Positions 1 to 64,000 of a DNA stretch of 64,000 nt are shown here, one piece after another. Each line of letters starts with the position of its first letter. Within the stretch, counting starts at the first letter, position 1. Position numbers and translations under genes: made by a program. The notes beneath the pieces are model-generated. The model worked only from the letters and a program-made list of their open reading frames with translations. It was not told the DNA's origin and ran no database searches. The stretch covers positions 1 through 64,000 of the forward strand of contig NZ_JAUSVO010000005.1 in the NCBI RefSeq assembly GCF_030814715.1. Reading direction: 5' to 3'. Source of the DNA: Kaistia dalseonensis. GTDB taxonomy: Bacteria; Pseudomonadota; Alphaproteobacteria; Rhizobiales; Kaistiaceae.

Positions 1-367
1 GTGCCTCCCAATCGATCGTGACGAGGTCAGGATCGGAAAAAGCGAGCAGCGCCGCTCCAGAGACGCGGCTTTGTGATTTATCGTCCGTGCGGATCACGGC
101 GCCATCGACCACAATGCCGCCTGTCTCGACGCGCCAACGCTTGTCGGCTGCATAGGCCATCAGTTCGGCCTTGGTCGGCGGACCGGCTGGTGCGACGGGC
201 GCTGCCCACTGCTCTCCATCGAAGCTCCAGCCCTGCCCGATATCTTCCGGACATTCGACATATTCGGCCGCGAGCTCGGCAGGGAACGCTTTGTCTGGCG
301 TGAATTCCGCCCAATCAAGCGGCGGCTCGATAACCGTCCCGGCGAGCACGCGTGCAAACTTCGTCAT
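1..367 (-). CDS. Phage tail-associated DUF4376 protein, partial
   Basis: Reading starts at an ATG at 367 (MTKFARVLAGTVIEPP) and stays open to the window edge, so the C-terminus is missing. About 122 residues are visible. Residues about 65-115 (KAELMAYAADKRWRVETGGI, then TDDKSQSRVSG) match the pattern of the phage DUF4376 domain, often found in tail-fibre-associated or fibre-assembly proteins. It lies 12 bases downstream of the glycine-rich fibre gene on the same strand, as expected for a fibre accessory protein. The family match is from memory of the motif; the exact role (fibre assembly or distal fibre part) is inferred. Confidence 0.75.
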   Translation of the reverse strand, partial: MTKFARVLAGTVIEPPLDWAEFTPDKAFPAELAAEYVECPEDIGQGWSFDGEQWAAPVAPAGPPTKAELMAYAADKRWRVETGGIVVDGAVIRTDDKSQSRVSGAALLAFSDPDLVTIDWEA

Positions 368-379
368 GATGAGCCTCGA

Positions 380-1600
380 TCAATAGGAAATGACGACAAA
401 TCCAGCGGCGCCAGCGCCGCCAGCGGCGGTCCCGGCAGATCCTCTTGATCCGCCATTGCCGCCACAGCCGGGCTGACCCGCCGCCGCGCCCGCACTGCCT
501 TGGTTTCCGTTGCCGTAGCCTGGGAACGTGTAGGACGATCCACCGGCGCCGGAGACCGGGCTGCCGCCCGTATCGATCACGCCGCCACCAGGATTGCCGG
601 CGATATTCACGGTGCCGGTTGTTGCGACGCCGCCCGGCACCGACCCTCCGGCCAGCGTATCCGTGGCGCCGACGCCACCGGAGCCACCGGGAGCAATCAC
701 GGAGCCGGCGACCGACGACGAGCCGCCCTGACCTCCATTGCCTCCGCTCGCGGAGCCTCCGGAGCCGCCGCCACCAATCACGATCGCGAGTGTCTGGCCC
801 GGCGTGACGGGGATATATCTCTCCGCATAAGCGCCACCGGCCCCACCCATTGCCGCCGCGCGTGCGGATGTGTATTGCGCGCCGCCGCCGCCGCCGCCCG
901 CACCCCAGACCTTCGCATAGACCAGATAGACGCCGGCCGGCACGACGAATGAATAGGTTCCGGCGACCGCCCAGGTCATCTGACCTTTGGGCTGCGCGTT
1001 CGGACCGCCCGCGATCAGATTGCGCCATGCGGCGCCGTCATAATAGAGCGGAACAGGTGTCGAGGCGGGCAGGTCGCCCGACTGCAGCGGCGAACCATCG
1101 ACGCGCAGGATGGACTTAACGCCGAGCGCATTTTCATTGAGCGTCGCCGCTCCAGTGTTTGGTGTCGCACCGGTATAGACCCATGCGAGCATGCCAGCCG
1201 AAAGCGCAGTTGGCGCCGGCGCGAGCGTGACGGTGAGTGCGTTGGCAGTGCCTCCCGCCACGCCCGAAATCCAGCGGTTTTCCTGAATGACGGCCGCGAG
1301 CTTGGCCGGATCGACGGCCTTGCCAGAAACAAGGGCGGCCCTGAGCTCGGCGAGCGTCGCGAAGGCCGTGTTACCGCCCGCGACGCCGATGCCGATCAGG
1401 ATGTTGATCGCCTGCCAGAGCTGCGTCAGGTCAGCTTCATCGGGATCGAGGCCCGCGTCCTCGATGACCTTCATGATCTCGCGCATCGGATGCTCGAAAG
1501 CTTCCGCCGGCGGAATCGAGCCCTTGGTGCCGGACGACGGATTGCCGTTCACATAGGGGGCGTTCGGGTCGACCGACGTAAAGGGCGGCACATATTTCAT
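380..1600 (-). CDS. Glycine-rich phage tail fibre/tip protein
   Basis: This 406-residue protein has an N-terminal part typical of Mu-like tail fibres (VDPNAPYVNGNPSSGTKGS, then an Asp/Leu-rich helix QLWQAINILI). A middle section is probably a collar or adhesin-like beta structure. After residue about 235 the sequence is dominated by glycine runs (GAGGGGGGA, GGGGSGGSASGGNGGQGG, GGSVPGG, GAGGSSYTFPGYGNGNQG). Such Gly-rich motifs are known from phage receptor-binding adhesins that fold as polyglycine-II helix sandwiches. It begins exactly at the end of the gp48-like gene, in the normal Mu tail order. Host recognition is inferred from position and composition. Confidence 0.85.
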   Translation of the reverse strand: MKYVPPFTSVDPNAPYVNGNPSSGTKGSIPPAEAFEHPMREIMKVIEDAGLDPDEADLTQLWQAINILIGIGVAGGNTAFATLAELRAALVSGKAVDPAKLAAVIQENRWISGVAGGTANALTVTLAPAPTALSAGMLAWVYTGATPNTGAATLNENALGVKSILRVDGSPLQSGDLPASTPVPLYYDGAAWRNLIAGGPNAQPKGQMTWAVAGTYSFVVPAGVYLVYAKVWGAGGGGGGAQYTSARAAAMGGAGGAYAERYIPVTPGQTLAIVIGGGGSGGSASGGNGGQGGSSSVAGSVIAPGGSGGVGATDTLAGGSVPGGVATTGTVNIAGNPGGGVIDTGGSPVSGAGGSSYTFPGYGNGNQGSAGAAAGQPGCGGNGGSRGSAGTAAGGAGAAGFVVISY

Positions 1601-2229
1601 TAGAGGCTCTCGCTATAGTCGAAGAGGACTTGGGTGTGCGCCGGCTTCAACCGGTTGAAAATGCAGGTGATGTCGGTCGCGATACCGATCTCCAGCAGAT
1701 GATCGACGCCGGCCTGGCCGGATCCCGCGCGGAACCAGCTCAAGCGCGCGCCCGCTATCGCGATCGACCAGTAGAAGCGGATTTCGGCGGGCCCGATTTC
1801 CCAGCCGTGCAGGGTCTCGCCGACTTCGGACACGCCGCACATGAACGGCGAGTATTCCTTGATCTCGATCTCGTAGCCGAGGTCCGCAGCGATCTGGATG
1901 AAGAAGGCGCGCGATTGCGACCCCTCCATTGTCATCCGGTTGACCAGGACCTGCTGGCGCGCCTCGATCGTCTGCGGCTCGGCAACGCAAGGATCCGGCA
2001 GGCCGAAGGCCGTCTCCCACGCGTCGAGCAGCTCGATGGTCGCGCGCGGGTCGGATTCTCGGCCGAGCAGATCGGCGCCGCGCTTGTCGACCCGGGCCCA
2101 CTCTTCGGCGAGTGCTCGCACCAGCCCCATCAGCACCGTGTCGCTTTCGCGCGGCCAGGCGATGCCTGTCGGCAGCAGCGCGGCCAGTCCCGACGCGAAA
2201 GCGTCGCCGTCGCGATTGATCTCAGGCAT
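1600..2229 (-). CDS. Mu gp48-like tail/baseplate protein (DUF2313/YmfQ)
   Basis: The protein is 209 residues from an ATG at 2229 whose first bases overlap the stop codon of the gp47-like gene; a TTG two codons upstream is an alternative start. The sequence contains the hallmarks of the DUF2313 family: LLPTGIAWPRE near residue 20, then LLDAWETAFGLPDPC and RQQVLVNRMTMEGSQSRAFF, ending in a Cys-containing segment ITCIFNRLKPAHT. In Mu-like and P2-like phages this protein caps the baseplate wedge and links to the tail fibre. The neighbours gp47 and fibre fit that role. Confidence 0.87.
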   Translation of the reverse strand: MPEINRDGDAFASGLAALLPTGIAWPRESDTVLMGLVRALAEEWARVDKRGADLLGRESDPRATIELLDAWETAFGLPDPCVAEPQTIEARQQVLVNRMTMEGSQSRAFFIQIAADLGYEIEIKEYSPFMCGVSEVGETLHGWEIGPAEIRFYWSIAIAGARLSWFRAGSGQAGVDHLLEIGIATDITCIFNRLKPAHTQVLFDYSESL

Positions 2230-3280
2230 AGGCAATCGTCCCGAGGACAGCTAGATGGCCGAGCGATGGCATCAGGTGATCCTCGAAGACCAGATTGTGA
2301 TGGTCCTCGCCCGTTCCGGCGGAAACGGATTCAGAGATCCACGACTGGTAGATGGTCTGGCCCGGCGCCGCGCGGCCCGCCAGCATCTCCTTGGCGCTCC
2401 GCTCGATCGAGGCGCGCACCGACGACGTATCGCTCGAGAGGTTCAGAATCGTGAAATCGATCGGCTCCGGGATCGGCGCGACGACGAACATATCCTTCAC
2501 CGCCACGGGTCGAACCGTGTCGAGATAGGCCGCAACGATCGCGACGTCCTCCGCTTCCGGGAAGCCGCCAGCGTCAGCGCGCAGGTCATCCATCATGAAT
2601 CTGAGGGTGACGGTGCCGATGCCCATTTCGAGCGGCGCGCACCAGGCGCGCGTGACCGCGGGCACTTCGAGTGCCCAGGCCTCATAGTCATCCTTGTTGC
2701 CGCCCATTGGCGGCTTGCGAATGCGCTTGAGCACGCGGGCGCGGAGATCGTCGTCCGATTCCTCATCAAGGCCGACCGTTGCCGCGGTGACGGCAGCGGA
2801 TGCGTCGACGCCAACCGTGGCCTGCGACAGGCGGAGCGAGCCACCCAGTTCGAGGGAACTGGCAGCACCGGCGGTCCGAGCCTCGACGATGACAGCTGTC
2901 GCGCCGGCACCGATCGTGAGCTCCTCGGTCGTCAGGAACTCGTAGGATCCATACAGAAGCGATGTTCCGGCCGGCAGGATTGTTCCGGCCGTGCCCGTGA
3001 GCGTGACCGTGCCCTGCGCGAAAGTCGCCGGCTTGCGGCCGCGGCGAAGCCAGATATTGGCGTGACGCTCCAGCCACTCGCCTTCAGCCGTGTCCGGCAG
3101 CAGTTGCAGGCCCAGCCATTGCAGATAGGCGTGCTCCTCCAGCGCCAGTCCTGCATTCGCATCGGACATCACGCGAAGGTTCGAATTCGGCACCATCGCA
3201 TCGGCGCCGGGCAGGCGTGTGGTGACGTCGTCGCGGACCCGGCTCCGGATCTGGCGCAGCGTCGGTGTCGTCCATGCCAT
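2222..3280 (-). CDS. Baseplate J / gp47 family protein
   Basis: At 352 residues this matches the length of Mu gp47/P2 gpJ baseplate wedge proteins. Visible family features are the N-terminal TPTLRQIRSRVRDDVTTRLP segment, the LQWLGLQLLPDTAEGEWLERHA helix, the beta-rich central domain with GTVTLTGTAGTILPAGT, and DLRARVLKRIRKPPMGGNKDDYEAWA in the second half. It starts at 3280, sharing one base with the end of the gp46-like gene. Its role is the peripheral wedge of the contractile baseplate. Confidence 0.92.
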   Translation of the reverse strand: MAWTTPTLRQIRSRVRDDVTTRLPGADAMVPNSNLRVMSDANAGLALEEHAYLQWLGLQLLPDTAEGEWLERHANIWLRRGRKPATFAQGTVTLTGTAGTILPAGTSLLYGSYEFLTTEELTIGAGATAVIVEARTAGAASSLELGGSLRLSQATVGVDASAAVTAATVGLDEESDDDLRARVLKRIRKPPMGGNKDDYEAWALEVPAVTRAWCAPLEMGIGTVTLRFMMDDLRADAGGFPEAEDVAIVAAYLDTVRPVAVKDMFVVAPIPEPIDFTILNLSSDTSSVRASIERSAKEMLAGRAAPGQTIYQSWISESVSAGTGEDHHNLVFEDHLMPSLGHLAVLGTIAYA

Positions 3281-3756
3281 CAGCGCGACCTGATATTGTT
3301 CCAGAGGGTTTCAAAGCGGAGGTCGACGGCCTTGGCCGGACCGCGATAGGCCGTGATCGATCCGCCGATCATCTCGGCGCCGAGACGCTCGAGCGCGATG
3401 TCGATGCGAGAAACAATGTGCCGGTCGATGAAGGGCTGAAGAGCTTCGCGGCAATAGCCCTCAGCAAGCGTGACCGTCTCGTCGAGGATCTTGTGGCGGC
3501 TGAGCAGCCACAGGCGCGAGCCGATCGGCCATCCATTCCAGATCGCCTCGGCATCGAGATCGGCCCACCAGCCCCGGCGATCGCCGGTGTCATCGGGCAA
3601 CTCGTCGCCATCGAGGGCGGACCGGTCGGTCAGCAGCGCGATGACGAACGCTGTCGCAAGGTCGTCACCGTCCTCGAGCGCGCCGCTGGAACCAACCAGC
3701 CAATCGGTCGTGATCGCCTCGAGGGAGACGGTCTGCAGTGTCTTGATGTCGACCAT
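3280..3756 (-). CDS. Phage GP46 family baseplate protein
   Basis: A 158-residue protein with the GP46 signature: a short N-terminal region, LATAFVIALLTDRSA, the Trp-rich GDRRGWWADLDAEAIWNGWP segment and KILDETVTLAEGYCREALQPF near the middle. In Mu, gp46 is a LysM-free analogue of the gp25 wedge initiator and sits between gp45 and gp47, exactly the order here. The gap to gp45 is three bases, so translation is probably coupled within the late operon. Confidence 0.9.
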   Translation of the reverse strand: MVDIKTLQTVSLEAITTDWLVGSSGALEDGDDLATAFVIALLTDRSALDGDELPDDTGDRRGWWADLDAEAIWNGWPIGSRLWLLSRHKILDETVTLAEGYCREALQPFIDRHIVSRIDIALERLGAEMIGGSITAYRGPAKAVDLRFETLWNNIRSR

Positions 3757-3759
3757 GGA

Positions 3760-4296
3760 TTAGACCGGCGGTCCGGTGTTGGCGGCGCCCGGGGTGACAC
3801 CCGAATGAGCGTGGTCGGCGCCGATGTTCCGATCGTTGTGGGTCACGCCATCCCCGTTGATGGCCAGCGTGCCGTTGATCACGACGTCCGTATTGAGGGT
3901 TGCGTCCGGGGCGTTGACGGTGACGGCGATCGGGCTGTCCAATACGATCCCGTCGCGCGTTAGGTGCACCTTCTGGCCGAGATCGTCGTAGATGGCGACC
4001 TCGCCTTCCGTCAGGCCCTGCAGTCGATACTTCCGGTTCGCAACCGAGATCACGATCGGATGCGCGCGGTTGCCGCCGACATAGAGCACCATGGCCTCGG
4101 CGCCGGCATGTGGCCTGGCCGTCATGCCATACGGCTCCATATGCTCGGCGCCCTCATGGCTTTCGCCCTTGAGCACGCTGACGTCGAGATGCTGGAGTTT
4201 CGCCTGCTTGGCGCGCGACGATACCGCCGTGACGACGCCGCGGGCAAAGCCCATCAGGCCACGGCGGCCGGCTCCGCGTTCGGTTTCGCGCATCAT
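3760..4296 (-). CDS. Baseplate spike protein, Mu gp45/gpV-like
   Basis: A 178-residue central spike protein of the contractile tail. The N-terminal OB-fold region (GVVTAVSSRAKQAKLQHLDV, then EHMEPYGMTARPHAGAEAMV) is the Mu gp45 domain. The C-terminal part is a short beta-helix repeat (PIAVTVNAPDATLNTDVVIN, GTLAINGDGV). Near the end, HNDRNIGADHAHSG contains an H-x-H motif; in P2 gpV and related spikes this motif at the apex binds iron. ATG overlaps the TGA of the gpP-like gene (ATGA), indicating coupled translation. It acts as the membrane-piercing tip. Confidence 0.9.
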   Translation of the reverse strand: MMRETERGAGRRGLMGFARGVVTAVSSRAKQAKLQHLDVSVLKGESHEGAEHMEPYGMTARPHAGAEAMVLYVGGNRAHPIVISVANRKYRLQGLTEGEVAIYDDLGQKVHLTRDGIVLDSPIAVTVNAPDATLNTDVVINGTLAINGDGVTHNDRNIGADHAHSGVTPGAANTGPPV

Positions 4297-5525
4297 GCCG
4301 CAGCACCCGTCGATCGAATTGACCAGTTGTCAGCCACCGTGTCCTCACCGGCATCACCTCCATCCGACCCGTCTTCGGTCGATGGTGGAGTCGCCTGGTC
4401 AGCAGGTGCGTTTGGATCGAGGCTTTCCGGCACGACCAGATCGAGGATGGATTCCGTGCCGCCCTGGTCGTCCTGGGTGAACTCGACCGAAAACACAGCC
4501 ATCTGGCGATCAATCAGAAGCATCGGCGAGGTGACCTGCACGACGTCGCGCGGCTCCCAGAGCCTTCCATCCGCCATGCGCCAGCCGTACACGGTCACGC
4601 TCACCCGCGCGGTATCGGCCGCAAGTTGCGCCATCTCGCGATTGGCGCGCACCTTCATATCGTCTTTGGTCCCGGGCTGCTCGAGCATCATGGCGCGCGG
4701 CCGGTAGCGCTGAACGTTGCCGTTCGACGCCTTTGCCGACTCTCCGGACACGTCGGCCCCTGAAGCATCGTCGTCGCCAGTGGTCGAACCGGCGATGAAG
4801 AGATCTGAAACGACCTGGCTCACATCCTGCGTGCCGTTGGCGCGCTTGATGTTCACTCCCTCGACGAGCCCCGCGGACAAGGTGGTCTTTGCGGATCTTG
4901 CGAGCACCAGATTGCCGTCAGCATCGTCATGGATGTTGAACCCACGCAGACGCGCCAGACGCTCGATGACTTCGAATATGGTCTCGCCGAACTGGACGCT
5001 GACCATCGGGATCGCAGCACCGACATCGCCGATAATCCGCAGGCCGATGCCGAAGGGCGACAGAAGCGCCCGTACGATCTCATCGAGCTTGTAGCCGCGA
5101 TAAGGGCCGACCGGACCGCCATCCTTCTTGACCGCGGAGCTGTCGATCACATCCTGCGTCAGGCTACGCCCCTCGATTTCCACACCATGGTTTTCTGCGT
5201 CATACGCGGCCTGGCGAACGTCGACATAGCCGGTCAATGCCTTCACGCCGCCTAGCTTGATGCTGATCGGATCGCCGCAGCGGATCTGCCACGCCAGTAC
5301 CGCCCCGGCTGCATCATTCGCCTCGGTCACGGTCAACCTGAAGCGGCTCGCCGCTCCCTGGACCGACCGAACGACAGAAACCCGTGTCCAGCCCTCGAAA
5401 ATCTGACCGTTGCAATAGACCTGGCAGACCTCGCCACCAGCCGCAGGCATCATCGCTGCGGACAGCGGCAAGCTTCCGATCCCGGCGGCGCCAGGATCGG
5501 AGCTATCGACGAAGCCGGTGCTCAT
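4293..5525 (-). CDS. Baseplate hub protein, Mu gpP / P2 gpD-like
   Basis: A 410-residue hub protein. The first 200 residues show the gpP layout: VYCNGQIFEGWTRVSVVRSV, the beta-barrel FRLTVTEAND with GDPISIKLGG, GYVDVRQAAYDAENHGVEIE, and the helix FGETIFEVIERLARLRGFNI before NLVLARSA. The C-terminal 45 residues are low-complexity (Pro, Asp, Gly rich), an extension that may vary between phages. It overlaps the preceding gene by four bases. In the mature baseplate it forms the hub on which the spike sits. Confidence 0.88.
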   Translation of the reverse strand: MSTGFVDSSDPGAAGIGSLPLSAAMMPAAGGEVCQVYCNGQIFEGWTRVSVVRSVQGAASRFRLTVTEANDAAGAVLAWQIRCGDPISIKLGGVKALTGYVDVRQAAYDAENHGVEIEGRSLTQDVIDSSAVKKDGGPVGPYRGYKLDEIVRALLSPFGIGLRIIGDVGAAIPMVSVQFGETIFEVIERLARLRGFNIHDDADGNLVLARSAKTTLSAGLVEGVNIKRANGTQDVSQVVSDLFIAGSTTGDDDASGADVSGESAKASNGNVQRYRPRAMMLEQPGTKDDMKVRANREMAQLAADTARVSVTVYGWRMADGRLWEPRDVVQVTSPMLLIDRQMAVFSVEFTQDDQGGTESILDLVVPESLDPNAPADQATPPSTEDGSDGGDAGEDTVADNWSIRSTGAAA

Positions 5526-6193
5526 GTGGCCAGCGCGCGCCCCGAAACTGGCATGAATAGCGGGTGGATCACCCTGTTCTCGCGCACGAGCTCGAGCCGG
5601 CGCGACGCGTCGCCGTAGAGCCTGTGGGCGATGACGAGCGAGGGAAGTGACGCTGGCGTCGCATAGGAGATGACGCGCGGCAGCGGAATGGCCGTTGCAG
5701 CGAGATGGCGCTGGATCGCGGTGAACAGCGTCACGAAGTCCCGCATGATCTGGTATTCGCCAGTCTCCGACGCGTCCTCGATCACGCCGTCGAAGGCAAC
5801 AGTGAGCGCCGCGCGCGTCGCCTCGACAGCGTCCCGGTTCGAGAAGACCACCGTGGACCAGCGCCGCGTCTCGGCGATGAGCGCCTGGCGCCGGAACGCG
5901 GTACGCGTCCAGATCGCGAGATCGCCGCGGGCCGTCGACGCCATGGTCACTTCGCGAAGGTTCCGAAACACCACCGCACTGATGCCGGCCGAGAGCGCGG
6001 CCGCGAACAGGGCGACGATATCGCTGCCGAGCGTCTGCCGCCGAATGCTGGTTTCGAGATTGGTCTGGAACGCCGCGACGGCGCGACGGAGGTCCGAGGC
6101 GCTTTGCCCGCGAGGACCCCCACGAACAAGCAGCTGGTCGGATAACAACTTGCCGAGCGCGATCGCTTCGGCGATTTCCCGGTTCGTACTCAC
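5522..6193 (-). CDS. C-terminal half of gpN-like DNA circularisation/tail protein
   Basis: A 223-residue, mainly helical protein. The C-terminal segment SLVIAHRLYGDASRRLELVR followed by ENRVIHPLFMP and GRALA matches the end of Mu gpN-type 'DNA circularisation' proteins. The N-terminal domain that normally precedes it in one polypeptide is encoded by the separate upstream gene; the two overlap by four bases. The protein is probably a baseplate hub component despite the family name. The split is discussed in the findings. Confidence 0.75.
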   Translation of the reverse strand: MSTNREIAEAIALGKLLSDQLLVRGGPRGQSASDLRRAVAAFQTNLETSIRRQTLGSDIVALFAAALSAGISAVVFRNLREVTMASTARGDLAIWTRTAFRRQALIAETRRWSTVVFSNRDAVEATRAALTVAFDGVIEDASETGEYQIMRDFVTLFTAIQRHLAATAIPLPRVISYATPASLPSLVIAHRLYGDASRRLELVRENRVIHPLFMPVSGRALAT

Positions 6194-6663
6194 TGGTGAC
6201 CGATCCCGCTCATTGGACTGGCTGCAACACTTGCGGAAGCCGCATCCGCAGCGCTGGAGACCGCCTCGCCGGTGTTGATGCTGGCGGCCGCGCTCGGCGC
6301 ACTGCCGGCCTCGACGAAGTCCATGTCAATGGTCGCGAAGCCGCCCTCTTCCCGCGTCTCCATCGCGGCAAAGCCATTGCAGAGCACCAGCGAAGGGCCG
6401 CGCGTCGGCAGCACGAGGAGAGCGGGCCCATCGGCCTCGCAGGCAAGCTCGAGCAGGCGGACCTGCAGATCGTAGTTGGCACCGATCGTGTATCCGCGAA
6501 CCCGGAAGGTTCGCTGCCTCCGGCCCATATCCTCGGCGTAGCCGGTGTTCCGCTTCGGATACTCGTGCACGACGCCGCGCCGGCCGCCCGCGCGCTCATT
6601 GTCTTCGAAATGGAACGGCACGCCTCGAAACGAGGCGGGCAGCAGGCGGTTGCGCCAGCTCAT
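6190..6663 (-). CDS. gpN-like DNA circularisation protein N-terminal domain
   Basis: Starting at the ATG at 6663 (MSWRNRLLPASFRGVPFHFE), this 157-residue protein has the classic gpN N-terminal domain: RGVVHEYPKRNTGYAEDMGR, RTFRVRGYTIGANYD and GPALLVLPTRGPSLVL. It overlaps the tape-measure stop codon (ATGA). Upstream in-frame sequence inside the tape measure gene is ignored as a shadow. The C-terminal 35 residues are an Ala/Ser-rich tail, unlike a fold, consistent with a short linker left where a longer gpN has been divided into two genes. Confidence 0.85.
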   Translation of the reverse strand: MSWRNRLLPASFRGVPFHFEDNERAGGRRGVVHEYPKRNTGYAEDMGRRQRTFRVRGYTIGANYDLQVRLLELACEADGPALLVLPTRGPSLVLCNGFAAMETREEGGFATIDMDFVEAGSAPSAAASINTGEAVSSAADAASASVAASPMSGIGHQ

Positions 6664-8981
6664 GCGGTGGCGGGCTTCATGCTGCGGCCTGTATCGAGCC
6701 TGACCTCGCGGAACAGCCCGGTGGCCTTCGCACCGACCTTGGTGCCGGCCGGCGTGCCATGAAAGCGGACATCGACGCTCGCCGCACCTTCGACCTTGTC
6801 GCGCTGACGCTTCTCCTTGCGCTGCCGATCGCGGCGCATGGCATCCCGCAGGATATCGTCGGGGACATTGCGCAGGCCCTCCCACTCGTTGCGAATGGCG
6901 CCGAGCGTTCCGCCGCGCTCGGAAAGCGAGAGCTTGGCGAGCTGGTCCTGCAAGTTCTGATCATAGCGAGCCGAGCCCGGAATGCCGTAACGCTTCCTGA
7001 GGTCACGCAGACGCGTGCGGGTGAACTGGTAACGGCCGAGGGCCGAGGAATTGAACCTATTGCCTGGATGGCGGAGCATCTGTGTCTGCAGCGCGTCGAT
7101 CTCGTCGAGCGTCATGCCGACAAGATTGCGGTCGCCGCCGGTGTACGCGCCATAGGCGAGCGTCTCGTTGTAGCCGCGCCCCTTGTCCGTGCCCTCTGCC
7201 GTACCGATCAGGTCGAGCATGGATTTGGCCGAGCCGAAGTTCGGCGCCACGCCATGCCCCCGCCCGGCCATGGCCTGCGCCCGGCCAGCGGCCCGTCCGC
7301 CACCGATCCGCAGGCTGGCGTTGACGATCCCGCCATTCGAGACGCCTCCCTCGGAGTAGGAGCTCTTCTGGAAGAAGGATCGAATGCTGTCGATGAAGGA
7401 CTTTCCAGCCTCCTCACCCATCTTTCGACCAACATCCGCGCCGTCGCGCTTCAGCAGTTCAAGACCGGCACGCAGGTCTGCGATGCGGGCCTGGATCGAA
7501 TCGCGCATCTGCAGTGCACGTTCGAAGGCGCCCGGGTATTTCTTGTCGTTCCCGCTTCGCTGCATGTCCGCGATAATCGAATTGGCGTCCGACAGCTGCG
7601 ACTGGGCCTCGGCGATTTGACCAGTTCGTTCGCTGATGAGATCAGCGGTCTTGTTCTGGACGGTGTCGCGCGTCCATGTGCCGATGATCTTCTTAAGGTC
7701 CTCCCAAGGATCAAAACTGCCGGGATCGGCGACGGCACCCGGCCCGTTGGGGCGGGGCAACGCATCCAGCCGATTCATCATCCAGGTCTTGCCCTGATCA
7801 TACATCCAAGCCTGGACACCGGGCGCCCACCAGGGCGCGCCCTTCTTGTCGGCGGGGCCCGGTGTACCGCCCATGCCCGGCAACAGGTCGGTCAGATTGC
7901 CAGCAAGGCCCTTGATCCAGTTGGCAACCTTGAGCGCAATGAGCGACCCGATCAGCACCTTCCAGCCGCCCATGGCCTGGACAACCTGATTAACCGTGGA
8001 TGCGACGTTGCTGATTGCGGAAGCGATGCCCTTCAGATCGTTCCAGAAGCCCTTCCAATCATCCGATTTAAGGCTGCCAAACCAGCTCGCCATCGACCGA
8101 ACGCCGTTGCTGACCTCGACGGCGATTTCACGGAAGCCCGAAGCAATTGCCTCGCTGTTGTTCGCGAAGAACTTATTGAGATCCTCCAGCATGGGAACGA
8201 TAGCCGGCAAGGCAGCCGCAGTCAGCTTGTCTCGTAGGCCCCGCCACGACAGACCCAGATTATCCATGGCATCGCCGTAGGCAGCCGCATCCTCGTAAGC
8301 CTTGGGCCCGAGATAGCCCTGCAGCTTCTTGACCTCTTCGATCGTCGCCTTGAGGTCGAGGGACCCATCGGCCAGGAAGCGCAGGCTCTCCTGGCCAATA
8401 CCTGCCGCCTTGACGAACGCCGCGCGTTTAGACGGATCCGTGATCTTATCGAGCGCGGAGAACAGGAGGAGATACCCCTCCTCCGTCGTCTTCACATGCT
8501 TGAACTGCTGCGCAAGCGCCGGGTTCGTCTTGATCAGATAGCCATAGAAGGCGCCCTGGTTCGCCTTGAGCCGGCCAAGATTCGTATTGAACCGCTCGAT
8601 GCCGCTGCGCATGCCTTCGACATTGACATTATAGCGCGCCGCGACGCCTTCCAGCGTACGCATGGAATCGGCGCTGAAGCCGACCTGCTTCGAGAATGCC
8701 GCCAGATCATCGAGGCTGTCGGCCGAGGCCTTGCCGAACTTGATCATCGCCGCCGAGGCGACCGTCGCCGCGCCAGCGGCGGAGATGGCGGTGAACCTGA
8801 TCGTCTTGCCGATGGCAGCGCCCACACGATAGCCGGCGCGTTCGAGCCGGTCCATGTCGACGGACAGTCGGCGCAGGCCGTCCATCATGCCCAGGGCCCG
8901 GATCGCCTGCCCCAGTTTGCGCAGGCCGGCCGAGGCGCGGTCGCGAAACTCGGCAGACATACGAAGTCGTTCGTCAGTCAC
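6660..8981 (-). CDS. Tape measure protein with C-terminal lysozyme-like domain
   Basis: A 773-residue tail length-determining protein. The N-terminal 150 residues are helical with an Ala/Gly segment (TAISAAGAATVASAAMIKFG) and the phage tape-measure motif FSADSMRTLEGVAARYNVN. Hydrophobic segments around residues 330-370 are typical. Residues about 588-705 look like a lambda-endolysin/GH104-type muralytic domain: IGTAEGTDKGRGYNETLAYG followed 30 residues later by SSALGRYQFTRT; Glu596 is the likely catalytic residue. The start is a GTG at 8981 that overlaps the stop codon of the frameshifted chaperone product (GTGACTGA), a conserved arrangement. Confidence 0.9.
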   Translation of the reverse strand: MTDERLRMSAEFRDRASAGLRKLGQAIRALGMMDGLRRLSVDMDRLERAGYRVGAAIGKTIRFTAISAAGAATVASAAMIKFGKASADSLDDLAAFSKQVGFSADSMRTLEGVAARYNVNVEGMRSGIERFNTNLGRLKANQGAFYGYLIKTNPALAQQFKHVKTTEEGYLLLFSALDKITDPSKRAAFVKAAGIGQESLRFLADGSLDLKATIEEVKKLQGYLGPKAYEDAAAYGDAMDNLGLSWRGLRDKLTAAALPAIVPMLEDLNKFFANNSEAIASGFREIAVEVSNGVRSMASWFGSLKSDDWKGFWNDLKGIASAISNVASTVNQVVQAMGGWKVLIGSLIALKVANWIKGLAGNLTDLLPGMGGTPGPADKKGAPWWAPGVQAWMYDQGKTWMMNRLDALPRPNGPGAVADPGSFDPWEDLKKIIGTWTRDTVQNKTADLISERTGQIAEAQSQLSDANSIIADMQRSGNDKKYPGAFERALQMRDSIQARIADLRAGLELLKRDGADVGRKMGEEAGKSFIDSIRSFFQKSSYSEGGVSNGGIVNASLRIGGGRAAGRAQAMAGRGHGVAPNFGSAKSMLDLIGTAEGTDKGRGYNETLAYGAYTGGDRNLVGMTLDEIDALQTQMLRHPGNRFNSSALGRYQFTRTRLRDLRKRYGIPGSARYDQNLQDQLAKLSLSERGGTLGAIRNEWEGLRNVPDDILRDAMRRDRQRKEKRQRDKVEGAASVDVRFHGTPAGTKVGAKATGLFREVRLDTGRSMKPATA

Positions 8982-9428
8982 GATCGTCGGCCTCTTCGTC
9001 GAGGAGCCTCACGGTGGCCTCCTCGAGCGTCTTGATGACGGAGAGCGGCTCGCCGAGGAAATCACCCGGCGAGCAGTGATAGACCCGCGCTAGTCGGCAG
9101 CACCGCCTGATCGGGTCGGGGCCCCAGGAATGAAAAAACCGGACAGCATCCACGCGCAGGCGTTCCAGTCGCTGCCCGTCAGCTTCTCGATCGTGGACGC
9201 GGGAACGTCGCCAAGCATGGACATCATGCGTGCCATTTTCGGCTCGTCGAACGTCACTTCAGGCGGATCGTAGGCAAAATTGAGCTTCACCGGATTGCCA
9301 CAGCGCGCGATGTCGAGCCCGCTCGGCTCTCGGAACACGAGTTCGGAGATCTGCTCGCCATGCGCAGGAATTGCACGCGAGAGTGGCACCCGGATCTTGT
9401 TATCCGATGGCTTAGGTGTTTGGGTCAC
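8974..9428 (-). CDS. Tail assembly chaperone, -1 frameshift fusion product (gpGT-like)
   Basis: If ribosomes slip -1 at T_TTT_TTC (9138 to 9132), reading continues past the zero-frame stop. After FF the new frame reads HSWGPDPIRRCC, then VYHCSPGDFLGEPLSVIKTL and ends EEADDRD at a TGA at 8976-8974. This makes about 151 residues. The extension ends three to seven bases inside the tape-measure start region. A zero-frame product plus a rarer frameshifted product is a conserved feature of tail chaperones in long-tailed phages; slippage here is inferred from sequence only. Confidence 0.75.
9090..9428 (-). CDS. Tail assembly chaperone (gpG / Mu gp41-like), zero-frame product
   Basis: The most plausible start is a GTG at 9428 (VTQTPKPSDNKIRVPLSRAI), giving 112 residues; further upstream in-frame sequence lies antisense to the plus-strand gene at 9458. 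Family features are LSRAIPAHGEQISELVFREP, PVKLNFAYDPPEVTFDE and DWNACAWMLSGFF near the end. It is located between tube and tape measure genes, where tailed phages encode their chaperone. A slippery heptamer at 9132-9138 in the last third allows a longer -1 product. Confidence 0.85.
   Translation of the reverse strand: MTQTPKPSDNKIRVPLSRAIPAHGEQISELVFREPSGLDIARCGNPVKLNFAYDPPEVTFDEPKMARMMSMLGDVPASTIEKLTGSDWNACAWMLSGFFIPGAPTRSGGAAD
9132..9138 (-). promoter_or_regulatory. Programmed -1 frameshift slippery heptamer
   Basis: On the minus strand the codons read GGT TTT TTC, so the heptamer T_TTT_TTC is in the correct X_XXY_YYZ phase for tandem tRNA slippage. A GC-rich stretch (GGGGCCCC) follows about eight bases downstream and could form a stimulatory structure. 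Confidence 0.75.
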
Positions 9429-9457
9429 AGCGAGTGGTTCCAGTGATCGGGGGAAGA

Positions 9458-9790
9458 ATGCTGAAGTATTTTCTGGCGGCGGCCATTTCGGTGGCTGGGA
9501 TCGCTGCAGCCCACGGCCAGTCGATTCCTCTCGGTCGGGAAGGTGCCAAGGGGGTGATCGTCTGGAAGGACAATGACTCCTACAGCGAGGCGATGACGCT
9601 GATCCGCGCGGGAGTGCACAGGACGAACCCACAGATGTTGAACAGGCTTGTCTCATGCTACGTCCCGAAGGGGACTGCGGCTGTCGTGGTCGATGGGGGC
9701 TGGCTATCCAGTACGGTCCTGATCATTGCAGGCGCGTCTGAGGGGTGCCGCGGAATAGTACCTAACGAGGAGTTGCCAAAACAGCCTTAG
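9458..9790 (+). CDS. Small secreted protein, antisense gene in late operon (moron candidate)
   Basis: This is the only convincing plus-strand gene in the prophage. It has a good ribosome binding site (GGGGGAAGA directly before ATG at 9458) and encodes 110 residues. It starts with a clear signal peptide (MLKYFLAAAISVAGIAAAHG), giving a predicted mature periplasmic protein with two cysteines (VSCYVPKG and EGCRG) that could form a disulfide. The C-terminal half, KGTAAVVVDGGWLSSTVLII and GCRGIVPNEEL, has an SH3-like beta pattern that I associate with small alphaproteobacterial secreted proteins. It sits between the tube and chaperone genes, transcribed against them, with its stop overlapping the tube gene's stop. 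Function unknown; lysogenic conversion or superinfection exclusion is inferred. Confidence 0.75.
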   Translation: MLKYFLAAAISVAGIAAAHGQSIPLGREGAKGVIVWKDNDSYSEAMTLIRAGVHRTNPQMLNRLVSCYVPKGTAAVVVDGGWLSSTVLIIAGASEGCRGIVPNEELPKQP

Positions 9791-10152
9791 GGCGTCAGCT
9801 CATGGCACTCCAGGCCTTCCCAGGTCACGGCGACCTGGCCGTCGGCCGTGTTGATCTCATGGGCAGATTTCGTCCAGGCGCCGCGCAGCACGTAGACGTG
9901 GCCCGATGCGAGCTCGGCCGTAACGGTCGCGTCCGTGATCGCATCCAGCTCCTCGAGGGACAGCTCGGGCACCATCGAGATATCGCCGCTGATCGACGGG
10001 ACGCGCGGCATCTCCTTGTAGCCGTGAACGCGGTCCTGGCCAGCAAGGCCCTCGCGTTCGGTGGGAGACGGGCTGACCGTAAAATTGCCGCGGAGCGGAT
10101 ACTGCGTCCCGTTCGCCTTCACATAGGCGATGCCGGCGATGCGCTTGCCCAT
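9787..10152 (-). CDS. Phage tail tube protein, Mu gpM-like
   Basis: A 121-residue tail tube subunit. The start MGKRIAGIAYVKANGTQYPL, the central GYKEMPRVPSISGDISMVPE and the C-terminal VYVLRGAWTKSAHEINTADG match the Mu gpM tail tube family in length and pattern. A GGAGG-like site precedes the ATG at 10152. It follows the sheath gene by 35 bases, the usual order in contractile tails. Confidence 0.92.
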   Translation of the reverse strand: MGKRIAGIAYVKANGTQYPLRGNFTVSPSPTEREGLAGQDRVHGYKEMPRVPSISGDISMVPELSLEELDAITDATVTAELASGHVYVLRGAWTKSAHEINTADGQVAVTWEGLECHELTP

Positions 10153-10187
10153 GGGGGCCTCCTATTGATTTGAGATGGCCGGGGCGA

Positions 10188-11705
10188 TCAGGCGGTCGTC
10201 TCGGACGCATTCGCCGCGAACTGCAGGCGGAACTGCGCCAGGACCGCGAACATCCGCAGCTGGTTCACGAGATCGGGGTCGTAGAGAATGTTGAGGCGAT
10301 CGGGATTGCCGCTGTCGCGCTCAACGATGAGCCCAGTCTTGAAGGCGGCGAGGTTCTCGACGAGCCCGTCATATTCGTCCGCGGCATACTGCGCGACCAG
10401 CTCCGCCCTGATCGTGTTCGGCGTGACGATGGCCTGTCCGGGACCGAACCTGGTTCCATTGTTGGCCAGCTTGTGACGGCCGTATTTGGAAGTGATGACC
10501 TGCTTCTGGTTCCGGAAGAGACGCGCCAGCGTTGCCAGCGTCGTGACCAGGCCATAGGCCGTGTCGGTCACGCCGTAGGCGTTGGTCTGGTAGGTGGTCT
10601 GCTCGCGCACGATCTGGACGGTCCCATCGGCGCGCACGTCCTGCACGGCGAAGCCGGACATGGTCAGCGTGTTGCGCTCGGAGGCACGGAAGCGCGATCC
10701 CTTCGGGGCGCCGGCGACGCCATAGAGCGGGAGCGTCTGCAGCGGCCGGGCCGGATCATTGAGCAGCGAACGAGCAGCCTGCGCAGTGTACGCTGCCGCG
10801 ACCTCCCAGATCGGCGTCGGCATGTCGGGCTCGATCTCGAGGATCGACGTTACTCCGGAATTGCGGCCGGCACCGAACGCGATCAGGCTCGAATAGGTGC
10901 CGCGATAGGCGCTGAAGACATGGCCATAGAGCTGGCGCAACCAGCCCCAGCGGCCGGCGTCGCCGAAGCCGAACTCCGCCTCGATGGCATTGAGGCTCGT
11001 GCTGTCGTTCCATGGGAACGAAACATATTCATAGGGATCATCGCCCAGGCCGGCGATGGCATTGCCCAGCAAGGGCGTGCCCGTGCCGCCCGTCATCTGG
11101 ACGATGGCGACGCCCACGCCGCCCGGGAGCGCCTGACCGGCGGAAACGCCGCCGAGGTTGACAGCAAGCCGAATGTCGTTGCCCGTCAGCCCCTTCCAGC
11201 GCGCGGTCGTGGTCACGACGCCGGCGGCGGCCGCGGCGGTGACAGGCAGCGTAGCACTGCCGTTGATCGCTGCCGCGAGGGCCGTGGCGATCGCTGTCGC
11301 CGTGTCGCCGCTGGCGACTGCGATCTCGACGAGCTGACCGGCGATATAGACGCTGAGCGTGCCGGCGGCAGTCGCGGGACCGGTAACCGTGAAGCTGCCC
11401 GCCGCCACGACGCCGGCGGCCGGCTCTGCCACGGGAATGCACCAGATCTCTGAAGCCTGATCGTTCTTCAGAAACGCGGCGACGCTGCGCTCGAGCATCG
11501 AGCCGATGCCGAAAAGCGCCTGAGCCTGGTTGAGCGATCCGACCGGAACGGGGACGTCCAGCGTCGCGGAGCCGGAGGCCAGCTTATGGCCCCAGATCAG
11601 TGCCGGCTGGTCCAGCACATTCTGCCCGGCCTTCGACGGATCGACCTCGGCATAATAAAGGGGGAGGCGCCAGTTGGCAGGGATCTGGTTGAACGAAATC
11701 GACAT
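10188..11705 (-). CDS. Phage tail sheath protein, Mu gpL-like
   Basis: A 505-residue contractile sheath protein. It begins MSISFNQIPANWRLPLYYAE, a hallmark of Mu gpL. An Ala/Gly/Thr-rich insert domain occupies residues about 105-200, and the conserved sheath core follows: EYVSFPWNDSTSLNAIEAEF, GTYSSLIAFGAGRNS, LPLYGVAGAPKGSRFRASER and the C-terminal RTELV-like segment NTIRAELVAQYAADEY. The final domain wraps the tube in known sheath structures. Sheath contraction drives DNA injection. Confidence 0.95.
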   Translation of the reverse strand: MSISFNQIPANWRLPLYYAEVDPSKAGQNVLDQPALIWGHKLASGSATLDVPVPVGSLNQAQALFGIGSMLERSVAAFLKNDQASEIWCIPVAEPAAGVVAAGSFTVTGPATAAGTLSVYIAGQLVEIAVASGDTATAIATALAAAINGSATLPVTAAAAAGVVTTTARWKGLTGNDIRLAVNLGGVSAGQALPGGVGVAIVQMTGGTGTPLLGNAIAGLGDDPYEYVSFPWNDSTSLNAIEAEFGFGDAGRWGWLRQLYGHVFSAYRGTYSSLIAFGAGRNSGVTSILEIEPDMPTPIWEVAAAYTAQAARSLLNDPARPLQTLPLYGVAGAPKGSRFRASERNTLTMSGFAVQDVRADGTVQIVREQTTYQTNAYGVTDTAYGLVTTLATLARLFRNQKQVITSKYGRHKLANNGTRFGPGQAIVTPNTIRAELVAQYAADEYDGLVENLAAFKTGLIVERDSGNPDRLNILYDPDLVNQLRMFAVLAQFRLQFAANASETTA

Positions 11706-11741
11706 GGGCGCGCTCCGATCGAGGCGAATTGGTTGCGGGGG

Positions 11742-11912
11742 TTAGGCCTTGGACTTGGAGGCCTTGGCGGGGGCTTCGACCGCTTCGCCAGCGCGAATCC
11801 GTCGCTGCCAGAAGACGTCGAGCGGATCGACCTCGATGCCGTCGACCGGGTCGACGAGCTGTCCGGTCGGGCCATAGAGCGGCGCAGCCGGATCGGCTGG
11901 GATGAGCTTCAT
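11742..11912 (-). CDS. DUF2635 small phage protein (Mu gp38-like)
   Basis: A 56-residue protein from ATG at 11912 to TAA at 11742, starting MKLIPADPAAPLYGPTGQLV. The pattern DPVDGIEVDP, then FWQRRIRAGEAVE, matches the DUF2635 family found directly upstream of the sheath gene in Mu-like phages. The C-terminus is Lys/Ala-rich. It overlaps nothing and sits between the neck protein and sheath. Its function is not known; a tail assembly role is inferred from position. Confidence 0.8.
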   Translation of the reverse strand: MKLIPADPAAPLYGPTGQLVDPVDGIEVDPLDVFWQRRIRAGEAVEAPAKASKSKA

Positions 11913-11923
11913 GATGCTGGTCC

Positions 11924-12460
11924 TCAGGATTGGGGCAGGTTGAGTTCGGCGTTGATGTCGCCGGGGGTGTCGCCCGTGCGAATTCGCCCTGTCGCGAACC
12001 GGTCCGGAACGCGCGGCTCCCAGTCGCTGCTATAGTTGATCGTGAAGATCATTCGCGCCTCCGCCATCAGGAGCCGCTTGTTCTCGTCGTGAAGCTTGTA
12101 GTTGCGATCGATCTGCGGGACGCTGTCGATGAGCTCGAGCCAGGACGGATCGGTCAGCAAGGTCTCCAGGACCTCGTTGGCCGCATCGTCGAGCTCAAGC
12201 TCCAGCTCTTCCGGATCGTTCGCCTTGACCAGGCAGGAGACGACCAGCCGAACCGAATGGACGAATGACGGCGCGCCTGCATTGGCGTCGCCGTCGGTCG
12301 TCATGGATACCCCGCCGAAATAGACGAGGGCGCAAGGCACCTCGCTGTCTTGCGTCGGCAGGATGAAGCTCTTGCGGACGCGCGCAGGAGAGCCATAGCG
12401 GGAAAGTGCTTCGAGACGTCGGGCCGTCTCGTCGCGGATCTCGATCTCGAAGCTCGGCAT
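11924..12460 (-). CDS. Probable neck/tail terminator protein
   Basis: A 178-residue protein starting MPSFEIEIRDETARRLEALS, with SFVHSVRLVVSCLVKANDPE, ELELELDDAANEVLETLLTD and NYKLHDENKRLLMAEARMIF. The alternating beta strands and the DDAANEVLETLL helix resemble tail terminator or minor tail proteins (lambda gpU, Mu gp37 type) that sit between head and sheath genes. The assignment rests mainly on gene order and size. Its ATG shares a base with the end of the joiner gene. Confidence 0.55.
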   Translation of the reverse strand: MPSFEIEIRDETARRLEALSRYGSPARVRKSFILPTQDSEVPCALVYFGGVSMTTDGDANAGAPSFVHSVRLVVSCLVKANDPEELELELDDAANEVLETLLTDPSWLELIDSVPQIDRNYKLHDENKRLLMAEARMIFTINYSSDWEPRVPDRFATGRIRTGDTPGDINAELNLPQS

Positions 12461-12804
12461 CAGGGATCGATCTCGGCGAGGATCAGTTTCACGTCGCCCT
12501 CGCCGTCTGGCTTCACATCGGCGACAAGGAAAAGCCGGCTGACATTCGGAATGACAGTCAACCCATCGACATCGATGTAGACGCGGTCATCCTGCTGCGG
12601 CACGCGGGCGAACTCGGATCGGCGAATACCGATGGTCGGGCTCGCGGTGGAGAAGCTCCCATCCTCGAGCTGGATGTCGGTGTGCGGCTCGCGATAGTCG
12701 CCGCGGCCGCCATAGGGCGCGGCCCCACTCTTGGGCACGACGATGATCGGCCGCGCGAAGGCATCCATCGCGGGGCCGAGTATCAGGCGATCGAAATCGA
12801 TCAC
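12460..12804 (-). CDS. Head-tail attachment protein, lambda gpFII-like
   Basis: Starting at a GTG at 12804 (VIDFDRLILGPAMDAFARPI), the product is 114 residues, close to gpFII of lambda. It shares the FDRL...A start, a middle SPTIGIRRSEFARVPQQDDR (gpFII has a similar strand followed by a basic turn) and an end with VDGLTVIPNVSRLFLVADVK. It begins five bases after the decoration gene stop; an ATG at 12768 is an alternative. The gpFII-like fold connects the portal/gpW ring to the tail. Confidence 0.65.
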   Translation of the reverse strand: MIDFDRLILGPAMDAFARPIIVVPKSGAAPYGGRGDYREPHTDIQLEDGSFSTASPTIGIRRSEFARVPQQDDRVYIDVDGLTVIPNVSRLFLVADVKPDGEGDVKLILAEIDP

Positions 12805-12809
12805 GGTCG

Positions 12810-13136
12810 TCAGACGTTGAGGCGGAAGCGACCGACGGCGGACGGGTTCGCTGCCGCCTCGGTCGCGTAGCCGACCAGCGTATTGCCGGCCGACGTCTTG
12901 TTGACGACCTTGTTCGCCGCATCCCAATAGACCGCATCGCCCACCGCAATGGCGAGTGCGCTCGTCTTGGGAAGTTCGTAGACGCCGGACGTCTTGAAGG
13001 GGACGTTGACGCCCTCGACGGCGGTGATGGTGGCGACGCCGATCAGCGAGCCGATGACATAGAGCAGGCCGGAAACGGTTCCGCCTGCCGGCGCCGGCGC
13101 CGTCACCGTGTCGCCCGACTGGATGTAGTTCTTCAT
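12810..13136 (-). CDS. DUF2190 capsid decoration protein
   Basis: A 108-residue protein from ATG at 13136: MKNYIQSGDTVTAPAPAGGT, then SGLLYVIGSLIGVAT and GVYELPKTSALAIAVGDAVY, ending VGRFRLNV. This is the typical DUF2190 pattern, a family of capsid-decorating or capsid-stabilising proteins always next to the major capsid gene in such phages. AGGACC-like purines upstream give a ribosome site. A longer in-frame upstream extension is antisense to nothing but overlaps the capsid gene in another frame and is discarded. Confidence 0.9.
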   Translation of the reverse strand: MKNYIQSGDTVTAPAPAGGTVSGLLYVIGSLIGVATITAVEGVNVPFKTSGVYELPKTSALAIAVGDAVYWDAANKVVNKTSAGNTLVGYATEAAANPSAVGRFRLNV

Positions 13137-13156
13137 GGGGTCCTCGCGTTGGATAA

Positions 13157-13184
13157 GAAAAAGGCGGCCGATGGCCGCCCTTTT
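13157..13184 (-). terminator. Hairpin plus U-run between capsid and decoration genes
   Basis: GGCGGCC-GAT-GGCCGCC (13163-13179) forms a seven-pair stem with a three-base loop. On the minus strand it is followed by TTTTTC, the shape of an intrinsic terminator. On the plus strand it is followed by TTTTC as well, so it may act in both directions. It lies inside the late operon, after the capsid stop and before the decoration start. Confidence 0.75.
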
Positions 13185-13204
13185 CGGTTCATGCCGAGCT
13201 GGTG

Positions 13205-15421
13205 TTACTGGCCGGCGTTCTTGTAGAGGCCGCGCCAGTGCAGGGCCTTCACGCCCGCATCCATGCGAACCTTGAACTCCGAACCATCGACGCCCCAGCC
13301 GTCGCGCTGGTCCAGGAACGGTTCCTCGACGCCGTCGAGATAGGTGACCTCGATGGTGTCCACCTGGGCCGGATCGGCCGCGAGGTGCCAGGCCGTGCCG
13401 GTCAGGCGGCTGTCGCTGACCGGGGTTGCGATGTTGCGCACGGCATTCGGCGTGCCGGCGGCATCGCCGGGAGTCTTCTCGGCGCCGATGACGGTCAGGG
13501 CGAGATCGAGCAGCTCCGGCGGCAGCAGGATGAACTTCGGCCGGACACCGATGGCCGTGCCTACGCCGGCCTCGTCCTTCTGCCGCGCCATGGCCGCGCG
13601 TGCGGCGCCCAGGCTGGTGACGCTGATCACGCCAGCAGCCGCGGCAAGGTTGCCGTGGCTCGCATGATAAAGCGCCACACCATCCTGCATCGTCGGGTTG
13701 GAATTGACGATCGCGTAGACCAGGTTGCCGATCGTGCGCTTGGCCGCGCGTCCCATCTTGCGCGGGACGCGGTCGAAGAAGCCGAGATCGTCGTTCACGA
13801 TCGCCTGGCGCGTGATGGAGAACATCTTGCCGTAGGTGGCGACCTGAACCGTGGTGCCGGTGTCGCCGATCGTCGCGTATTTGTATTCGGCCCCCTCCTC
13901 CACCTTGTCGAGCGACGGGAACAGGCCGAGATCCACGCGGGAGATCGGGCGGAAGTCCGACGCACGGCCCTTGCTGGTCCATTCGCCGAAGGTCTCGTCG
14001 ACCTCCTCATAGCCCGTCATCATCGAACGATAGGCGGCCGTCGCGAGGACGCTGCCGAAATCCGAGGTCGAATGGTAGCCGGGACCGGCATTGCGCGCCG
14101 TGAAGGCCGTGCCAACCATGGACATGCGGTCCATGGAGCCGCTCTTGATGTTGCGAATATCGAGCGACGAGCGTGCGAGCTCATAGAGGGTCAGGCCACT
14201 GAACTCGTTGCGTTCGCCGCCCTTCAGGCCGGCGCGCGCCAGCAGGCCCTTGGTCGCGCCCTCCGCCCACTTCTCGACCTCGTCGGCCGAGATGCGGATC
14301 TGTCCGCGGTGCGGCACGGGATCGGTATCGGCGGCGGCCTGCACCTCGGTCCACTTCGCGATGACGCGCTGACCGGCTTCCTCGACACTCACGCCCGCGG
14401 CAATGAGCTCGTCGGCGAACTCGGCAGACAGCTTCGCGGCGCGAACGGACGAGTGAATCGACTGGACGCGCTGGCGCTCGGCCGTCACCGCAGCGGCGCG
14501 GACATTGGCGACCGAGGCCGGGTCGCTGCTCTCCGCAACCTTGGTCGTGATCCGGGTCTGCGCGTCCTCGATAGAGAGACCGGCGTCGACTAGTTCGTCG
14601 GCGAATTCCAGCGGAAGCTTGGCATTACGGACGGCGGCGAAGATCTTCGTGACGCGCGTGCGTTCGGCCGCGGCGATTTCACCCGCGGCCTTGTCGTTCA
14701 GAGGCATCGTTTCATTCCTCGGGGATTGAGCGGGCAGTGCCGCGGGAGAGGGTTCGAGTTTCGCCCGGACGTCGAGTGGCGCATTGAGACGCGCCAGATC
14801 GTCCCGCCCGAGCTTTGCGCAGGCGGCGATGGCCAGCGGCTTGTCGACACCGGTCGCGAAACCCTTCGCCACGGCATCCTCTGCCGAGAAGTAGGTTTCC
14901 GCGGCCATGAGGGCCTCGATTTCGGCAGCATCCAGTCCGGTCTTGCCGGCATAGATCGAGACCATCATCCCCTTGAGGCGATCAATCTCGTCAGCCGCGC
15001 TCCGCAGTTCATCCGATCCGCCATAGGCTGCGACATAGGGATCGTGGATCATCAGACTGGCGTTCTCCGCCATGACGATCGTATCGCCAGCCATCGCTAT
15101 GACCGACGCGATGGACGCGGCCAGGGCGTCGATATGCACCTCGATCGGCTTGCCGCTCATGCGAAGCGCATTGTAGATCGCGAACCCTTCGATCACGGAG
15201 CCGCCCGGCGAGTTCAGCCGAACCACGATGGTCTCTTGGGCGTCGAGCTCGATCAGAGACGCCATGACGTCGATGGCGCGAATGGTGTCGGAATAGTCCC
15301 ACGGGTCGACGATGCCGTAGAGGATCAGCTCGCCATTGAGCACCAGCGAACGCGTGCCTTCCATCTGGGCGCGCGGCGAGGAACGGCGCCCCCTCTTTCT
15401 TGCGGCAGGCGAGGTCGACAT
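13205..15421 (-). CDS. Fused ClpP-type prohead protease and major capsid protein
   Basis: A 738-residue fusion. From the ATG at 15421, residues about 20-205 are an S49/ClpP-like prohead protease: VRLNSPGGSVIEGFAIYNAL, then IDALAASIASVIAMAGD (nucleophile Ser in the ASIAS segment) and LMIHDPYVAAYG (His). Residues about 240-345 form two similar helical units (see findings). The C-terminal part (YHSTSDFGSVLATAAYRSMM, WTSKGRASDFRPISRVDLGL, FSITRQAIVNDDLGFFDRVP) is a Mu gpT-like HK97-fold major capsid protein. Fusing protease, scaffold-like linker and capsid in one gene is known in some alphaproteobacterial phages. The upstream in-frame codons before 15421 overlap the preceding gene and are discarded. 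Confidence 0.93.
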   Translation of the reverse strand: MSTSPAARKRGRRSSPRAQMEGTRSLVLNGELILYGIVDPWDYSDTIRAIDVMASLIELDAQETIVVRLNSPGGSVIEGFAIYNALRMSGKPIEVHIDALAASIASVIAMAGDTIVMAENASLMIHDPYVAAYGGSDELRSAADEIDRLKGMMVSIYAGKTGLDAAEIEALMAAETYFSAEDAVAKGFATGVDKPLAIAACAKLGRDDLARLNAPLDVRAKLEPSPAALPAQSPRNETMPLNDKAAGEIAAAERTRVTKIFAAVRNAKLPLEFADELVDAGLSIEDAQTRITTKVAESSDPASVANVRAAAVTAERQRVQSIHSSVRAAKLSAEFADELIAAGVSVEEAGQRVIAKWTEVQAAADTDPVPHRGQIRISADEVEKWAEGATKGLLARAGLKGGERNEFSGLTLYELARSSLDIRNIKSGSMDRMSMVGTAFTARNAGPGYHSTSDFGSVLATAAYRSMMTGYEEVDETFGEWTSKGRASDFRPISRVDLGLFPSLDKVEEGAEYKYATIGDTGTTVQVATYGKMFSITRQAIVNDDLGFFDRVPRKMGRAAKRTIGNLVYAIVNSNPTMQDGVALYHASHGNLAAAAGVISVTSLGAARAAMARQKDEAGVGTAIGVRPKFILLPPELLDLALTVIGAEKTPGDAAGTPNAVRNIATPVSDSRLTGTAWHLAADPAQVDTIEVTYLDGVEEPFLDQRDGWGVDGSEFKVRMDAGVKALHWRGLYKNAGQ

Positions 15422-15432
15422 TGGGGATCCTC

Positions 15433-15747
15433 TCAATTCTTGAAACCAGCAGGGCCGAGCGCAAAGGCATCGAACCGGATGGCGCGACGCTTGCCGCCGC
15501 GACTGATGAAGGCTGACCGTGGAAGCCGCCGCGCGGCGCCACGGCCCCATTTGCGGTCGAAGTCCGGGATGGAAACGGCGCCGCGCTCGAACCTGAACGA
15601 ACTGGCCGTGGGTGCCGGATGCCAGCCGCGAACGATCTGTCCGCGCTCCCAGTGCGGGTTGAGCCGAATGATCCGCTCAGCTACAGCCGCGCCGATCCCC
15701 CGGCTGGCAATGCCGATCAGGAGCGCCGCCTCGTGCTCCGGTGTCAT
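15433..15747 (-). CDS. Conserved phage head protein of unknown function
   Basis: A 104-residue protein starting MTPEHEAALLIGIASRGIGA. The middle contains AAVAERIIRLNPHWERGQIV and the C-terminal 50 residues are basic (DRKWGRGAARRLPRSAFISR). Its ATG overlaps the TGA of the portal gene (ATGA) and it ends 11 bases before the protease-capsid start, so it is part of the head operon. I do not recognise a family; a small head-completion or DNA-associated role is possible from basicity only. Confidence 0.6.
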   Translation of the reverse strand: MTPEHEAALLIGIASRGIGAAVAERIIRLNPHWERGQIVRGWHPAPTASSFRFERGAVSIPDFDRKWGRGAARRLPRSAFISRGGKRRAIRFDAFALGPAGFKN

Positions 15748-17246
15748 GCAGCGAGTGAGGGCTCGGGTTGCGCCTGGCCTTGCGCGTTATTGCGACGCGG
15801 GTCCGAGTCGAGGACCAGGCCCATGCGATCGGCTCGCTCGTTGTCGGCGGCAATCTCTGCGTCGACCTTCTCCGGGTCGTAGCCGAGCATGCGCACCTCG
15901 TCGCTGCGCGAGTTCAGGCCAGCGCGGATCTTCGAAACGGCCGACTTGATCTCGGTGCTCTGGTCGATCATCTCGCGACGGGGCGGCGTCCACACCATCC
16001 TGAAGGGTTCGGACGAACCGGTGACGACGGCGGCGGCCTCCGCGGTCCAGCGCCCCAGCGGCCCCATCATTTGAGGGATCAGCATGTTCCAGCGATAGGT
16101 GTCGATCGCCCGTGCGAATTCGAGCCAACCCATCCGGCCGCTCGAGAAGTTCACACCGGACAGATCACCGGTCAGGACCTCGTAGGGGATGCCCAGCCCA
16201 GCCGCGATCTCGTGCAGCGTGACCGACGCATAAGGGGCGAAATCCTGGGTCGTGGGCGGCGAGGCAAAGGTGACTGTTTCACCCTCGCCAAGCCGCTCGA
16301 TGATACCCGGCTCCAGTGTCTCGAGCGGATAGCCGCCCGATGAGCGCGTGTCCTGATCGTCATCCAGCCCGTCATCGAACGATGAGCCGGTGATGAAGGC
16401 CGCGAAACACGCGGCGATCTTCTGCCGCATGAGCTGGGCGTCAGTATAGTCGGCGAAATCCCGCATGCGCAGGATGACGGGCGCGAACCATGAAACGCCG
16501 CGGACCTGGCCCGGGCGATCGACCCTGCAGACGTGCAGGACGAAGTCGGCGGAGACGCGCTTGCCCTTGAAGCTCGAGCGCGATCCGACGATCGTCGCGC
16601 CGGGATGCTCGTCGAACAGGTAATAGGCGACACGCTTGCCGCGCTGGTCGAACTCGACGCCCTGCACCGCGAAGTTGCCATTGCTGAGAGCACCGTCCAC
16701 GGAACTATCGAGAAAGTCGGGCTCGAGGATCTGGATCTGAAACGGCAGGGCCAGACCGTCTTCAGGCCGGCGGATGCGCTTGCGGATCAGGACCTCGCCC
16801 GATTCAACGATGGTCGCCATCGCCAGCCATTGCAGGCCGTAGAGGTTAAGGCGGCCGTCGGCATCGATATCGGTGGAGTCAAAGTGCTGGTCGAGCAACT
16901 CCTTGATCTTGTCGGCCCGCTGCTGGCGCGCAGCCTTCACCGCCGGAATGATGCCCGCGCCGACGACATTGTTCGCGATCACGGACTTGGTCCTGAAGGC
17001 GAACGGGTTGTTCCGCACCATGTCGCGCGAGACGTCGCGGAGCTTGGCGGCGGCGATGCGCGTCTCGGCGTTCGCGTCGGTGCCTACCGAGCGCCAGCCA
17101 TGCGTCCGTCGCCCCGCCGAGGCGGCCTCGTAGAGCGCACGCGTGCGGGCAATGCGAGCGATCTGCGTTCGCGCCTGGACACGGCGCAACGCTGCTGCCG
17201 GCGCCACATAGCCGATGGCCCGATCAATCCAGTTGGCTGCCTGCAT
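15744..17246 (-). CDS. Phage portal protein, lambda gpB family
   Basis: A 500-residue lambda-type portal. Family features include GYVAPAAALRRVQARTQIA near the N-terminus, RDMVRNNPFAFRTKSVIANN, VESGEVLIRKRIRRPEDGLA, the long central ILEPDFLDSS, RPGQVRGVSWFAPVILRMRD, and near the C-terminus YEVLTGDLSGVNFSSGRMGW. It forms the dodecameric DNA gate at one vertex of the capsid and docks the terminase. The start ATG overlaps the last base of the gpW stop codon. Confidence 0.95.
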   Translation of the reverse strand: MQAANWIDRAIGYVAPAAALRRVQARTQIARIARTRALYEAASAGRRTHGWRSVGTDANAETRIAAAKLRDVSRDMVRNNPFAFRTKSVIANNVVGAGIIPAVKAARQQRADKIKELLDQHFDSTDIDADGRLNLYGLQWLAMATIVESGEVLIRKRIRRPEDGLALPFQIQILEPDFLDSSVDGALSNGNFAVQGVEFDQRGKRVAYYLFDEHPGATIVGSRSSFKGKRVSADFVLHVCRVDRPGQVRGVSWFAPVILRMRDFADYTDAQLMRQKIAACFAAFITGSSFDDGLDDDQDTRSSGGYPLETLEPGIIERLGEGETVTFASPPTTQDFAPYASVTLHEIAAGLGIPYEVLTGDLSGVNFSSGRMGWLEFARAIDTYRWNMLIPQMMGPLGRWTAEAAAVVTGSSEPFRMVWTPPRREMIDQSTEIKSAVSKIRAGLNSRSDEVRMLGYDPEKVDAEIAADNERADRMGLVLDSDPRRNNAQGQAQPEPSLAA

Positions 17247-17452
17247 CAGTAGCCGCCGCTATATCGGGCAACGCGCCGACGCGACGGGACGGCTATGCCG
17301 AGTTCGCGGCGCAGCTCATCGCGGATCGATCGCATCTCGGCGAGAGACGCGTATTCGACGCTCTTGCCATCGTAGGACACGCGGCGTGTGCCACTGGCGA
17401 TCGCTGTTTCGATCGCCTGCAGGCGCGACTGGAGCTCGGTTTGCGTCGCCAT
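17246..17452 (-). CDS. gpW-like head-tail joining protein
   Basis: A 68-residue protein, the normal size for lambda gpW. Sequence MATQTELQSRLQAIETAIAS, then GTRRVSYDGKSVEYASLAEM and RSIRDELRRELG gives the helix-beta hairpin-helix layout of gpW. It lies between terminase and portal genes, as in lambda. Its role is to complete the head so that the gpFII ring can attach. Confidence 0.88.
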   Translation of the reverse strand: MATQTELQSRLQAIETAIASGTRRVSYDGKSVEYASLAEMRSIRDELRRELGIAVPSRRRVARYSGGY

Positions 17453-17460
17453 GATTGCGC

Positions 17461-18078
17461 TCAGCGCTTGCTCCCGGCCGCCGGCATGCCGGCATCGTGC
17501 TCGGGCCGGTAATTCTTCGGAACCTCGGTTCCGGCCTCGGCCGACCCCGCCATCGCATTCGAGATTGCAGGCCGTGCGACTTCACCATCGCCGAGGAGGC
17601 GGATGGCCAGAGGCTCATGCAATGGGTCCTTGGTGATGACCGCATAGTCGGTGCCGGCGAGAGCCTCGCGGATCTGTTGTTCGGTGACGTACTCGACGGG
17701 CAGCACCAGATTGGTCGCGCTCGGGTCGAGCGGTGCACCGGGATAGGACCAGACGCCGCTCCGATGGCGGCTCAAGATCCCCTCACCTTTCAGGGCGAGC
17801 GTTCGTACGGGATTCGCGGGAGTGTCGAGGGTACCTTCGCTCTTCTTGGCCGCCGGCGCCTTGTCAGCCTTGTCCTTTGCGGCACGCGGCGACTTCTGCT
17901 TCGCGGAGGCCTCCGCCGCTTCGGCCTCCGCTTTGGACTTGGCCTCGGCATTCGCGATCGCCTTCGCCTCGGCTTCCGCCGTCGCTTCAGCATCCGCCTT
18001 GGCTGCAGCCTCGGCATCCGCGATCGCCTTCGCCGCGGCTTCCGCCGCCGCAGCGTCGTCCGGGGTGGTCTCGGCCAT
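17461..18078 (-). CDS. Phage protein with Ala/Glu/Lys-rich N-terminal helix
   Basis: A 205-residue protein. The first 65 residues are almost only Ala, Glu, Lys and Asp in repeating AEAEAKAIANAEAKSKAEAE-like units, predicted to form one long charged helix. The remaining 110 residues (TLDTPANPVRTLALKGEGIL, LDPSATNLVLPVEYVTEQQI) look globular. It starts four bases after the terminase large-subunit stop. The underlying DNA contains imperfect repeats (GCTTCGGCATCCGC-like), so slippage may expand or shrink the helix. No family recognised; a head assembly role is inferred from position. Confidence 0.65.
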   Translation of the reverse strand: MAETTPDDAAAAEAAAKAIADAEAAAKADAEATAEAEAKAIANAEAKSKAEAEAAEASAKQKSPRAAKDKADKAPAAKKSEGTLDTPANPVRTLALKGEGILSRHRSGVWSYPGAPLDPSATNLVLPVEYVTEQQIREALAGTDYAVITKDPLHEPLAIRLLGDGEVARPAISNAMAGSAEAGTEVPKNYRPEHDAGMPAAGSKR

Positions 18079-18081
18079 GGC

Positions 18082-20100
18082 CTATCTCCTGGATTGCAGC
18101 CAGCCGCGCTGGCGCTCGATTCGACCCGGGCTCGCCGGACGTTCTTTTTTCGGCGGGGCTGGTTCTGCCTCAGCCTCAGTCTCGGCAGCTTCCGGCGCGA
18201 GATCGTATTCGAGAGCAGCGTCGATCCGGCGCGGCAGTGATTTCCGGACGGCGAGCGCGCCAACAAACGTGTCGAGCGCTTCGTTCCTTTTGCCCTCGGG
18301 CAGGATCCAGATCGCGTAAGGACGGCCGTTGCGCTTGCGGATCTCGCGACGCTCAGACGTCAACTGCTCGAAATAGTCGGGCCCGAAGCCGGGCTCAGTC
18401 GGGAAGTGAATTAGGCCCGGCTTTCGGCCGCCAGGCTCGTCTGGAGCCTCGATCTTGAGGCGCCCATAGATTGCGTCCTTGGCGCCGTCGACGCCGACGG
18501 GCCAGAACAGATCGCCTGTCTTGGCCTTGCGACCCTGGTTCGGCCATATCGGTCGCTGCCCTGCAACGCCCTTGGTCGCGAAGATGCGCCGGCGGCGGCG
18601 AGCCTTGCAGAAGGCGAACACCTGCGTGCCATGGTGGCCGCCCGTATCGATGCCGAAGGCAGCAACGCGAAGGACGCGACCGTCTCGACGCTTGAACTTG
18701 CGCTTCAGCAGCGCATCGAGTTCTTTCCATGCCGCCGGCTGCGCCGGGTCCTGGGAGATGACTTCATAGAGGAACGGCCAGCTTTCCTCATCGGGCCCCC
18801 AGGCCACCAATTGCACCTCAAGCCTGTCACCCTGAACGTCCGCGAACCCGGTGATGACCATCACCTCGTTCGGCAGGTCTTCCGGACCGTAGGTTTCGGC
18901 GCGAGCAATCAAGCCCGAACCGTCGAGTGTCTCGCGCCCGGCCGGCTTCCAGAGCTCGGCCAACGCAGTGTTGACGAACTTCTTCAGCAGCTCCGGGTCG
19001 CCCTGGGCCGTGATGAACTCGGTGACTAGATCGGGAAGCCGATGTCGGATCGACAACAGCTTCGAGATGACGAAGCCGGCATGGCCGCCATAGGCAGGCC
19101 TCTTGCCGCACGTCCTGCAGAGCGACCTGCCCTGCCGATCCCATAGCTCGGGCTCCTGCCGCTCACCGCAGCACGAGAACGCGCGCGTCTGCCGCCATCC
19201 ATGGTCTGGCAGGTCCGCCAGCCCTGTCAGCGCGCGGACCCGGTCGCCTTCGGACCAGAGGACGCCGCACGCTGGGCAGCAGATGCTTGCCGTCTCCGGC
19301 AGGTGCTCGCCCATATCGTCGCGGCTCCACACGACATGGCGCCACTCGATCTGAAACCGGTCGCCGCAATGCGGGCACGGTACGAAGCAGCGACGGCGAT
19401 CGCTGGCACGGTATTCCCGGCCGATGCGCGAAGTGTCCTCGTCGGTCGGCGAACAGGTCCTGACGAATTTCGCCCGACCCAGCGCGTGATAGGTCGATGC
19501 GCGCTCTTCGGCCAGGATAAGCGGATCGCCTTCCTTGCCAGCGGATGGCGGATACTTGTCGATCTCGTCTGAAATGACGATGCGTTTCGGGCGCGACGCC
19601 AGGTCGGTCGGCGAGTTCGAACCGACGAAGTCGATCGACCCTCCCCGATACTCCTTATGCGTGATCGTGCTGCGCGCAGCGTATGGCGCGAGCGCTTCCC
19701 GGATCTCCGGGCTGACCTCGATCGTGGGCTCGATGCGTTCCTTGGAGAACGCTTCGGCAGCGCCCTGGGTCGGCTGCACGAACAGGATCGGACTTGGATC
19801 CTGATGCACGAAATAGAGTGCGACGTTGATATCGAGCTCGGTCTTCACGACCTGAGTGCCCGCCATCACGGTCACAGTATGTGTGTCGGCCTCGGTCACT
19901 GCCGCGAATGGCCCAAAGGCCACCGGCTGCGACCGCGTCTTCCACCGACCTGGTGAAGCCGATGTCTTGGACGAGATATGGCGGTAGGTATCCGCCCACT
20001 CGATCAGGTTGAGCCGCGGCGGCGGCCTAAGTGCGAGCCTCGCCAGCGTCAGGCGAGCCAGAAGCGCCAGCGCTCCCGGCCTGAACATTTCCCTGATCAT
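18082..20100 (-). CDS. Terminase large subunit, lambda gpA family
   Basis: A 672-residue packaging motor with the GpA layout. The ATPase region holds DPSPILFVQPTQGAAEAFSK, the Walker B-like RIVISDEIDKYPPSA and the coupling motif VRTCSPTDEDTSRI. A zinc-binding segment follows (FVPCPHCGDRF, then SICCPACGVLWSEGDR), with a second four-Cys cluster (FSCCGERQEPE, SLCRTCGKR). The C-terminal nuclease domain includes VITGFADVQGDRLEVQLVAW. The ATG at 20100 overlaps the small-subunit gene by 74 bases; a later start near LNLIEWADTYR is possible. Confidence 0.93.
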   Translation of the reverse strand: MIREMFRPGALALLARLTLARLALRPPPRLNLIEWADTYRHISSKTSASPGRWKTRSQPVAFGPFAAVTEADTHTVTVMAGTQVVKTELDINVALYFVHQDPSPILFVQPTQGAAEAFSKERIEPTIEVSPEIREALAPYAARSTITHKEYRGGSIDFVGSNSPTDLASRPKRIVISDEIDKYPPSAGKEGDPLILAEERASTYHALGRAKFVRTCSPTDEDTSRIGREYRASDRRRCFVPCPHCGDRFQIEWRHVVWSRDDMGEHLPETASICCPACGVLWSEGDRVRALTGLADLPDHGWRQTRAFSCCGERQEPELWDRQGRSLCRTCGKRPAYGGHAGFVISKLLSIRHRLPDLVTEFITAQGDPELLKKFVNTALAELWKPAGRETLDGSGLIARAETYGPEDLPNEVMVITGFADVQGDRLEVQLVAWGPDEESWPFLYEVISQDPAQPAAWKELDALLKRKFKRRDGRVLRVAAFGIDTGGHHGTQVFAFCKARRRRRIFATKGVAGQRPIWPNQGRKAKTGDLFWPVGVDGAKDAIYGRLKIEAPDEPGGRKPGLIHFPTEPGFGPDYFEQLTSERREIRKRNGRPYAIWILPEGKRNEALDTFVGALAVRKSLPRRIDAALEYDLAPEAAETEAEAEPAPPKKERPASPGRIERQRGWLQSRR

Positions 20101-20701
20101 GCAGCTCGCTCAAGGCCTCACTGATTTCTTCGAGGATCTTCTCTTCGATCGCCGCGCGATCGAGCCCCACCAGCGAGGCGGCAATCTTGCCCGGGATGCC
20201 CAGGAGGCGTTCGCGGACGATCGTGTATTCGGCCTCGAGCTGCACGGCGACCTCCTCGATCGCGACCAGCGCGCCCTGGCTGACGAGGTATTCCTGCCGT
20301 CGCTTGAGAGCGAGGTAGATCTCTTTGACGCGTGTCGCCTCTGCGAGCTTCCAGCTGCCAGCGGATTCGATCCCCTCATCGGAGATGTCTGCGTCGAGCA
20401 GTCCGTCAGCTTCCTCGTCGACGACGGTGTTACCCTCGGGGGTAACAGCGGCTGTTACCTCCCGGCGGGTCAGCGGCGATTTGTTACCCTCGTCCCGCCT
20501 CGGCGCCTCGGAGGTAACACCGCCGCGATAGGTCGCCGGCCGGTCGTTGAGGGCGGCATCGGTCTTCGCCACATCGACACGACCGCGCGCGTCGAGAACA
20601 AGAATGCCCTTTTGTTTCCAGTCCGTTACAGTCTTTCGCGAGACGCCGCGGTGACGACCATAATCCGCCTGGGAGACGAAGCCCGGATCCTCTGCTGCCA
20701 T
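20027..20701 (-). CDS. Terminase small subunit, Nu1-like
   Basis: A 224-residue DNA-recognition subunit. Residues 8-55 form a winged-helix with FVSQADYGRHRGVSRKTVTD, typical of Nu1-like small terminases that bind the packaging site. The central part (VTSEAPRRDEGNKS, VTAAVTPEGNTVV) is low complexity because the DNA there carries repeated GTTACC hexamers. The second half is a coiled-coil (ATRVKEIYLALKRRQEYLVS, ERLLGIPGKIAASLVGLDRA) as in Nu1 dimerisation and gpA-contact regions. It is placed directly before gpA as in lambda. Confidence 0.82.
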   Translation of the reverse strand: MAAEDPGFVSQADYGRHRGVSRKTVTDWKQKGILVLDARGRVDVAKTDAALNDRPATYRGGVTSEAPRRDEGNKSPLTRREVTAAVTPEGNTVVDEEADGLLDADISDEGIESAGSWKLAEATRVKEIYLALKRRQEYLVSQGALVAIEEVAVQLEAEYTIVRERLLGIPGKIAASLVGLDRAAIEEKILEEISEALSELHDQGNVQAGSAGASGSPDAGEART

Positions 20702-20743
20702 GAAACGAGGCGGGCCCTGATTGTTACCCTGTTACCTGTTACC
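20429..20743. repeat. Cluster of eight GTTACC/GGTAAC hexamers
   Basis: Exact GTTACC (or its complement GGTAAC) occurs at 20429, 20441 (complement), 20454, 20483, 20513 (complement), 20723, 20731 and 20738. Three copies are almost contiguous just upstream of the small terminase start. In a high-GC sequence this density is far above chance. It is likely a protein-binding array, with a cos/pac or operator role most plausible. Confidence 0.8.
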
Positions 20744-20843
20744 CAGTTTTGCGACCCCACGCCGCGTCACGGTCCGCGGTCGCGCGTACCCCGCCCGGGG
20801 GCCGGGGGGCGGAAGGACCCAAGGCCCCCCGGAGGGCTGAGCG

Positions 20844-21083
20844 TCAGGCGGCCGAACCGGGCGGTCCCAGCTTCTCGACGATGTCGACCACCGCGCGAAC
20901 TCCGACGCGGTAGGCCGGCGAGCCCTCTGTCGCGTCCTCGAACGTCACTTTGCAGACGACGTCTGTCACCAGAATGCCCGCTTCACGCGCGGCCGCCTCT
21001 GCGATCAGGAGCTCCAGTTCGCGCCGATCGAAACGGACACGGACGCGCCGTTCATGGACAACGGTCTCGGTGGACTGCGGCAT
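20844..21083 (-). CDS. Small phage protein, unknown function
   Basis: A 79-residue protein; the ATG at 21083 has GGAG seven bases upstream and is preferred over the ATG at 21095. It starts MPQSTETVVHERRVRVRFDR, then ELELLIAEAAAREAGILVTD and VEDATEG-like strand VTFEDATEGSPAYRVG. The alternating beta pattern and short length are typical of phage accessory proteins. The gene sits upstream of the terminase small subunit; no family recognised. Confidence 0.55.
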   Translation of the reverse strand: MPQSTETVVHERRVRVRFDRRELELLIAEAAAREAGILVTDVVCKVTFEDATEGSPAYRVGVRAVVDIVEKLGPPGSAA

Positions 21084-21101
21084 GCTGGTCTCCATTCCTC
21101 G

Positions 21102-21773
21102 TCATCGGCGCGAGCCGGCGTTGCCGTGAGAACTCCCCAGCCGGCGGCGTCCAAGCGCCGCTTCACGGTCGTATCGGGACTTCTTCCCACGCGTCGCCAT
21201 GGCGTTCTTCAGCGATGCCGAGAAGCCCGCCTTCAGTTCTGCCCGCATGACGCGCTGGAAGCTCTCGAAGAAGGGAACATCTTCAGGCTGGTGGGCTGAT
21301 TGCTTGAAGGAATAGACGAGATGCAGTCGGCCCCCCTTGCCGACAAAAATGCCATGCGGCAGCACGCGCAGCGCCCTGGCGGGCGTCATCGCGCGAATTG
21401 CGTAAGGCGTCTCGCTCTTCCTCACACCCTTGCCGGAGCGCCTCACCGCGCCGGTGGCCGGGATCGCAAGGCGCTTCTTGGCCTGTTTGGTTCCGCCCTT
21501 GGCGTGGAGCGCGAGATGCCCGCGGCCCAAATTGTCGAAGATCGAGACCGACAGGTTGCGCTTGGTCGCCTTATCGATCCTGAGCGATGCGCTGATGAAG
21601 CGCTTGTTCCTCTGCTCGACGTGCCGGGGCCAGACGTCGTCGACGAGAAATGCGCGTGTGGTGAAAGCCGCCGCCGTCAAGGCGTTGGCAAGGGCGAACG
21701 GCAGCTGATCAACAGCACCGCCCAGCCGATCGGCCATCCGCTCGAAGTCGCGAAGATCGAAAGTGAGCGGCAT
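21102..21773 (-). CDS. Phage protein, minor tail/head morphogenesis-like
   Basis: A 223-residue basic protein, starting MPLTFDLRDFERMADRLGGA. It includes LPFALANALTAAAFTTRAFL, a pattern seen in HK97 gp10/minor tail-like proteins, then a strongly basic body (RNKRFISASLRIDKATKRNL, KGGTKQAKKRLAIP). The C-terminal 30 residues are Arg/Lys-rich (ATRGKKSRYDREAALGRRRL). It lies upstream of the terminase small subunit. The family call is tentative; a virion DNA-associated role fits the charge but is inferred. Confidence 0.55.
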   Translation of the reverse strand: MPLTFDLRDFERMADRLGGAVDQLPFALANALTAAAFTTRAFLVDDVWPRHVEQRNKRFISASLRIDKATKRNLSVSIFDNLGRGHLALHAKGGTKQAKKRLAIPATGAVRRSGKGVRKSETPYAIRAMTPARALRVLPHGIFVGKGGRLHLVYSFKQSAHQPEDVPFFESFQRVMRAELKAGFSASLKNAMATRGKKSRYDREAALGRRRLGSSHGNAGSRR

Positions 21774-21857
21774 GTTGCAACGTCTCGCCCGAAATGGAGA
21801 TCGTCAGCGCTCGGCCGCGACATTCAACGCGCCGGCGCCGACGATCAGCACCAGCAC

Positions 21858-22130
21858 CTAGGCGGCGTTGCGCACGAGCCCGTTGGCTTCGGTCAGGCGA
21901 CCGCTGGCGATCTGCTTCTGGCGTCGCTCCCATTCGCGGCGCCCATTCGATGGATACGATGCGCCCGTCTTCGGATAGCGCCGACGAACGGCCAGGCGCG
22001 CGCGCCGCGGCTCATGCAGCACCATCAGTTCTCGGCCGGGCATCGGCGGCGACAGGGCGACGGACGCCGAGCCTGCGGCGACCAGAAGAGCGGACGCAGC
22101 AAGCAGCATGCGCAGCGACGGGCGGTGCAT
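21858..22130 (-). CDS. Small exported phage protein
   Basis: From an ATG at 22130 with GGAGAT seven bases upstream, the product is 90 residues. It starts MHRPSLRMLLAASALLVAAG, a signal peptide or membrane anchor, followed by SASVALSPPMPGRELMVLHE and a basic helix (RREWERRQKQIASGRLTEAN). Small exported proteins near terminase genes are often lysis accessory proteins, but there is no lipobox, so a spanin subunit is not supported. Function unknown. Confidence 0.55.
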   Translation of the reverse strand: MHRPSLRMLLAASALLVAAGSASVALSPPMPGRELMVLHEPRRARLAVRRRYPKTGASYPSNGRREWERRQKQIASGRLTEANGLVRNAA

Positions 22131-22303
22131 TCGGATCTCCGGTATGATGGGAAGCTTTGCAGGCCCAGCACGACGATCGGCAATGAGCGGCAATCCCTCG
22201 GCCGAAGCGGAGGAGCGGTGGTTCCCATGGCGACCGCATTGCCGCGAGCTCGGAACGCTCTACGAGAGCCGAGCGGCGGATCGTCGTGCTGAGTTCGGAA
22301 ATT

Positions 22304-22543
22304 CTATTCGCGCAGGCTCACGGCGAGTCGGCGCAGATCGTCGGCGAGCTCGGATCGCTGAACGAAGAAGCGTTCGGGGTCGTGCCGCGAGACGGTCAAC
22401 CGATTCAGCCGCGCCTCGATATCATCGACTTTCTGAGCCATCTCACGGCGCTGGTCGTGCGGAACAACTGGCGCGCGTCGACCAAGGCTGCGCTCGGTCA
22501 CGACGATGGAACGCCCTTTGACCGTAATCGTGCCGGTGCTCAT
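22304..22543 (-). CDS. Small phage protein with coiled-coil
   Basis: The ATG at 22543 gives a 79-residue product, MSTGTITVKGRSIVVTERSL at the start and QKVDDIEARLNRLTVSRHDP, then SELADDLRRLAVSLRE at the end. The C-terminal half is a heptad-like helix. An upstream start at 22651 would include a perfect inverted repeat inside the coding region and is less likely. It is the first gene after the terminator and palindrome that precede the structural operon. Function unknown. Confidence 0.5.
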   Translation of the reverse strand: MSTGTITVKGRSIVVTERSLGRRAPVVPHDQRREMAQKVDDIEARLNRLTVSRHDPERFFVQRSELADDLRRLAVSLRE

Positions 22544-22578
22544 GAACGCGATCGGTCTTCCGTCGTTGAGGAGATGTA

Positions 22579-22607
22579 CGAGGTTGGTCGCGCCACGACC
22601 AACCTCG
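22579..22607. promoter_or_regulatory. Perfect 12-bp inverted repeat with 5-base loop
   Basis: CGAGGTTGGTCG (22579-22590) and its exact complement CGACCAACCTCG (22596-22607) are separated by CGCCA. No U-run follows on either strand, so it is not a standard terminator. It lies 36 bases upstream of the ATG at 22543, at the head of the phage structural operon, a likely operator position. Confidence 0.6.
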
Positions 22608-22678
22608 CAGTTGCCACCGACCGACCCGGCCGTTGACCTGCAGGCCGCCAAACCCGCAGGATCCCAGAAACTGGATAT

Positions 22679-22705
22679 AAAAAAACCGGGCCCAAAAGGG
22701 TCCGG
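22679..22705 (-). terminator. Intrinsic terminator downstream of the integrase-side genes
   Basis: CCGGGCCC-AAAA-GGGTCCGG (22686-22705) makes an eight-pair stem with one G-U wobble. On the minus strand it is followed by seven T residues (complement of 22685-22679). It would stop transcription from the integrase and its neighbour before the structural operon. Confidence 0.88.
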
Positions 22706-22870
22706 CGTTGGCGGTCTATCGAGTGTGACTTCTGCATCGAATCGCCTTCACTCGGCGACCAACGCAATAATCCAGCCCATCAGCTGACAAGGCGATTTGT
22801 GGCACATTGACCACATGCTCGACAACAGAATTATGATGTGGCTCGAGAAAAATGCGAGATCGAATGTCTG

Positions 22871-23764
22871 CTACGAAGGCGGGTCGTAACCCATAACCTG
22901 TGCAAGTCTCGATAGATATTCCGATTGGTCTGCCTCCTTGTAGAGGCCGGTTCTAAGGACCGCCTGCCAAAACGAGGAATCGCGCGGTGGCCCACCCCCT
23001 CGGGCGACATCATCGATCAGAATATCCTCGGCAGCTCTCGCCATATGTGCGAATAGATCCATGACTTCAAGATCATCAAAGCCGTCGATGGCCGCTAGCG
23101 CCGCTGCTTTCTCCTCTTCGTTGACCGCCAGATCAGGATTAATGGTGACCAGATGAAAGAGATGACCTTTCTTGAGGGTTGGTATCGGCAGATAGGTTAC
23201 CACAACTGTTATTTTGAACCGTGTAAAATTATACTCAAAAACGCTGGTCGTTCTGGGCCGAAGATTATTTAGACTTCGCTCGGGGGATGAAATAACAACC
23301 ATGAAAAATGCCGTAAACTTGTTAGGATCATATGCGCCAAGCCGGATCAGCCGCCCCTTCCCCGGTTTATACTTATGCGCCTCCCCCAACTCTCCGACAC
23401 GCCGAGTGTAGATCGGCGCAAATTGATTGGCAGTCTTGATTGCTTTGGTCAGGTGGACAGATGTAATCGGTTCAACGCCCCCGAACAAACGCAGTGTTCG
23501 CTTTATCAGGTTGATCCCGTTTACACTCTCATCGCTCGCATGAATTGAATAACGGCTCTCCTTTATCCGCTGCCCTGCGAACGCACTGAGGTCTGGACCG
23601 TCCGCATAATCGTCAAGCGCAGAAAGTGTGTCAGGCGAACGCAGCAAAAGCCTTAACCCCTGCTCTTTGTCTTCTTTCACCGTCAGCACAGTGATTTCGC
23701 GATCAGGCTCGACGAAAGTGAACGAGATCTCGGTTTCTCCCTCAACAAGGCCTTGCTCCTGCAA
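22871..23764 (-). CDS. Integrase-adjacent gene of unknown function (cargo candidate)
   Basis: About 297 residues if translation begins at the TTG at 23764, two bases after the integrase stop; an ATG at 23848 would add 28 residues read out of frame through the integrase end. It includes VEGETEISFTFVEPDREITV, GINLIKRTLRLFGGVEPITS, NQFAPIYTRRVGELGEAHKY, FKITVVVTYLPIPTLKKGHL and LEVMDLFAHMARAAEDILID. Base composition is visibly more AT-rich than the flanking phage genes. No family recognised. A gene tail-to-head with the integrase and shut off by its own terminator is the classical position of prophage cargo, for example defence or toxin genes, but function is not shown. Confidence 0.6.
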   Translation of the reverse strand: MQEQGLVEGETEISFTFVEPDREITVLTVKEDKEQGLRLLLRSPDTLSALDDYADGPDLSAFAGQRIKESRYSIHASDESVNGINLIKRTLRLFGGVEPITSVHLTKAIKTANQFAPIYTRRVGELGEAHKYKPGKGRLIRLGAYDPNKFTAFFMVVISSPERSLNNLRPRTTSVFEYNFTRFKITVVVTYLPIPTLKKGHLFHLVTINPDLAVNEEEKAAALAAIDGFDDLEVMDLFAHMARAAEDILIDDVARGGGPPRDSSFWQAVLRTGLYKEADQSEYLSRLAQVMGYDPPS

Positions 23765-23765
23765 T

Positions 23766-25199
23766 TCAGCTCTCGCAGATCTGCGTTGCAGTAACGACGA
23801 CTTTTGACAGCCATTCGAGCTTGTGCTCGAGCGTCGGCCCTTCGCCATAGCGCGGCCGGTTGAACTTGTGGCCCATCAGGTCGGCCTGCAGGCGATCAGG
23901 CATGTCGGCGGCCGTCAGGCGGTCCTGGAAGCTGTGGCGGATCGAGTAGAGGCTGTGATCTTCGGTCGGCAGCAGGTGTCTTCCCCTCATCACCTTATTC
24001 ACCAGAGCGGACAGCTGCGAGGTGCGGTCCCGGTACTGAGGAAAGCCATCGGGGTTCGCCTGAAACGCTTCCAAAGAAATGCCGATCAACGGGATGTCGC
24101 GCTGCGAATAGGGGGTCTTCAGGCGTCGATAGGCCTTCATCCGGATCTTCACATGCGGAACGGCAGTATCGAGGATGATGTCATCCTTCTCGAGCCCACA
24201 AATCTCACTCGGTCGCATGCCGGTCTCGATCATCGCCATGACGATCCAGCGAGCCTGGTCGTTCATCCCGGCGAGCGTCGCCGGCTTCGCTATGTGGCGG
24301 AGCTGATCGCTCGTGAATGGGGACCGTTGCTTGATTTCCTCGTCAGCCAAACGGAGCTTCTGGAATGGCTTCGAAAGCCCCAACTGCAGGCCGTCATTGA
24401 GGGTGTCGAACAGCTGCGCGAGATGCCCGATATCCTTGTTGGCGCTGTTTGGTGTGTAATCTTCGTCGATCACCCGGTCCTGCCACCACGCCCGCAGGGA
24501 AAGGGCATCGGCTCGGTTCACGTCGATGATCGCCTTGTCGCCGACCAACTCGATCAGATTGTTGACCGCCTTGAGGCGAGGCGCTTTCCAGCGCCGCAAC
24601 TGATCTTCCGATTTCGCGCGGACCTTGTCGCGGGTCAGCTTGTAGAATTCGGCGAGCGCATCCGACAGCTTCAGGGCTGGAGAGGACAGGCCGCCGGCCA
24701 GCGCATCGGCGGCTTGTACTTCGGCCGGCGTCGGCGGTTGGGCATCCATGCCGGCGCCGATGATTTTCATCTGCTCGAGCCGCTGCAGCCGAGCAAGGAT
24801 ATCGTCCAGCTGCGAATTGGCGAGCGCCGGCGCTTCCCGATATTCGAATCCTTCGAGCCGCGCGCGATCGATCGCGCCGCGATAGCGCTCCTTGTCGTCA
24901 TCGGAATCGCCGCGCTTCAAGGCGACCCAATAGGCCTCCAGTTCGCGCTCGACGGCGCCCTTCAGTCGTTCGGCGCGTGCGAGGTCTCTGGTTTCAAGGG
25001 AGATCGCGACCCAGCCACGACGATCGACGTCGGCGAACCTGGCGGGCACCTGCCGCGAATAATACCAAACGCCGTTGCGCTTCTTGAGCCGTCGAGCCAC
25101 CCGAACCCCGCCTGAACCGCTATCTGGTACAGTTGCTGGTACACTCGTGCCCATCTGGCGCTCCGCGTCAATGGCTGATATCGGCCGTTCTGGCTGCAT
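23766..25199 (-). CDS. Tyrosine recombinase/phage integrase (DUF6538 type)
   Basis: A 477-residue site-specific recombinase. N-terminal [20 protein letters not shown] is the DUF6538 arm-binding type. The catalytic domain shows [12 protein letters not shown] (Arg329), [14 protein letters not shown] (Lys361), LYSIRHSF (Arg421, with Tyr418 in the place of the usual His), [12 protein letters not shown] (His444 and nucleophile Tyr451). It starts 36 bases from the tRNA-Ser gene on the same strand and drives integration/excision of the prophage. An ATG at 25154 (MGTSVPATV) is an alternative start. Confidence 0.95.
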
Positions 25200-25234
25200 T
25201 CAGCCGTTTTGAGCGGTCATCGAGGCATCAGAAA

Positions 25235-25324
25235 TGGCGGAGGGAGCGGGATTCGAACCCGCGATACGGTTTCCCGTATACACACTTTCCAGGCGTGCGC
25301 CTTCAACCACTCGGCCACCCCTCC
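25235..25324 (-). tRNA. tRNA-Ser(GGA), prophage attachment site
   Basis: The minus strand reads GGAGGGGTGGCCGAGTGGTT at the 5' end, a long variable arm, the T loop GGTTCGAATCCC and an encoded CCA end (25237-25235). The anticodon GGA is at 25290-25288. The 3' end faces the prophage, whose integrase starts 36 bases away, so the gene is the likely attB. Confidence 0.95.
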
Positions 25325-25658
25325 GTATCGCAGCCTTGCGGCCCTTGTGCCGGCCAAATGGCCAGCTTCCGCGCGTCGATCATGCCAAAGACGGCGATCG
25401 CGGCGGCAGCATGTCTTCGGCCGCTGGAACGGCGCAAGGCGGATGCAGCAATCTTGCGGAGCCGCAAGTTCTGATCGCTCTGAAGACCGGGCGTGCGGTA
25501 TCACGAAGCAAGGGCCGGACGCAAGGCTTGGCCGGCGAAGGAAGGCACCGTTGCCGATCAAGCTGTGGATCGTTGGCTTGCCGTTGCCGAAATCCCCCCG
25601 AACACCTATTTATCGGCCACTGCTCCCCGTCAACATGTGTGCCTTGCAGGTTCCGCCG

Positions 25659-25985
25659 ATGGTTCGCTGGCTCGTCCGTCTTCTCGGTCTGTTCGCGATC
25701 GCCGGCGCCCTGATTGCGCTCGTCGTCGACGGGACCCGATCGATCGCGGCCTCGACGCTGACTTTGACCTCGCTCGGACAAGCCTGGTTCTCCTTCGATC
25801 CCGACAGCCTTGCCGCGGCGCAGGCCGCGGTGGCGAGCCATGTCGAGGTCTATGTCGGTGCCTGGGTCTGGTATCCTGTGATCCAGTTCCTGCTGACCCT
25901 GCCGGTCTGGCTCGTCTTCGGCGCTCTCGGCGCCCTGCTCGTCCTCGCCGGCAAGCCCAGGCCGTTCCGCGCCGCGGTCGCCTGA
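25659..25985 (+). CDS. Small two-TM membrane protein
   Basis: A 108-residue protein beginning [20 protein letters not shown], with a first membrane segment at residues 5-23 and a second at 76-97 ([20 protein letters not shown]). The loop has [24 protein letters not shown] lies at a fair distance before the ATG at 25659; an ATG at 25635 is also in frame. It is the first host gene beyond the tRNA. The region 25325-25658 upstream holds no other supported gene. Function unknown. Confidence 0.6.
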
Positions 25986-26028
25986 GACACCTTTCTTGAT
26001 CCTCTCTTCCGAAAGGAGACGTCCTCCC

Positions 26029-26694
26029 ATGAATCTCCTCGACCTCTTCGCCCGCAAGACCAAGCTGCCCGAGCCCGGCACCGCCCTCCCCGGTCGCGCC
26101 GCGCCGATCACCCGGCCGGGCGCCCATTTCGTCAATGGCCGTGCCATTGCAGGGCCCTATCCCGAAGGCATCGAGACGGCCGTGTTCGGGCTCGGCTGCT
26201 TCTGGGGTGCGGAGCGCATGTTCTGGCAGGCTGACGGCGTCTATGCGACGGCGGTCGGCTATGCCGGCGGCGAGACGCCGAACCCGACCTATGACGAAGT
26301 CTGCTCGGGCCTGACCGGGCACAATGAAGTGGTGCTCGTCGCCTATGATCCGAAGCGCATCTCCTATGAGGGGCTGCTGAAGATCTTCTTCGAAGGCCAC
26401 AACCCGACGCAGGGCATGCGCCAGGGCAATGATGTCGGCACGCAGTACCGCTCCGGCATCTATGTCGCCAACGCCGCCGAGAGGCAGCAGGCCGAGGCGG
26501 CGCGCAATGCCTATGAGGCGGCGCTCGGCAAGCGCGGCTTCGGCGCCATCACGACCGAGATCGTCGATCGTCCGACGTTCTATTTCGCCGAGGACTATCA
26601 CCAGCAATATCTGGCCAAGAATCCGAACGGATATTGCGGCCTCGGCGGCACGGGCGTCTCCTGCCCGATCGGGACAGGCGTCGCGGCAGCGTGA
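26029..26694 (+). CDS. msrA: Peptide-methionine (S)-S-oxide reductase
   Basis: A 221-residue MsrA, reducing methionine-S-sulfoxide in proteins. The catalytic motif [14 protein letters not shown] has the nucleophilic Cys. Further family motifs are [52 protein letters not shown] and [20 protein letters not shown]. The C-terminal cysteines (GYCG, VSCPIG) are the likely resolving residues. The ATG at 26029 follows AGGAG. Its stop codon overlaps the GTG start of the next gene, so the two are translationally coupled. Confidence 0.96.
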
Positions 26695-27359
26695 GCGCCT
26701 TCGCCGAAGATGCGGCCACGCTGGATGACGAGGCGACAAGCCGCCTCGTCGACCGACTTGCGACGCAGGGCTTCGCGGTTGCCGATGGGCTTCTCCCGCC
26801 CGCCCTCGTCGCCGGGCTGCTTTCGGAACTGCACGGCCTCGAGCAGGCCGGACTGCTCTCGGGCGCCGGCGTTGGCCGCGATGCGGGGCTGCGGCGCGAC
26901 GGCGACATTCGCCGCGCCGCGATCCGCTGGTTCGATGGCGGCACGGCGGCGGAGCGCGCTTTCCTCGCGCTCGCCGATGGGCTGAAGACGGCGATCAACC
27001 GCCGGCTCTTCCTGGGCCTGTTCGATTTCGAGTGTAATTTCATCGCCTATCCGGTGGGCGGCTTCTATGGCCGCCACCTCGACAGTCTCGCCGGCGCGAA
27101 GAACCGCGTCGTCTCGCTGGTCGCCTATCTCGATCCCGACTGGAGCGCCGAAGATGGCGGCTTCCTGCGCGTCTGGTCCGCGCCCGATGATCACGGCGCA
27201 CCGGCGGAGGCGATCCAGCCTATGGCGGGGCGCATCGTGCTGATGCTCTCCGAGGAGATTCCGCATGAAGTCCTGCCGGCCCATCGGCCGCGCCATGCGA
27301 TCGCCGGCTGGTGGCGTGTCAACGGGTCCTCGGCAAACCGGCTTGATCCCGCGCGCTGA
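26691..27359 (+). CDS. 2OG-Fe(II) oxygenase, prolyl-4-hydroxylase-like
   Basis: The GTG at 26691 overlaps the msrA stop (GTGA) and gives 222 residues. The double-stranded beta-helix core has the iron site GRHLDS (His-x-Asp) and distal His in [10 protein letters not shown], and the 2-oxoglutarate Arg in [29 protein letters not shown] is the SM-20/P4Hc-family strand. The enzyme uses Fe(II), 2-oxoglutarate and oxygen. Coupling to msrA suggests a role in oxidative protein or small-molecule modification; the substrate is not known. Confidence 0.88.
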
Positions 27360-27479
27360 CGGAATTGTTGCCGTTCTCGAAAGAGTTCCTCCACGGGGTA
27401 GGCTCTTCCTTGCGCTGATCGCCGTGCTTAAGTCTCGGCCATCGGTTTTCTCCCTCCCACGCAATCGCCATTGGATCCC

Positions 27480-28583
27480 ATGTCAGAGCTCTTCTCCCCG
27501 CTTGTCGTCGGCCCCGTCACGCTGCCGAACCGCATCGCCATCGCGCCCATGTGCATGTATTCCTCCGATGACGGCACGCCGGGCGAGTGGCATTTCCATC
27601 ATTGGATGTCGCTCGCGGCCTCCGGCGCCAGCATGATCACCTTCGAGGCGACCGGCGTGGAGCGGCGCGGCCGCATCTCGCATGGCTGCCTCGGCCTCTA
27701 TTCCGATCAGAACGAGGCGATGATCGGCGAAAAGCTCGCCGCCGCCCGCCGCGTCGCCGCGCCCGGCACCGTCTTCGGCATCCAGCTCGGCCATGCCGGC
27801 CGCAAGGCCTCCTCGCAACTGCCCTGGCATGGCGGCGGCGCGCTGAAGGCCGATCAGGACCCCTGGCAGACCGTGGGCCCCTCGGCGATCCCCTTCGGCC
27901 CCGGCTGGCATACCCCGACCGCGCTCGACGAGGCCGGCATCGAGACCGTCATCGCCGCCTTCGCCTCAGCGGCCAGGCGGGCAGCCCGCGCCGGGCTCGA
28001 TTTCGTCGAGCTCCATGGCGCGCATGGTTACCTCCTGCACCAGTTCCTCTCGCCCATCTCCAACAAGCGCACCGATCGCTGGGGCGGCAGCCTCGAGAAC
28101 CGCATGCGGCTGATCCTCGAAGTGGCAAAGGCCGTCCGCGCCGCACTGCCGGAGCGCGTCTTCGTCGGCGCGCGCCTCTCCGCGACGGATTGGACCGAGG
28201 GCGGCTTCACGCCCGAGGAGGCGATCATCGTGGCGTCCGCGCTCAAGGAAGCCGGCGTGGTCTATATCTGCGCCTCCACCGGCGGCAATGTGCACGATGC
28301 CAAGATCCCGGTCGGCCCGCTCTACCAGACCGCCTTCGCGACTGAGATCAAGAACGGCGCCCAGATCGTGACGCGCGCGGTTGGCCTGATCACGACGCCG
28401 GCCGAGGCCGAGGCGATCATCGCCGAGGGCAAGGCCGACATGGTGGCGCTCGCCCGCGCCGTGCTCGCCGATCCGCGCTGGCCCTGGCGCGCGGCCTATA
28501 CGCTGGGGGCGCAAGCCTACGCGCCGCCGCAATACCAGCGCAGCCTCTCGACGATGAAGCACTGGGTCGCCGACGCGGCCTGA
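27480..28583 (+). CDS. NADH:flavin oxidoreductase, old yellow enzyme (YqjM-like)
   Basis: A 367-residue FMN-dependent ene-reductase. It starts MSELFSPLVVGPVTLPNRIA; an upstream TTG in frame is less likely. The FMN-binding barrel is seen in MCMYSSDDGTPGEWHFHHWM, FGIQLGHAGRKASS, the active-site LHGAHGYLLHQFLSPISNKR and RWGGSLENRMRLILEVAKAV. CMYSSD near residue 22 carries the YqjM-type Cys. Such enzymes reduce activated double bonds with NAD(P)H, often on xenobiotics or stress products. It is convergent with mepA across a hairpin. Confidence 0.93.
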   Translation: MSELFSPLVVGPVTLPNRIAIAPMCMYSSDDGTPGEWHFHHWMSLAASGASMITFEATGVERRGRISHGCLGLYSDQNEAMIGEKLAAARRVAAPGTVFGIQLGHAGRKASSQLPWHGGGALKADQDPWQTVGPSAIPFGPGWHTPTALDEAGIETVIAAFASAARRAARAGLDFVELHGAHGYLLHQFLSPISNKRTDRWGGSLENRMRLILEVAKAVRAALPERVFVGARLSATDWTEGGFTPEEAIIVASALKEAGVVYICASTGGNVHDAKIPVGPLYQTAFATEIKNGAQIVTRAVGLITTPAEAEAIIAEGKADMVALARAVLADPRWPWRAAYTLGAQAYAPPQYQRSLSTMKHWVADAA

Positions 28584-28590
28584 TCCCCGT

Positions 28591-28615
28591 CGCCTCTCCC
28601 CCGAGGGGAGAGGCG
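28591..28615. terminator. Strong hairpin between convergent genes
   Basis: CGCCTCTCCCC (28591-28601) pairs with GGGGAGAGGCG (28605-28615), an eleven-pair stem with a three-base loop and no U-run. It lies between the yqjM-like and mepA stop codons, a bidirectional terminator position. Confidence 0.6.
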
Positions 28616-28624
28616 AATTCTGCC

Positions 28625-29653
28625 TCAATAGACCGAGCCGGGCATGGCGGCCGGCGGCGCGGCACTGTCGACCGGGTTTTCGACATCGGCCGGCGCCGCA
28701 TCGTCGGCGGCAGCGGCCGGCGCGGGTGCGGCATTGGCGATCATCGGCTGCGGCTTGATGCCGGGCGGAGCGCCGATCAGCACCTCGCGACAGGCGGCCG
28801 GCAGGTCGGACAGCATGATCGGCCGCGGCTTGACGGGCTTGACCGGCTTCACGGGCTTGACCGGAGGCGGCGGCGGTTTCAGCCAGGCGTCGAGTTCCGC
28901 GCCACAGCCATCGCCGGGCGGCGGCGCCTTCTGCGGCACGCAACTCGCCATGCCGGGCGGGCAATCCAGGCGAACATGGAAATGATAGGTGTGGCCCCAC
29001 CAGGGGCGCACCTTGGCGAGCCAGGCGCGATCGGGCCCGGCCTGGACGCAGAGCTGCTTCTTGATCGCCGGATTGACGAAGATGCGCGCGACCTCGGGAT
29101 CGAGCGCGGCACGGCGGATCAGGCGGAACTGGCCGCCGGTCCAGGCGGCGGGATCGATCTTGCGCGCCTTCTCGTTGACCATGGAGATCGGCACCATGGT
29201 TTCGCGCTCGGAAACAGAGAGCGTGCGGCCGGGGCTCTGCGTCAGCCAGAGATCGACATCGAGGCCGATCTGGTGGCTCGCATGGCCGGTCAGCGCCGGG
29301 CCGCCGCGCGGCTGGCCCATATCGCCGACGAGCAGGCCCTTCCAGCCATCGAGGCGCTTGCTCTCGGCCGCGAGCTTCTCCGTGAAGGCGACCAGCTCGG
29401 GCGTACCCCAGTTGCGGTTGCGCGACAGGCGCATCGCCTGCCAGTCGGGCCCGTTCACGGGCAGCGCGACGGCGCCGGCGAGGCAACCCTTGGCATAGGA
29501 GCCGATCGAGCGCGCCTGCATCGGGATCGGCGTGTTGACCTGGCTGAACAGCACCTTGGCCGGCGTCGTCTCCAGCGGATCGGCGATGGCCGGCACGGCG
29601 AGCGACCAGGCCGCCAACGACAGGATCAGTGCCCGGATCGGCTTTTTCAACAT
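28625..29653 (-). CDS. mepA: Penicillin-insensitive murein endopeptidase
   Basis: From an ATG at 29653 (MLKKPIRALILSLAAWSLAV, a signal peptide) the product is 342 residues, longer than E. coli MepA owing to a Pro-rich C-terminal tail. Zn-binding motifs are LTGHASHQIGLDVDLW and HTYHFHVRLDCP. Between them are the LAS-type MRLSRNRNWGTPELVAF and VNPAIKKQLC. The tail has four VKP repeats (PVKPVKPVKPVK) and Ala-rich sequence, perhaps a wall anchor. The enzyme cleaves D-Ala-mDAP crosslinks in peptidoglycan. The upstream gap 29654-29955 has an inverted repeat GGTTGA-N7-TCAACC at 29700-29718 but no further gene. Confidence 0.93.
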   Translation of the reverse strand: MLKKPIRALILSLAAWSLAVPAIADPLETTPAKVLFSQVNTPIPMQARSIGSYAKGCLAGAVALPVNGPDWQAMRLSRNRNWGTPELVAFTEKLAAESKRLDGWKGLLVGDMGQPRGGPALTGHASHQIGLDVDLWLTQSPGRTLSVSERETMVPISMVNEKARKIDPAAWTGGQFRLIRRAALDPEVARIFVNPAIKKQLCVQAGPDRAWLAKVRPWWGHTYHFHVRLDCPPGMASCVPQKAPPPGDGCGAELDAWLKPPPPPVKPVKPVKPVKPRPIMLSDLPAACREVLIGAPPGIKPQPMIANAAPAPAAAADDAAPADVENPVDSAAPPAAMPGSVY

Positions 29654-29955
29654 GATGGCACCTTCATCGTCACGCCCCACCGCCATTTTGTCCGAACTCG
29701 GTTGACGATTCATCAACCATCCCGCCGTTCGCACGAAACGCACGAATTTTCCCCGATCAGCGATCATTGCCACCATATCCGGAATTATGTGGCTCATATC
29801 GCCGATATTTCGGAACCAGATTACAGAATCGCGCAGAAATCCGCGATTGACCCGACGCGCGCCCTCGCCATACTCGTTCCTCAAAGACTGGCACCGGACG
29901 CGATGAGCGCGCCGGGGCGGCCGGCCCTGTACAACGGATCAAGGGAGTTCCCGAC

Positions 29956-30594
29956 ATGGCACTGAACCTGGGCGACATCGTTCCCGATTTCACCGCCGAG
30001 ACGACCGAGGGGCCGATCTCCTTCTATGAATGGCTGGGCGACAGCTGGGGCGTGCTCTTCTCGCACCCGAAGAACTTCACCCCCGTCTGCACCACGGAAC
30101 TCGGTGAAGTCGCCAAGCTCAAGCCCGAATTCGACAAGCGCGGCGTCAAGGTGATCGGCCTTTCGGTCGACCAGCTTTCCAATCACGGCCAGTGGGTCGC
30201 CGACATCAAGGACGCGACCGGCGCAACGCTGAATTTCCCGCTGATCGCCGACCATGACAAGAAGGTCGCCAATCTCTACGGCGCGATCCATCCGAACGTC
30301 TCCGACACCGCGACGGTGCGCTCGGTCTATGTCATCGGCCCGGACAAGAAGCTCAAGCTGACGCTGACCTACCCGGCCTCGACGGGGCGCAATTTCGCCG
30401 AGATCCTGCGCGTCATCGACAGCCTGCAGCTCACCGCCAAATTCTCCGTTGCCACCCCGGTCAACTGGACCAATGGCGAGGACGTGATCATCGTCCCGGC
30501 CGTTTCCGACGAGGCCGCCAAGGAGAAGTTCCCCGGCGGCTGGAAGACCGTTAAGCCCTATCTGCGCGTCGTGGCCCAGCCGGGCACCAACTGA
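29956..30594 (+). CDS. 1-Cys peroxiredoxin, Prx6 type
   Basis: A 212-residue peroxidase. The peroxidatic Cys is in HPKNFTPVCTTELGEVAKLK; no second conserved Cys is seen, giving a one-Cys mechanism. The Prx6-type C-terminal half includes FPLIADHDKKVANLYGAIHP, VRSVYVIGPDKKLKLTLTYP, STGRNFAEILRVIDSLQLTA and VATPVNWTNGEDVIIVP. GGGAG lies upstream of ATG. It detoxifies hydrogen peroxide and lipid peroxides in the cytoplasm. A strong terminator follows. Confidence 0.95.
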   Translation: MALNLGDIVPDFTAETTEGPISFYEWLGDSWGVLFSHPKNFTPVCTTELGEVAKLKPEFDKRGVKVIGLSVDQLSNHGQWVADIKDATGATLNFPLIADHDKKVANLYGAIHPNVSDTATVRSVYVIGPDKKLKLTLTYPASTGRNFAEILRVIDSLQLTAKFSVATPVNWTNGEDVIIVPAVSDEAAKEKFPGGWKTVKPYLRVVAQPGTN

Positions 30595-30617
30595 CGCATT
30601 CTGCTCGATCCCCGATG

Positions 30618-30644
30618 AAGGGCAGGCCTCGGCCTGCCCTTTTC
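30618..30644. terminator. Intrinsic bidirectional terminator
   Basis: AAGGGCAGGCC (30618-30628) pairs with GGCCTGCCCTT (30631-30641) around TC, then TTTCG. The U-run on the plus strand ends the peroxiredoxin transcript; the convergent permease may use it from the other side. Confidence 0.9.
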
Positions 30645-30652
30645 GTCTGGCG

Positions 30653-31765
30653 TTACGGCGCCGTCGCGTTCCCCGCCTCGGGGGGCGCGCCCTCGGACGG
30701 GTGCTGGCGCAGCCATTCCATCAGCAGCACATAGGCGACGGCAAGCAGCACCGGCCCGACGAAGAGGCCGATCAGACCTTCCGAGATCATGCCGCCAATG
30801 ACGCCGACCAGGATCACCGGCATGGGCACTTCGAGCCCGCGGCCGAGCATCATCGGCTTCAGCACATTGTCGCTGAGCCCGGCGACGAGCGTCCAGACCG
30901 CGAAGACGACCGCCGTCCCCGTCGCCTCGGTCGCGAAGACATAGCCGATGACCGGCAGCGTCAGCAGCATGGCCGGCACCTGCACGATGCAGAGCAGCAG
31001 CGTCGCGAGCGTCAGGAGCCCCGCCGCCGGCAGGCCGATGGCGAAGAAGCCGATGCCGAGCAGCAGCGCCTGGATCGTCGCGACGCCGACGACGCCGATC
31101 GCCACGCCGCGGATCGTCGCCGCCGTCAGCGTGACGAGGCGCGTCCCGCGCTCGGCGCTGCCGGTAATGCGCTGCATCAGGCGGCGGGTGAAGGCGGCGG
31201 CGCCCTCGCCATAGGCGACGAGCACGCCGGCGAGCGCGCAGGAGACGACGAAGGTCACCTCGCCCGCCAAGAGCCCCCTGGCGAAGGACAGCACCCATGT
31301 GGCCGGGCCAGTGAGCGCGTCGCGATATTTGGCGAACGCCGCCGGCGCATTGGTCGCGGCGAGCGCCCAGGCCTCGCTCAGCCGCGTCCCGATGAGCGGC
31401 AGATCGGCGAGCCGGGCCGGTGGCGGCGGCAGGACCAGCTGGTGGCTCTGCATCTGCCCGACGAGCGCCATCATCGTCTCGGCGAGCGAGGCCACGACGA
31501 CGACGATCGGCACCAGCGTCACGACGACGCCGATCAGCCCGATCAAAAGCGCCGACCAGCGATTGCCGAGCCGCGCGGCGAGGCGGCGATGCAGCGGATA
31601 GAGCATGACCGCCAGGATCGCCGCCCAGAGCAACATGCCCATGAACGGCGTGATGATGCGAAAGGTCGTATAAGCGAGCGCCGCGACGAGCCCGATGCGG
31701 AGCGCCGCATCGAGAATGCTCGCGCGCGGCGGCGTGCGATCGGTATCAGGCGGCTGCTGTGGCAT
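30653..31765 (-). CDS. AI-2E family transporter
   Basis: A 370-residue multi-spanning membrane protein with ATG at 31765. Family motifs are FRIITPFMGMLLWAAILAVM, YPLHRRLAARLGNRWSALLI, LLTLATLLLCIVQVPAMLLT and GLSDNVLKPMMLGRGLEVPM (the conserved DNxxKP motif), then GVIGGMISEGLIGLFVGPVL. About eight membrane segments are visible. Members include TqsA-like exporters of autoinducer-2 and Na+/H+ antiporters; the substrate cannot be decided. GAGGAA precedes the start. Confidence 0.9.
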   Translation of the reverse strand: MPQQPPDTDRTPPRASILDAALRIGLVAALAYTTFRIITPFMGMLLWAAILAVMLYPLHRRLAARLGNRWSALLIGLIGVVVTLVPIVVVVASLAETMMALVGQMQSHQLVLPPPPARLADLPLIGTRLSEAWALAATNAPAAFAKYRDALTGPATWVLSFARGLLAGEVTFVVSCALAGVLVAYGEGAAAFTRRLMQRITGSAERGTRLVTLTAATIRGVAIGVVGVATIQALLLGIGFFAIGLPAAGLLTLATLLLCIVQVPAMLLTLPVIGYVFATEATGTAVVFAVWTLVAGLSDNVLKPMMLGRGLEVPMPVILVGVIGGMISEGLIGLFVGPVLLAVAYVLLMEWLRQHPSEGAPPEAGNATAP

Positions 31766-31874
31766 GGCTTCGTTCCTCGCGCGAATGCTAACATCAGCCG
31801 CGGAGGGAAGCGATGGGCAGCCCGCGACACCCCGCCGGCCATGGCGGGCACCCCGTTTTCGCATCCGCCCCGGA

Positions 31875-32081
31875 TCAGAACGCGCGGTTGAACGAGATCG
31901 TCAGCGACTGCGCATTGGCGCCGCTGCCCCAATTGCCGCTCAATATGCCCCTGTCGTATGAGCGGCCAAGGAACGGCGCCAGGATCAACGGGTTGTCGGT
32001 CGTCGTCTCATGGCATCGCGCGACGACATTGCCGGTGAAGGTCGCGGTATTGCCGCCGGTGAAGCCGCCGGATTGCGGCAC
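31875..32081 (-). pseudogene. Fragment resembling the C-terminus of an outer membrane protein
   Basis: A 68-codon stretch MPQSGGFTGGNTATFTGNVV, ..., SLTISFNRAF ending in Phe. The final beta-strand with C-terminal Phe is the outer membrane signal (Omp85 signature). Nothing upstream continues the barrel, so this is either a truncated gene or a chance reading frame at the edge of a repeat region. The link to a porin is inferred. Confidence 0.3.
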
Positions 32082-32150
32082 GACGAGGGTCTGCGTGCTC
32101 GATTCCGCGCCGAGGGGCGACGCAGCCCGCTCCCCGCGCCATCACACCTC

Positions 32151-32316
32151 TCCAGTGGCGTCATCCCCGCGAAAGCGGGGACCCATTCAGCCGAGGCCCC
32201 GGTGGCGACTAGCAAGGGCCGCTCAGGCTGCACGGATCCCGGGTCTCCGCTCCGCCCGGAATGACGGCCTGTGGCCGTGCTTCTCGGAATCGCCCGAACG
32301 AAACCCCACGCTCCGC
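32151..32316. repeat. Intergenic repeat copy A (about 166 bp)
   Basis: This copy starts TCCAGTGGCGTCATCCCCG and runs through CGAAAGCGGGGACCCATTC and AAGGGCCGCTCAGGCTG to CCCCACGCTCCGC. The same element recurs at 32870-33040 with about 90 percent identity by eye. It contains the palindrome CCCCGCGAAAGCGGGG. Confidence 0.9.
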
Positions 32317-32318
32317 TT

Positions 32319-32376
32319 AACCCGCCCCTTGCGGGCGGGTCAAAACCGCAAAGCGGTTTTGGGGCGGGGTCGGGTT
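32319..32376. repeat. Palindromic repeat unit 1
   Basis: AACCCGCCCCTTGCGGGCGGG is followed by CAAAACCGCAAAGCGGTTTTG and GGGCGGGGTCGGG. The AAAACCGC-AAA-GCGGTTTT hairpin is perfect. Confidence 0.8.
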
Positions 32377-32442
32377 GCAGGGGCCGGACTCTGGCCGGTC
32401 AGAACTTGCTCGAAGCAAGAACGCCCCGGCTTCGCCAAGGCT

Positions 32443-32503
32443 AACCCCGCCCCGAAAACGCTAAAGGCGTTTTCGACCCGCCCGCAAGGGGCGGGTTAAG
32501 GGG
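32443..32503. repeat. Palindromic repeat unit 2, inverted relative to unit 1
   Basis: It begins AACCCCGCCCCGAAAACGC, forms GAAAACGCTAAAGGCGTTTTC and ends ACCCGCCCGCAAGGGGCGGG. It is unit 1 in opposite orientation with a changed hairpin. Confidence 0.75.
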
Positions 32504-32627
32504 AGGCACGCCTTCCTGTCCTTCGCCTCACCGACGCCGACCAAAATCAAGAAGCTGATGCCCGCCAAACAGGCGGCATGTCAGCCTCTGAGCTTAGAAC
32601 ACAAACATCGCCCCAAGCTCGGTCCAA

Positions 32628-32680
32628 ACCCTCCCCTCGAGGGAGGGTCAAAACCGCAAAGCGGTTTTGGGGAGGGGGCG
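32628..32680. repeat. Palindromic repeat unit 3
   Basis: Starts CCCTCCCCTCGAGGGAGGG and continues with CAAAACCGCAAAGCGGTTTTG, GGGAGGGGG. The central hairpin is identical to that of unit 1. Confidence 0.75.
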
Positions 32681-32758
32681 CGCCCATCGGGCCGGACACC
32701 ATCCTTTCCGACATCCGCCGACTCCAACCGCCAAGCACGCTTCGGCTAGGGCCGAAGC

Positions 32759-32820
32759 TACCCCCGCCCCGAAAGTGCTCCGCACTTTCGACCCGCCCGC
32801 AAGGGGCGGATTAAGGGGAG
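32759..32820. repeat. Palindromic repeat unit 4
   Basis: Starts TACCCCCGCCCCGAAAGTGC with hairpin GAAAGTGCTCCGCACTTTC, then GACCCGCCCGCAAGGGGCGG, the same arms as unit 2 with a different hairpin loop. Confidence 0.75.
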
Positions 32821-32869
32821 GCGTAGCCCTGCCGCTGGCGCCGTCACGCCTGGCTTGCACCAGCCCCCT

Positions 32870-33040
32870 TCCAGTGCCGTCATCCCCGCGAAAGCGGGGA
32901 GCCATTCAGCCGAGACCCTGGTCGCGACTGGCAAGGGCCGCTCAGGCTGCATGGATCCCGGGTCTCCGCTCCGCTCCGCCCGGGATGACGGCCTGTGGCC
33001 GGGTTGGGCCGTTCGTCCGAACGAAACCCCACGCTCCGCC
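32870..33040. repeat. Intergenic repeat copy B (about 170 bp)
   Basis: Second copy of the element at 32151, including CCCCGCGAAAGCGGGG and CCATTCAGCCGAGACC through GATGACGGCCTGTGGCCGG. A CTCCG duplication (CTCCGCTCCGCTCCGCC) makes it slightly longer. Confidence 0.9.
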
Positions 33041-33235
33041 CAACCCGCCAGCCCCAGCACGATCAGCAGCGCCCGATCGAGGCGTTCCAGCGCCGCGTCG
33101 TCCAGCCGCCCGATCACCGCGCGGACCTTGTCGCGACGCTCCGCGCCAAGCAAATGGCGGTCTGAACGTCGGCATTTGCGGCTCAACCTCCCGAGCTGTA
33201 CCGTTGCTGTATTATGGTCGAGGTGGGGGAACCTA

Positions 33236-34405
33236 ATGAGCGAAGCTGATGAGGCCGATTTTATTAGCGGATGCAAGATAGATCATCTCTACCCGCGAGA
33301 CTTCAAAAACGGCGCTGGACGGTTCTTTAACTACGTCGTCGAAGAAGACGGCGCTACAACCGTTGAATACTCCCCACCCTTTCCGTCAAAGAATCGCATC
33401 AAGCTAACGCTCACCTTCATCCACGGATCAAACGAAATCACAAAAGTAACGCTTAAGCGCTTCAAGCACGATAAGCGTGAAGGCTGGGTCGAGGACCGTT
33501 TCGTGTCGGACGAGCCTTTCCAGCTCACACACTTCTCGTTCGAGAAGCTGGCGTCACTCCTGCAATTACTGAAGGACCTCGATCTGGCGAGCCTGAATCT
33601 GCCTAGGATTCCCATCATGGAGGGAGCCATATCGGGCATCGACCCTGAGTTCGCGAAAAAGATTAAGACACTGCTTATTCAGCCCGACGGCCAAAGGATC
33701 GTGGAGGAAGTCGTATCGAGCGGGGTCATCACCTCTCACGACATCGTCAACATAGGCTATCGCAAGGCGCAATTGGAGCAGTTCCGGCTTATGCTCGATG
33801 ACGCCGGAGAGCTCAGGGCCTACGCCCAGAGGGAGGACGTGAGGATAGACCAGCCCGAGAAGGCCTGGCAGCATTTCCTCAAACACAACGAGTGGATATT
33901 CGGCTTCGGCCTCGACTACCGGTTCCTCAGCATACTCCAAGAGGAGGCGGTGGTAGGATCACCTGACCTCGCCGGGCGGGACGCTCCGATAGTGGACTTC
34001 CTTCTTAGCGCCACCCACTTCACAGTACTGGTCGAGGTTAAGCAACCGGGCACGCCGCTCTTCGGCGCAAGTAGGGCACGTTCAGGATCGTGGCGCTTGT
34101 CTACAGATCTGATCGAGTCAGTCTCCCAAGTCCTCCAGCAGAAGGCCGCCTGGCAGGTCAAGGCCGAGAGCAATCACGGCGGGAACTATGACCGCCAAGG
34201 TTCACTCATACGCCAAGGCACGACTGACCCCAAGTGCATCCTTGTCATCGGGAGCGACAACGCCTTCTCTGGAAGCGACGCGGAGCGGCAGGCCAAATTC
34301 CGGACCTTCGAGCTTCTTCGGCGGGATTCTCGGAACATAGACATCCTAACCTACAGCGAACTCTACCAGAGAGCTGCCTTCGTCGTTGGACGCTCGGCAC
34401 AATAG
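33236..34405 (+). CDS. sduA: Shedu anti-phage nuclease (DUF4263)
   Basis: A 389-residue single-gene defence protein. The C-terminal Shedu domain (about residues 205-389) has EKAWQHFLKHNEWIFGFGLD, the PD-(D/E)xK-like core VDFLLSATHF (Asp254) followed by VLVEVKQPG (Glu267, Lys269), DPKCILVIGSDNAFSGS and NIDILTYSELYQRAA. This order matches DUF4263. The N-terminal 200 residues are a variable sensor-like region. GGGGGA lies upstream of the ATG at 33236. Codons are less GC-rich than the neighbours, fitting transfer. Shedu members restrict phages by nuclease activity; here that is inferred. Confidence 0.92.
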   Translation: MSEADEADFISGCKIDHLYPRDFKNGAGRFFNYVVEEDGATTVEYSPPFPSKNRIKLTLTFIHGSNEITKVTLKRFKHDKREGWVEDRFVSDEPFQLTHFSFEKLASLLQLLKDLDLASLNLPRIPIMEGAISGIDPEFAKKIKTLLIQPDGQRIVEEVVSSGVITSHDIVNIGYRKAQLEQFRLMLDDAGELRAYAQREDVRIDQPEKAWQHFLKHNEWIFGFGLDYRFLSILQEEAVVGSPDLAGRDAPIVDFLLSATHFTVLVEVKQPGTPLFGASRARSGSWRLSTDLIESVSQVLQQKAAWQVKAESNHGGNYDRQGSLIRQGTTDPKCILVIGSDNAFSGSDAERQAKFRTFELLRRDSRNIDILTYSELYQRAAFVVGRSAQ

Positions 34406-34452
34406 GAGGATGCCTATCCGGGAAACAGCCCCGCCCTCCGGCCCCCCGCCCC

Positions 34453-36258
34453 CTACTCGTCCATCTTCAGCGCGGCGATGAACGCTTCCTGCGGGATATC
34501 CACCTTGCCGAACTGGCGCATCTTGCGCTTGCCTTCCTTCTGCTTGTCCAGAAGCTTGCGCTTGCGCGTGATGTCGCCGCCGTAGCACTTGGCCGTCACG
34601 TCCTTGCGCATCGCCTTGACGGTTTCGCGCGCGATGATCTTGCCGCCGATCGCGGCCTGGATCGGGATGACGAAGAGATGCTGCGGGATCAGGTCCTTCA
34701 GCTTTTCGCACATGGCGCGGCCGCGGCGGTCGGCCTGGGTGCGGTGGACGAGCATGGAGAGCGCATCGACCGGCTCGCCATTGACGAGGATCTGCAATTT
34801 GACCAGATCGCCGGGCTTGTGGTCGGTCAAATGGTAGTCGAACGAGGCATAACCCTTGGAGATCGATTTCAGCCGGTCGTAGAAATCGAACACGACTTCG
34901 TTCAGCGGCAGGTCGTAGGTGACCATGGCGCGCGAGCCGACATAGGAGAGATCGGCCTGGACGCCGCGCCGCTCCTGGCAGAGCTTCAGGATGGCGCCCA
35001 GATATTCGTCCGGCGTCAGGATGGTGGCGCGGATCCAGGGCTCGGCGATTTCCTCGATCTTCATCGTATCCGGCATGTCGGCCGGATTGTGCAGCTCCAT
35101 CTCGGAGCCGTCGGTGAGCTTGATCTTGTAGACGACGGAAGGCGCCGTCGCGATCAGGTCGAGATTGAACTCGCGCTCCAGCCGCTCCTGGATGATCTCC
35201 AGATGGAGCAGGCCGAGGAAGCCGCAGCGGAAGCCGAAGCCGAGTGCTGCCGAGGTTTCCATCTCGAACGAGAACGAGGCGTCGTTCAAGCGCAATTTGC
35301 CCATGGCGGCGCGCAATTCCTCGAACTGCGCCGCATCGGCAGGGAACAGACCGCAGAAGACGACCGGCTGCGCCGGCTTGAAGCCCGGCAGCGGCTCGGC
35401 GGTCGGCCGCTTGTCGTCGGTGATGGTGTCGCCGACGCGCGTATCCGCAACTTCCTTGATCGAGCCGGTGAAGAAGCCGATCTCGCCAGGGCCGAGGCTC
35501 TCGACGGCGATCATCTTCGGCGTGAAGAAGCCGACGCGCTCGACATCATAGACCGCATCGGCGCGCATCATGCGGATGCGGGCGCCCTTCTTCAGATGGC
35601 CGTCTATGACGCGCACCAGCACGACGACGCCGAGATAGGTGTCGTACCAGCTATCGACGAGGAGCGCCTTCAAGGGCGCGTCGGCGTCACCTTGCGGCGG
35701 CGGCAGGCGGGTGACGATCGCCTCCAGCACGTCGGGAATGCCGATGCCGGTCTTGGCGGAGATGAGCACGGCGTTCGAGGCGTCGATGCCGATCACTTCC
35801 TCGATCTGCGCCTTGATGCGGTCGGGCTCGGCCGCCGGCAGGTCGATCTTGTTCAGGATCGGCACGATCTCGAGATTATTGTCGATCGCCTGATAGACAT
35901 TGGCGAGCGTCTGCGCCTCGACGCCCTGCGAGGCGTCGACCACCAGCAGCGCGCCCTCGCAGGCCGCGAGCGAGCGCGAGACCTCATAGGCGAAGTCGAC
36001 ATGGCCGGGCGTGTCCATCAGGTTCAGGATGTAGGTCTTGCCATCCTTGGCCTTGTAGTCGAGCCGGACGGTCTGCGCCTTGATGGTGATGCCGCGTTCG
36101 CGCTCGATATCCATCGAATCGAGGACCTGATTGGTCATCTCGCGTTCGGAAAGGCCGCCCGTGACCTGGATCAGCCGATCGGCAAGCGTCGACTTGCCGT
36201 GGTCGATATGGGCGACGATCGAGAAATTGCGGATATTGTCTTTGGGCGCGGTGCTCAT
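34453..36258 (-). CDS. lepA: Translation elongation factor 4 / LepA GTPase
   Basis: A 601-residue LepA. G motifs are [14 protein letters not shown], the switch I region with [23 protein letters not shown] and [12 protein letters not shown]. The EF4-specific C-terminal domain ends [20 protein letters not shown]. It is a housekeeping GTPase that acts on the ribosome during translocation and assembly. Single gene, convergent with the Shedu gene across a short C-rich spacer. Confidence 0.98.
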
Positions 36259-36312
36259 GGCGCGCTCAATAGCATCAAGAATCTTGACCGCAAAGCGCCG
36301 AAACGCGGTCGA

Positions 36313-37221
36313 TCAGCGCCGATCGGCATGAAGGATGCCGAGGATAGTGGCGCGCGCCACGATCCGCTCGGCAAGTTCGGCGACGAGAGGGCGCTGAAGC
36401 GCGTCCGGCGTGCCCGCCACAAGAGCCGAATCACGGAAGGCGACGGGCATGTCGATCGGCGCGAGATCGACCAGGCGGCCGCTGGCGAGCTCGTCGCGGA
36501 TCGAGGGGCCGAGCAGGTGGCCGATCGCCTGCCCGCTCTCGATCAGCCTGACGCCGGGGGCGAACAGCACCTGAGAGGTGGTACGGGCGCGATGGCGCAG
36601 CGCGGCGATCGCGTCGGGCGTCACCTGCCACCAGAAGAAGGTGAGGAAATGCGGCGCGATCTCGAAGATGCGGTCGAGCGTCGGCGCCGGTCCGATCGCG
36701 GCGGCGAGCGAGGGCGCGGCGGCGAGGATCGCCGGCTCGCGCATGACCGCGATCGGCTCCAGCGTTTCGAGCAGCGGATCGAAATTCGGCCAGCCCATCA
36801 CGGCGAGGTCGAGATGACGGTCATGCAGCCATTCGGCGAGGTCGCGGTGGCGCCCCTCCTCCAATTGCAGCTCGACGCGGGGATGGGCGGTCATGAAATC
36901 GACCACGGCCGGCGTCGCGAGCGTGTCGATCAGGCTGCGCAAGGCGGCAAAGGCGATGCGGCCGCGATCGACGGCCCGCAGCGCCTCCTCGCTTTCCAGC
37001 AGCGTCGCGAGCACGCGCCGCGCATAGGGCAGGAAGGTGATGCCGCGCTCGGTCAGCGCGATCCTGCGGCCGCGCGAGAAGAGCGGCCCGCCGACATGCT
37101 GCTCCAGCGTGCGGATGCGCATGGAAATCGTCGCCTGGGTGATGTTGAGCCGCGCCGCCGCCTTGGTGAAGCTGCCGTCGCGCACGATCCGGTCAAAACT
37201 GCGGAGTTGGTCGATATCCAT
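36313..37221 (-). CDS. LysR-family transcriptional regulator
   Basis: A 302-residue regulator with an N-terminal HTH (LRSFDRIVRDGSFTKAAARL, NITQATISMRIRTLEQHVGG) and a substrate-binding domain from residue about 90. The ATG at 37221 lies inside a perfect palindrome. It is divergent from the GNAT gene at 37312; LysR regulators usually control a divergent neighbour, here the acetyltransferase pair. Effector unknown. Confidence 0.93.
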   Translation of the reverse strand: MDIDQLRSFDRIVRDGSFTKAAARLNITQATISMRIRTLEQHVGGPLFSRGRRIALTERGITFLPYARRVLATLLESEEALRAVDRGRIAFAALRSLIDTLATPAVVDFMTAHPRVELQLEEGRHRDLAEWLHDRHLDLAVMGWPNFDPLLETLEPIAVMREPAILAAAPSLAAAIGPAPTLDRIFEIAPHFLTFFWWQVTPDAIAALRHRARTTSQVLFAPGVRLIESGQAIGHLLGPSIRDELASGRLVDLAPIDMPVAFRDSALVAGTPDALQRPLVAELAERIVARATILGILHADRR

Positions 37222-37235
37222 AGAATTATTCTATG
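37219..37235. promoter_or_regulatory. LysR-type operator palindrome
   Basis: CATAGAAT-T-ATTCTATG (37219-37235) is a perfect eight-pair inverted repeat. It overlaps the LysR start codon and includes ATAG-N7-CTAT, the LysR T-N11-A layout. Likely autoregulatory site, shared with the divergent GNAT gene. Confidence 0.65.
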
Positions 37236-37311
37236 CTGGAATACGGAAAAGTCGATGGATCAGCTGATCAGATTGACATATCCGATGCCAGGGCGCGATG
37301 TTCAATCGTAA

Positions 37312-37872
37312 ATGACGATGCGCGAGTGCGACATGAACGAAGACGGACGGGTGACGCTGCGGCGGCTCGATGCGGCGGAGGCCGAGGCGGCGCTGCCGGC
37401 GCTCGGCGCCATCCTCGTCGATGCGGTGGCGAATGGTGCCTCGGTCAATTTCCTCGCCGGCTTCGCGCAGGCCGAGGGCGAGGCGTTCTGGCGCGGACAA
37501 TTGCCGCTGATCGCCGAGGGCAAGCGCATCCTGATCGTCGCCACGCGCGACGGCGCGATCGCGGGCACGGTCGTCATCACCTTCGCGCCGCAGCCGAACC
37601 AGCCGCACCGCGCCGATGTCGGCAAGATGCTGGTCCATTCGGCGGCACGGCGGCAGGGCATCGGCCGAGCCTTGCTCGAAGCGGCCGAGACGGCCGCGCT
37701 GGACGCCGGCAAGACGCTGCTGGTCCTCGATACTGAAACCGACAGCGCGGGCCATCGGCTCTATGCCGCCTGCGGCTGGACGGAAGTCGGCACCATCCCC
37801 GGCTATGCCCTCTCGACGGATGGGCGGCCCAAGGGCGCGACCATCTTCTACAAGATGATCGGAAGACACTGA
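37312..37872 (+). CDS. GNAT-family N-acetyltransferase
   Basis: A 186-residue GNAT. The start may be the ATG at 37312 or the later one at 37333. The acetyl-CoA site is VGKMLVHSAARRQGIGRALL, with LLVLDTETDSAGHRLYAACG and the final GATIFYKMIG. The substrate is unknown. It is divergent from LysR and three bases from a second GNAT gene, suggesting one operon. Confidence 0.88.
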   Translation: MTMRECDMNEDGRVTLRRLDAAEAEAALPALGAILVDAVANGASVNFLAGFAQAEGEAFWRGQLPLIAEGKRILIVATRDGAIAGTVVITFAPQPNQPHRADVGKMLVHSAARRQGIGRALLEAAETAALDAGKTLLVLDTETDSAGHRLYAACGWTEVGTIPGYALSTDGRPKGATIFYKMIGRH

Positions 37873-37875
37873 TCC

Positions 37876-38370
37876 ATGACGACGATCCGACCCGCCACCG
37901 AGGCCGACCTCACCGCGATCCTCGCGATCTACAATGATGCGGTCTCGAACACGACCGCGATCTGGAACGACGACGTCGTCGATCTCGAAAACCGCATCGC
38001 CTGGTTCCGGACGCGCACCGGCCAGGGCTTTCCGGTCTTCGTCGCGGTCGAGGACCAGACTGTGCTCGGCTATGCGAGCTATGGCGATTTCCGTCCCTTC
38101 CAGGGTTATCGCCTGACGGTCGAGAACTCGATCTATGTCGATGGCCGCGCGCGCGGCAAGGGCGCCGGTTCGGCCCTTCTGGCGGCGCTGATCGAGCATG
38201 CGACAGCCGCCGGCAAGCATATGATGGTCGCCGGTATCACGGCGGATAATGACGTGTCGCTCCGCCTCCATGCCCGACAGGGCTTCATCGAGACCGCGCG
38301 CATGCCCGAACTCGGCTACAAGTTCGGCCGCTTTCTCGATCTCGTCTTCCTGCAGAGGAAGCTCGGCTGA
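37876..38370 (+). CDS. GNAT-family N-acyltransferase, MnaT/phosphinothricin type
   Basis: A 164-residue enzyme with MTTIRPATEADLTAILAIYN at the start, the family segment YASYGDFRPFQGYRLTVENS and IYVDGRARGKGAGSALLAAL as acetyl-CoA-binding loop. GITADNDVSLRLHARQGFIE is typical of YncA/Pat-type amino acid or phosphinothricin acetyltransferases. The gene ends TGATG, overlapping the next ATG. Confidence 0.9.
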   Translation: MTTIRPATEADLTAILAIYNDAVSNTTAIWNDDVVDLENRIAWFRTRTGQGFPVFVAVEDQTVLGYASYGDFRPFQGYRLTVENSIYVDGRARGKGAGSALLAALIEHATAAGKHMMVAGITADNDVSLRLHARQGFIETARMPELGYKFGRFLDLVFLQRKLG

Positions 38371-38783
38371 TGCCCCACCTTGACGCGGCCGCCGGGGCGC
38401 GCCAGTTCTGGCGCATGGATATCGTCAGGCGCCTCTTTGCCGTCATGCTGGTTCTCGTCGGCCTCATCGCCACGAGCGAGGCTGCCATGGCGTCGGTGAT
38501 GCCTGTCGACCACATGGCGATGGCGGATTGTCCGCATGCCGCGCTGCAAGGCATGGGCGATGGCGGGCACATGACGCATGTCGCCGGCAAGGCGCCGCAG
38601 GGCAGACACAACCTGCCGCCTGTCCTGCCGATCTGCTGCTATGCCGCCCCGTCAGCCAACCTCGCCGCCGAGGCCCTGCTGCCACAGCGCATCGCCGCGA
38701 TTGGCGCCATGGCACGTCCGCTTTCCGATCGCGCCCCGCGCACCCGCGCCATCGGGCCCGACCTGCCCCCACCCCGTCTCTGA
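38370..38783 (+). CDS. Small exported His/Met-containing protein
   Basis: The ATG at 38370 overlaps the preceding stop and has GAGGAAG upstream, giving 137 residues; an ATG at 38415 gives a cleaner signal peptide (MDIVRRLFAVMLVLVGLIAT). The mature part has PVDHMAMADCPHAAL, GMGDGGHMTHVAGK and LPICCYAAP. His, Met and Cys spacing suggest copper or other metal binding. It is followed by a DUF305 gene. No named family. Confidence 0.6.
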   Translation: MPHLDAAAGARQFWRMDIVRRLFAVMLVLVGLIATSEAAMASVMPVDHMAMADCPHAALQGMGDGGHMTHVAGKAPQGRHNLPPVLPICCYAAPSANLAAEALLPQRIAAIGAMARPLSDRAPRTRAIGPDLPPPRL

Positions 38784-38873
38784 TCCGAGCCTGAAGAGCG
38801 ATCATACGTCGTCACGCGCGGGCCGTGGCGATGCGTCAGCCCATGCCCGCCTCAGATCAGAGAGACCATCAAG

Positions 38874-39287
38874 ATGAAGAGACTATTGACCGGCGCGGCC
38901 ATCGCCGCGGGCCTCGTGCTGTCGCTGTCCTATGCCGGGGCGCAGAGCACCATGATGAACCATGGCGCGATGCAGAACGGCATGATGAACCGTGGCGACA
39001 TGCCGATGATGGATGATGACGACGACGACGCCAGCGCCTCGACCAAGGCCTTCCGCCACGCCGACCGCACCATGATGCAGGACATGATGATCGATTATAC
39101 CGGCAATGCCGATGTCGACTTCGTGCGCGGCATGATCCCGCATCACCAGGGCGCTATCGACATGGCCAAGGTCGAACTCGAATATGGCAAGGACCCTGAA
39201 ATCCGCAAACTGGCCGAGGGCATCATCAAGGCGCAGACCGAGGAAATCGCCCTCATGAACGCCTGGCTCGCTGCCCACGCGAAATAG
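38874..39287 (+). CDS. DUF305 exported protein, Met-rich, copper-related
   Basis: A 137-residue protein with a signal peptide (MKRLLTGAAIAAGLVLSLSY) and mature Met-rich segment TMMNHGAMQNGMMNRGDMPM followed by five Asp. The DUF305 core has DYTGNADVDFVRGMIPHHQG and AIDMAKVELEYGKDPEIRKL, then AEGIIKAQTEEIALMNAWLA. DUF305 proteins such as CopM bind copper in the periplasm. The preceding His/Met gene and AGAGAG ribosome site suggest an operon. Confidence 0.88.
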   Translation: MKRLLTGAAIAAGLVLSLSYAGAQSTMMNHGAMQNGMMNRGDMPMMDDDDDDASASTKAFRHADRTMMQDMMIDYTGNADVDFVRGMIPHHQGAIDMAKVELEYGKDPEIRKLAEGIIKAQTEEIALMNAWLAAHAK

Positions 39288-39509
39288 GTTCCGCGACCAC
39301 GGGTAGACACCAGATCGGATCGCGGCCGCGCAGGGTGGCCGCGATCACGACGGACACGATGCCGGCCCGCCGAATTCCTTCGTTTGCGAGGGCTCGGACG
39401 TTGACAGTTGCAACGCGCGGATGTTCCCTCATGCGGGGCAGTTGAGGCGTCGAGCCGACGTCGCGCGGAGCCGGTATCGTCGAAGCCGATATCGGAGGGA
39501 GAACGTCCT

Positions 39510-40280
39510 ATGAAGCTCAAGACGAAGATGTTCCTGCTGGGCGCCAGCCTGTCGCTGGGCCTTGCCGCCACGATCCTCCCGGCAGGGGCCGCCACCAAAT
39601 CTCCCGCCATGACGGCCTGCAGCGACCAGTGGTCCACGATGAAGGCCGACGGCAAGGTTCCCGCCGGCACGACATGGCCGCAGTTCTGGAGCCAGTGTTC
39701 CAAGGACTATGCCGCCGCCCATCCGGCCGAGGCGGCCGAGACCACCAAGGCGGCGGCGACCGCGCCCGAGGAGCCGGCGCCCGCCCCGGCCAAGAAGACG
39801 GCCAAGGCGGCCGCTCCGGCCGCCGCGCCCGCCGAAGAGCCCGCCGCCGCATCGACCGGAAAATCCGCAGCCATGACGGCCTGCAGCGACGAATGGGGCT
39901 CGATGAAGGCTGCCGGCAAGACGACCGGGCAGACCTGGCCGAAATTCTGGAGCGAATGCGCCAAGACCTATGCCGCCGCCCATCCCGAGGATGCAGCTTC
40001 ATCAGCCAAGGCGGCGGCGACCAAGGCGCCGAAAGCCGTGAAGCCGGTCGAGGCCGATGAGGGCCTTCCGCTGCCGGACCCTGAAAAGGCCGCGAGCATC
40101 GACACCACCGCCAAGCCGAAGCGCCCGCTGACGCCCGGCCAGCAGGCTGCGATCGTGCGCATCAAGGCGTGCGGCGCGGAGTGGCAGGCGAACAAGAAGG
40201 CCGGCAAGCTGCCCGCCGGCGCCAAATGGCCGCAATATTGGAGCGACTGCAACAAGCGCCTGAAGGCACAAGGCCAGTAG
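39510..40280 (+). CDS. Secreted protein with triplicated WPxFWSxC motif
   Basis: A 256-residue protein starting MKLKTKMFLLGASLSLGLAA (signal peptide) from ATG at 39510. Three similar 30-residue motifs appear: TACSDQWSTMKADGKVPAGT then WPQFWSQC; TACSDEWGSMKAAGKTTGQT then WPKFWSEC; and ACGAEWQANKKAGKLPAGAK then WPQYWSDC. Ala/Lys/Pro-rich linkers separate them. Each has two Cys, probably disulfide-bonded. It resembles small Rhizobiales proteins with one or two such units; function unknown. Confidence 0.7.
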   Translation: MKLKTKMFLLGASLSLGLAATILPAGAATKSPAMTACSDQWSTMKADGKVPAGTTWPQFWSQCSKDYAAAHPAEAAETTKAAATAPEEPAPAPAKKTAKAAAPAAAPAEEPAAASTGKSAAMTACSDEWGSMKAAGKTTGQTWPKFWSECAKTYAAAHPEDAASSAKAAATKAPKAVKPVEADEGLPLPDPEKAASIDTTAKPKRPLTPGQQAAIVRIKACGAEWQANKKAGKLPAGAKWPQYWSDCNKRLKAQGQ

Positions 40281-40496
40281 CTCCCCGGTCGAGGCAAGGC
40301 GATGTGACGCGCCGCTCGACGGCAAGACTGGCTCGGTCATGCCGTCGAGCAGGCAGGATAGCCGCAACGGATTGCCCGGCGGGGCGCGCTGGGCGACGCA
40401 CCGTGAAGACAGCCGGCCCCGGGCGAGGAACGGATGCGCTTCCCGGCGCGACCTGCTAGTACGGGCGCAAATCCTGCTCAGACACCGAGAACGACC

Positions 40497-41417
40497 GTGA
40501 CCAAAGAGATTGCGCCCGCCGATCAACTCCTCACCGTCCGCGACTTCCTGCGCTATGCGGTAAGCCGCTTCAACAGCGCCGGCCTGGCGTTCGGCCATGG
40601 CGTCTCGACCGCGCTCGACGATGCGGCCTATCTGGTGCTGGAAGGGCTGAAGCTGCCGATCGACCAGCTCGAGCCGTTCCTCGACGCCCGCCTTCTCGCC
40701 GACGAGCGGCAGCACCTCGCCGCTCTGATCGAGGCGCGGGTGACGACGCGCAAGCCCACGCCCTATCTCGTCAAGCGCGCCTATGTTCAGGGTGTGCCGT
40801 TCTATGTCGACGAGCGCGTGATCGTGCCGCGCTCCTTCATCGGCGAACTGCTCTATTCGGATGTCTTCGGGGGCGATGATTTCACCGTCATTGAGGATCT
40901 TTCCAGCATCGAGACCGTGCTCGATCTCTGCACCGGCTCCGGCGCGATCGCGATCCTCGCCGCCAATGTGTTCGAGAATGCCGAGATCGATGCCGTCGAC
41001 CTGTCGCCGGAAGCGCTCGACGTTGCGCGCATCAATGTCGACGACCACAAGCTCGCCGACCGGATCGAGCTCTACGAGGGCGATCTGTTCGCGCCGCTCG
41101 ACGGCAAGCGCTACGACCTGATCCTGACCAACCCGCCTTATGTCGACCAGGTCGCCATGGACGAGCTGCCCCCGGAATATCTGCACGAGCCGGCCATGGC
41201 GCTCGGCTCCGGCCTGGACGGGCTCGACATCGTCCGCCGCATCCTGGCCGAAGCCGGCGCCCATCTGAACCTTGGCGGCGGCCTGCTCTGCGAGATCGGC
41301 ACCGGCCGGGAAATTCTCGAGGCGGAATATCCGGACCTCGATTTCCTCTGGCTCGACACGGCCGAGAGCGAAGGCGAAGTGTTCTGGCTTTCCGCCGAGA
41401 GCCTCGGTGCCAGCTGA
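40497..41417 (+). CDS. prmB: Ribosomal protein L3 N5-glutamine methyltransferase
   Basis: The GTG at 40497 gives 306 residues. The SAM-binding core has ETVLDLCTGSGAIAILAANV, IDAVDLSPEALDVARINVDD and the catalytic LILTNPPYVDQVAMDELPPE (NPPY). The N-terminal VRDFLRYAVSRFNSAGLAFG and LLADERQHLAALIEAR helices are the PrmB/PrmC type, with PRSFIGELL in the substrate loop typical of PrmB. It methylates glutamine in L3 during ribosome assembly. An upstream ATG at 40434 is less likely. Confidence 0.93.
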   Translation: MTKEIAPADQLLTVRDFLRYAVSRFNSAGLAFGHGVSTALDDAAYLVLEGLKLPIDQLEPFLDARLLADERQHLAALIEARVTTRKPTPYLVKRAYVQGVPFYVDERVIVPRSFIGELLYSDVFGGDDFTVIEDLSSIETVLDLCTGSGAIAILAANVFENAEIDAVDLSPEALDVARINVDDHKLADRIELYEGDLFAPLDGKRYDLILTNPPYVDQVAMDELPPEYLHEPAMALGSGLDGLDIVRRILAEAGAHLNLGGGLLCEIGTGREILEAEYPDLDFLWLDTAESEGEVFWLSAESLGAS

Positions 41418-41594
41418 TATCGGCAGCATGGGTGCAAGCGATCGCACCGGCCAGCACAACCCGGTGGCGGACAGGTCAACGGCCCGCCCCCGAAGTTGAC
41501 CGAAATAACGATCATGTCTTTCGCGGATGGAACCAGTCTTTCACGACGACGTTAGTCGTCTGAATGCCTGAATCGGCATGCGGAGAGACATGGA

Positions 41595-41999
41595 ATGAAA
41601 CACTACATCATCGCGACGACAGCAGCTCTTTTTCTCATCGCCGGAACGCCGGCCTTTGGACAGGATGCCGCGACGCCGGCGCCGCAGGAAACCGTGGGCG
41701 TCGCCAAGATCGACCCGAGCACGGTCGCGACCGGCTGGCGCGCGTCGAAGATCATCGGCACCACCGTCGTCAACGAGAACAATGAGACGATCGGCGCGGT
41801 CGACGACCTGATCCTGACGGCCGACGAGAAGGTGCCGTTCGCGATCCTCTCCGTCGGTGGCTTCCTCGGCATCGGCACGAAGCTCGTCGCCGTGCCCTAC
41901 AGCTCGCTCGACACCACGCAAAAGGGCAAGACCATTCTGCCCGGCGCGACCAAGGACAGCCTGAGCGCCGAGCCCGCATTCAAATATGCCGAGAGCTGA
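41595..41999 (+). CDS. Exported PRC-barrel domain protein
   Basis: A 134-residue protein with signal peptide MKHYIIATTAALFLIAGTPA. The PRC-barrel region is WRASKIIGTTVVNENNETIG, then AVDDLILTADEKVPFAILSV and GGFLGIGTKLVAVPYSSLDT. Such barrels bind RNA, photosynthetic or membrane partners; in Rhizobiales exported versions are common and functionally unclear. It lies between prmB and a pair of terminator hairpins. Confidence 0.9.
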   Translation: MKHYIIATTAALFLIAGTPAFGQDAATPAPQETVGVAKIDPSTVATGWRASKIIGTTVVNENNETIGAVDDLILTADEKVPFAILSVGGFLGIGTKLVAVPYSSLDTTQKGKTILPGATKDSLSAEPAFKYAES

Positions 42000-42010
42000 T
42001 CCCCGCATCT

Positions 42011-42085
42011 GATCGCCGCGCACGATTTGAGCGCGGCGATCTCATCTGAACCATGAGCCGCGCCCTCCCCCCTGGCGCGGCTCAT
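42011..42085. terminator. Two consecutive perfect hairpins between convergent genes
   Basis: First hairpin: GATCGCCGCGC (42011-42021) with GCGCGGCGATC (42031-42041). Second: ATGAGCCGCGCC (42053-42064) with GGCGCGGCTCAT (42074-42085). Stems of 11 and 12 perfect pairs sit between the PRC-barrel stop and the MFS stop, a bidirectional terminator. Confidence 0.8.
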
Positions 42086-42100
42086 GCGTTTCTTGGCGTC

Positions 42101-43639
42101 TTAGGCCTCGATTTCCATCATGCGCCGGCCCCTGCCCCGCTTGCGCGCCGGGCGCGGCTTCTTCAGAGCCACGAAGGTGATCAGCGCGGCGGCGAAAGTG
42201 ATCGTGCCGCAGATCAGCATCGTCATGTGGAACGCGTGGCCATAGGCTGCTGCGAAGGCGGCGTGCGAGAGACCGGGCGCCAGCGTCGCCGCCTGCTCGA
42301 AGGCGCCGCTCGCCACCGCCAGCGCGACCTCACCGACCGCCGCGTCCGGCAGTTGACCGGCCAGCCCGCCACCGACGAAGCCCGCCAGAACCGCGCTGAT
42401 GACCGCGATCGCCACGGTCTCGCCGGCAACGCGCATCGTGCCGAATATGCCCGTGGCCATGCCGGCCCGTTCGGTCGGGACGACGGAGATGGCGAGATCG
42501 TCCATCAGGCCCCAGGGCATGCCCGCGCCGGTGCCGACGAGGAGGAGCGGCAGCACGAAGGCGAAGGTCGAGGCGCCGGGCGCGATGGCGGCGAGCCAGG
42601 CAATGCCGATCGCCGACAGCACCAGGCCGCCGGCCGCCAGCATTCCCGAAGGCACCCAGCGCGTCAGATTTGCGGCGAGGAAGGGCACGATCGCGATCGG
42701 CGCGGAGAGCGGCAGCATCATCAGCCCCGCCTGCAACTCGCTATAGCCCTCGACCCGGATGAAGCGGATCGGCAGCAGGAAGAGCGGCACGACGAAGGAA
42801 TAGGCGACCGCGACCGGCAGCGCCTGCACGCCGACGAAACGGGCATAGCGGAAGAGCGAGAGATCGAGCATCGGGCGGACCTGCAGCCGCTCGATCGCGA
42901 TGAAGACGATGAGGAAGATCGCCGCGAACGCCAGCAGGCCGATCACCAGCGGATGCGCCCAGCCGAGCTCCGGCGCCTCGACGAGGCCGAAGGTCAGCGT
43001 TACCAGCATGGCCGTGAACGTCGCCGCGCCAAAACCGTCGATCCGCGTCGCGCCGGGATCGCGGGTCTCGCGGAGTTGCGGCACACCGATGGCGAGGATC
43101 AGCACGCCGGCGGCGGCGGAGATGAAGAAAATCGCGCGCCAGCCGAGCGTCGCGATCAGCCCGCCGGCGATGATCGGGCCGAAGGCTATGCCGATGCCGA
43201 AGCCCGACCCGATGAGCCCGAGCGCCCGCGTCCGCGCCGGCCCCTCGAATTCCTGCGCAAGCGCCGCGAAGCCTGCCGAGAGCGCCAGCGCGCCCGAAAT
43301 GCCCTGCAGCCCGCGCAGCAGGTCGAGCGTCAGAACATTGGGCGCGAGGCCGATCGCGAGCGAGACGAGCGTGAAGCCCGTGATCCCGATCGTGAAGATC
43401 TTCTTGCGGCCATACTGGTCGGCGAGCGCGCCGCCGAGCATGACGGAGGAACCGACGGCGAGCATGAAGCCGTTGATGATCCAGGCGAGCGCGGTGACGC
43501 TGCCGCCGAGATCCTCCCCGATCGAGCGGAGGGCCACGGCGGGACCGGTGAACGAGATCGGGATCGTCACGGCAACGAGAAAGATGGCGGCGAGAATGAG
43601 CGACTTGCTCCTCGCCGCATCGGGGGATGCGCGGGTCAT
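42101..43639 (-). CDS. MFS drug-efflux transporter, DHA2 family
   Basis: From ATG at 43639 the product is 512 residues with 12-14 membrane segments. Motif A is in GGALADQYGRKKIFTIGITG, motif C-like in GISGALALSAGFAALAQEFE and GSGFGIGIAFGPIIAGGLIA. EmrB/QacA-type transporters use the proton gradient to export lipophilic compounds. The C-terminal tail is basic (RKRGRGRRMMEIEA). It is divergent from a TetR gene, the standard regulated exporter arrangement. Confidence 0.92.
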   Translation of the reverse strand: MTRASPDAARSKSLILAAIFLVAVTIPISFTGPAVALRSIGEDLGGSVTALAWIINGFMLAVGSSVMLGGALADQYGRKKIFTIGITGFTLVSLAIGLAPNVLTLDLLRGLQGISGALALSAGFAALAQEFEGPARTRALGLIGSGFGIGIAFGPIIAGGLIATLGWRAIFFISAAAGVLILAIGVPQLRETRDPGATRIDGFGAATFTAMLVTLTFGLVEAPELGWAHPLVIGLLAFAAIFLIVFIAIERLQVRPMLDLSLFRYARFVGVQALPVAVAYSFVVPLFLLPIRFIRVEGYSELQAGLMMLPLSAPIAIVPFLAANLTRWVPSGMLAAGGLVLSAIGIAWLAAIAPGASTFAFVLPLLLVGTGAGMPWGLMDDLAISVVPTERAGMATGIFGTMRVAGETVAIAVISAVLAGFVGGGLAGQLPDAAVGEVALAVASGAFEQAATLAPGLSHAAFAAAYGHAFHMTMLICGTITFAAALITFVALKKPRPARKRGRGRRMMEIEA

Positions 43640-43744
43640 GATGGTCTCACTATGTGTTGGTCTGGCGCCGGGGCACCGATCGAAGATGGCGAAGCGCGCG
43701 ACGGGAGAGGCGTCGCGCGCTTTGGAGGTCACCACCGCTCCTCA

Positions 43745-43823
43745 TTTCTGTGAGGATCGATACACAAATGATAAGCGCTTGATTCCGCCCGTCAAGACCT
43801 TTATTTAGTGATCGTCACAGAAA
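43745..43823. promoter_or_regulatory. Inverted repeat pair in the MFS-TetR intergenic region
   Basis: TTTCTGTGAGGATC (43745-43758) and the complement of GATCGTCACAGAAA (43810-43823) match in 13 of 14 positions and face each other across 51 bases. Each arm lies near one promoter; the right arm also holds GTGA-TCG-TCAC. Likely operators for the TetR product. Confidence 0.6.
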
Positions 43824-43833
43824 AGAAATCGAC

Positions 43834-44445
43834 ATGACAGCACGAGGCCGCCCAAGGAGTTTCGATCGCGCCGTCGCCCTTGAAAAGGCGATGGAGGTGT
43901 TCTGGGCGCGCGGCTATGCGGGCGCGTCGATCGCGGAGTTGACCGAGGTGATGGGCATCAATTCGCCGAGCCTCTATGCCGCCTTCGGTTCCAAGGAGGA
44001 GCTGTTCAAGGAGGCGGTGGCGCTCTATGTCGCGACCGACGATTCCTGCACGCTGCAAATGCTGGAAGGCGACCTGACGACGCGGGATTCGATCGCCGCC
44101 ATGCTCGCCGTCAATGCCCGCTCCTGCCTGCTGCCCGACCGTCCATCCGGCTGCTTCCTGATGATCGGCGCCACCAATGGCGGGCCGGAGACCGATGCCG
44201 CGCAGCAATATCTTTGCGACAAGCGCAAGGACATGGCAGCCCGCATCCGCGCCCGGCTGGAGCGTGGCGTCGCCGATGGCGAACTGCCGGCGGGCCTCAA
44301 TCTCGACCGGATCGCTGCCTATTTCGCGACCGTGATCAAGGGCATGTCGATCGAGGCCCGCGACGGCGCCGACGCCGAGACGCTGGCCGCCGTCGCCCGC
44401 AGCGCCATGTTCGGCTGGGACGCCATCACCTCGACGCAGGGTTGA
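43834..44445 (+). CDS. TetR/AcrR-family regulator
   Basis: A 203-residue repressor. HTH region: GRPRSFDRAVALEKAMEVFW, GYAGASIAELTEVMGINSPS, LYAAFGSKEELFKEAVALYV. The C-terminal part (MLAVNARSCLLPDRPSGCFL) is the ligand domain type seen in regulators of divergent MFS exporters. It is probably controlled by the inverted repeats in the upstream spacer. Confidence 0.93.
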   Translation: MTARGRPRSFDRAVALEKAMEVFWARGYAGASIAELTEVMGINSPSLYAAFGSKEELFKEAVALYVATDDSCTLQMLEGDLTTRDSIAAMLAVNARSCLLPDRPSGCFLMIGATNGGPETDAAQQYLCDKRKDMAARIRARLERGVADGELPAGLNLDRIAAYFATVIKGMSIEARDGADAETLAAVARSAMFGWDAITSTQG

Positions 44446-44454
44446 GGCCGGCCC

Positions 44455-45183
44455 TTACCAGGGCGTCTCCCCGCTCGCCTCGACGAAACGTCCCGAGACG
44501 GCATCCTCCCCCTGCAATGCGAACGCGACCGGCAGCCGCGCGCCCTGCTCGGGCGTGAGGAATCCGAGGCCCGTCATGTCCGTCTTCACGAAGCCCGGGC
44601 TCACCGAATTCACGGCGATGCGTGTATCGCGCAATTCCTCGCTGAGCTGGACGGTCAGCATGTTGAGCGCGGCCTTGGAGGCGTTGTAGCCGATCAGCCG
44701 CGCCGCATAGTAAGGCGACGAAGGATCGCCATTGCCGGCGAGCGATCCGAGCGAGCTCGACAGGTTGACGATCCGGCCCGCGGCCGACCGGCGCAGCAAG
44801 GGCAGCATCGCCTGCGTCACCGCCAGCGTGCCGATGAAATTCGTCTCCAGGATGCGCCGGACGGCCCTGGTCGTGGCGACGCTGGGCGGTCCGTCGCCCT
44901 CATCCACGATGCCGGCATTGTTGACGAGGATATCGAGCCTTCCATGCCGTGTGGCGATCTCGGCCGCCGCGGCGGCGATTCCCGCCTCGTCGGTCAGGTC
45001 CAGCCTGACGAACTCGGCCTCCAGACCCTGAGCAGCCAAATCCGCGACGGCTGCCATGCCGCGATCGGGATCGCGCGCGCCGATGATCATGGTGACGCCC
45101 GCTTCGGCGAGTTGGCGGGCAATCTCCAGCCCGATGCCCTTGTTGGCTCCGGTGACGAGCGCGATGCGAGCGGGTTCGATCAT
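44455..45183 (-). CDS. Short-chain dehydrogenase/reductase
   Basis: A 242-residue classical SDR from ATG at 45183. NAD(P) motif VTGANKGIGLEIARQLAEAG, then LDILVNNAGIVDEGDG and the active-site Ser in VNLSSSLGSLAGNG, with Tyr-x3-Lys in IGYNASKAALNMLTVQLSEE. SPGFVKTDMTGLG closes the fold. Substrate unknown. It is divergent from the TetR gene at 45257. Confidence 0.93.
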   Translation of the reverse strand: MIEPARIALVTGANKGIGLEIARQLAEAGVTMIIGARDPDRGMAAVADLAAQGLEAEFVRLDLTDEAGIAAAAAEIATRHGRLDILVNNAGIVDEGDGPPSVATTRAVRRILETNFIGTLAVTQAMLPLLRRSAAGRIVNLSSSLGSLAGNGDPSSPYYAARLIGYNASKAALNMLTVQLSEELRDTRIAVNSVSPGFVKTDMTGLGFLTPEQGARLPVAFALQGEDAVSGRFVEASGETPW

Positions 45184-45226
45184 GTGTGGATCCCTGGAAG
45201 CTGGTGTGGATGAGGCGCCCAGTATA

Positions 45227-45240
45227 TGAAGGATCATTCA
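45227..45240. promoter_or_regulatory. TetR operator candidate between SDR and TetR
   Basis: TGAAGGATCATTCA is a near-perfect palindrome (12 of 14 positions) located midway between two divergent starts, 16 bases before the TetR ATG. Confidence 0.6.
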
Positions 45241-45256
45241 GCTTGAGGATTCGCTT

Positions 45257-45952
45257 ATGGCGACGGTGCCGCCGGCCCATCTGACCCCGCGGAAAAGGCC
45301 GCGCCAGGCGCGGGCGACGGTCACGGTCGACGCGATTTTCGAGGCGACCATTCAGGTTTTGCTGGCCGATGGCCCCAACCGGCTGACGACGACACGCGTC
45401 GCGCAGCGCGCCGGCGTTTCCGTCGGCACGATGTACCAGTATTTTCCGCACAAGCAGGCACTGCTCTACGCTCTGAACGAGCGCTATCTGGAGATTGTCG
45501 CCGAAAAAGTGGAGCGAGCCTGCGAGGCCCAGCATGGCGCCTCGATCGGGCAGATGGTCGATGCACTCGTCGGCGCCTATTGGGAGGCGAAGACCGTTCG
45601 AAGCGACGTCACCCGCGCGCTCTATCGTTCCGCCGTCGAACTCGACACCGAATCCCTGATCGAGGCCTTCGGGCGCCGGGTCGATGCCGCCACGGCAGCC
45701 ATGCTCGCGAGCGCCGCGGATGCGGATTTCGCCGACCCGTCCGTGGTCAATACCACGCTCCTGACGGCCATCTTCGGAGCCGTCCGCAGTGTCTTCGAGC
45801 GCAATCTGCCGTCGGCGCTCGGCGGCGAGGTGCGCGGGCAATTGGTGGTGATGTGCCGTTCCTATCTGGAGGCTGTCAAAAAGGAGCCTGAGCGTGCTGC
45901 CCCGGGCGGACCGGCCACCGCCAATCGGACTGTGATAGATGATGCCGGATGA
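45257..45952 (+). CDS. TetR-family regulator
   Basis: A 231-residue regulator. The HTH is PRQARATVTVDAIFEATIQV, LTTTRVAQRAGVSVGTMYQY, FPHKQALLYALNERYLEIVA. The C-terminal domain (LYRSAVELDTESLIEAFGRR) is of the common AefR/TetR_C type. It is probably the repressor of the divergent SDR gene; the target site lies between them. Confidence 0.93.
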   Translation: MATVPPAHLTPRKRPRQARATVTVDAIFEATIQVLLADGPNRLTTTRVAQRAGVSVGTMYQYFPHKQALLYALNERYLEIVAEKVERACEAQHGASIGQMVDALVGAYWEAKTVRSDVTRALYRSAVELDTESLIEAFGRRVDAATAAMLASAADADFADPSVVNTTLLTAIFGAVRSVFERNLPSALGGEVRGQLVVMCRSYLEAVKKEPERAAPGGPATANRTVIDDAG

Positions 45953-45980
45953 AAATTCGCCCGGCCGTGACAAAGCCGGT

Positions 45981-46006
45981 GTAACAATCGCCCGCGCGTG
46001 TGCGAA
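45981..46006 (+). promoter_or_regulatory. ECF sigma autoregulatory promoter
   Basis: GTAACA (45981-45986), a 16-base spacer and CGAA (46003-46006) fit the Caulobacter SigF promoter consensus GTAACC-N16-CGAA. It lies 22 bases before the ECF sigma start. Confidence 0.75.
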
Positions 46007-46027
46007 TTCCTCTTCGGGACGATATCG

Positions 46028-46576
46028 ATGAACGATCGCGAACGAGGTTGGGCCTTGATGATGCAGGCCGCGCTCGCCGGCGATCAACTGGCCTATGACA
46101 GGCTGTTGCGTGAGCTCGCGCCCGCCATCCGCGCGGTGGCGCGGCGCCGTTTCGCGTCGATGGGCGTCTCGGCCAGCGAAAGCGAGGACGTCGTGCAGGA
46201 AACGCTGCTCGCGATCCATCTGAAGCGCCACACATGGCGGACCGGCGACCCGCTCGGGCCATGGCTCTGGACGATCGCGCGCAACAAACTGGTTGACCAT
46301 ATGCGCCGGCGCGGGCGGCGGATCGAGGTGCCGATCGAGGATTTCGCCGAGATCCTTCCGGCCGCAAACGAGCGCCCGGCCACGGACGCGGCCGATGTCG
46401 ACCGCCATCTCGCTTTGCTGCCGGAAAAGCAGCGGGCGATCCTGAAGGCGGTGGCGGTCGAGGGCGCATCGATCGGCGAGGCGGCGGCGCGGATGCGCAT
46501 GACGCCGGGCGCGGTGCGCGTCGCCCTGCATCGGGGCTTCGCGCGGCTCGCGGAAAAGCTCAGGGCGGACGAATGA
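46028..46576 (+). CDS. ECF RNA polymerase sigma factor, SigF/NrsF-type
   Basis: From ATG at 46028 the product is 182 residues. Region 2: QAALAGDQLAYDRLLRELAP, SESEDVVQETLLAIHLKRHT, WLWTIARNKLVDHMRRRGRR. Region 4: LALLPEKQRAILKAVAVEGA, SIGEAAARMRMTPGAVRVAL. The gene is followed by a DUF1109/NrsF anti-sigma, the pair known from Caulobacter SigF that reacts to heavy metals and oxidation. The upstream motif suggests self-regulation. Confidence 0.93.
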   Translation: MNDRERGWALMMQAALAGDQLAYDRLLRELAPAIRAVARRRFASMGVSASESEDVVQETLLAIHLKRHTWRTGDPLGPWLWTIARNKLVDHMRRRGRRIEVPIEDFAEILPAANERPATDAADVDRHLALLPEKQRAILKAVAVEGASIGEAAARMRMTPGAVRVALHRGFARLAEKLRADE

Positions 46577-46592
46577 TGACGGGACCAGGACA

Positions 46593-47228
46593 GTGAAAAC
46601 CGAAGACCTCATCCGCGGCCTTTCAGCCGACAGCAGCAGGCGCCCCGGCCTCGGCGCGGGCCTCGCGCTTGCGCTTGGCCCCGGCCTGCTCGGCTCAATG
46701 CTGCTGTTCACGTTGCTGCTGCGCCTGCGGCCGGACCTCGCCGAGATCCTGGCCGAGCCGCGCCTGATCCTGAAATTCGCCGTGACGCTGACGCTGGCGG
46801 CGGCGGCATCGGCGCTGGTGCTGCGGCTCTCGCGGCCGGGCGCCGATCCGAGGCCGGGCCTCGCTGCCCTGCTCGTTCCGCTCGCCATTCTCGCGATCGG
46901 CGTCGGCGGCGAGATGGCGGCGACGCCCGAGTCGAGCTGGATGACGGGTCTCATCGGCCATAATGCGCGTTTCTGCGTCGCGCTGATCCCCCTCATCAGC
47001 GCGCCGCTCCTGGGCGCGGCGCTGCTCGCGCTGAAGCGCGGGGCGCCGACGCGGCCGGCGCTCGCGGGTGCGGCCGCCGGCCTCGTCGCGGGCGGGATCG
47101 GCGCCGCGCTCTACGCGCTCCACTGCACCGACGATTCCCCGCTCTTCGTGCTCACCTGGTACACGCTCGGCATCGCCATCGTGACCGCCGCCGGCGCCCT
47201 GATCGGCCGCCGCCTGCTCGCCTGGTAG
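46593..47228 (+). CDS. nrsF: NrsF-like anti-sigma factor (DUF1109)
   Basis: A 211-residue membrane protein with about six segments (LGPGLLGSMLLFTLLLRLRP, LKFAVTLTLAAAASALVLRL, LLVPLAILAIGVGGEMAATP, LISAPLLGAALLALKRG, AGLVAGGIGAALYALHC, YTLGIAIVTAAGALIGRRLL). Two cysteines, in NARFCVALIP (Cys128) and YALHCTDDSP (Cys178), match the two conserved Cys that sense metals in Caulobacter NrsF. The start is 16 bases after the sigma stop. Confidence 0.9.
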   Translation: MKTEDLIRGLSADSSRRPGLGAGLALALGPGLLGSMLLFTLLLRLRPDLAEILAEPRLILKFAVTLTLAAAASALVLRLSRPGADPRPGLAALLVPLAILAIGVGGEMAATPESSWMTGLIGHNARFCVALIPLISAPLLGAALLALKRGAPTRPALAGAAAGLVAGGIGAALYALHCTDDSPLFVLTWYTLGIAIVTAAGALIGRRLLAW

Positions 47229-47454
47229 GCGACGCTCAGGCGATCGATTTCGGCTGCAGCAGGTCGGCTCATGGCACAGTTTTGCTCCCAATAATGGCAT
47301 GGCCACGACGTAGGTCAGGTCATGGTTATGCGATAGTATATCTACATCGGAATTGCGCAGTTGCCCGCGCTCGATATTGTGCGAAATAGTGGCATATATT
47401 ACTAATTGGGGCTAGGGCAAGTACGCGCATACATTATATTCCGAGTACGACAAT

Positions 47455-47994
47455 ATGCCTATTATAGAACAATTCACCAATGCTGAAGAATTTTGGCATG
47501 GCATGGTCAAACCGGACTACAATGAATACTTAGGTCAGAAGGCAAGCCTGCGACTCGCCTTGCATCTGGCAAACTCTCTATTTCATATGTCCGATTGGGT
47601 ATTTCATTCGCATGAAAATGACGTGAGGTCAGCATACACACTTAAGGGCAAAGCAGGGCAGATCGTGGCAGTCGCTTGCGAGAAGGACTTTGCGACTGCG
47701 CTAGAGCAGACATGTGATGACTTTGGTCGTATCCGGGGAATTGCAAATGCCGGGAAGCACCTGAAGCTCGCTCCGGGCGGCATCCGGCCTGTCCAAAATG
47801 CACCGAGCAATGCCGCGAACACGAGATCGCAATCGACTGGTTTCGGCAGGGGCCGATATGGGACCGGGCCCTGGGGTGGAACTCCACGTGTCATTCTGGC
47901 TGACCCCAATGGCAATTACTTGGAGTTCCAATCCATCGCAGAGAAAGTCTACCAAATGTGGGAACAGGAACTTGCGACTCGTGGCTGGTGGTAA
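47455..47994 (+). CDS. Hypothetical protein in AT-rich insert
   Basis: A 179-residue protein, starting MPIIEQFTNAEEFWHGMVKP. It has ALHLANSLFHMSDWVFHSHE, IVAVACEKDFATALEQTCDD and FGRIRGIANAGKHLKLAPGG, a His/Cys pattern I do not recognise, then NYLEFQSIAEKVYQMWEQEL near the C-terminus. Upstream 47229-47454 and the gene itself are clearly more AT-rich than the surroundings, a sign of transfer. The pattern NAGKHLKL with the following Gly-rich linker is found in some short uncharacterised proteins near mobile elements. Function unknown. Confidence 0.65.
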   Translation: MPIIEQFTNAEEFWHGMVKPDYNEYLGQKASLRLALHLANSLFHMSDWVFHSHENDVRSAYTLKGKAGQIVAVACEKDFATALEQTCDDFGRIRGIANAGKHLKLAPGGIRPVQNAPSNAANTRSQSTGFGRGRYGTGPWGGTPRVILADPNGNYLEFQSIAEKVYQMWEQELATRGWW

Positions 47995-48009
47995 CGTTAT
48001 ATAGCCGGC

Positions 48010-48142
48010 GAATACAGCCTGCGTGCGGAGCCAGTTCTCGACGGCGTTCTCTCGTTCCTGCAGGGCCCGCAGGCCTTCGCGAAGACTTCGCTCTTTAAGC
48101 ATAGTCGCCGCTGGACACACGCGCTTTCACCAGTTTAGCCAT
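48010..48142 (-). pseudogene. Decayed parD antitoxin gene
   Basis: From ATG at 48142 the minus strand reads MAKLVKARVSSGDYA and then hits TAA. In the next frame it continues SLREGLRALQERENAVENWL and RTQ. Together these reproduce the typical ParD order (RVxSGxYAS, then REGLRALxERExAVExWL), interrupted by a frameshift. No parE toxin follows; the AT-rich insert lies where the toxin would be. Confidence 0.7.
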
Positions 48143-48356
48143 TTCCAGCGGCCGCGTATGGCACGGGTGCGCCATGACTGGCTGCTGCGGGTCTTCGCGG
48201 CTGAGGCGTCCCGCGCTACAAATCCTGACTGACGCGGCGACTCGATCAGCGAATATCGGATCGTCGCCCGCGCGCCGCGCGAGGCGATGCGGTACCGTCG
48301 GGGCCGGAGCCGCTCGGACCGTTCTTTCGTCGATCAACCCAAAGGAAGGCGTCACC

Positions 48357-48560
48357 ATGGCCGACACCCCAACGCTGCAGCTTTACCTCCCCGAGCCGCT
48401 TCTGGCCGCGATCAACGCCTTCCGTCGCGAGAAGCTCGCGAGCGAATCCGAGACCGATGCGATCACCGCCATCCTGTCGGACTGGTTGACCGCGCATGGC
48501 TATTTCCGCAACGAGGACGGCACGCGGCCGGAGAATCTGAACGCTGAAAATGACGGCTGA
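48357..48560 (+). CDS. Small hypothetical protein
   Basis: A 67-residue protein MADTPTLQLYLPEPLLAAIN, then AFRREKLASESETDAITAIL and SDWLTAHGYFRNED. The pattern (short strand, helix, helix) resembles a ribbon-helix-helix protein, as in small DNA-binding or antitoxin proteins. AAGGA lies 11 bases before the ATG. Function unknown. The upstream region 47995-48356 holds only the parD remnant. Confidence 0.6.
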   Translation: MADTPTLQLYLPEPLLAAINAFRREKLASESETDAITAILSDWLTAHGYFRNEDGTRPENLNAENDG

Positions 48561-48663
48561 TGCCGGGCGCCAAACGCGGAACGTTAAGGTTCGGGGAAGT
48601 CGAACGTGGTAACCTGAAGTGGAGGAGCGACAGCAGGTCGGCTCCCATTCGTGGAGGAACGTC

Positions 48664-48957
48664 ATGTCATCGACGTTGAAGACAATCAGGTTCGCATTTC
48701 TTTCGCTCGCCCTCGTGCTCGGCGCGCTCTTCACCGGAGCGATCGTCACCAGCACCCCGAGCAAGGCCGTGGTCTATTGCGCGGCGGGCGTCTACAGGGC
48801 CGGCTGCGTCGCGCGGCCCGTCGTGCCGCCGGCACGCGTCGTCTATTGCACCGGCCCCGGCTATCCGCGCGGCTGCGTCGTTCGCCCCGCCGCTCCCCGC
48901 CATGTCGTCTATTGCACGCGCGTCGGCTATCCGCGCGGCTGCGTGATGCGGTACTGA
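48664..48957 (+). CDS. Exported Cys-repeat protein
   Basis: A 97-residue protein with signal peptide (MSSTLKTIRFAFLSLALVLG, ALFTGAIVTS). Three tandem units follow: VVYCAAGVYRAGCVARP, VVYCTGPGYPRGCVVRP and VVYCTRVGYPRGCVMRY. Each unit has two Cys in a Y-C-x9-C spacing. GGAGG lies upstream of the ATG. The family is common in small secreted alphaproteobacterial proteins; the role is unknown. Confidence 0.8.
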   Translation: MSSTLKTIRFAFLSLALVLGALFTGAIVTSTPSKAVVYCAAGVYRAGCVARPVVPPARVVYCTGPGYPRGCVVRPAAPRHVVYCTRVGYPRGCVMRY

Positions 48958-49025
48958 CCGCCCGATCCCCGATCGGAACCCGAAGGCCGAGCCGTGACCT
49001 TCGGACAATGCATGGGATGGCCGCC

Positions 49026-50111
49026 TCAGAGCACGCGGCCATCCGCGCCGAACAGGTGGCAGAAGGCGGGATCGAGGCCGAGCGGCACCATCGATCCCGG
49101 ACGGATGGCAAGCTGGCCGGCGCTCGATACGGTGAGCACATCGCCCTGGTCGAGCGCCGTGTGGAGGATTGTCTCCCCGCCGAGTTGCTCGACATGCTGC
49201 ACCCGCGCCAATCCGAGGCTGGCCGGCCCGGCATTCTCACCGAGCACGACATGCTCCGGCCTGACGCCCATCATCAGCGCCTCGTCCGGCCCGGTGACCG
49301 CGAGCCTCCGGCCGAGATCGAGCGTGCGCCCGGCGACGCTGATGGTATGGCCGCCCGAGGCCGCGCTGTCGAGGCGGGCGGGCAGGAAGTTCATCTTCGG
49401 GCTGCCGAGAAAGCCGGCGACGAACTGGTTGGCCGGCCGGTTATAGAGATCGAGCGGCGCGCCGACCTGCATGACGCGGCCATCGCGCAGCACGACGATC
49501 TTGTCGGCCATGGTCATCGCCTCGACCTGGTCATGCGTCACATAGATCATCGTATTGCCGAGCGTCTGATGCAGCTTGGCGATCTCGAGCCGCATCTGGA
49601 CGCGCAGTTCGGCGTCGAGATTGGAGAGCGGCTCGTCGAAGAGGAAGATCTTCGGTTCGCGCACGATGGCGCGGCCAATGGCGACGCGCTGGCGCTGCCC
49701 GCCGGAAAGCGCCTTGGGCCGGCGCTGCAAGAGATGCTGGATTTGCAATATGTCGGCCGCCTGCGCCACGCGCTGGTCGATCTCGGCGCGCTTGTAGCCG
49801 GCCGTCTCCAGCCCGAAGGCGAGGTTCTTGTAGACCGACATGTGCGGATAGAGCGCATAGGACTGGAACACCATGGCGATGCCGCGCTTCGAGGCCGGCA
49901 CGCCGTTCATCCGGTCGGCATCGATGAAGAGATCGCCGCCTGATATCTCCTCCAGCCCGGCGATCATGCGCAGCAGGGTCGATTTTCCGCAGCCCGATGG
50001 CCCGACGAAGACAGTGAACTCGCCCGGCTCGATGGTCAGGTCGATGCCGTGGATCGCCTGCAGAGTGCCGTAGCTCTTGACGATCTGCCTGAGCTCGATG
50101 CGTGTGGCCAT
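49026..50111 (-). CDS. ugpC: Sugar ABC transporter ATP-binding protein, UgpC/MsmX type
   Basis: A 361-residue ATPase. Walker A GPSGCGKSTLLRMI, Q-loop VFQSYALYPHMSVYKNLAFG, signature ALSGGQRQRVAIGRAI, Walker B FLFDEPLSNLDAEL and switch His in YVTHDQVEAMTMAD. The C-terminal TOBE domain (GVRPEHVVLGENAG) is MsmX/UgpC-like. It energises the import of the sugar by the two permeases encoded upstream in the same operon. Confidence 0.95.
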   Translation of the reverse strand: MATRIELRQIVKSYGTLQAIHGIDLTIEPGEFTVFVGPSGCGKSTLLRMIAGLEEISGGDLFIDADRMNGVPASKRGIAMVFQSYALYPHMSVYKNLAFGLETAGYKRAEIDQRVAQAADILQIQHLLQRRPKALSGGQRQRVAIGRAIVREPKIFLFDEPLSNLDAELRVQMRLEIAKLHQTLGNTMIYVTHDQVEAMTMADKIVVLRDGRVMQVGAPLDLYNRPANQFVAGFLGSPKMNFLPARLDSAASGGHTISVAGRTLDLGRRLAVTGPDEALMMGVRPEHVVLGENAGPASLGLARVQHVEQLGGETILHTALDQGDVLTVSSAGQLAIRPGSMVPLGLDPAFCHLFGADGRVL

Positions 50112-50138
50112 GCGAATACTCCCAGAATGGCGAACCTG

Positions 50139-51212
<1,074 letters not shown>

Positions 51213-51250
51213 GTCTCTCATTTCCAATGTCGGTCGGTCCCGCGCCGCGT

Positions 51251-52132
51251 TCAGCGCTTGAGCCCCGTCGTGGCGATGCCCTCGATCAGAAGGCGCTGGA
51301 AGAACAGGAAGAACAGGAACACCGGGATCAGCGACAGCGTCGACATGGCGAAGAGCCCGCTCCAGTCCGATTGGCCGGTCGAATCGACGAAGGAGCGCAG
51401 GCCGAGCTGGATCGTGTAGGTATTGATGTCGTTCAGGTAGATCAGCGGACCGAAGAAATCGTCCCAGGTCCAGATGAAGGAGAAGATCGCCGCCGTCGCC
51501 AGAACCGGCAGGGAGAGCGGCAGCATGATCTTCCAGTAGATCCGCCACGGGCTGCAGCCATCCATCATCGCCGCCTCGTCCAATTCGCGCGGGATGCCAC
51601 GGAAGAACTGGACCATCAGGAAGATGAAGAAGGCGTCGGTCGCCAGATATTTCGGCACGATCAGCGGCAGGAAGGTGTTCACCCAGCCGATCTGCAGGAA
51701 CAGAATATACTGCGGGATCAGCGTGACGTGATAGGGCAGCATTAGCGTGCCCAGCATCAGCGCGAACCAGAAATTGCGGCCCCGGAAGTCGAGCCGCGCG
51801 AAGGCGAAGGCGGTGATCGAACAGCCGACGACATTGCCGATGGTGGCGAGCACGGCGATGATCAGCGAGTTCAGGAAGAACTTGCCGAAGCTGACCTGAA
51901 GTCCGCTCCAGCCGCGGACGAAGCCGTCGAAGCTGATGCTGGAGGGTAGCAGCGAGGACGAGCCGAAGATCTCGTCCTGCGGCCTGACCGAGCCCGACAG
52001 CATCCAGAGCAGCGGATAGAGCATCAGGATCGACGCGCCGATCAACAGCGCGTGGATCAGGATCGAGCGCCAGAGCGCGCGGCGCTCGGCAGGCTGGTGA
52101 ATGGCGGGAATGGCGGCGGCACTACTCGTCAT
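51251..52132 (-). CDS. Carbohydrate ABC permease, MalG type
   Basis: A 293-residue permease with six membrane segments. The EAA-type motif FFRGIPRELDEAAMMDGCSP contacts the ATPase. The end (LFFLFFQRLLIEGIATTGLKR) is typical of MalG/UgpE. It overlaps the MalF-type gene by 11 bases, showing coupled translation. Confidence 0.94.
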   Translation of the reverse strand: MTSSAAAIPAIHQPAERRALWRSILIHALLIGASILMLYPLLWMLSGSVRPQDEIFGSSSLLPSSISFDGFVRGWSGLQVSFGKFFLNSLIIAVLATIGNVVGCSITAFAFARLDFRGRNFWFALMLGTLMLPYHVTLIPQYILFLQIGWVNTFLPLIVPKYLATDAFFIFLMVQFFRGIPRELDEAAMMDGCSPWRIYWKIMLPLSLPVLATAAIFSFIWTWDDFFGPLIYLNDINTYTIQLGLRSFVDSTGQSDWSGLFAMSTLSLIPVFLFFLFFQRLLIEGIATTGLKR

Positions 52133-53069
52133 AATGCACCCAGTAGCGCGCGGAGAGGAAGGAGAACGCCGTGAAGGCGCCGATGATCACCACGAGGATC
52201 CAGGCGAGCGCCGAGGCATAGCCCATGCGGAAGAAGCCGAAGCCCTCCTGATAGAGATAGAGCGTATAGAACAGCGTCGAATTGACCGGGCCGCCCTGCC
52301 CGTCCGAGATGATGAAGGCCGGCGTGAACGCCTTGAAGGCGTCGATCGTCTGGATCACGGCGTTGAAGAAGATGACGGGGGTCAGGAGCGGCAGCGTGAT
52401 CTTGAAGAACTGCCGCATCTTGCTGGCGCCATCGAGATTGGCCGCCTCGTACATGTCGACCGGGATCTGCCGCAGGCCCGCGAGGAAGATGATCATGGGC
52501 GAGCCGAACTGCCAGACCGACAGGATCACCAGCGTATAGAGCGAATAGCGCGGATTGGAGATCCAGCTCGGCCCCTCAATGCCGAAGAGCTGCCAGAGCG
52601 CCATGTTGACGAGGCCGTCGCCGGCGAAGAGCTGGCGCCAGAGCACGGCGATCGCGACGCTGCTGCCGAGCAGCGAGGGCAGGTAGAAAATCGCGCGATA
52701 GAGCGGCAGCCCCTTGAGGCCGCGATTGAACGCCATCGCCACCAGAAGCGCGAAGACGAGCTTCAGCGGCACGGACAGCACGACATAGAGCAGCGTCACG
52801 CGCATGGCGGCGACAAAACGCGGGTCGGCGGTCGCGATACGAACATAATTCGCGGCGCCGACCCAGTTGGGAGACTCGAGCAGATTGTAGTCGGTGAAGG
52901 AGAGATACAGCGACGCGAGTGCCGGCCCGAGCGTCAGGCCGAGAAAGCCGACGAGCCACGGCAGCAGGAACAGATAGCCGGCCGGCTGCCGGCCGAAGAG
53001 ACGGTGCAGCAAGCCACCGCCCTCCGGCCGGACGCCCGCTTGCGGCCGCGCGATCGACGTCGTCGCCAT
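52122..53069 (-). CDS. Carbohydrate ABC permease, MalF type
   Basis: A 315-residue permease with LFLLPWLVGFLGLTLGPALA as first membrane segment and the EAA region RQIPVDMYEAANLDGASKMR. N-terminal residues 1-25 (MATTSIARPQAGVRPEGGGL) are cytoplasmic. It forms a dimeric pore with the MalG-type partner. It starts seven bases after the binding-protein stop. Confidence 0.94.
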   Translation of the reverse strand: MATTSIARPQAGVRPEGGGLLHRLFGRQPAGYLFLLPWLVGFLGLTLGPALASLYLSFTDYNLLESPNWVGAANYVRIATADPRFVAAMRVTLLYVVLSVPLKLVFALLVAMAFNRGLKGLPLYRAIFYLPSLLGSSVAIAVLWRQLFAGDGLVNMALWQLFGIEGPSWISNPRYSLYTLVILSVWQFGSPMIIFLAGLRQIPVDMYEAANLDGASKMRQFFKITLPLLTPVIFFNAVIQTIDAFKAFTPAFIISDGQGGPVNSTLFYTLYLYQEGFGFFRMGYASALAWILVVIIGAFTAFSFLSARYWVHYDE

Positions 53070-53075
53070 ATCGGC

Positions 53076-54389
53076 CTATCCGCGCGCGAGGATGGCGTCG
53101 GCCTCGGACACGAACTTCGTCGCGCCATCCTTCGGCGTGATCGATTCAAAGGCGATCTCCTGGCTGACGCGCGTCAGCACGGCCGTGATCTCGCCCGCGC
53201 CGGAGGGAGGGGGCGGCGGCAACGGCGTCGCCACCTTGGTGATGATCGCGATCAGCTCGACCACCTTCTTGTCGACCGCGTTCAGCGAACCGGAGAGTTC
53301 CTTCCGCATCGCCTCGGAGGCCGGAACGCCACGCTCGAGGCCCAGAATGTTGACGCCCTCGGGCTTTGCCACGAGGAAGTTCACGAAGCCGATGACCGCC
53401 TCCACACTCTTCGCGGTCGAGGCGAGGCTGAGTTGCATGGAGGGCTTCAGATAGTGTCCGGACGGCTTGTCGGGGCCGGCGCTCGGATAGATGGAGAGGC
53501 CGAGTTCGGATTTGTTCAGCTTCTGGAAACCGACGAACTGGTTCGAATGGGCGAAGGTCGCCATCGCCTTGCCGGTCGTCAGCGCATTGGTCTCGATCGA
53601 GGCCTGATCGAGCGCCGCGATGTCGGCCGGCACGATCGCGCCCGCTTTGCGCAGTTCCTCCCAATAGCTGAACCAGGCCTCGATATCCGCGGCATCGAAG
53701 CCGAGCTTGCCATCATCGGCATAGAGCGACTTGCCGCGCTGGCGCAGCCAGAGTTCCAGCGCCGGCTCGACGCTGCTGCCGTCCGACATGCCGTAAATGC
53801 CCGGCCGCGTCTTGGCCTTGGAGAGCGCCAGACAGCGCTCGCCGAACTGTTCCCATGTCATGCCGGGCGCCGGCGCCTCGACGCCGGCCTTCTGCCAGGC
53901 GACGGTGTCATAGAGGAGCGCGCTGGAATTGACGCCGAGATTGACGCCGTAGAGCTTGCCGCCGACGCGGCCGCTATCGATGTTGGCGGCGCCGAAATCG
54001 GCGATATCGAGGCCCTTGCCGAGATAGTCGTCGAGCGGCATCAGCGCGCCACGGCGGGCATATTCGAAGATGTAGCGGTAATCCATCTGGATCAGGTCGG
54101 GCGCGTTGCGGCCGGCAACCTGCGTCGCGAGGCGGGTCCAGTAATCATTCCAGCCGGAGAACTCGCCGACGATCTCGAGAGCGGGATTGACCGCCTTGTA
54201 GGCGGCGATCGCCTTGTTGGTGCGGTCGGCGCGCTCCTGCGAGCCCCACCAGACGAAGCGCACCCGCTCCGCCGCCAGAGCCCGCCCCATGGGCAGCGCC
54301 GAGAACGCCGCGCCGGCGACGGCACCCGCAAGAAGCGAGCGCCGCGTGATAGACTGAGCATCGTGCAGATGGATTCCGGGCTTGGTCAT
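53076..54389 (-). CDS. Sugar ABC transporter substrate-binding protein, Tat-type signal
   Basis: A 437-residue extracellular binding protein, MalE/UgpB-like. The N-terminus AQSITRRSLLAGAVAGAAFS has a twin-arginine motif followed by a hydrophobic stretch, so it is probably exported folded by Tat. The mature part begins about AERVRFVWWGSQERADRTNK; GRNAPDLIQMDYRYIFEYAR and GAEFMKFLV-like VIGFVNFLVAKPEGVNILGL fit the family. It is the first gene of the uptake operon and lies next to the TetR palindrome. Confidence 0.93.
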   Translation of the reverse strand: MTKPGIHLHDAQSITRRSLLAGAVAGAAFSALPMGRALAAERVRFVWWGSQERADRTNKAIAAYKAVNPALEIVGEFSGWNDYWTRLATQVAGRNAPDLIQMDYRYIFEYARRGALMPLDDYLGKGLDIADFGAANIDSGRVGGKLYGVNLGVNSSALLYDTVAWQKAGVEAPAPGMTWEQFGERCLALSKAKTRPGIYGMSDGSSVEPALELWLRQRGKSLYADDGKLGFDAADIEAWFSYWEELRKAGAIVPADIAALDQASIETNALTTGKAMATFAHSNQFVGFQKLNKSELGLSIYPSAGPDKPSGHYLKPSMQLSLASTAKSVEAVIGFVNFLVAKPEGVNILGLERGVPASEAMRKELSGSLNAVDKKVVELIAIITKVATPLPPPPPSGAGEITAVLTRVSQEIAFESITPKDGATKFVSEADAILARG

Positions 54390-54463
54390 GCGTCGTCCCT
54401 CCCACAGAACTGACAGATCCGCCGGTGCCGAGGCACCACGACAGTGGACGGCTTGTTGCCGTC

Positions 54464-54484
54464 TTATAACTATTTAGTTACAAG
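54464..54484. promoter_or_regulatory. TetR operator copy 1 (uptake operon/TetR side)
   Basis: TTATAAC-N6-GTTACAA (54464-54483) is an inverted repeat (one mismatch over the two 7-base arms). It is located 74 bases upstream of the binding-protein start and 62 bases upstream of the TetR GTG. The same layout recurs at 55325. Confidence 0.75.
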
Positions 54485-54545
54485 GGGAACATCGTTGGGG
54501 CGGCTTGTCAAGCTGCCTTCTCCGCCAACATCGAGATGGACATCC

Positions 54546-55271
54546 GTGCCCGAGACGACCAAGCCGAACCCTGAAAGCGCCGCACCGGCGTCACCCGAAG
54601 TCCCCCCGCCGGCAAAGCCTGCCGCCGGGGCGGCGACATCGCGGAGCCGGACCGTGACGCGCAATCCCGAACGCACCAGCGCTGCGATCCTTGATGCTGC
54701 ATCGCGGGAATTCGCGGAAAACGGGCTCGCAGGCGCACGCGTCGACGTCATCGCACGCCGCGCCGATACCAATAAGCGGATGCTCTATCACTACTATGGC
54801 GACAAGGAAGCGCTCTATCTCGCGGTATTGGAGCATGCTTATGGCAATATTCGCTTTGCCGAGCGCCGTCTCGACCTGACCCATCGCGATCCCGAGGAGG
54901 GCCTGCGCGAGCTTTCGCTCTTCACCTGGCACTATTATCTCGACCACCCGGAATTCCTGAGTCTGCTCAATACCGAGAACCTCAATCGCGCCCGATATCT
55001 CAAGAAATCGGACAAGATCACGGCCATGCATTCGAACTTCATTTCAGAGCTCGAAAATGTCCTGCAGCGTGGCAGCGCCAGCGGCGCGTTCAAGCCCAAT
55101 CTCGACCCGGTGAAAGTCTACATAACCATCGCGGCACTCGGATTCTTCTATTTGTCCAACCGGCACACATTGTCGACGATCTTCCAGCGCGATCTCGAAG
55201 ATCGTACGGCCCGCGACAATTGGGGCGAACATATCGTTTCGACCGTGCTCGCCAGCGTCCGCAAAACCTGA
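54546..55271 (+). CDS. TetR-family regulator of the sugar locus
   Basis: The GTG at 54546 (VPETTKPNPESAAPASPEVP) gives a 241-residue protein; there is a low-complexity Pro/Ala N-terminus of about 35 residues before the HTH (TRNPERTSAAILDAASREFA, GARVDVIARRADTNKRMLYH, YYGDKEALYLAVLEHAYGNI). The TetR_C domain (TWHYYLDHPEFLSLLNTENL, RARYLKKSDKITAMHSNFIS) is RutR-like. It is divergent from the uptake operon and followed by the catabolic operon; two palindromes flank it. Confidence 0.92.
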   Translation: MPETTKPNPESAAPASPEVPPPAKPAAGAATSRSRTVTRNPERTSAAILDAASREFAENGLAGARVDVIARRADTNKRMLYHYYGDKEALYLAVLEHAYGNIRFAERRLDLTHRDPEEGLRELSLFTWHYYLDHPEFLSLLNTENLNRARYLKKSDKITAMHSNFISELENVLQRGSASGAFKPNLDPVKVYITIAALGFFYLSNRHTLSTIFQRDLEDRTARDNWGEHIVSTVLASVRKT

Positions 55272-55324
55272 CGGACCGGCTCCGTGCACATTTCCCGTTG
55301 ACAGGCCCGGCGAACGGCGCTCAT

Positions 55325-55345
55325 TTATAACCAGTTGGTTACAAG
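55325..55345. promoter_or_regulatory. TetR operator copy 2 (catabolic operon side)
   Basis: TTATAAC-N6-GTTACAA (55325-55344) with inner bases CAGTTG, otherwise identical to copy 1. It lies 67 bases upstream of the first Gfo/Idh gene start. Confidence 0.75.
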
Positions 55346-55411
55346 TGGCGCATCAGACGCTGCGCGCGGGTTCTCTCAGAACTCTCAATTCAACCGGGGA
55401 AGGAAAGTCCG

Positions 55412-56557
55412 ATGGCGCGCCTCGGCCTGATCATGCACGGCATCACCGGCCGCATGGGCCTCAACCAGCATCTCGTCCGCTCGATCATCGCGATCCGCGC
55501 CCAGGGTGGCGTATTGCTCGCCAATGGCGAGCGCGTCATGCCTGATCCGATCCTGATCGGCCGCAACGCTGCCAAGGTCGAGGCTATCGCCCGGCAATAC
55601 GGCATTGCGCGCTGGAGCGACGACCTCGATGCCGCGCTGGCCGACCCCGACAACATCCTGTTCTTCGATGCCGGCACAACGCAGATGCGCGCCGGACTGC
55701 TCGAAAAGGCGATCCGTGCCGGCAAGCACGTCTATTGCGAAAAGCCGATCTCGGAAGATGTGGAGGCGGCGCTGGCTGTCGCGCGCCTCGCCGCCGAGAA
55801 GGGCGTCAGGAATGGCGTCGTGCAGGACAAGCTCTTCCTGCCCGGACTGCGCAAGCTCGCCATGCTGCGCGATTCCGGCTTTTTCGGCGAGATTCTGTCC
55901 GTCCGTGGCGAGTTCGGCTATTGGGTCTTCGAGGGCGACTGGCAGCCGGCGCAGCGCCCATCCTGGAACTACCGGCTGAAGGATGGCGGCGGCATCATCC
56001 TCGATATGCTCTGCCACTGGCGCTATGTGCTCGACAATCTGTTCGGGTCGGTCAAGGCCGTGAGTTGCCTCGGCGCCACCCACATTGCCGAGCGCGTCGA
56101 CGAGAACGGCCGGCGCTACCGCGCCGATGCCGACGACGCCGCCTATGCCACCTTCGAGCTCGAGGGCGGCATCATCGCGCAGATCAATTCATCCTGGGCC
56201 GTGCGCGTGCGCCGCGACGATCTGGTCACGTTCCAGGTCGACGGCACGCATGGCTCGGCCGTGGCCGGGCTGACGAAATGCTGGACCCAGCATCGCGTCA
56301 ACACGCCAAAGCCGGTCTGGAACCCGGACCAGCCGCAGACGATCGACTTCTACAAGACCTGGGACGAGGTGCCCGACAACATCGTCTACGACAATGGCTT
56401 CAAGGCGCAGTGGGAGATGTTCATCCGTCATATCTTCGAGGATGGCCCGTGGCCCTATGGGCTGATCGAGGGCGTCAAGGGCGTGCAACTCGCCGAACTC
56501 GGCCTCCGCTCCTGGCGCGAGCGGCGCTGGCTGGACGTGCCGCCGCTGGCGCTCTGA
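55412..56557 (+). CDS. Gfo/Idh/MocA-family oxidoreductase
   Basis: A 381-residue enzyme. NAD(P) fold MARLGLIMHGITGRMGLNQH (the Gly pattern GITGRMG differs from the usual GxGxxG), active-site region AGKHVYCEKPISEDVEAALA, then GVVQDKLFLPGLRKLAML, GGGIILDMLCHWRYVLDNLF. First gene of a four-gene catabolic operon; likely acts as oxidase/reductase on a sugar or its keto form. Confidence 0.9.
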   Translation: MARLGLIMHGITGRMGLNQHLVRSIIAIRAQGGVLLANGERVMPDPILIGRNAAKVEAIARQYGIARWSDDLDAALADPDNILFFDAGTTQMRAGLLEKAIRAGKHVYCEKPISEDVEAALAVARLAAEKGVRNGVVQDKLFLPGLRKLAMLRDSGFFGEILSVRGEFGYWVFEGDWQPAQRPSWNYRLKDGGGIILDMLCHWRYVLDNLFGSVKAVSCLGATHIAERVDENGRRYRADADDAAYATFELEGGIIAQINSSWAVRVRRDDLVTFQVDGTHGSAVAGLTKCWTQHRVNTPKPVWNPDQPQTIDFYKTWDEVPDNIVYDNGFKAQWEMFIRHIFEDGPWPYGLIEGVKGVQLAELGLRSWRERRWLDVPPLAL

Positions 56558-56570
56558 GCGGGCCATCGTC

Positions 56571-57404
56571 ATGGCGATCGAAGGGCTCTCCATCAATTTC
56601 GCCACCATCCGCCAGGCAGGCGATTTCGGCGCCATGGTGGAGGCCTGCCTCCGGCACGGCATCACCTCCGTTTCGCCTTGGCGCGAGCAGATCGCCGCCA
56701 TCGGCCTTGCCGAGGCGCGGCGGATCGTCCGCGCCAACGGGTTGCGGCTGACCGGCCTCTGCCGCGGCGGCTTCTTTCCCGCTCTCCGGGCCTCGGACCG
56801 CGCCGCCGCGATCGACGAGAACCGCCGGGCGATCGACGAGGCGGCCGAACTCGGCGCGGATTGCCTCGTGCTGGTGGTCGGCGGCCTGCCCGCCGGCTCG
56901 CGCGACATCGCGGCCGCGCGGCAAATGGTCGAGGAAGGCTTGAGCGAAATCCTGCCGCATGCGCGGGCCGCCGGCGTGCCGCTCGGCATTGAGCCGCTGC
57001 ATCCGGCCTATGCGGCCGACCGCGCCTGCGTGAACCTGATCGGCCAGTCGCTCGATCTCTGCGACCGGCTCGACCCCGACCATGCCGGCGGCATCGGGCT
57101 CGCCATCGACGTCTACCATGTCTGGTGGGACCCCTCGCTCGCCGCGGGCATAGCGCGGGCCGGCCGGGAGGGCCGCATCCTGGCGCATCATATCTGCGAC
57201 TGGCTGGTGCCGACGCGCGATCCGCTCAATGATCGCGGCATGATGGGCGACGGCGTCATCGATCTCAAGGCGTTCCGCCATATGATCGAGGCGGCCGGCT
57301 TTCACGGGCCGCAGGAGGTCGAGATCTTCTCGCATGATTGGGGCGCCCGCCCCGCCGACGCGGTTCTCGCCACCATCGTCGACCGCTTTCGCACCGTCTG
57401 TTGA
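56571..57404 (+). CDS. Sugar phosphate isomerase/epimerase, TIM barrel
   Basis: A 277-residue TIM-barrel enzyme. Metal-binding residues appear in PLGIEPLHP (Glu), LAIDVYHVWWDPSL (Asp and His), ILAHHICDWL (His) and GPQEVEIFSHDWG (Glu). N-terminal INFATIRQAGDFGAMVEACL belongs to the AP-endonuclease-2-like family. Such enzymes act on keto-sugars after Gfo/Idh oxidation. Gap of 13 bases to the previous gene. Confidence 0.88.
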   Translation: MAIEGLSINFATIRQAGDFGAMVEACLRHGITSVSPWREQIAAIGLAEARRIVRANGLRLTGLCRGGFFPALRASDRAAAIDENRRAIDEAAELGADCLVLVVGGLPAGSRDIAAARQMVEEGLSEILPHARAAGVPLGIEPLHPAYAADRACVNLIGQSLDLCDRLDPDHAGGIGLAIDVYHVWWDPSLAAGIARAGREGRILAHHICDWLVPTRDPLNDRGMMGDGVIDLKAFRHMIEAAGFHGPQEVEIFSHDWGARPADAVLATIVDRFRTVC

Positions 57405-57427
57405 ACCGAACCAGCCAGGAGCCGCGC

Positions 57428-58669
57428 ATGGCCCAGCCAGTGAAGAAAATCCGCTATGCCCTCGTCGGCACGGGCAATCGCGGCACCACCATGTGGGGGC
57501 GCGACCTGCTCGCCGGATGGGGCGATGTGGTGGAACTCGTCGGCATCTGCGATCTGAACCCGATGCGCGCCGAGCGCGCCCGCACGATGATGGGCTCGAA
57601 CGCGCCGCTCTATGTCGATCTCGACCTTCTGCTTGCCGAGACGCGGCCCGCGCTCGTCATCGTCTGCACGCGCGACAGCAATCATGACGAGATCATCGTC
57701 AAGGCGATGGAAGCCGGCGCCGACGTGATCTCGGAAAAGCCGATGACGACGACGGCCGAGAAGATCGCCCGCATCCGCGACGCCGAGAAGCGCACCGGCC
57801 GGCGGCTCGACGTGTCGTTCAACTATCGCTATTCGCCCACTGCGGCGCGGATCAAGGAATTGCTGCTGGCCGGCGAGATCGGTGACGTGACCTCGGTCGA
57901 CTTCCACTGGTATCTCGATAACCAGCACGGCGCCGACTATTTCCGCCGCTGGCACGCCTTCACCGAGAATTCCGGCAGCCTCTACGTCCACAAGGCGACG
58001 CATCATTTCGATCTGATCAACTGGTACCTCGATTCCGACCCGGAAGAGGTGAAGGCCTTCGGAGACCTCGTGCATTACGGCCGCAACGGGCCGTTTCGCG
58101 GCGAGCGGTGCAAGACCTGCCCGCACCAGGCCGAATGCCCCTATTATCTCGACCTCGCCGCCGACCCCTTCCTCGACGCGCTCTATGAGGAGCCGTCGCG
58201 CCTCGACGGCTATGTGCGGGACGCCTGCGTGTTCCGGGAGGAGATCGACATTCCCGACACGATGGTGGCGTCGTTCCGCTATCAGAACGGCGTCAAGGTC
58301 TCCTATTCGCTCAACACCTACATGCCGATCGAGGGCCATCACATCGCCTTCAACGGCCATAAGGGCCGCATCGAGCTCAGGCAATATGAGAAGCAGCCCT
58401 GGACCACGCCGCCGGCCGACGAGATCGTGCTGATGAAGAGCTTCCCGAACACGGTCGAGCGCATCTGGGTGCCGCACGAGCCGGGCGGGCATTATGGCGG
58501 CGACAACCGCATGCGCGACATGATCTTCAGGCCCGGTGCCAATGACCGGCTGCGCCAGCGCGCCGGCTCGCGTGCGGGCGCCATGTCGGTGCTTTGCGGC
58601 CTCGCCGCGCTCGAAAGCGCGCGCTCAGGCGGCGCCGTGCGCATCACACCCCTGCCCGAACTGATCTGA
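57428..58669 (+). CDS. Gfo/Idh/MocA-family oxidoreductase with Cys cluster
   Basis: A 413-residue enzyme from ATG at 57428. NAD(P) motif YALVGTGNRGTTMWGRDLLA, EKP motif GADVISEKPMTTTAEKIARI, substrate region DVSFNYRYSPTAARIKELLL, THHFDLINWYLDSDPEEVKA. A Cys cluster CKTCPHQAECPYY (after RGER) is unusual for this family. C-terminal Ser/Ala-rich end PGANDRLRQRAGSRAGAMSV. Fourth domain of the catabolic set; a metal may be bound. Confidence 0.9.
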   Translation: MAQPVKKIRYALVGTGNRGTTMWGRDLLAGWGDVVELVGICDLNPMRAERARTMMGSNAPLYVDLDLLLAETRPALVIVCTRDSNHDEIIVKAMEAGADVISEKPMTTTAEKIARIRDAEKRTGRRLDVSFNYRYSPTAARIKELLLAGEIGDVTSVDFHWYLDNQHGADYFRRWHAFTENSGSLYVHKATHHFDLINWYLDSDPEEVKAFGDLVHYGRNGPFRGERCKTCPHQAECPYYLDLAADPFLDALYEEPSRLDGYVRDACVFREEIDIPDTMVASFRYQNGVKVSYSLNTYMPIEGHHIAFNGHKGRIELRQYEKQPWTTPPADEIVLMKSFPNTVERIWVPHEPGGHYGGDNRMRDMIFRPGANDRLRQRAGSRAGAMSVLCGLAALESARSGGAVRITPLPELI

Positions 58670-58693
58670 TCGACCTTCAAGCTGGAGCTTCCC

Positions 58694-59704
58694 ATGTTGC
58701 GCTTTGCCGCCATCGGCCTCGATCATGGCCATATCGTCGACCAGATCGGCGGCCTCCTGGCCGCCGGGGCCGTCTGCGCCGGCTATGATCCGGAAACGTC
58801 CGATCCGCTCGTGCTCGGCTATGTCCAGAAGAACTTCCCCGATCTCCAGCCCGTCGCGCGCGAACGCCTGCTGGACGATCCCACCATCGATCTCATCTGC
58901 ACCGCCGCCATCCCGCGCGACCGGGCGGGGATCGCGATCGACGCCATGACGCGCGGCAAGGACGTGATGTCGGACAAGCCCGGCGCGCTGACGCTCGACC
59001 AGCTCGACGCGATCCGGCGCACCGTCGCCGAGACCGGGCGCCTCTATTCGGTTTCGTTCACCGAACGCTTCAGCGTGCCCTCCGCCCTCGTCGCCGCCAA
59101 GCTCGTCGTCGACGGCGCGATCGGCCGGGTGGTTCAGACGGTCGGCCTCGGACCGCACCGGCTGAACCGGGCGATCCGCCCGGCCTGGTTCTTCGATACG
59201 GACGCCGGCGGCGGCATATTGACCGACATCGCCGCACACCAGTTCGACCAGTTCCTGTTCTACACCGGCTCGAAGACGGCGGAGATCGTCGCCAGCACTG
59301 TCGGCAATTTCGGTACGCCCGAAAACCCGGATTTCAACGATTTCGGCGATGTCATGCTGCGCAGCGACCACGCGACCGGTTATGCCCGCGTCGACTGGTT
59401 CACGCCGGACGGCCTGCCGACATGGGGCGACGGCCGCATGACCCTCCTGGGCACCGAGGGCTATATCGAACTCCGCAAATATGTCGACATCGAAGGCCGG
59501 CCCGGCAAGGACCACCTCTTCATCGCCGATCGCGCCGGCACGCGCTATATCGACTGCAGCGGCGAGCCGCTGATCTACTATCGCCAGATCATCGAGGATG
59601 TTCGGGAACGGACCGAGACGGCCTGCCCGATGGAGCATACTTTCGAGGCGACGCGGCTTTCGATCGTCGCCCAATCGGCGGCACGGCGCATGATCGTCGC
59701 CTGA
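58694..59704 (+). CDS. Gfo/Idh/MocA-family oxidoreductase
   Basis: A 336-residue enzyme: FAAIGLDHGHIVDQIGGLLA as dinucleotide fold, ICTAAIPRDRAGIAIDAMTR, the DKPGALTLDQLDAIRRTVAE motif (DKP in place of EKP) and DAGGGILTDIAAHQFDQFLF. GEPLIYYRQIIEDVRERTET near the end. Last gene of the operon. The similar length and motif variation suggest it acts on a different intermediate from the other three paralogues. Confidence 0.9.
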   Translation: MLRFAAIGLDHGHIVDQIGGLLAAGAVCAGYDPETSDPLVLGYVQKNFPDLQPVARERLLDDPTIDLICTAAIPRDRAGIAIDAMTRGKDVMSDKPGALTLDQLDAIRRTVAETGRLYSVSFTERFSVPSALVAAKLVVDGAIGRVVQTVGLGPHRLNRAIRPAWFFDTDAGGGILTDIAAHQFDQFLFYTGSKTAEIVASTVGNFGTPENPDFNDFGDVMLRSDHATGYARVDWFTPDGLPTWGDGRMTLLGTEGYIELRKYVDIEGRPGKDHLFIADRAGTRYIDCSGEPLIYYRQIIEDVRERTETACPMEHTFEATRLSIVAQSAARRMIVA

Positions 59705-59790
59705 GCGGTGGGATAGTCGATCGCGGGCGAGCAATCGCTTGACGGCGACAGGGCAACGGTCAAAGACTGAGGCCTTCGCAGGATTTTCCG

Positions 59791-60006
59791 ATGCCCCATC
59801 GCAGCCAACGCCTTCACGAGATCGCTACCCAGCTCGCCACGCTGGCGGCCGAATCGTCCGAACTCGGCCAGTTCCGCCTGGCCGATCTCCTGACCGCCGC
59901 GATGACCGAAGCGCATTCGGCCACAGCGGGCCTGGGCGGCGCTTCGGAGCGCACGCCCGATCAGGGGCTGAAGCCGAGCGACCTCACGGCCGCCAACGAC
60001 TTCTAG
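59791..60006 (+). CDS. Small hypothetical protein
   Basis: A 71-residue helical protein MPHRSQRLHEIATQLATLAA, then ESSELGQFRLADLLTAAMTE and SDLTAANDF. No family recognised. An AGGATTTT-like stretch precedes the ATG. It ends just before a palindromic repeat element. Confidence 0.55.
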   Translation: MPHRSQRLHEIATQLATLAAESSELGQFRLADLLTAAMTEAHSATAGLGGASERTPDQGLKPSDLTAANDF

Positions 60007-60108
60007 AGCGTTTCCGAGCGAAACGGGCACTGGTTCGCGTGAAGGAAGCGCGACAAATCAAATAGATAGAGCATTTCGTCGTTTCCATGAAACGATGAAA
60101 TGATCTAG
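60003..60108. repeat. MITE-like palindromic intergenic element
   Basis: Ends CTAGAGCGTTTC (60003-60014) and GAAATGATCTAG (60097-60108) are inverted (10 of 12). Inside, CATTTCGTCGTTTC and GAAACGATGAAATG (13 of 14 paired) form a strong hairpin at 60072-60102. Such AGAGCGTTTC elements are widespread in Rhizobiales genomes. Confidence 0.75.
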
Positions 60109-60121
60109 CCGATCGCCATGC

Positions 60122-60292
60122 TCAGGCGGCCGTGGAGGCCTTGTCCAGAGGTCGCTCGCCAGCATTGTCCGGCACGTCCTGTCCGGCCTCGTCCTTCTTC
60201 TGGCGGCGCTCCGTCTCGATGGCATGGCGGCGCGCATCCGAGGCCTTTTCGTTCTTATCGTCCCGTGGTTCGGGCACATCGACGAAGCTCAT
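60122..60292 (-). CDS. Small charged hypothetical protein
   Basis: A 56-residue protein MSFVDVPEPRDDKNEKASDA, RRHAIETERRQKKDEAGQDV. AAGGAG lies six bases before the ATG at 60292. Acidic and basic residues alternate, perhaps disordered. No family recognised; it is similar in style to small Rhizobiales stress proteins. The 200 bases upstream (60293-60518) show no supported gene. Confidence 0.6.
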   Translation of the reverse strand: MSFVDVPEPRDDKNEKASDARRHAIETERRQKKDEAGQDVPDNAGERPLDKASTAA

Positions 60293-60518
60293 ATCCATCT
60301 CCTTCGACTCTGGTTTCGCGCTCAGCCGATCTAAGCCGTGCCGCTGTCAGCAGACGGCTCAGCTTCCTCCTCGGCCGGCGCCTCGATGAGCGAATCAGGA
60401 CCCAATCCGGCGGATGCGTCCTCGACGCCGCCTCCCTTTCGCCGATGATGGCGCCGCAGTGCCGTCCGTGTGTCGACGAAGCCGGTTGCTTGTCCCCGCC
60501 CGTCACCATGCAGACTGG

Positions 60519-60800
60519 CTAGCGGATCAATATGTCGTCCCGGACGCGCAACGCCCGCGCCAGACAGCGCAGCATGGCGATCGACGCATCATGTCCGATT
60601 TCGGCGCGCTGAATCTGGGTAATGGCCACGCCGGAGCGGTCGGCCAGATCGATCTGGCTCAATCCCCTCCACTCCCTCACGGCCTTGACCGCGGTCTCGC
60701 CGGCCGAAATCTTGTCTGCGACATGGGCAGGCAAGGCGCCGATATCACGCGGCCCGATATCCGGCAGTTGGCGATATTGCTGGACGCTCATGGAATTCAT
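60519..60800 (-). CDS. Solitary XRE/HTH antitoxin-like protein
   Basis: A 93-residue protein. HTH region AVKAVREWRGLSQIDLADRS, GVAITQIQRAEIGHDASIAM, LRCLARALRVRDDILIR. This looks like a HigA/XRE-type antitoxin or small regulator. No RelE/HigB-like toxin is seen on either side; possibly it is an orphan antitoxin or a phage-like regulator. Confidence 0.75.
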   Translation of the reverse strand: MNSMSVQQYRQLPDIGPRDIGALPAHVADKISAGETAVKAVREWRGLSQIDLADRSGVAITQIQRAEIGHDASIAMLRCLARALRVRDDILIR

Positions 60801-60975
60801 GGCTTGCTCCTCCTCGCGACGGCCTCAAGCTGAAACGGCGTTGAGGCCGGCTCGGTTCCGCGCGCCACGCAAATTTTCGCGTGGTCAGCCAATCATCCGG
60901 TTGTACCCTGGCAATATCGACGTATCGGGCCGGTCATGGAGCGCTGCTGTGAGCGGCTGAGGTCGGAGGGCGCCC

Positions 60976-61494
60976 TCAGGCCGCCTCGCCAACGCCGCGC
61001 CACATCTTGCCGCGGAAGAAGATCAGCGGCTCGCCCTCCGCGCTCGCCTGCGCCGCCAGCACGCGGCCGATGACGATCGAGATGTTGCCGCGCTCGATGA
61101 TGTCCTCGACGGCGCAATCGAAAACGCCGAGCGCCGATTTGAGCACGGGGGCCCCGCTCGCCAGCGTGGTCCATTCGCCGGCAGCAAAACGCTCGGCGCC
61201 CGATATCCCCGCCTTGCCGCTGAAAGCGTCGGCAATCGATTCGGCGCCGGCCGGCAGATAGTTGATCGCGAAATGCCGACGCGACAGCACGCCGGCAAGC
61301 GCGCTGGTCTTGCGATCGATCGAGACCAGCATGGTGGCCGGATCGGCCGTGACATGGGCGGCCGAAAGCCCGAGGAAGCCGGTCGGACCTTCATCGCTGT
61401 CGGCGGTGACGATCGTCATGCCCGTCGCGCGCTGCCCGAGCGTGCGCCAGAAGGTCTTGCCGTCGACGGAGGGGGCGGCGGGGGTATCGGTCAT
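60976..61494 (-). CDS. Flavin reductase domain protein, HpaC-like
   Basis: A 172-residue FMN-binding split-barrel protein. Motifs: KTFWRTLGQRATGMTIVTAD, FLGLSAAHVTADPATMLVSI, AGVLSRRHFAINYLPAGAES and GEPLIFFRGKMWRGV. It belongs to the flavin reductase (HpaC/ActVB) family that supplies reduced flavin to monooxygenases. No monooxygenase is adjacent. Three 18-base tandem units lie upstream. Confidence 0.93.
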   Translation of the reverse strand: MTDTPAAPSVDGKTFWRTLGQRATGMTIVTADSDEGPTGFLGLSAAHVTADPATMLVSIDRKTSALAGVLSRRHFAINYLPAGAESIADAFSGKAGISGAERFAAGEWTTLASGAPVLKSALGVFDCAVEDIIERGNISIVIGRVLAAQASAEGEPLIFFRGKMWRGVGEAA

Positions 61495-61508
61495 GAGATC
61501 GTTCCATG

Positions 61509-61562
61509 TCTTGCGATGTCGAAAGGTCTTGCGAGGTCGGAAGGTCTTGCGAGGTCGGGACC
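61509..61562. repeat. Three tandem 18-bp units
   Basis: TCTTGCGATGTCGAAAGG (61509-61526), TCTTGCGAGGTCGGAAGG (61527-61544) and TCTTGCGAGGTCGGGACC (61545-61562). They lie 15-68 bases upstream of the flavin reductase start. Confidence 0.85.
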
Positions 61563-61740
61563 GCGTCGCGCCGACCGACGGGATGAGGATCGGGAGGTCC
61601 GGGCGAACCGGAAGGAAGGCAGGCCGACAATCTCCCCGCCGCCACCGCGACTGTCAAGGAAAGGCGCCGTTCCGCGCCTGACATGGCCGGCTGCTATGAT
61701 AGAGCATAAGGATCAGGACTCATTCCGCCGCAGGTGTCCC

Positions 61741-62643
61741 ATGGCGCGCATCAACATCGTCCACACGACTGAATATGCCTACCGCAATCCGGTCGGGCTG
61801 ACGCGCCACCGCATGATGCTCCGGCCCGATGACAGCCATGATCTCAGGCTGCACCAGGCGACGCTGACAATCGACCCCGAGCCGTCGCGGATCGTCTGGA
61901 CGCATGATGTGTTCAACAACTCGATCTGCTTCGTCGAATGGCCGGAAGCGGTCAGGACCAGGCGGCTCAGCATCGTATCGTCGCTCGATCTGACGCATCA
62001 TCCCGATGGGCCGCCCCTGCCCGTCTACAGCCTCGATCCCGCCGCCGAGCTCTTTCCCTTCTCCTATGCAGTCGACGAGGTGCCCGATCTCGGCCGGCTG
62101 GCCGAGCGCCAGATGGCCGATCCGGAGCGCGCGGTCGATCGCTGGGCGCGCCGCTTCATCGCCGATCAGCGCCATGTCCGCACGCTCGACGTGATGGAGG
62201 CGATGACACATGCGATCAAGGCGGAGTTCCGCTATGGCGCGCGGCACGAAGAAGGCACGCAGAGCGCGGCCGAGACGCTGGCGCTCGGTTCGGGGACCTG
62301 CCGGGATTTCGCCGTCCTGATGATGGAGGCGCTGCGGAGCTTCGGTCTCGCCGCCCGTTTCGTCACCGGATATCTCTATGACGATACATCGGGAACCGTG
62401 CAGGGCGGTGGCAGCACGCATGCCTGGTGCAGCGTCTACCTGCCAGGGGCCGGCTGGGTCGAATATGACCCGACCAACGGCCTCCTCGCCGGCGACAATC
62501 TGATCCGCGTCGGCGTCGCGCGATCAGCGGCGCAGGCCCTGCCCGTGGCTGGCGGCTATGTCGGCGACGCGAACGACACGGACGGCCTCTATGTCGACGT
62601 CTCGGTCAGGACCATTCCGGCGGGAAAGCCGCCCGTCAGCTGA
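61741..62643 (+). CDS. Transglutaminase-like cysteine protease family protein
   Basis: A 300-residue protein. Catalytic triad of the transglutaminase-like fold: Cys in LGSGTCRDFAVLMMEALRSF, His in GSTHAWCSVYLPGAGW and Asp in VEYDPTNGLLAGDN. N-terminal beta domain (INIVHTTEYAYRNPVGLTRH) is the DUF2126-associated bacterial transglutaminase N-terminal type. Function likely amide bond hydrolysis or transfer. The gene overlaps the end of the RegA-like gene by eight bases, convergent. Confidence 0.92.
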   Translation: MARINIVHTTEYAYRNPVGLTRHRMMLRPDDSHDLRLHQATLTIDPEPSRIVWTHDVFNNSICFVEWPEAVRTRRLSIVSSLDLTHHPDGPPLPVYSLDPAAELFPFSYAVDEVPDLGRLAERQMADPERAVDRWARRFIADQRHVRTLDVMEAMTHAIKAEFRYGARHEEGTQSAAETLALGSGTCRDFAVLMMEALRSFGLAARFVTGYLYDDTSGTVQGGGSTHAWCSVYLPGAGWVEYDPTNGLLAGDNLIRVGVARSAAQALPVAGGYVGDANDTDGLYVDVSVRTIPAGKPPVS

Positions 62644-63184
62644 CGCGCCGCTTCTCGAGCTTGCGCGCCAGCGTGCGCCGATGCATGCCGAGACGGCGCG
62701 CGGTCTCCGAGATGTTGAAATCCGTTTCCACCAGCGTCTGGTGGATGCGCTCCCATTCGAGCGTCTTGATCGATGTCGGCCGTTCGGTAAGCGCGACCTG
62801 AGGATCGCCGGCCGCCTTGGTGAAGGCCGCCTCGATATCGTCGGCATTGGCCGGCTTGGCGAGATAGTGGCACGCGCCGAGCTTGATCGCCTCGACGGCG
62901 GTCGCGATGCTGGCAAATCCCGTCAGGACGACGATCTGCATGGCGGCACTATGGGCATGCAGCGCCTCGACACAGGCAAGGCCCGAAACGCCGGCGAGCT
63001 TCAGATCGACGACGGCGAAAGCCGGCTGGTGGGTTTTGAGCAGCTCGACGAGTTCGTCGTAGCCGCTCGCCAGAACGATCTCATAGCCGCGCCGCTCCAT
63101 CGAGCGCTTCAGCGTGCGCGCAAAAGCTGCATCGTCCTCGACGATGACGAGAAGGCGGTCAGCGGGCAAGCTCGCTCTCTCCAA
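62636..63184 (-). CDS. regA: RegA/ActR/PrrA-type response regulator
   Basis: A 182-residue regulator. Receiver domain: IVEDDAAFARTLKRSMERRG, phospho-Asp in FAVVDLKLAGVSGLACVEAL, IVVLTGFASIATAVEAIKLG and Lys in CHYLAKPANADDIEAAF. The C-terminal Fis-type HTH FNISETARRLGMHRRTLARK is the RegA signature. RegA controls energy metabolism genes in response to redox. It overlaps the kinase gene by 26 bases. Confidence 0.93.
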   Translation of the reverse strand: MERASLPADRLLVIVEDDAAFARTLKRSMERRGYEIVLASGYDELVELLKTHQPAFAVVDLKLAGVSGLACVEALHAHSAAMQIVVLTGFASIATAVEAIKLGACHYLAKPANADDIEAAFTKAAGDPQVALTERPTSIKTLEWERIHQTLVETDFNISETARRLGMHRRTLARKLEKRRVS

Positions 63185-64000
63185 TGGTCAGGGTTGCGAG
63201 CGGCAGCCGCAGCGTGACGGCTGCGCCACCCTCGGGCCTGTTCTCTGCCGATACGACGCCGCCGAGCTTGCGGACCACATTGACGACGAGAAAGAGCCCG
63301 AGGCCTCCGCCCTGCCGGCCCTTGCTCGATTGATACGGCTTGCCGAACTGGGCCAGCATTTCAGGGGCAAAGCCGCTGCCGGCATCGCTCACCCGCAGTA
63401 CCAGCATATCCTCCTCGCGCTCGACTGCAAAATCAACGAAGCCGGGCGAGGCTTCGAGCGCATTGTCGAGCACGTTGAAGATGACCTGCTTCAGCGCCGA
63501 ATCCGCGATGATCGGCAGATCGACGCCGAAGGTCTTGCCATAGGAGAGCGTGCGGACGGAGCGGGCGGCCCGCCATTCGGCCACCATCTCGTCGAGAAAC
63601 GCGCCGAGCGCCATGACGCGCGGCGCCTCGCCCCGCGCCTCGCCGGCCGACATCAGCACGCCGGTGAGGATGGTCTTGCAGCGCTGCACCGCAACCTTCA
63701 TCTCGTCGAGCTCCTGCGCCAGGTCGGGGTCTGACGCGATCTTGGGCATGCGCGCCCAATCATTGATGATGACCGAGAGCGAGGAAAGCGGGGTGCCGAG
63801 CTCATGCGCCGCGCCCGAGGCGAGCAGGCCCATGCGGACGATATGGTCCTCCTCGACCGCATGCTGCTTCAAGGCGGCGAGCCGCGCATCGCGTTCGCGG
63901 AGATTGCGCGTGATCCGCGTCACGAACACGACCAGCAGCGCCGCATCGAGGCCGAAGCCGACCGCCATGCCGGCAATATGCAGGCTGAACAGGCCGCTCG
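63159..64000 (-). CDS. regB: RegB/ActS/PrrB-type redox sensor kinase, partial
   Basis: The open reading continues beyond the right edge. Visible features are the last membrane segment (FSLHIAGMAVGFGLDAALLV), the H-box GLLASGAAHELGTPLSSLSV, a Cys in MKVAVQRCKTILTGVLMSAG at the position of the redox-active RegB Cys, N-box IADSALKQVIFNVLDNALEA and G-boxes VSDAGSGFAPEMLAQF and QGGGLGLFLVVNVVRKLGGV. It is expected to sense redox state of the quinone pool and phosphorylate RegA. Confidence 0.92.
   Translation of the reverse strand, partial: SGLFSLHIAGMAVGFGLDAALLVVFVTRITRNLRERDARLAALKQHAVEEDHIVRMGLLASGAAHELGTPLSSLSVIINDWARMPKIASDPDLAQELDEMKVAVQRCKTILTGVLMSAGEARGEAPRVMALGAFLDEMVAEWRAARSVRTLSYGKTFGVDLPIIADSALKQVIFNVLDNALEASPGFVDFAVEREEDMLVLRVSDAGSGFAPEMLAQFGKPYQSSKGRQGGGLGLFLVVNVVRKLGGVVSAENRPEGGAAVTLRLPLATLTIGESELAR

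Follow-up and report, generated by a model that had tools for sequence, protein, structure and literature searches.

A heptamer array in and before a prophage small terminase gene as the predicted cosB of a lambda-type cos site

Introduction

The first 64,000 nucleotides of contig NZ_JAUSVO010000005.1 of Kaistia dalseonensis (hereafter the window, meaning this whole stretch) contain a prophage in which one short word recurs eight times in and just before the gene of the terminase small subunit (TerS), and the question this locus raises is what such an array is for. An earlier note, made from the sequence alone, had proposed a cos or pac site bound by the encoded protein, with a repressor operator as the alternative. 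Here we consider the array to be cosB, the predicted TerS-binding part of a lambda-type cos site of the prophage, with a probability of roughly 0.92. This reading builds on observations of conservation, position, geometry, codon selection and word-helix covariation.

The array and its prophage setting

The terS gene (20027-20701, minus strand, ATG at 20701; PHROG 57, E 7.4e-22) is followed by terL (18082-20100, minus strand), which encodes a large subunit of the lambda GpA type (PF05876, E 2.8e-70; PF20454, E 3.4e-75), and then by genes for a head-tail adaptor and a lambda-family portal. A tyrosine integrase gene at 23766-25199 adjoins a tRNA-Ser (region 23766-25324), of which no second copy of 14 bp or longer was found elsewhere in the 64-kb window. 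Directly upstream of the putative cos site lies a minor-tail-like gene (phrog_1924, 21102-21773), and the paper on Serratia phage vB_SspM_BZS1 (BZS1) describes a minor-tail-like gene just upstream of cos as conserved (PMC7556043). No Pfam family was found for the window TerS, and a profile search of solved structures returned nothing at E up to 1. The AlphaFold2 model, built on a 51-sequence alignment, divides TerS into a winged helix-turn-helix (wHTH, residues 8-53), a linker (about 61-95) and a helical C-terminal part (108-207), with a pLDDT of about 95 in residues 11-50 and below 50 in residues 61-83 and 88-95; the low-confidence linker is presumably disordered. A wHTH TerS encoded alongside a GpA-type TerL, as is typical of a lambda-type cos, is thus found here.

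The eight GTTACC/GGTAAC hexamers reported by the earlier note at 20429, 20441, 20454, 20483, 20513, 20723, 20731 and 20738 are all present at these coordinates and form a real cluster, but the true unit is one base longer, the heptamer TGTTACC = GGTAACA (hereafter the word). The note had also placed three copies upstream of the start codon, which is correct, although the larger part of the array, five of eight words, is inside the gene. Reading GGTAACA in gene direction, words 1 (20737-20743), 2 (20730-20736) and 3 (20722-20728) on the minus strand are direct repeats with steps of 7 and 8 bp, together occupying 20722-20743, 21-42 bp before the terS start. The in-gene words span codons 61-92 in mixed orientation and fall in codons of the low-confidence linker: those in codons 72-74 (20482-20488), 81-83 (20453-20459) and 90-92 (20428-20434) are on the minus strand, and those in codons 61-63 (20513-20519) and 85-87 (20441-20447) are on the plus strand, with GGTAACA on the strand opposite to terS.

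The earlier note had suggested comparing the density of the hexamer with that elsewhere, and the window holds 16 GTTACC/GGTAAC hexamers against 4.41 +/- 1.78 in 100 dinucleotide shuffles (largest 9). The heptamer occurs nine times in the 64-kb window, eight of these within 20428-20743. Other 315-bp stretches hold 8-12 copies of GC-rich hexamers such as GCCGCC, so a raw count of eight is ordinary in itself; the unusual point is that the word repeated eight times is otherwise rare. Two TGTTACC words separated by 0 to 30 bases occur five times in the 5.18-Mb assembly, four of them at the array, and the reversed control pattern has one match. The sole other same-strand pair at most 30 bases apart lies on contig 1 of the same genome (416797-416829), and no TerS helix was found near it. 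Among 385 genomes of the class, the 7-bp tandem of words, GGGTAACAGGTAACA, matched twice, in the window and at a locus (L360) where four words precede an ORF that by eye resembles acetylglutamate kinase; no TerS helix was found at that locus.

Conservation across TerS relatives

Starting from an alignment of 20 TerS proteins, we collected 59 loci from named bacterial genomes together with the best 80 of 211 viral relatives. Adding 19 earlier loci (window included) brought the total to 158, which was de-duplicated to 104; the first TerS set had been found with a helix pattern, and a shared helix is a selection criterion there. At least three words are present in 95 of the 104 non-redundant loci. 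The 60.6 kb around terS contain 590 words in total and the remaining 513 kb of these loci contain 30, which makes the density near terS 166 times as high. Fewer than three exact words occur in nine loci, three of which (L231, L275 and L295) have none, L231 using GGTAACC/G. Among the hosts are Methylobacterium, Devosia, Caballeronia, Pseudomonas, Xenorhabdus and Edwardsiella, genera of the alpha-, beta- and gammaproteobacteria. Given the shuffles, the rarity of the word in the window and its concentration across related loci, chance clustering is ruled out.

Two loci found as TerL neighbours (L009, L011) and a prophage of the same genus (L089) carry three words at the position seen in the window, before or at the start, and one to three in the gene. 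Another same-genus prophage, L090, has the helix VVRSTVTVW where the window has VSRKTVTDW and carries none of the words; at the place of the array, three tandem TGAATC(A/G) heptamers were seen by eye, which are not significant in the word count. In the 20-TerS alignment, two different-looking types of C-terminal part stand by eye behind the same wHTH (L113, L200, L203 and L205 versus the rest), which suggests domain swapping.

cosQ- and cosN-like sequences at fixed distances

A cosQ-like element, GGGTCCTTCC (20811-20820, minus strand), contains GGGTCC and begins 77 bp ahead of the 5' end of word 1; it resembles lambda cosQ in its letters. cosQ is described as a highly conserved 7-bp site (PMC4669245). 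Counted from GGGTCC, the first word lies 75-79 bp further on in all 76 loci (of 104) that allow the measurement, namely those where a word follows GGGTCC within 70-100 bp, and the value is 77 or 78 in 67 of them. Moreover, the second word follows 7 bp after the first in 58 of the 70 loci with a second word in range. No GGGTCC with a correctly placed word was found in 28 of 104 loci; these include truncated contigs as well as a Methylobacterium group whose upstream region looks different. A cosQ-like element at a fixed place upstream of cosN, as expected of a lambda-type cos, is hence a feature of this locus.

The database record of BZS1 starts at the annotated 12-nt left cohesive end, and its 5' overhangs, GCATTGCGCGCC, were obtained by PhageTerm and by PCR across the prophage cos (PMC7556043). 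Of the nine words in this phage, the first is located at bp 48 counted from the cohesive end, which thus precedes it by 47 bp. From the published BZS1 end and the starts of viral contigs, we predict cosN of the window at 20778-20789 (minus strand), with the 12-nt cohesive end 5'-GTACGCGCGACC located 31 nt past the start of GGGTCC; counted from this predicted left end, word 1 falls at bp 47, in agreement by position with the R sequence near bp 48 of a lambda-type cos. The predicted 12-mer is identical in the window and in L090. Eight viral loci from the searches with both TerS families begin within about 100 bp of the TerS match, and five of these contigs (L325, L339, L371, L376 and L416; IMG/VR) begin with the sequence GGCA(A)(T/C)TGCGCGC, their first base preceding by one the position that matches the BZS1 end. 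The other three do not start at the expected base, L407 beginning a few bases earlier and L295 inside the site, with L401 as the third. The IHF consensus is WATCAANNNNTTR, and its best match in the cos region has three mismatches; with no IHF-like site there, the 'complex' cosB of lambda, which has an IHF site between R3 and R2, is not what we see, and an IHF-bent cosB of the lambda type was rejected on this consensus.

A scan of DNA only, for three loosely spaced words, returned at least 120 stretches; a search with the window protein (E 1e-4) detected a TerS in 16 and not in 104, and a diagnostic role of the word alone is thereby rejected. When GGGTCC had to be followed by two words 40-150 bp later, 16 of the at least 120 stretches remained; the TerS helix is present in all of these except L134, and among these filtered stretches no clear satellite carrying a window-type cos was found. 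At two other places returned by the scan (L124:1164-1434 and L150:4751-5018), two groups of about five TGTTACC words face each other with many 11-bp steps; by eye, a small excisionase-like ORF follows the groups in L124 and an HTH-like ORF lies near those in L150, and no TerS was found at either.

Codon choice in the linker

That the low-complexity segment of the protein reflects selection on the DNA, as the earlier note had suggested, is borne out by codon usage, the codons of Gly-Asn and Val-Thr being nearly fixed in the linker and free elsewhere. GGTAAC encodes 160 of the 161 Gly-Asn pairs in linkers, but only 34 of the 290 found in other long ORFs of these loci; for Val-Thr, GTTACC or GTAACA accounts for 187 of 218 pairs in linkers and 20 of 352 in the other ORFs. 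In eight loci picked by eye (L113, L200, L203, L250, L251, L261, L272 and L356), the second cluster is outside the gene, and the words lie before terS wholly in six of them and all but one in L200 and L251. Their linkers hold on average 0.12 Gly-Asn or Val-Thr dipeptides, as compared with 3.92 in the 95 other loci, and seven of the eight have none at all (the eighth holds one), which applies to five of the 95 others. L242 combines both layouts and was counted in neither group; this contig of Xenorhabdus vietnamensis carries twelve words at 319-697, with a complete second cluster ahead of terS in addition to one inside the gene, and looks like an intermediate between the two layouts. The common 12-bp step between words is also present in non-coding clusters and is thus not only a codon effect. 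In two further loci (L276 and L277, 2501-2761), TerS ORFs of 86 aa seem to read the linker in another frame (EVT... instead of GN...) with the words kept. The second cluster would then sit in codons of the disordered linker because it is needed as DNA.

Other words and the recognition helix

In a broader sample of TerS proteins next to GpA-type large subunits, 81 ORFs were considered, of which three (L212-L214) came from a TerS search and not from a TerL search; seven were dropped by eye as not wHTH, and the rest were de-duplicated to 56. In only 11 of the 56 regions, a 7-mer cluster is stronger than every control window of its own locus, with 0.9 expected. A second TerS family has the word TGCGGACA and mostly the same two-cluster layout. 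The search for this family gave 57 loci, 53 of them non-redundant, and 43 of the 53 beat all their control windows, 38 with TGCGGACA or a trimmed or shifted form of it as top word and five (L392, L396, L407, L408 and L415) with another. In this family, the first word stands 71-78 bp after GGGTCC in 33 of the 39 loci measured (out of all 57, before de-duplication), and 15, 16 or 44 bp after it in the other six.

The identity of base 5 of TGCGNACA follows residue 4 of the helix segment: it is G in 180 of 180 words where the residue is K or R, A in 9 of 9 where it is T or M, and C in 3 of 5 where it is S; with G or A at this residue, the base is still G (8 of 8 words). When loci are counted instead of words, G is the most frequent base at all 34 scorable K loci and at 4 of the 8 other scorable ones; the Fisher tests on this covariation ignore relatedness and are descriptive only. 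Indirectly, the covariation supports specific recognition of the site by TerS. In the window-type family, relaxed last bases occur in 6 of 11 loci with the helix SRK[A]VT, compared with 6 of 91 with SRK[T]VT.

Alternative explanations

An array of short words within a packaging gene recalls the hexamers of the P1 pac site. A site in and before terS would likewise suit a headful pac, where TerS binds the array, TerL cuts once nearby and later cuts are made by headful as in P22 or P1; the pac of P22, a 22-bp sequence, is also in the TerS gene (PMC9611059). Such a site does not predict the cosQ- and cosN-like sequences at fixed distances, the published 12-nt cohesive ends of BZS1, which has the same array (PMC7556043), the five contigs starting at one place, or the GpA type of TerL. 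Headful packaging would yield permuted genomes with no unique ends, and BZS1 and the five contigs point to unique ends. Because of the fixed distances, the BZS1 ends and five of eight contig starts, we favour cos over pac, which leaves the first half of the earlier 'cos/pac' proposal standing and makes a headful site very unlikely.

An operator, at which TerS or a phage regulator would bind the words to control transcription or translation of terS with no role in packaging, draws on the place of the upstream words, which here stand 21-42 bp ahead of the start codon and in BZS1 come as near to it as 8 bp, and on the resemblance of the TerS wHTH model to BldC and excisionases. Five of the eight words are inside the gene, though, the word is not a palindrome, and the words keep a fixed spacing to GGGTCC but a variable one to the start codon; with words almost only at the terS site in related loci (30 in 513 kb elsewhere), the operator named by the earlier note as the alternative is scarcely credible as the sole function, and autoregulation of terS may be a side effect of the site. 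Whether the repeat could belong to the protein, a low-complexity Gly-Asn/Val-Thr segment with similar codons by happenstance, is a question that arises from the many relatives whose linker is low-complexity. The codon choice nearly fixed in the linker only, the word kept in either orientation and in more than one frame, the near loss of the dipeptides in the eight loci with the cluster outside the gene, and the three words outside the gene here all speak against it; it was rejected on the Gly-Asn/Val-Thr codon counts and its probability is practically negligible.

Proposed mechanism and significance

Taking the array to be cosB, we infer TerS binding, the oligomeric form, the cut itself and the packaging direction as follows. 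The winged helix of TerS would recognise GGTAACA, one word each, and several TerS copies would fill both clusters, forming a complex in which the DNA is kept compact or looped. TerL, tethered to TerS, would cut both strands of cosN in a staggered manner, some 46 bp ahead of the first word, and packaging would proceed from the terS end, which is where lambda packaging starts. The second cluster, needed as DNA, would be accommodated in the linker codons between the DNA-binding and the C-terminal parts of the protein.

A more general picture, which we put forward tentatively and at a little short of even odds, is that many phages with GpA-type terminases use an array cosB with its second half in linker codons, movable into or out of the gene as long as its place after cosN is kept; that a multi-copy, partly head-to-tail TerS complex resembling those of BldC and Xis would serve where lambda has an IHF-aided dimer; and that word-helix covariation would make packaging specificity readable base by residue from sequence alone.

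The class of cos site is already known, and what is new is the heptamer array, its place in the disordered linker of TerS and the word-helix code. In the open-licence literature searched, we found no description of a GGTAACA heptamer array at a small terminase gene or cosB, and the main text of the BZS1 paper has no occurrence of GGTAACA (PMC7556043). A 2022 review calls the mechanisms of DNA binding by TerS unclear and controversial (PMC9611059), and for about 130 non-redundant loci from two TerS families (95 + 38) the genome sequence now gives a probable recognition word. In addition, natural helix changes matched by base changes make TerS specificity and the prediction of prophage cos sites testable, and the linker clearly illustrates how a DNA site can shape a disordered part of a protein.

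Comparison with known systems

BZS1 and Citrobacter phage phiNP are published phages of the group to which the window prophage belongs; they share with it the word, the spacing between word and cosQ-like element and the in-gene cluster, and differ in their hosts and in their TerS, which are 29-35% identical over about three quarters of the protein.

The 'simple' cosB of N15 (Feiss et al. 2015, as cited in PMC4669245) has a layout like that predicted for the window, with its critical TerS site at bp 48 from the end (R3, bp 48-59), a further copy about 200 bp distal within terS (the inverted rR2, bp 249-260) and no IHF site between them. N15 has one 12-bp site of another sequence at each place, whereas the window has three and five exact heptamers at the same two places, so that the definition of a single R3 with a single inverted copy does not describe it; the words are direct 7-8 bp repeats upstream and of mixed orientation in the gene, again unlike N15. 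The in-gene site of N15 is reported as not critical (PMC4669245), and the in-gene cluster here may therefore be accessory.

With lambda cosB (R3-I1-R2-R1), the window has in common the order cosQ-cosN-cosB (as predicted here), a wHTH TerS, a GpA-type TerL and repeated TerS sites, CGTTTCC being found three times in the first 330 bp of lambda. The lambda sites lie upstream of nu1 with an IHF site, while the window array runs into terS and contains no IHF-like site.

A fold search with the TerS model ranked BldC-DNA complexes and Xis first (6ama, 4j2n; probability 0.99-1.00; E 0.035 or worse), with no match at E 0.001 and no solved TerS structure among the fold matches listed. BldC binds direct repeats head to tail and distorts the DNA (PMC5859096). 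The TerS model resembles BldC and Xis in the wHTH fold, a match with a weak E-value, and the upstream words are direct repeats; BldC is a regulator, and the in-gene words are not all direct repeats. Overall, the comparison suggests that a head-to-tail TerS complex may form on the 7-bp tandem.
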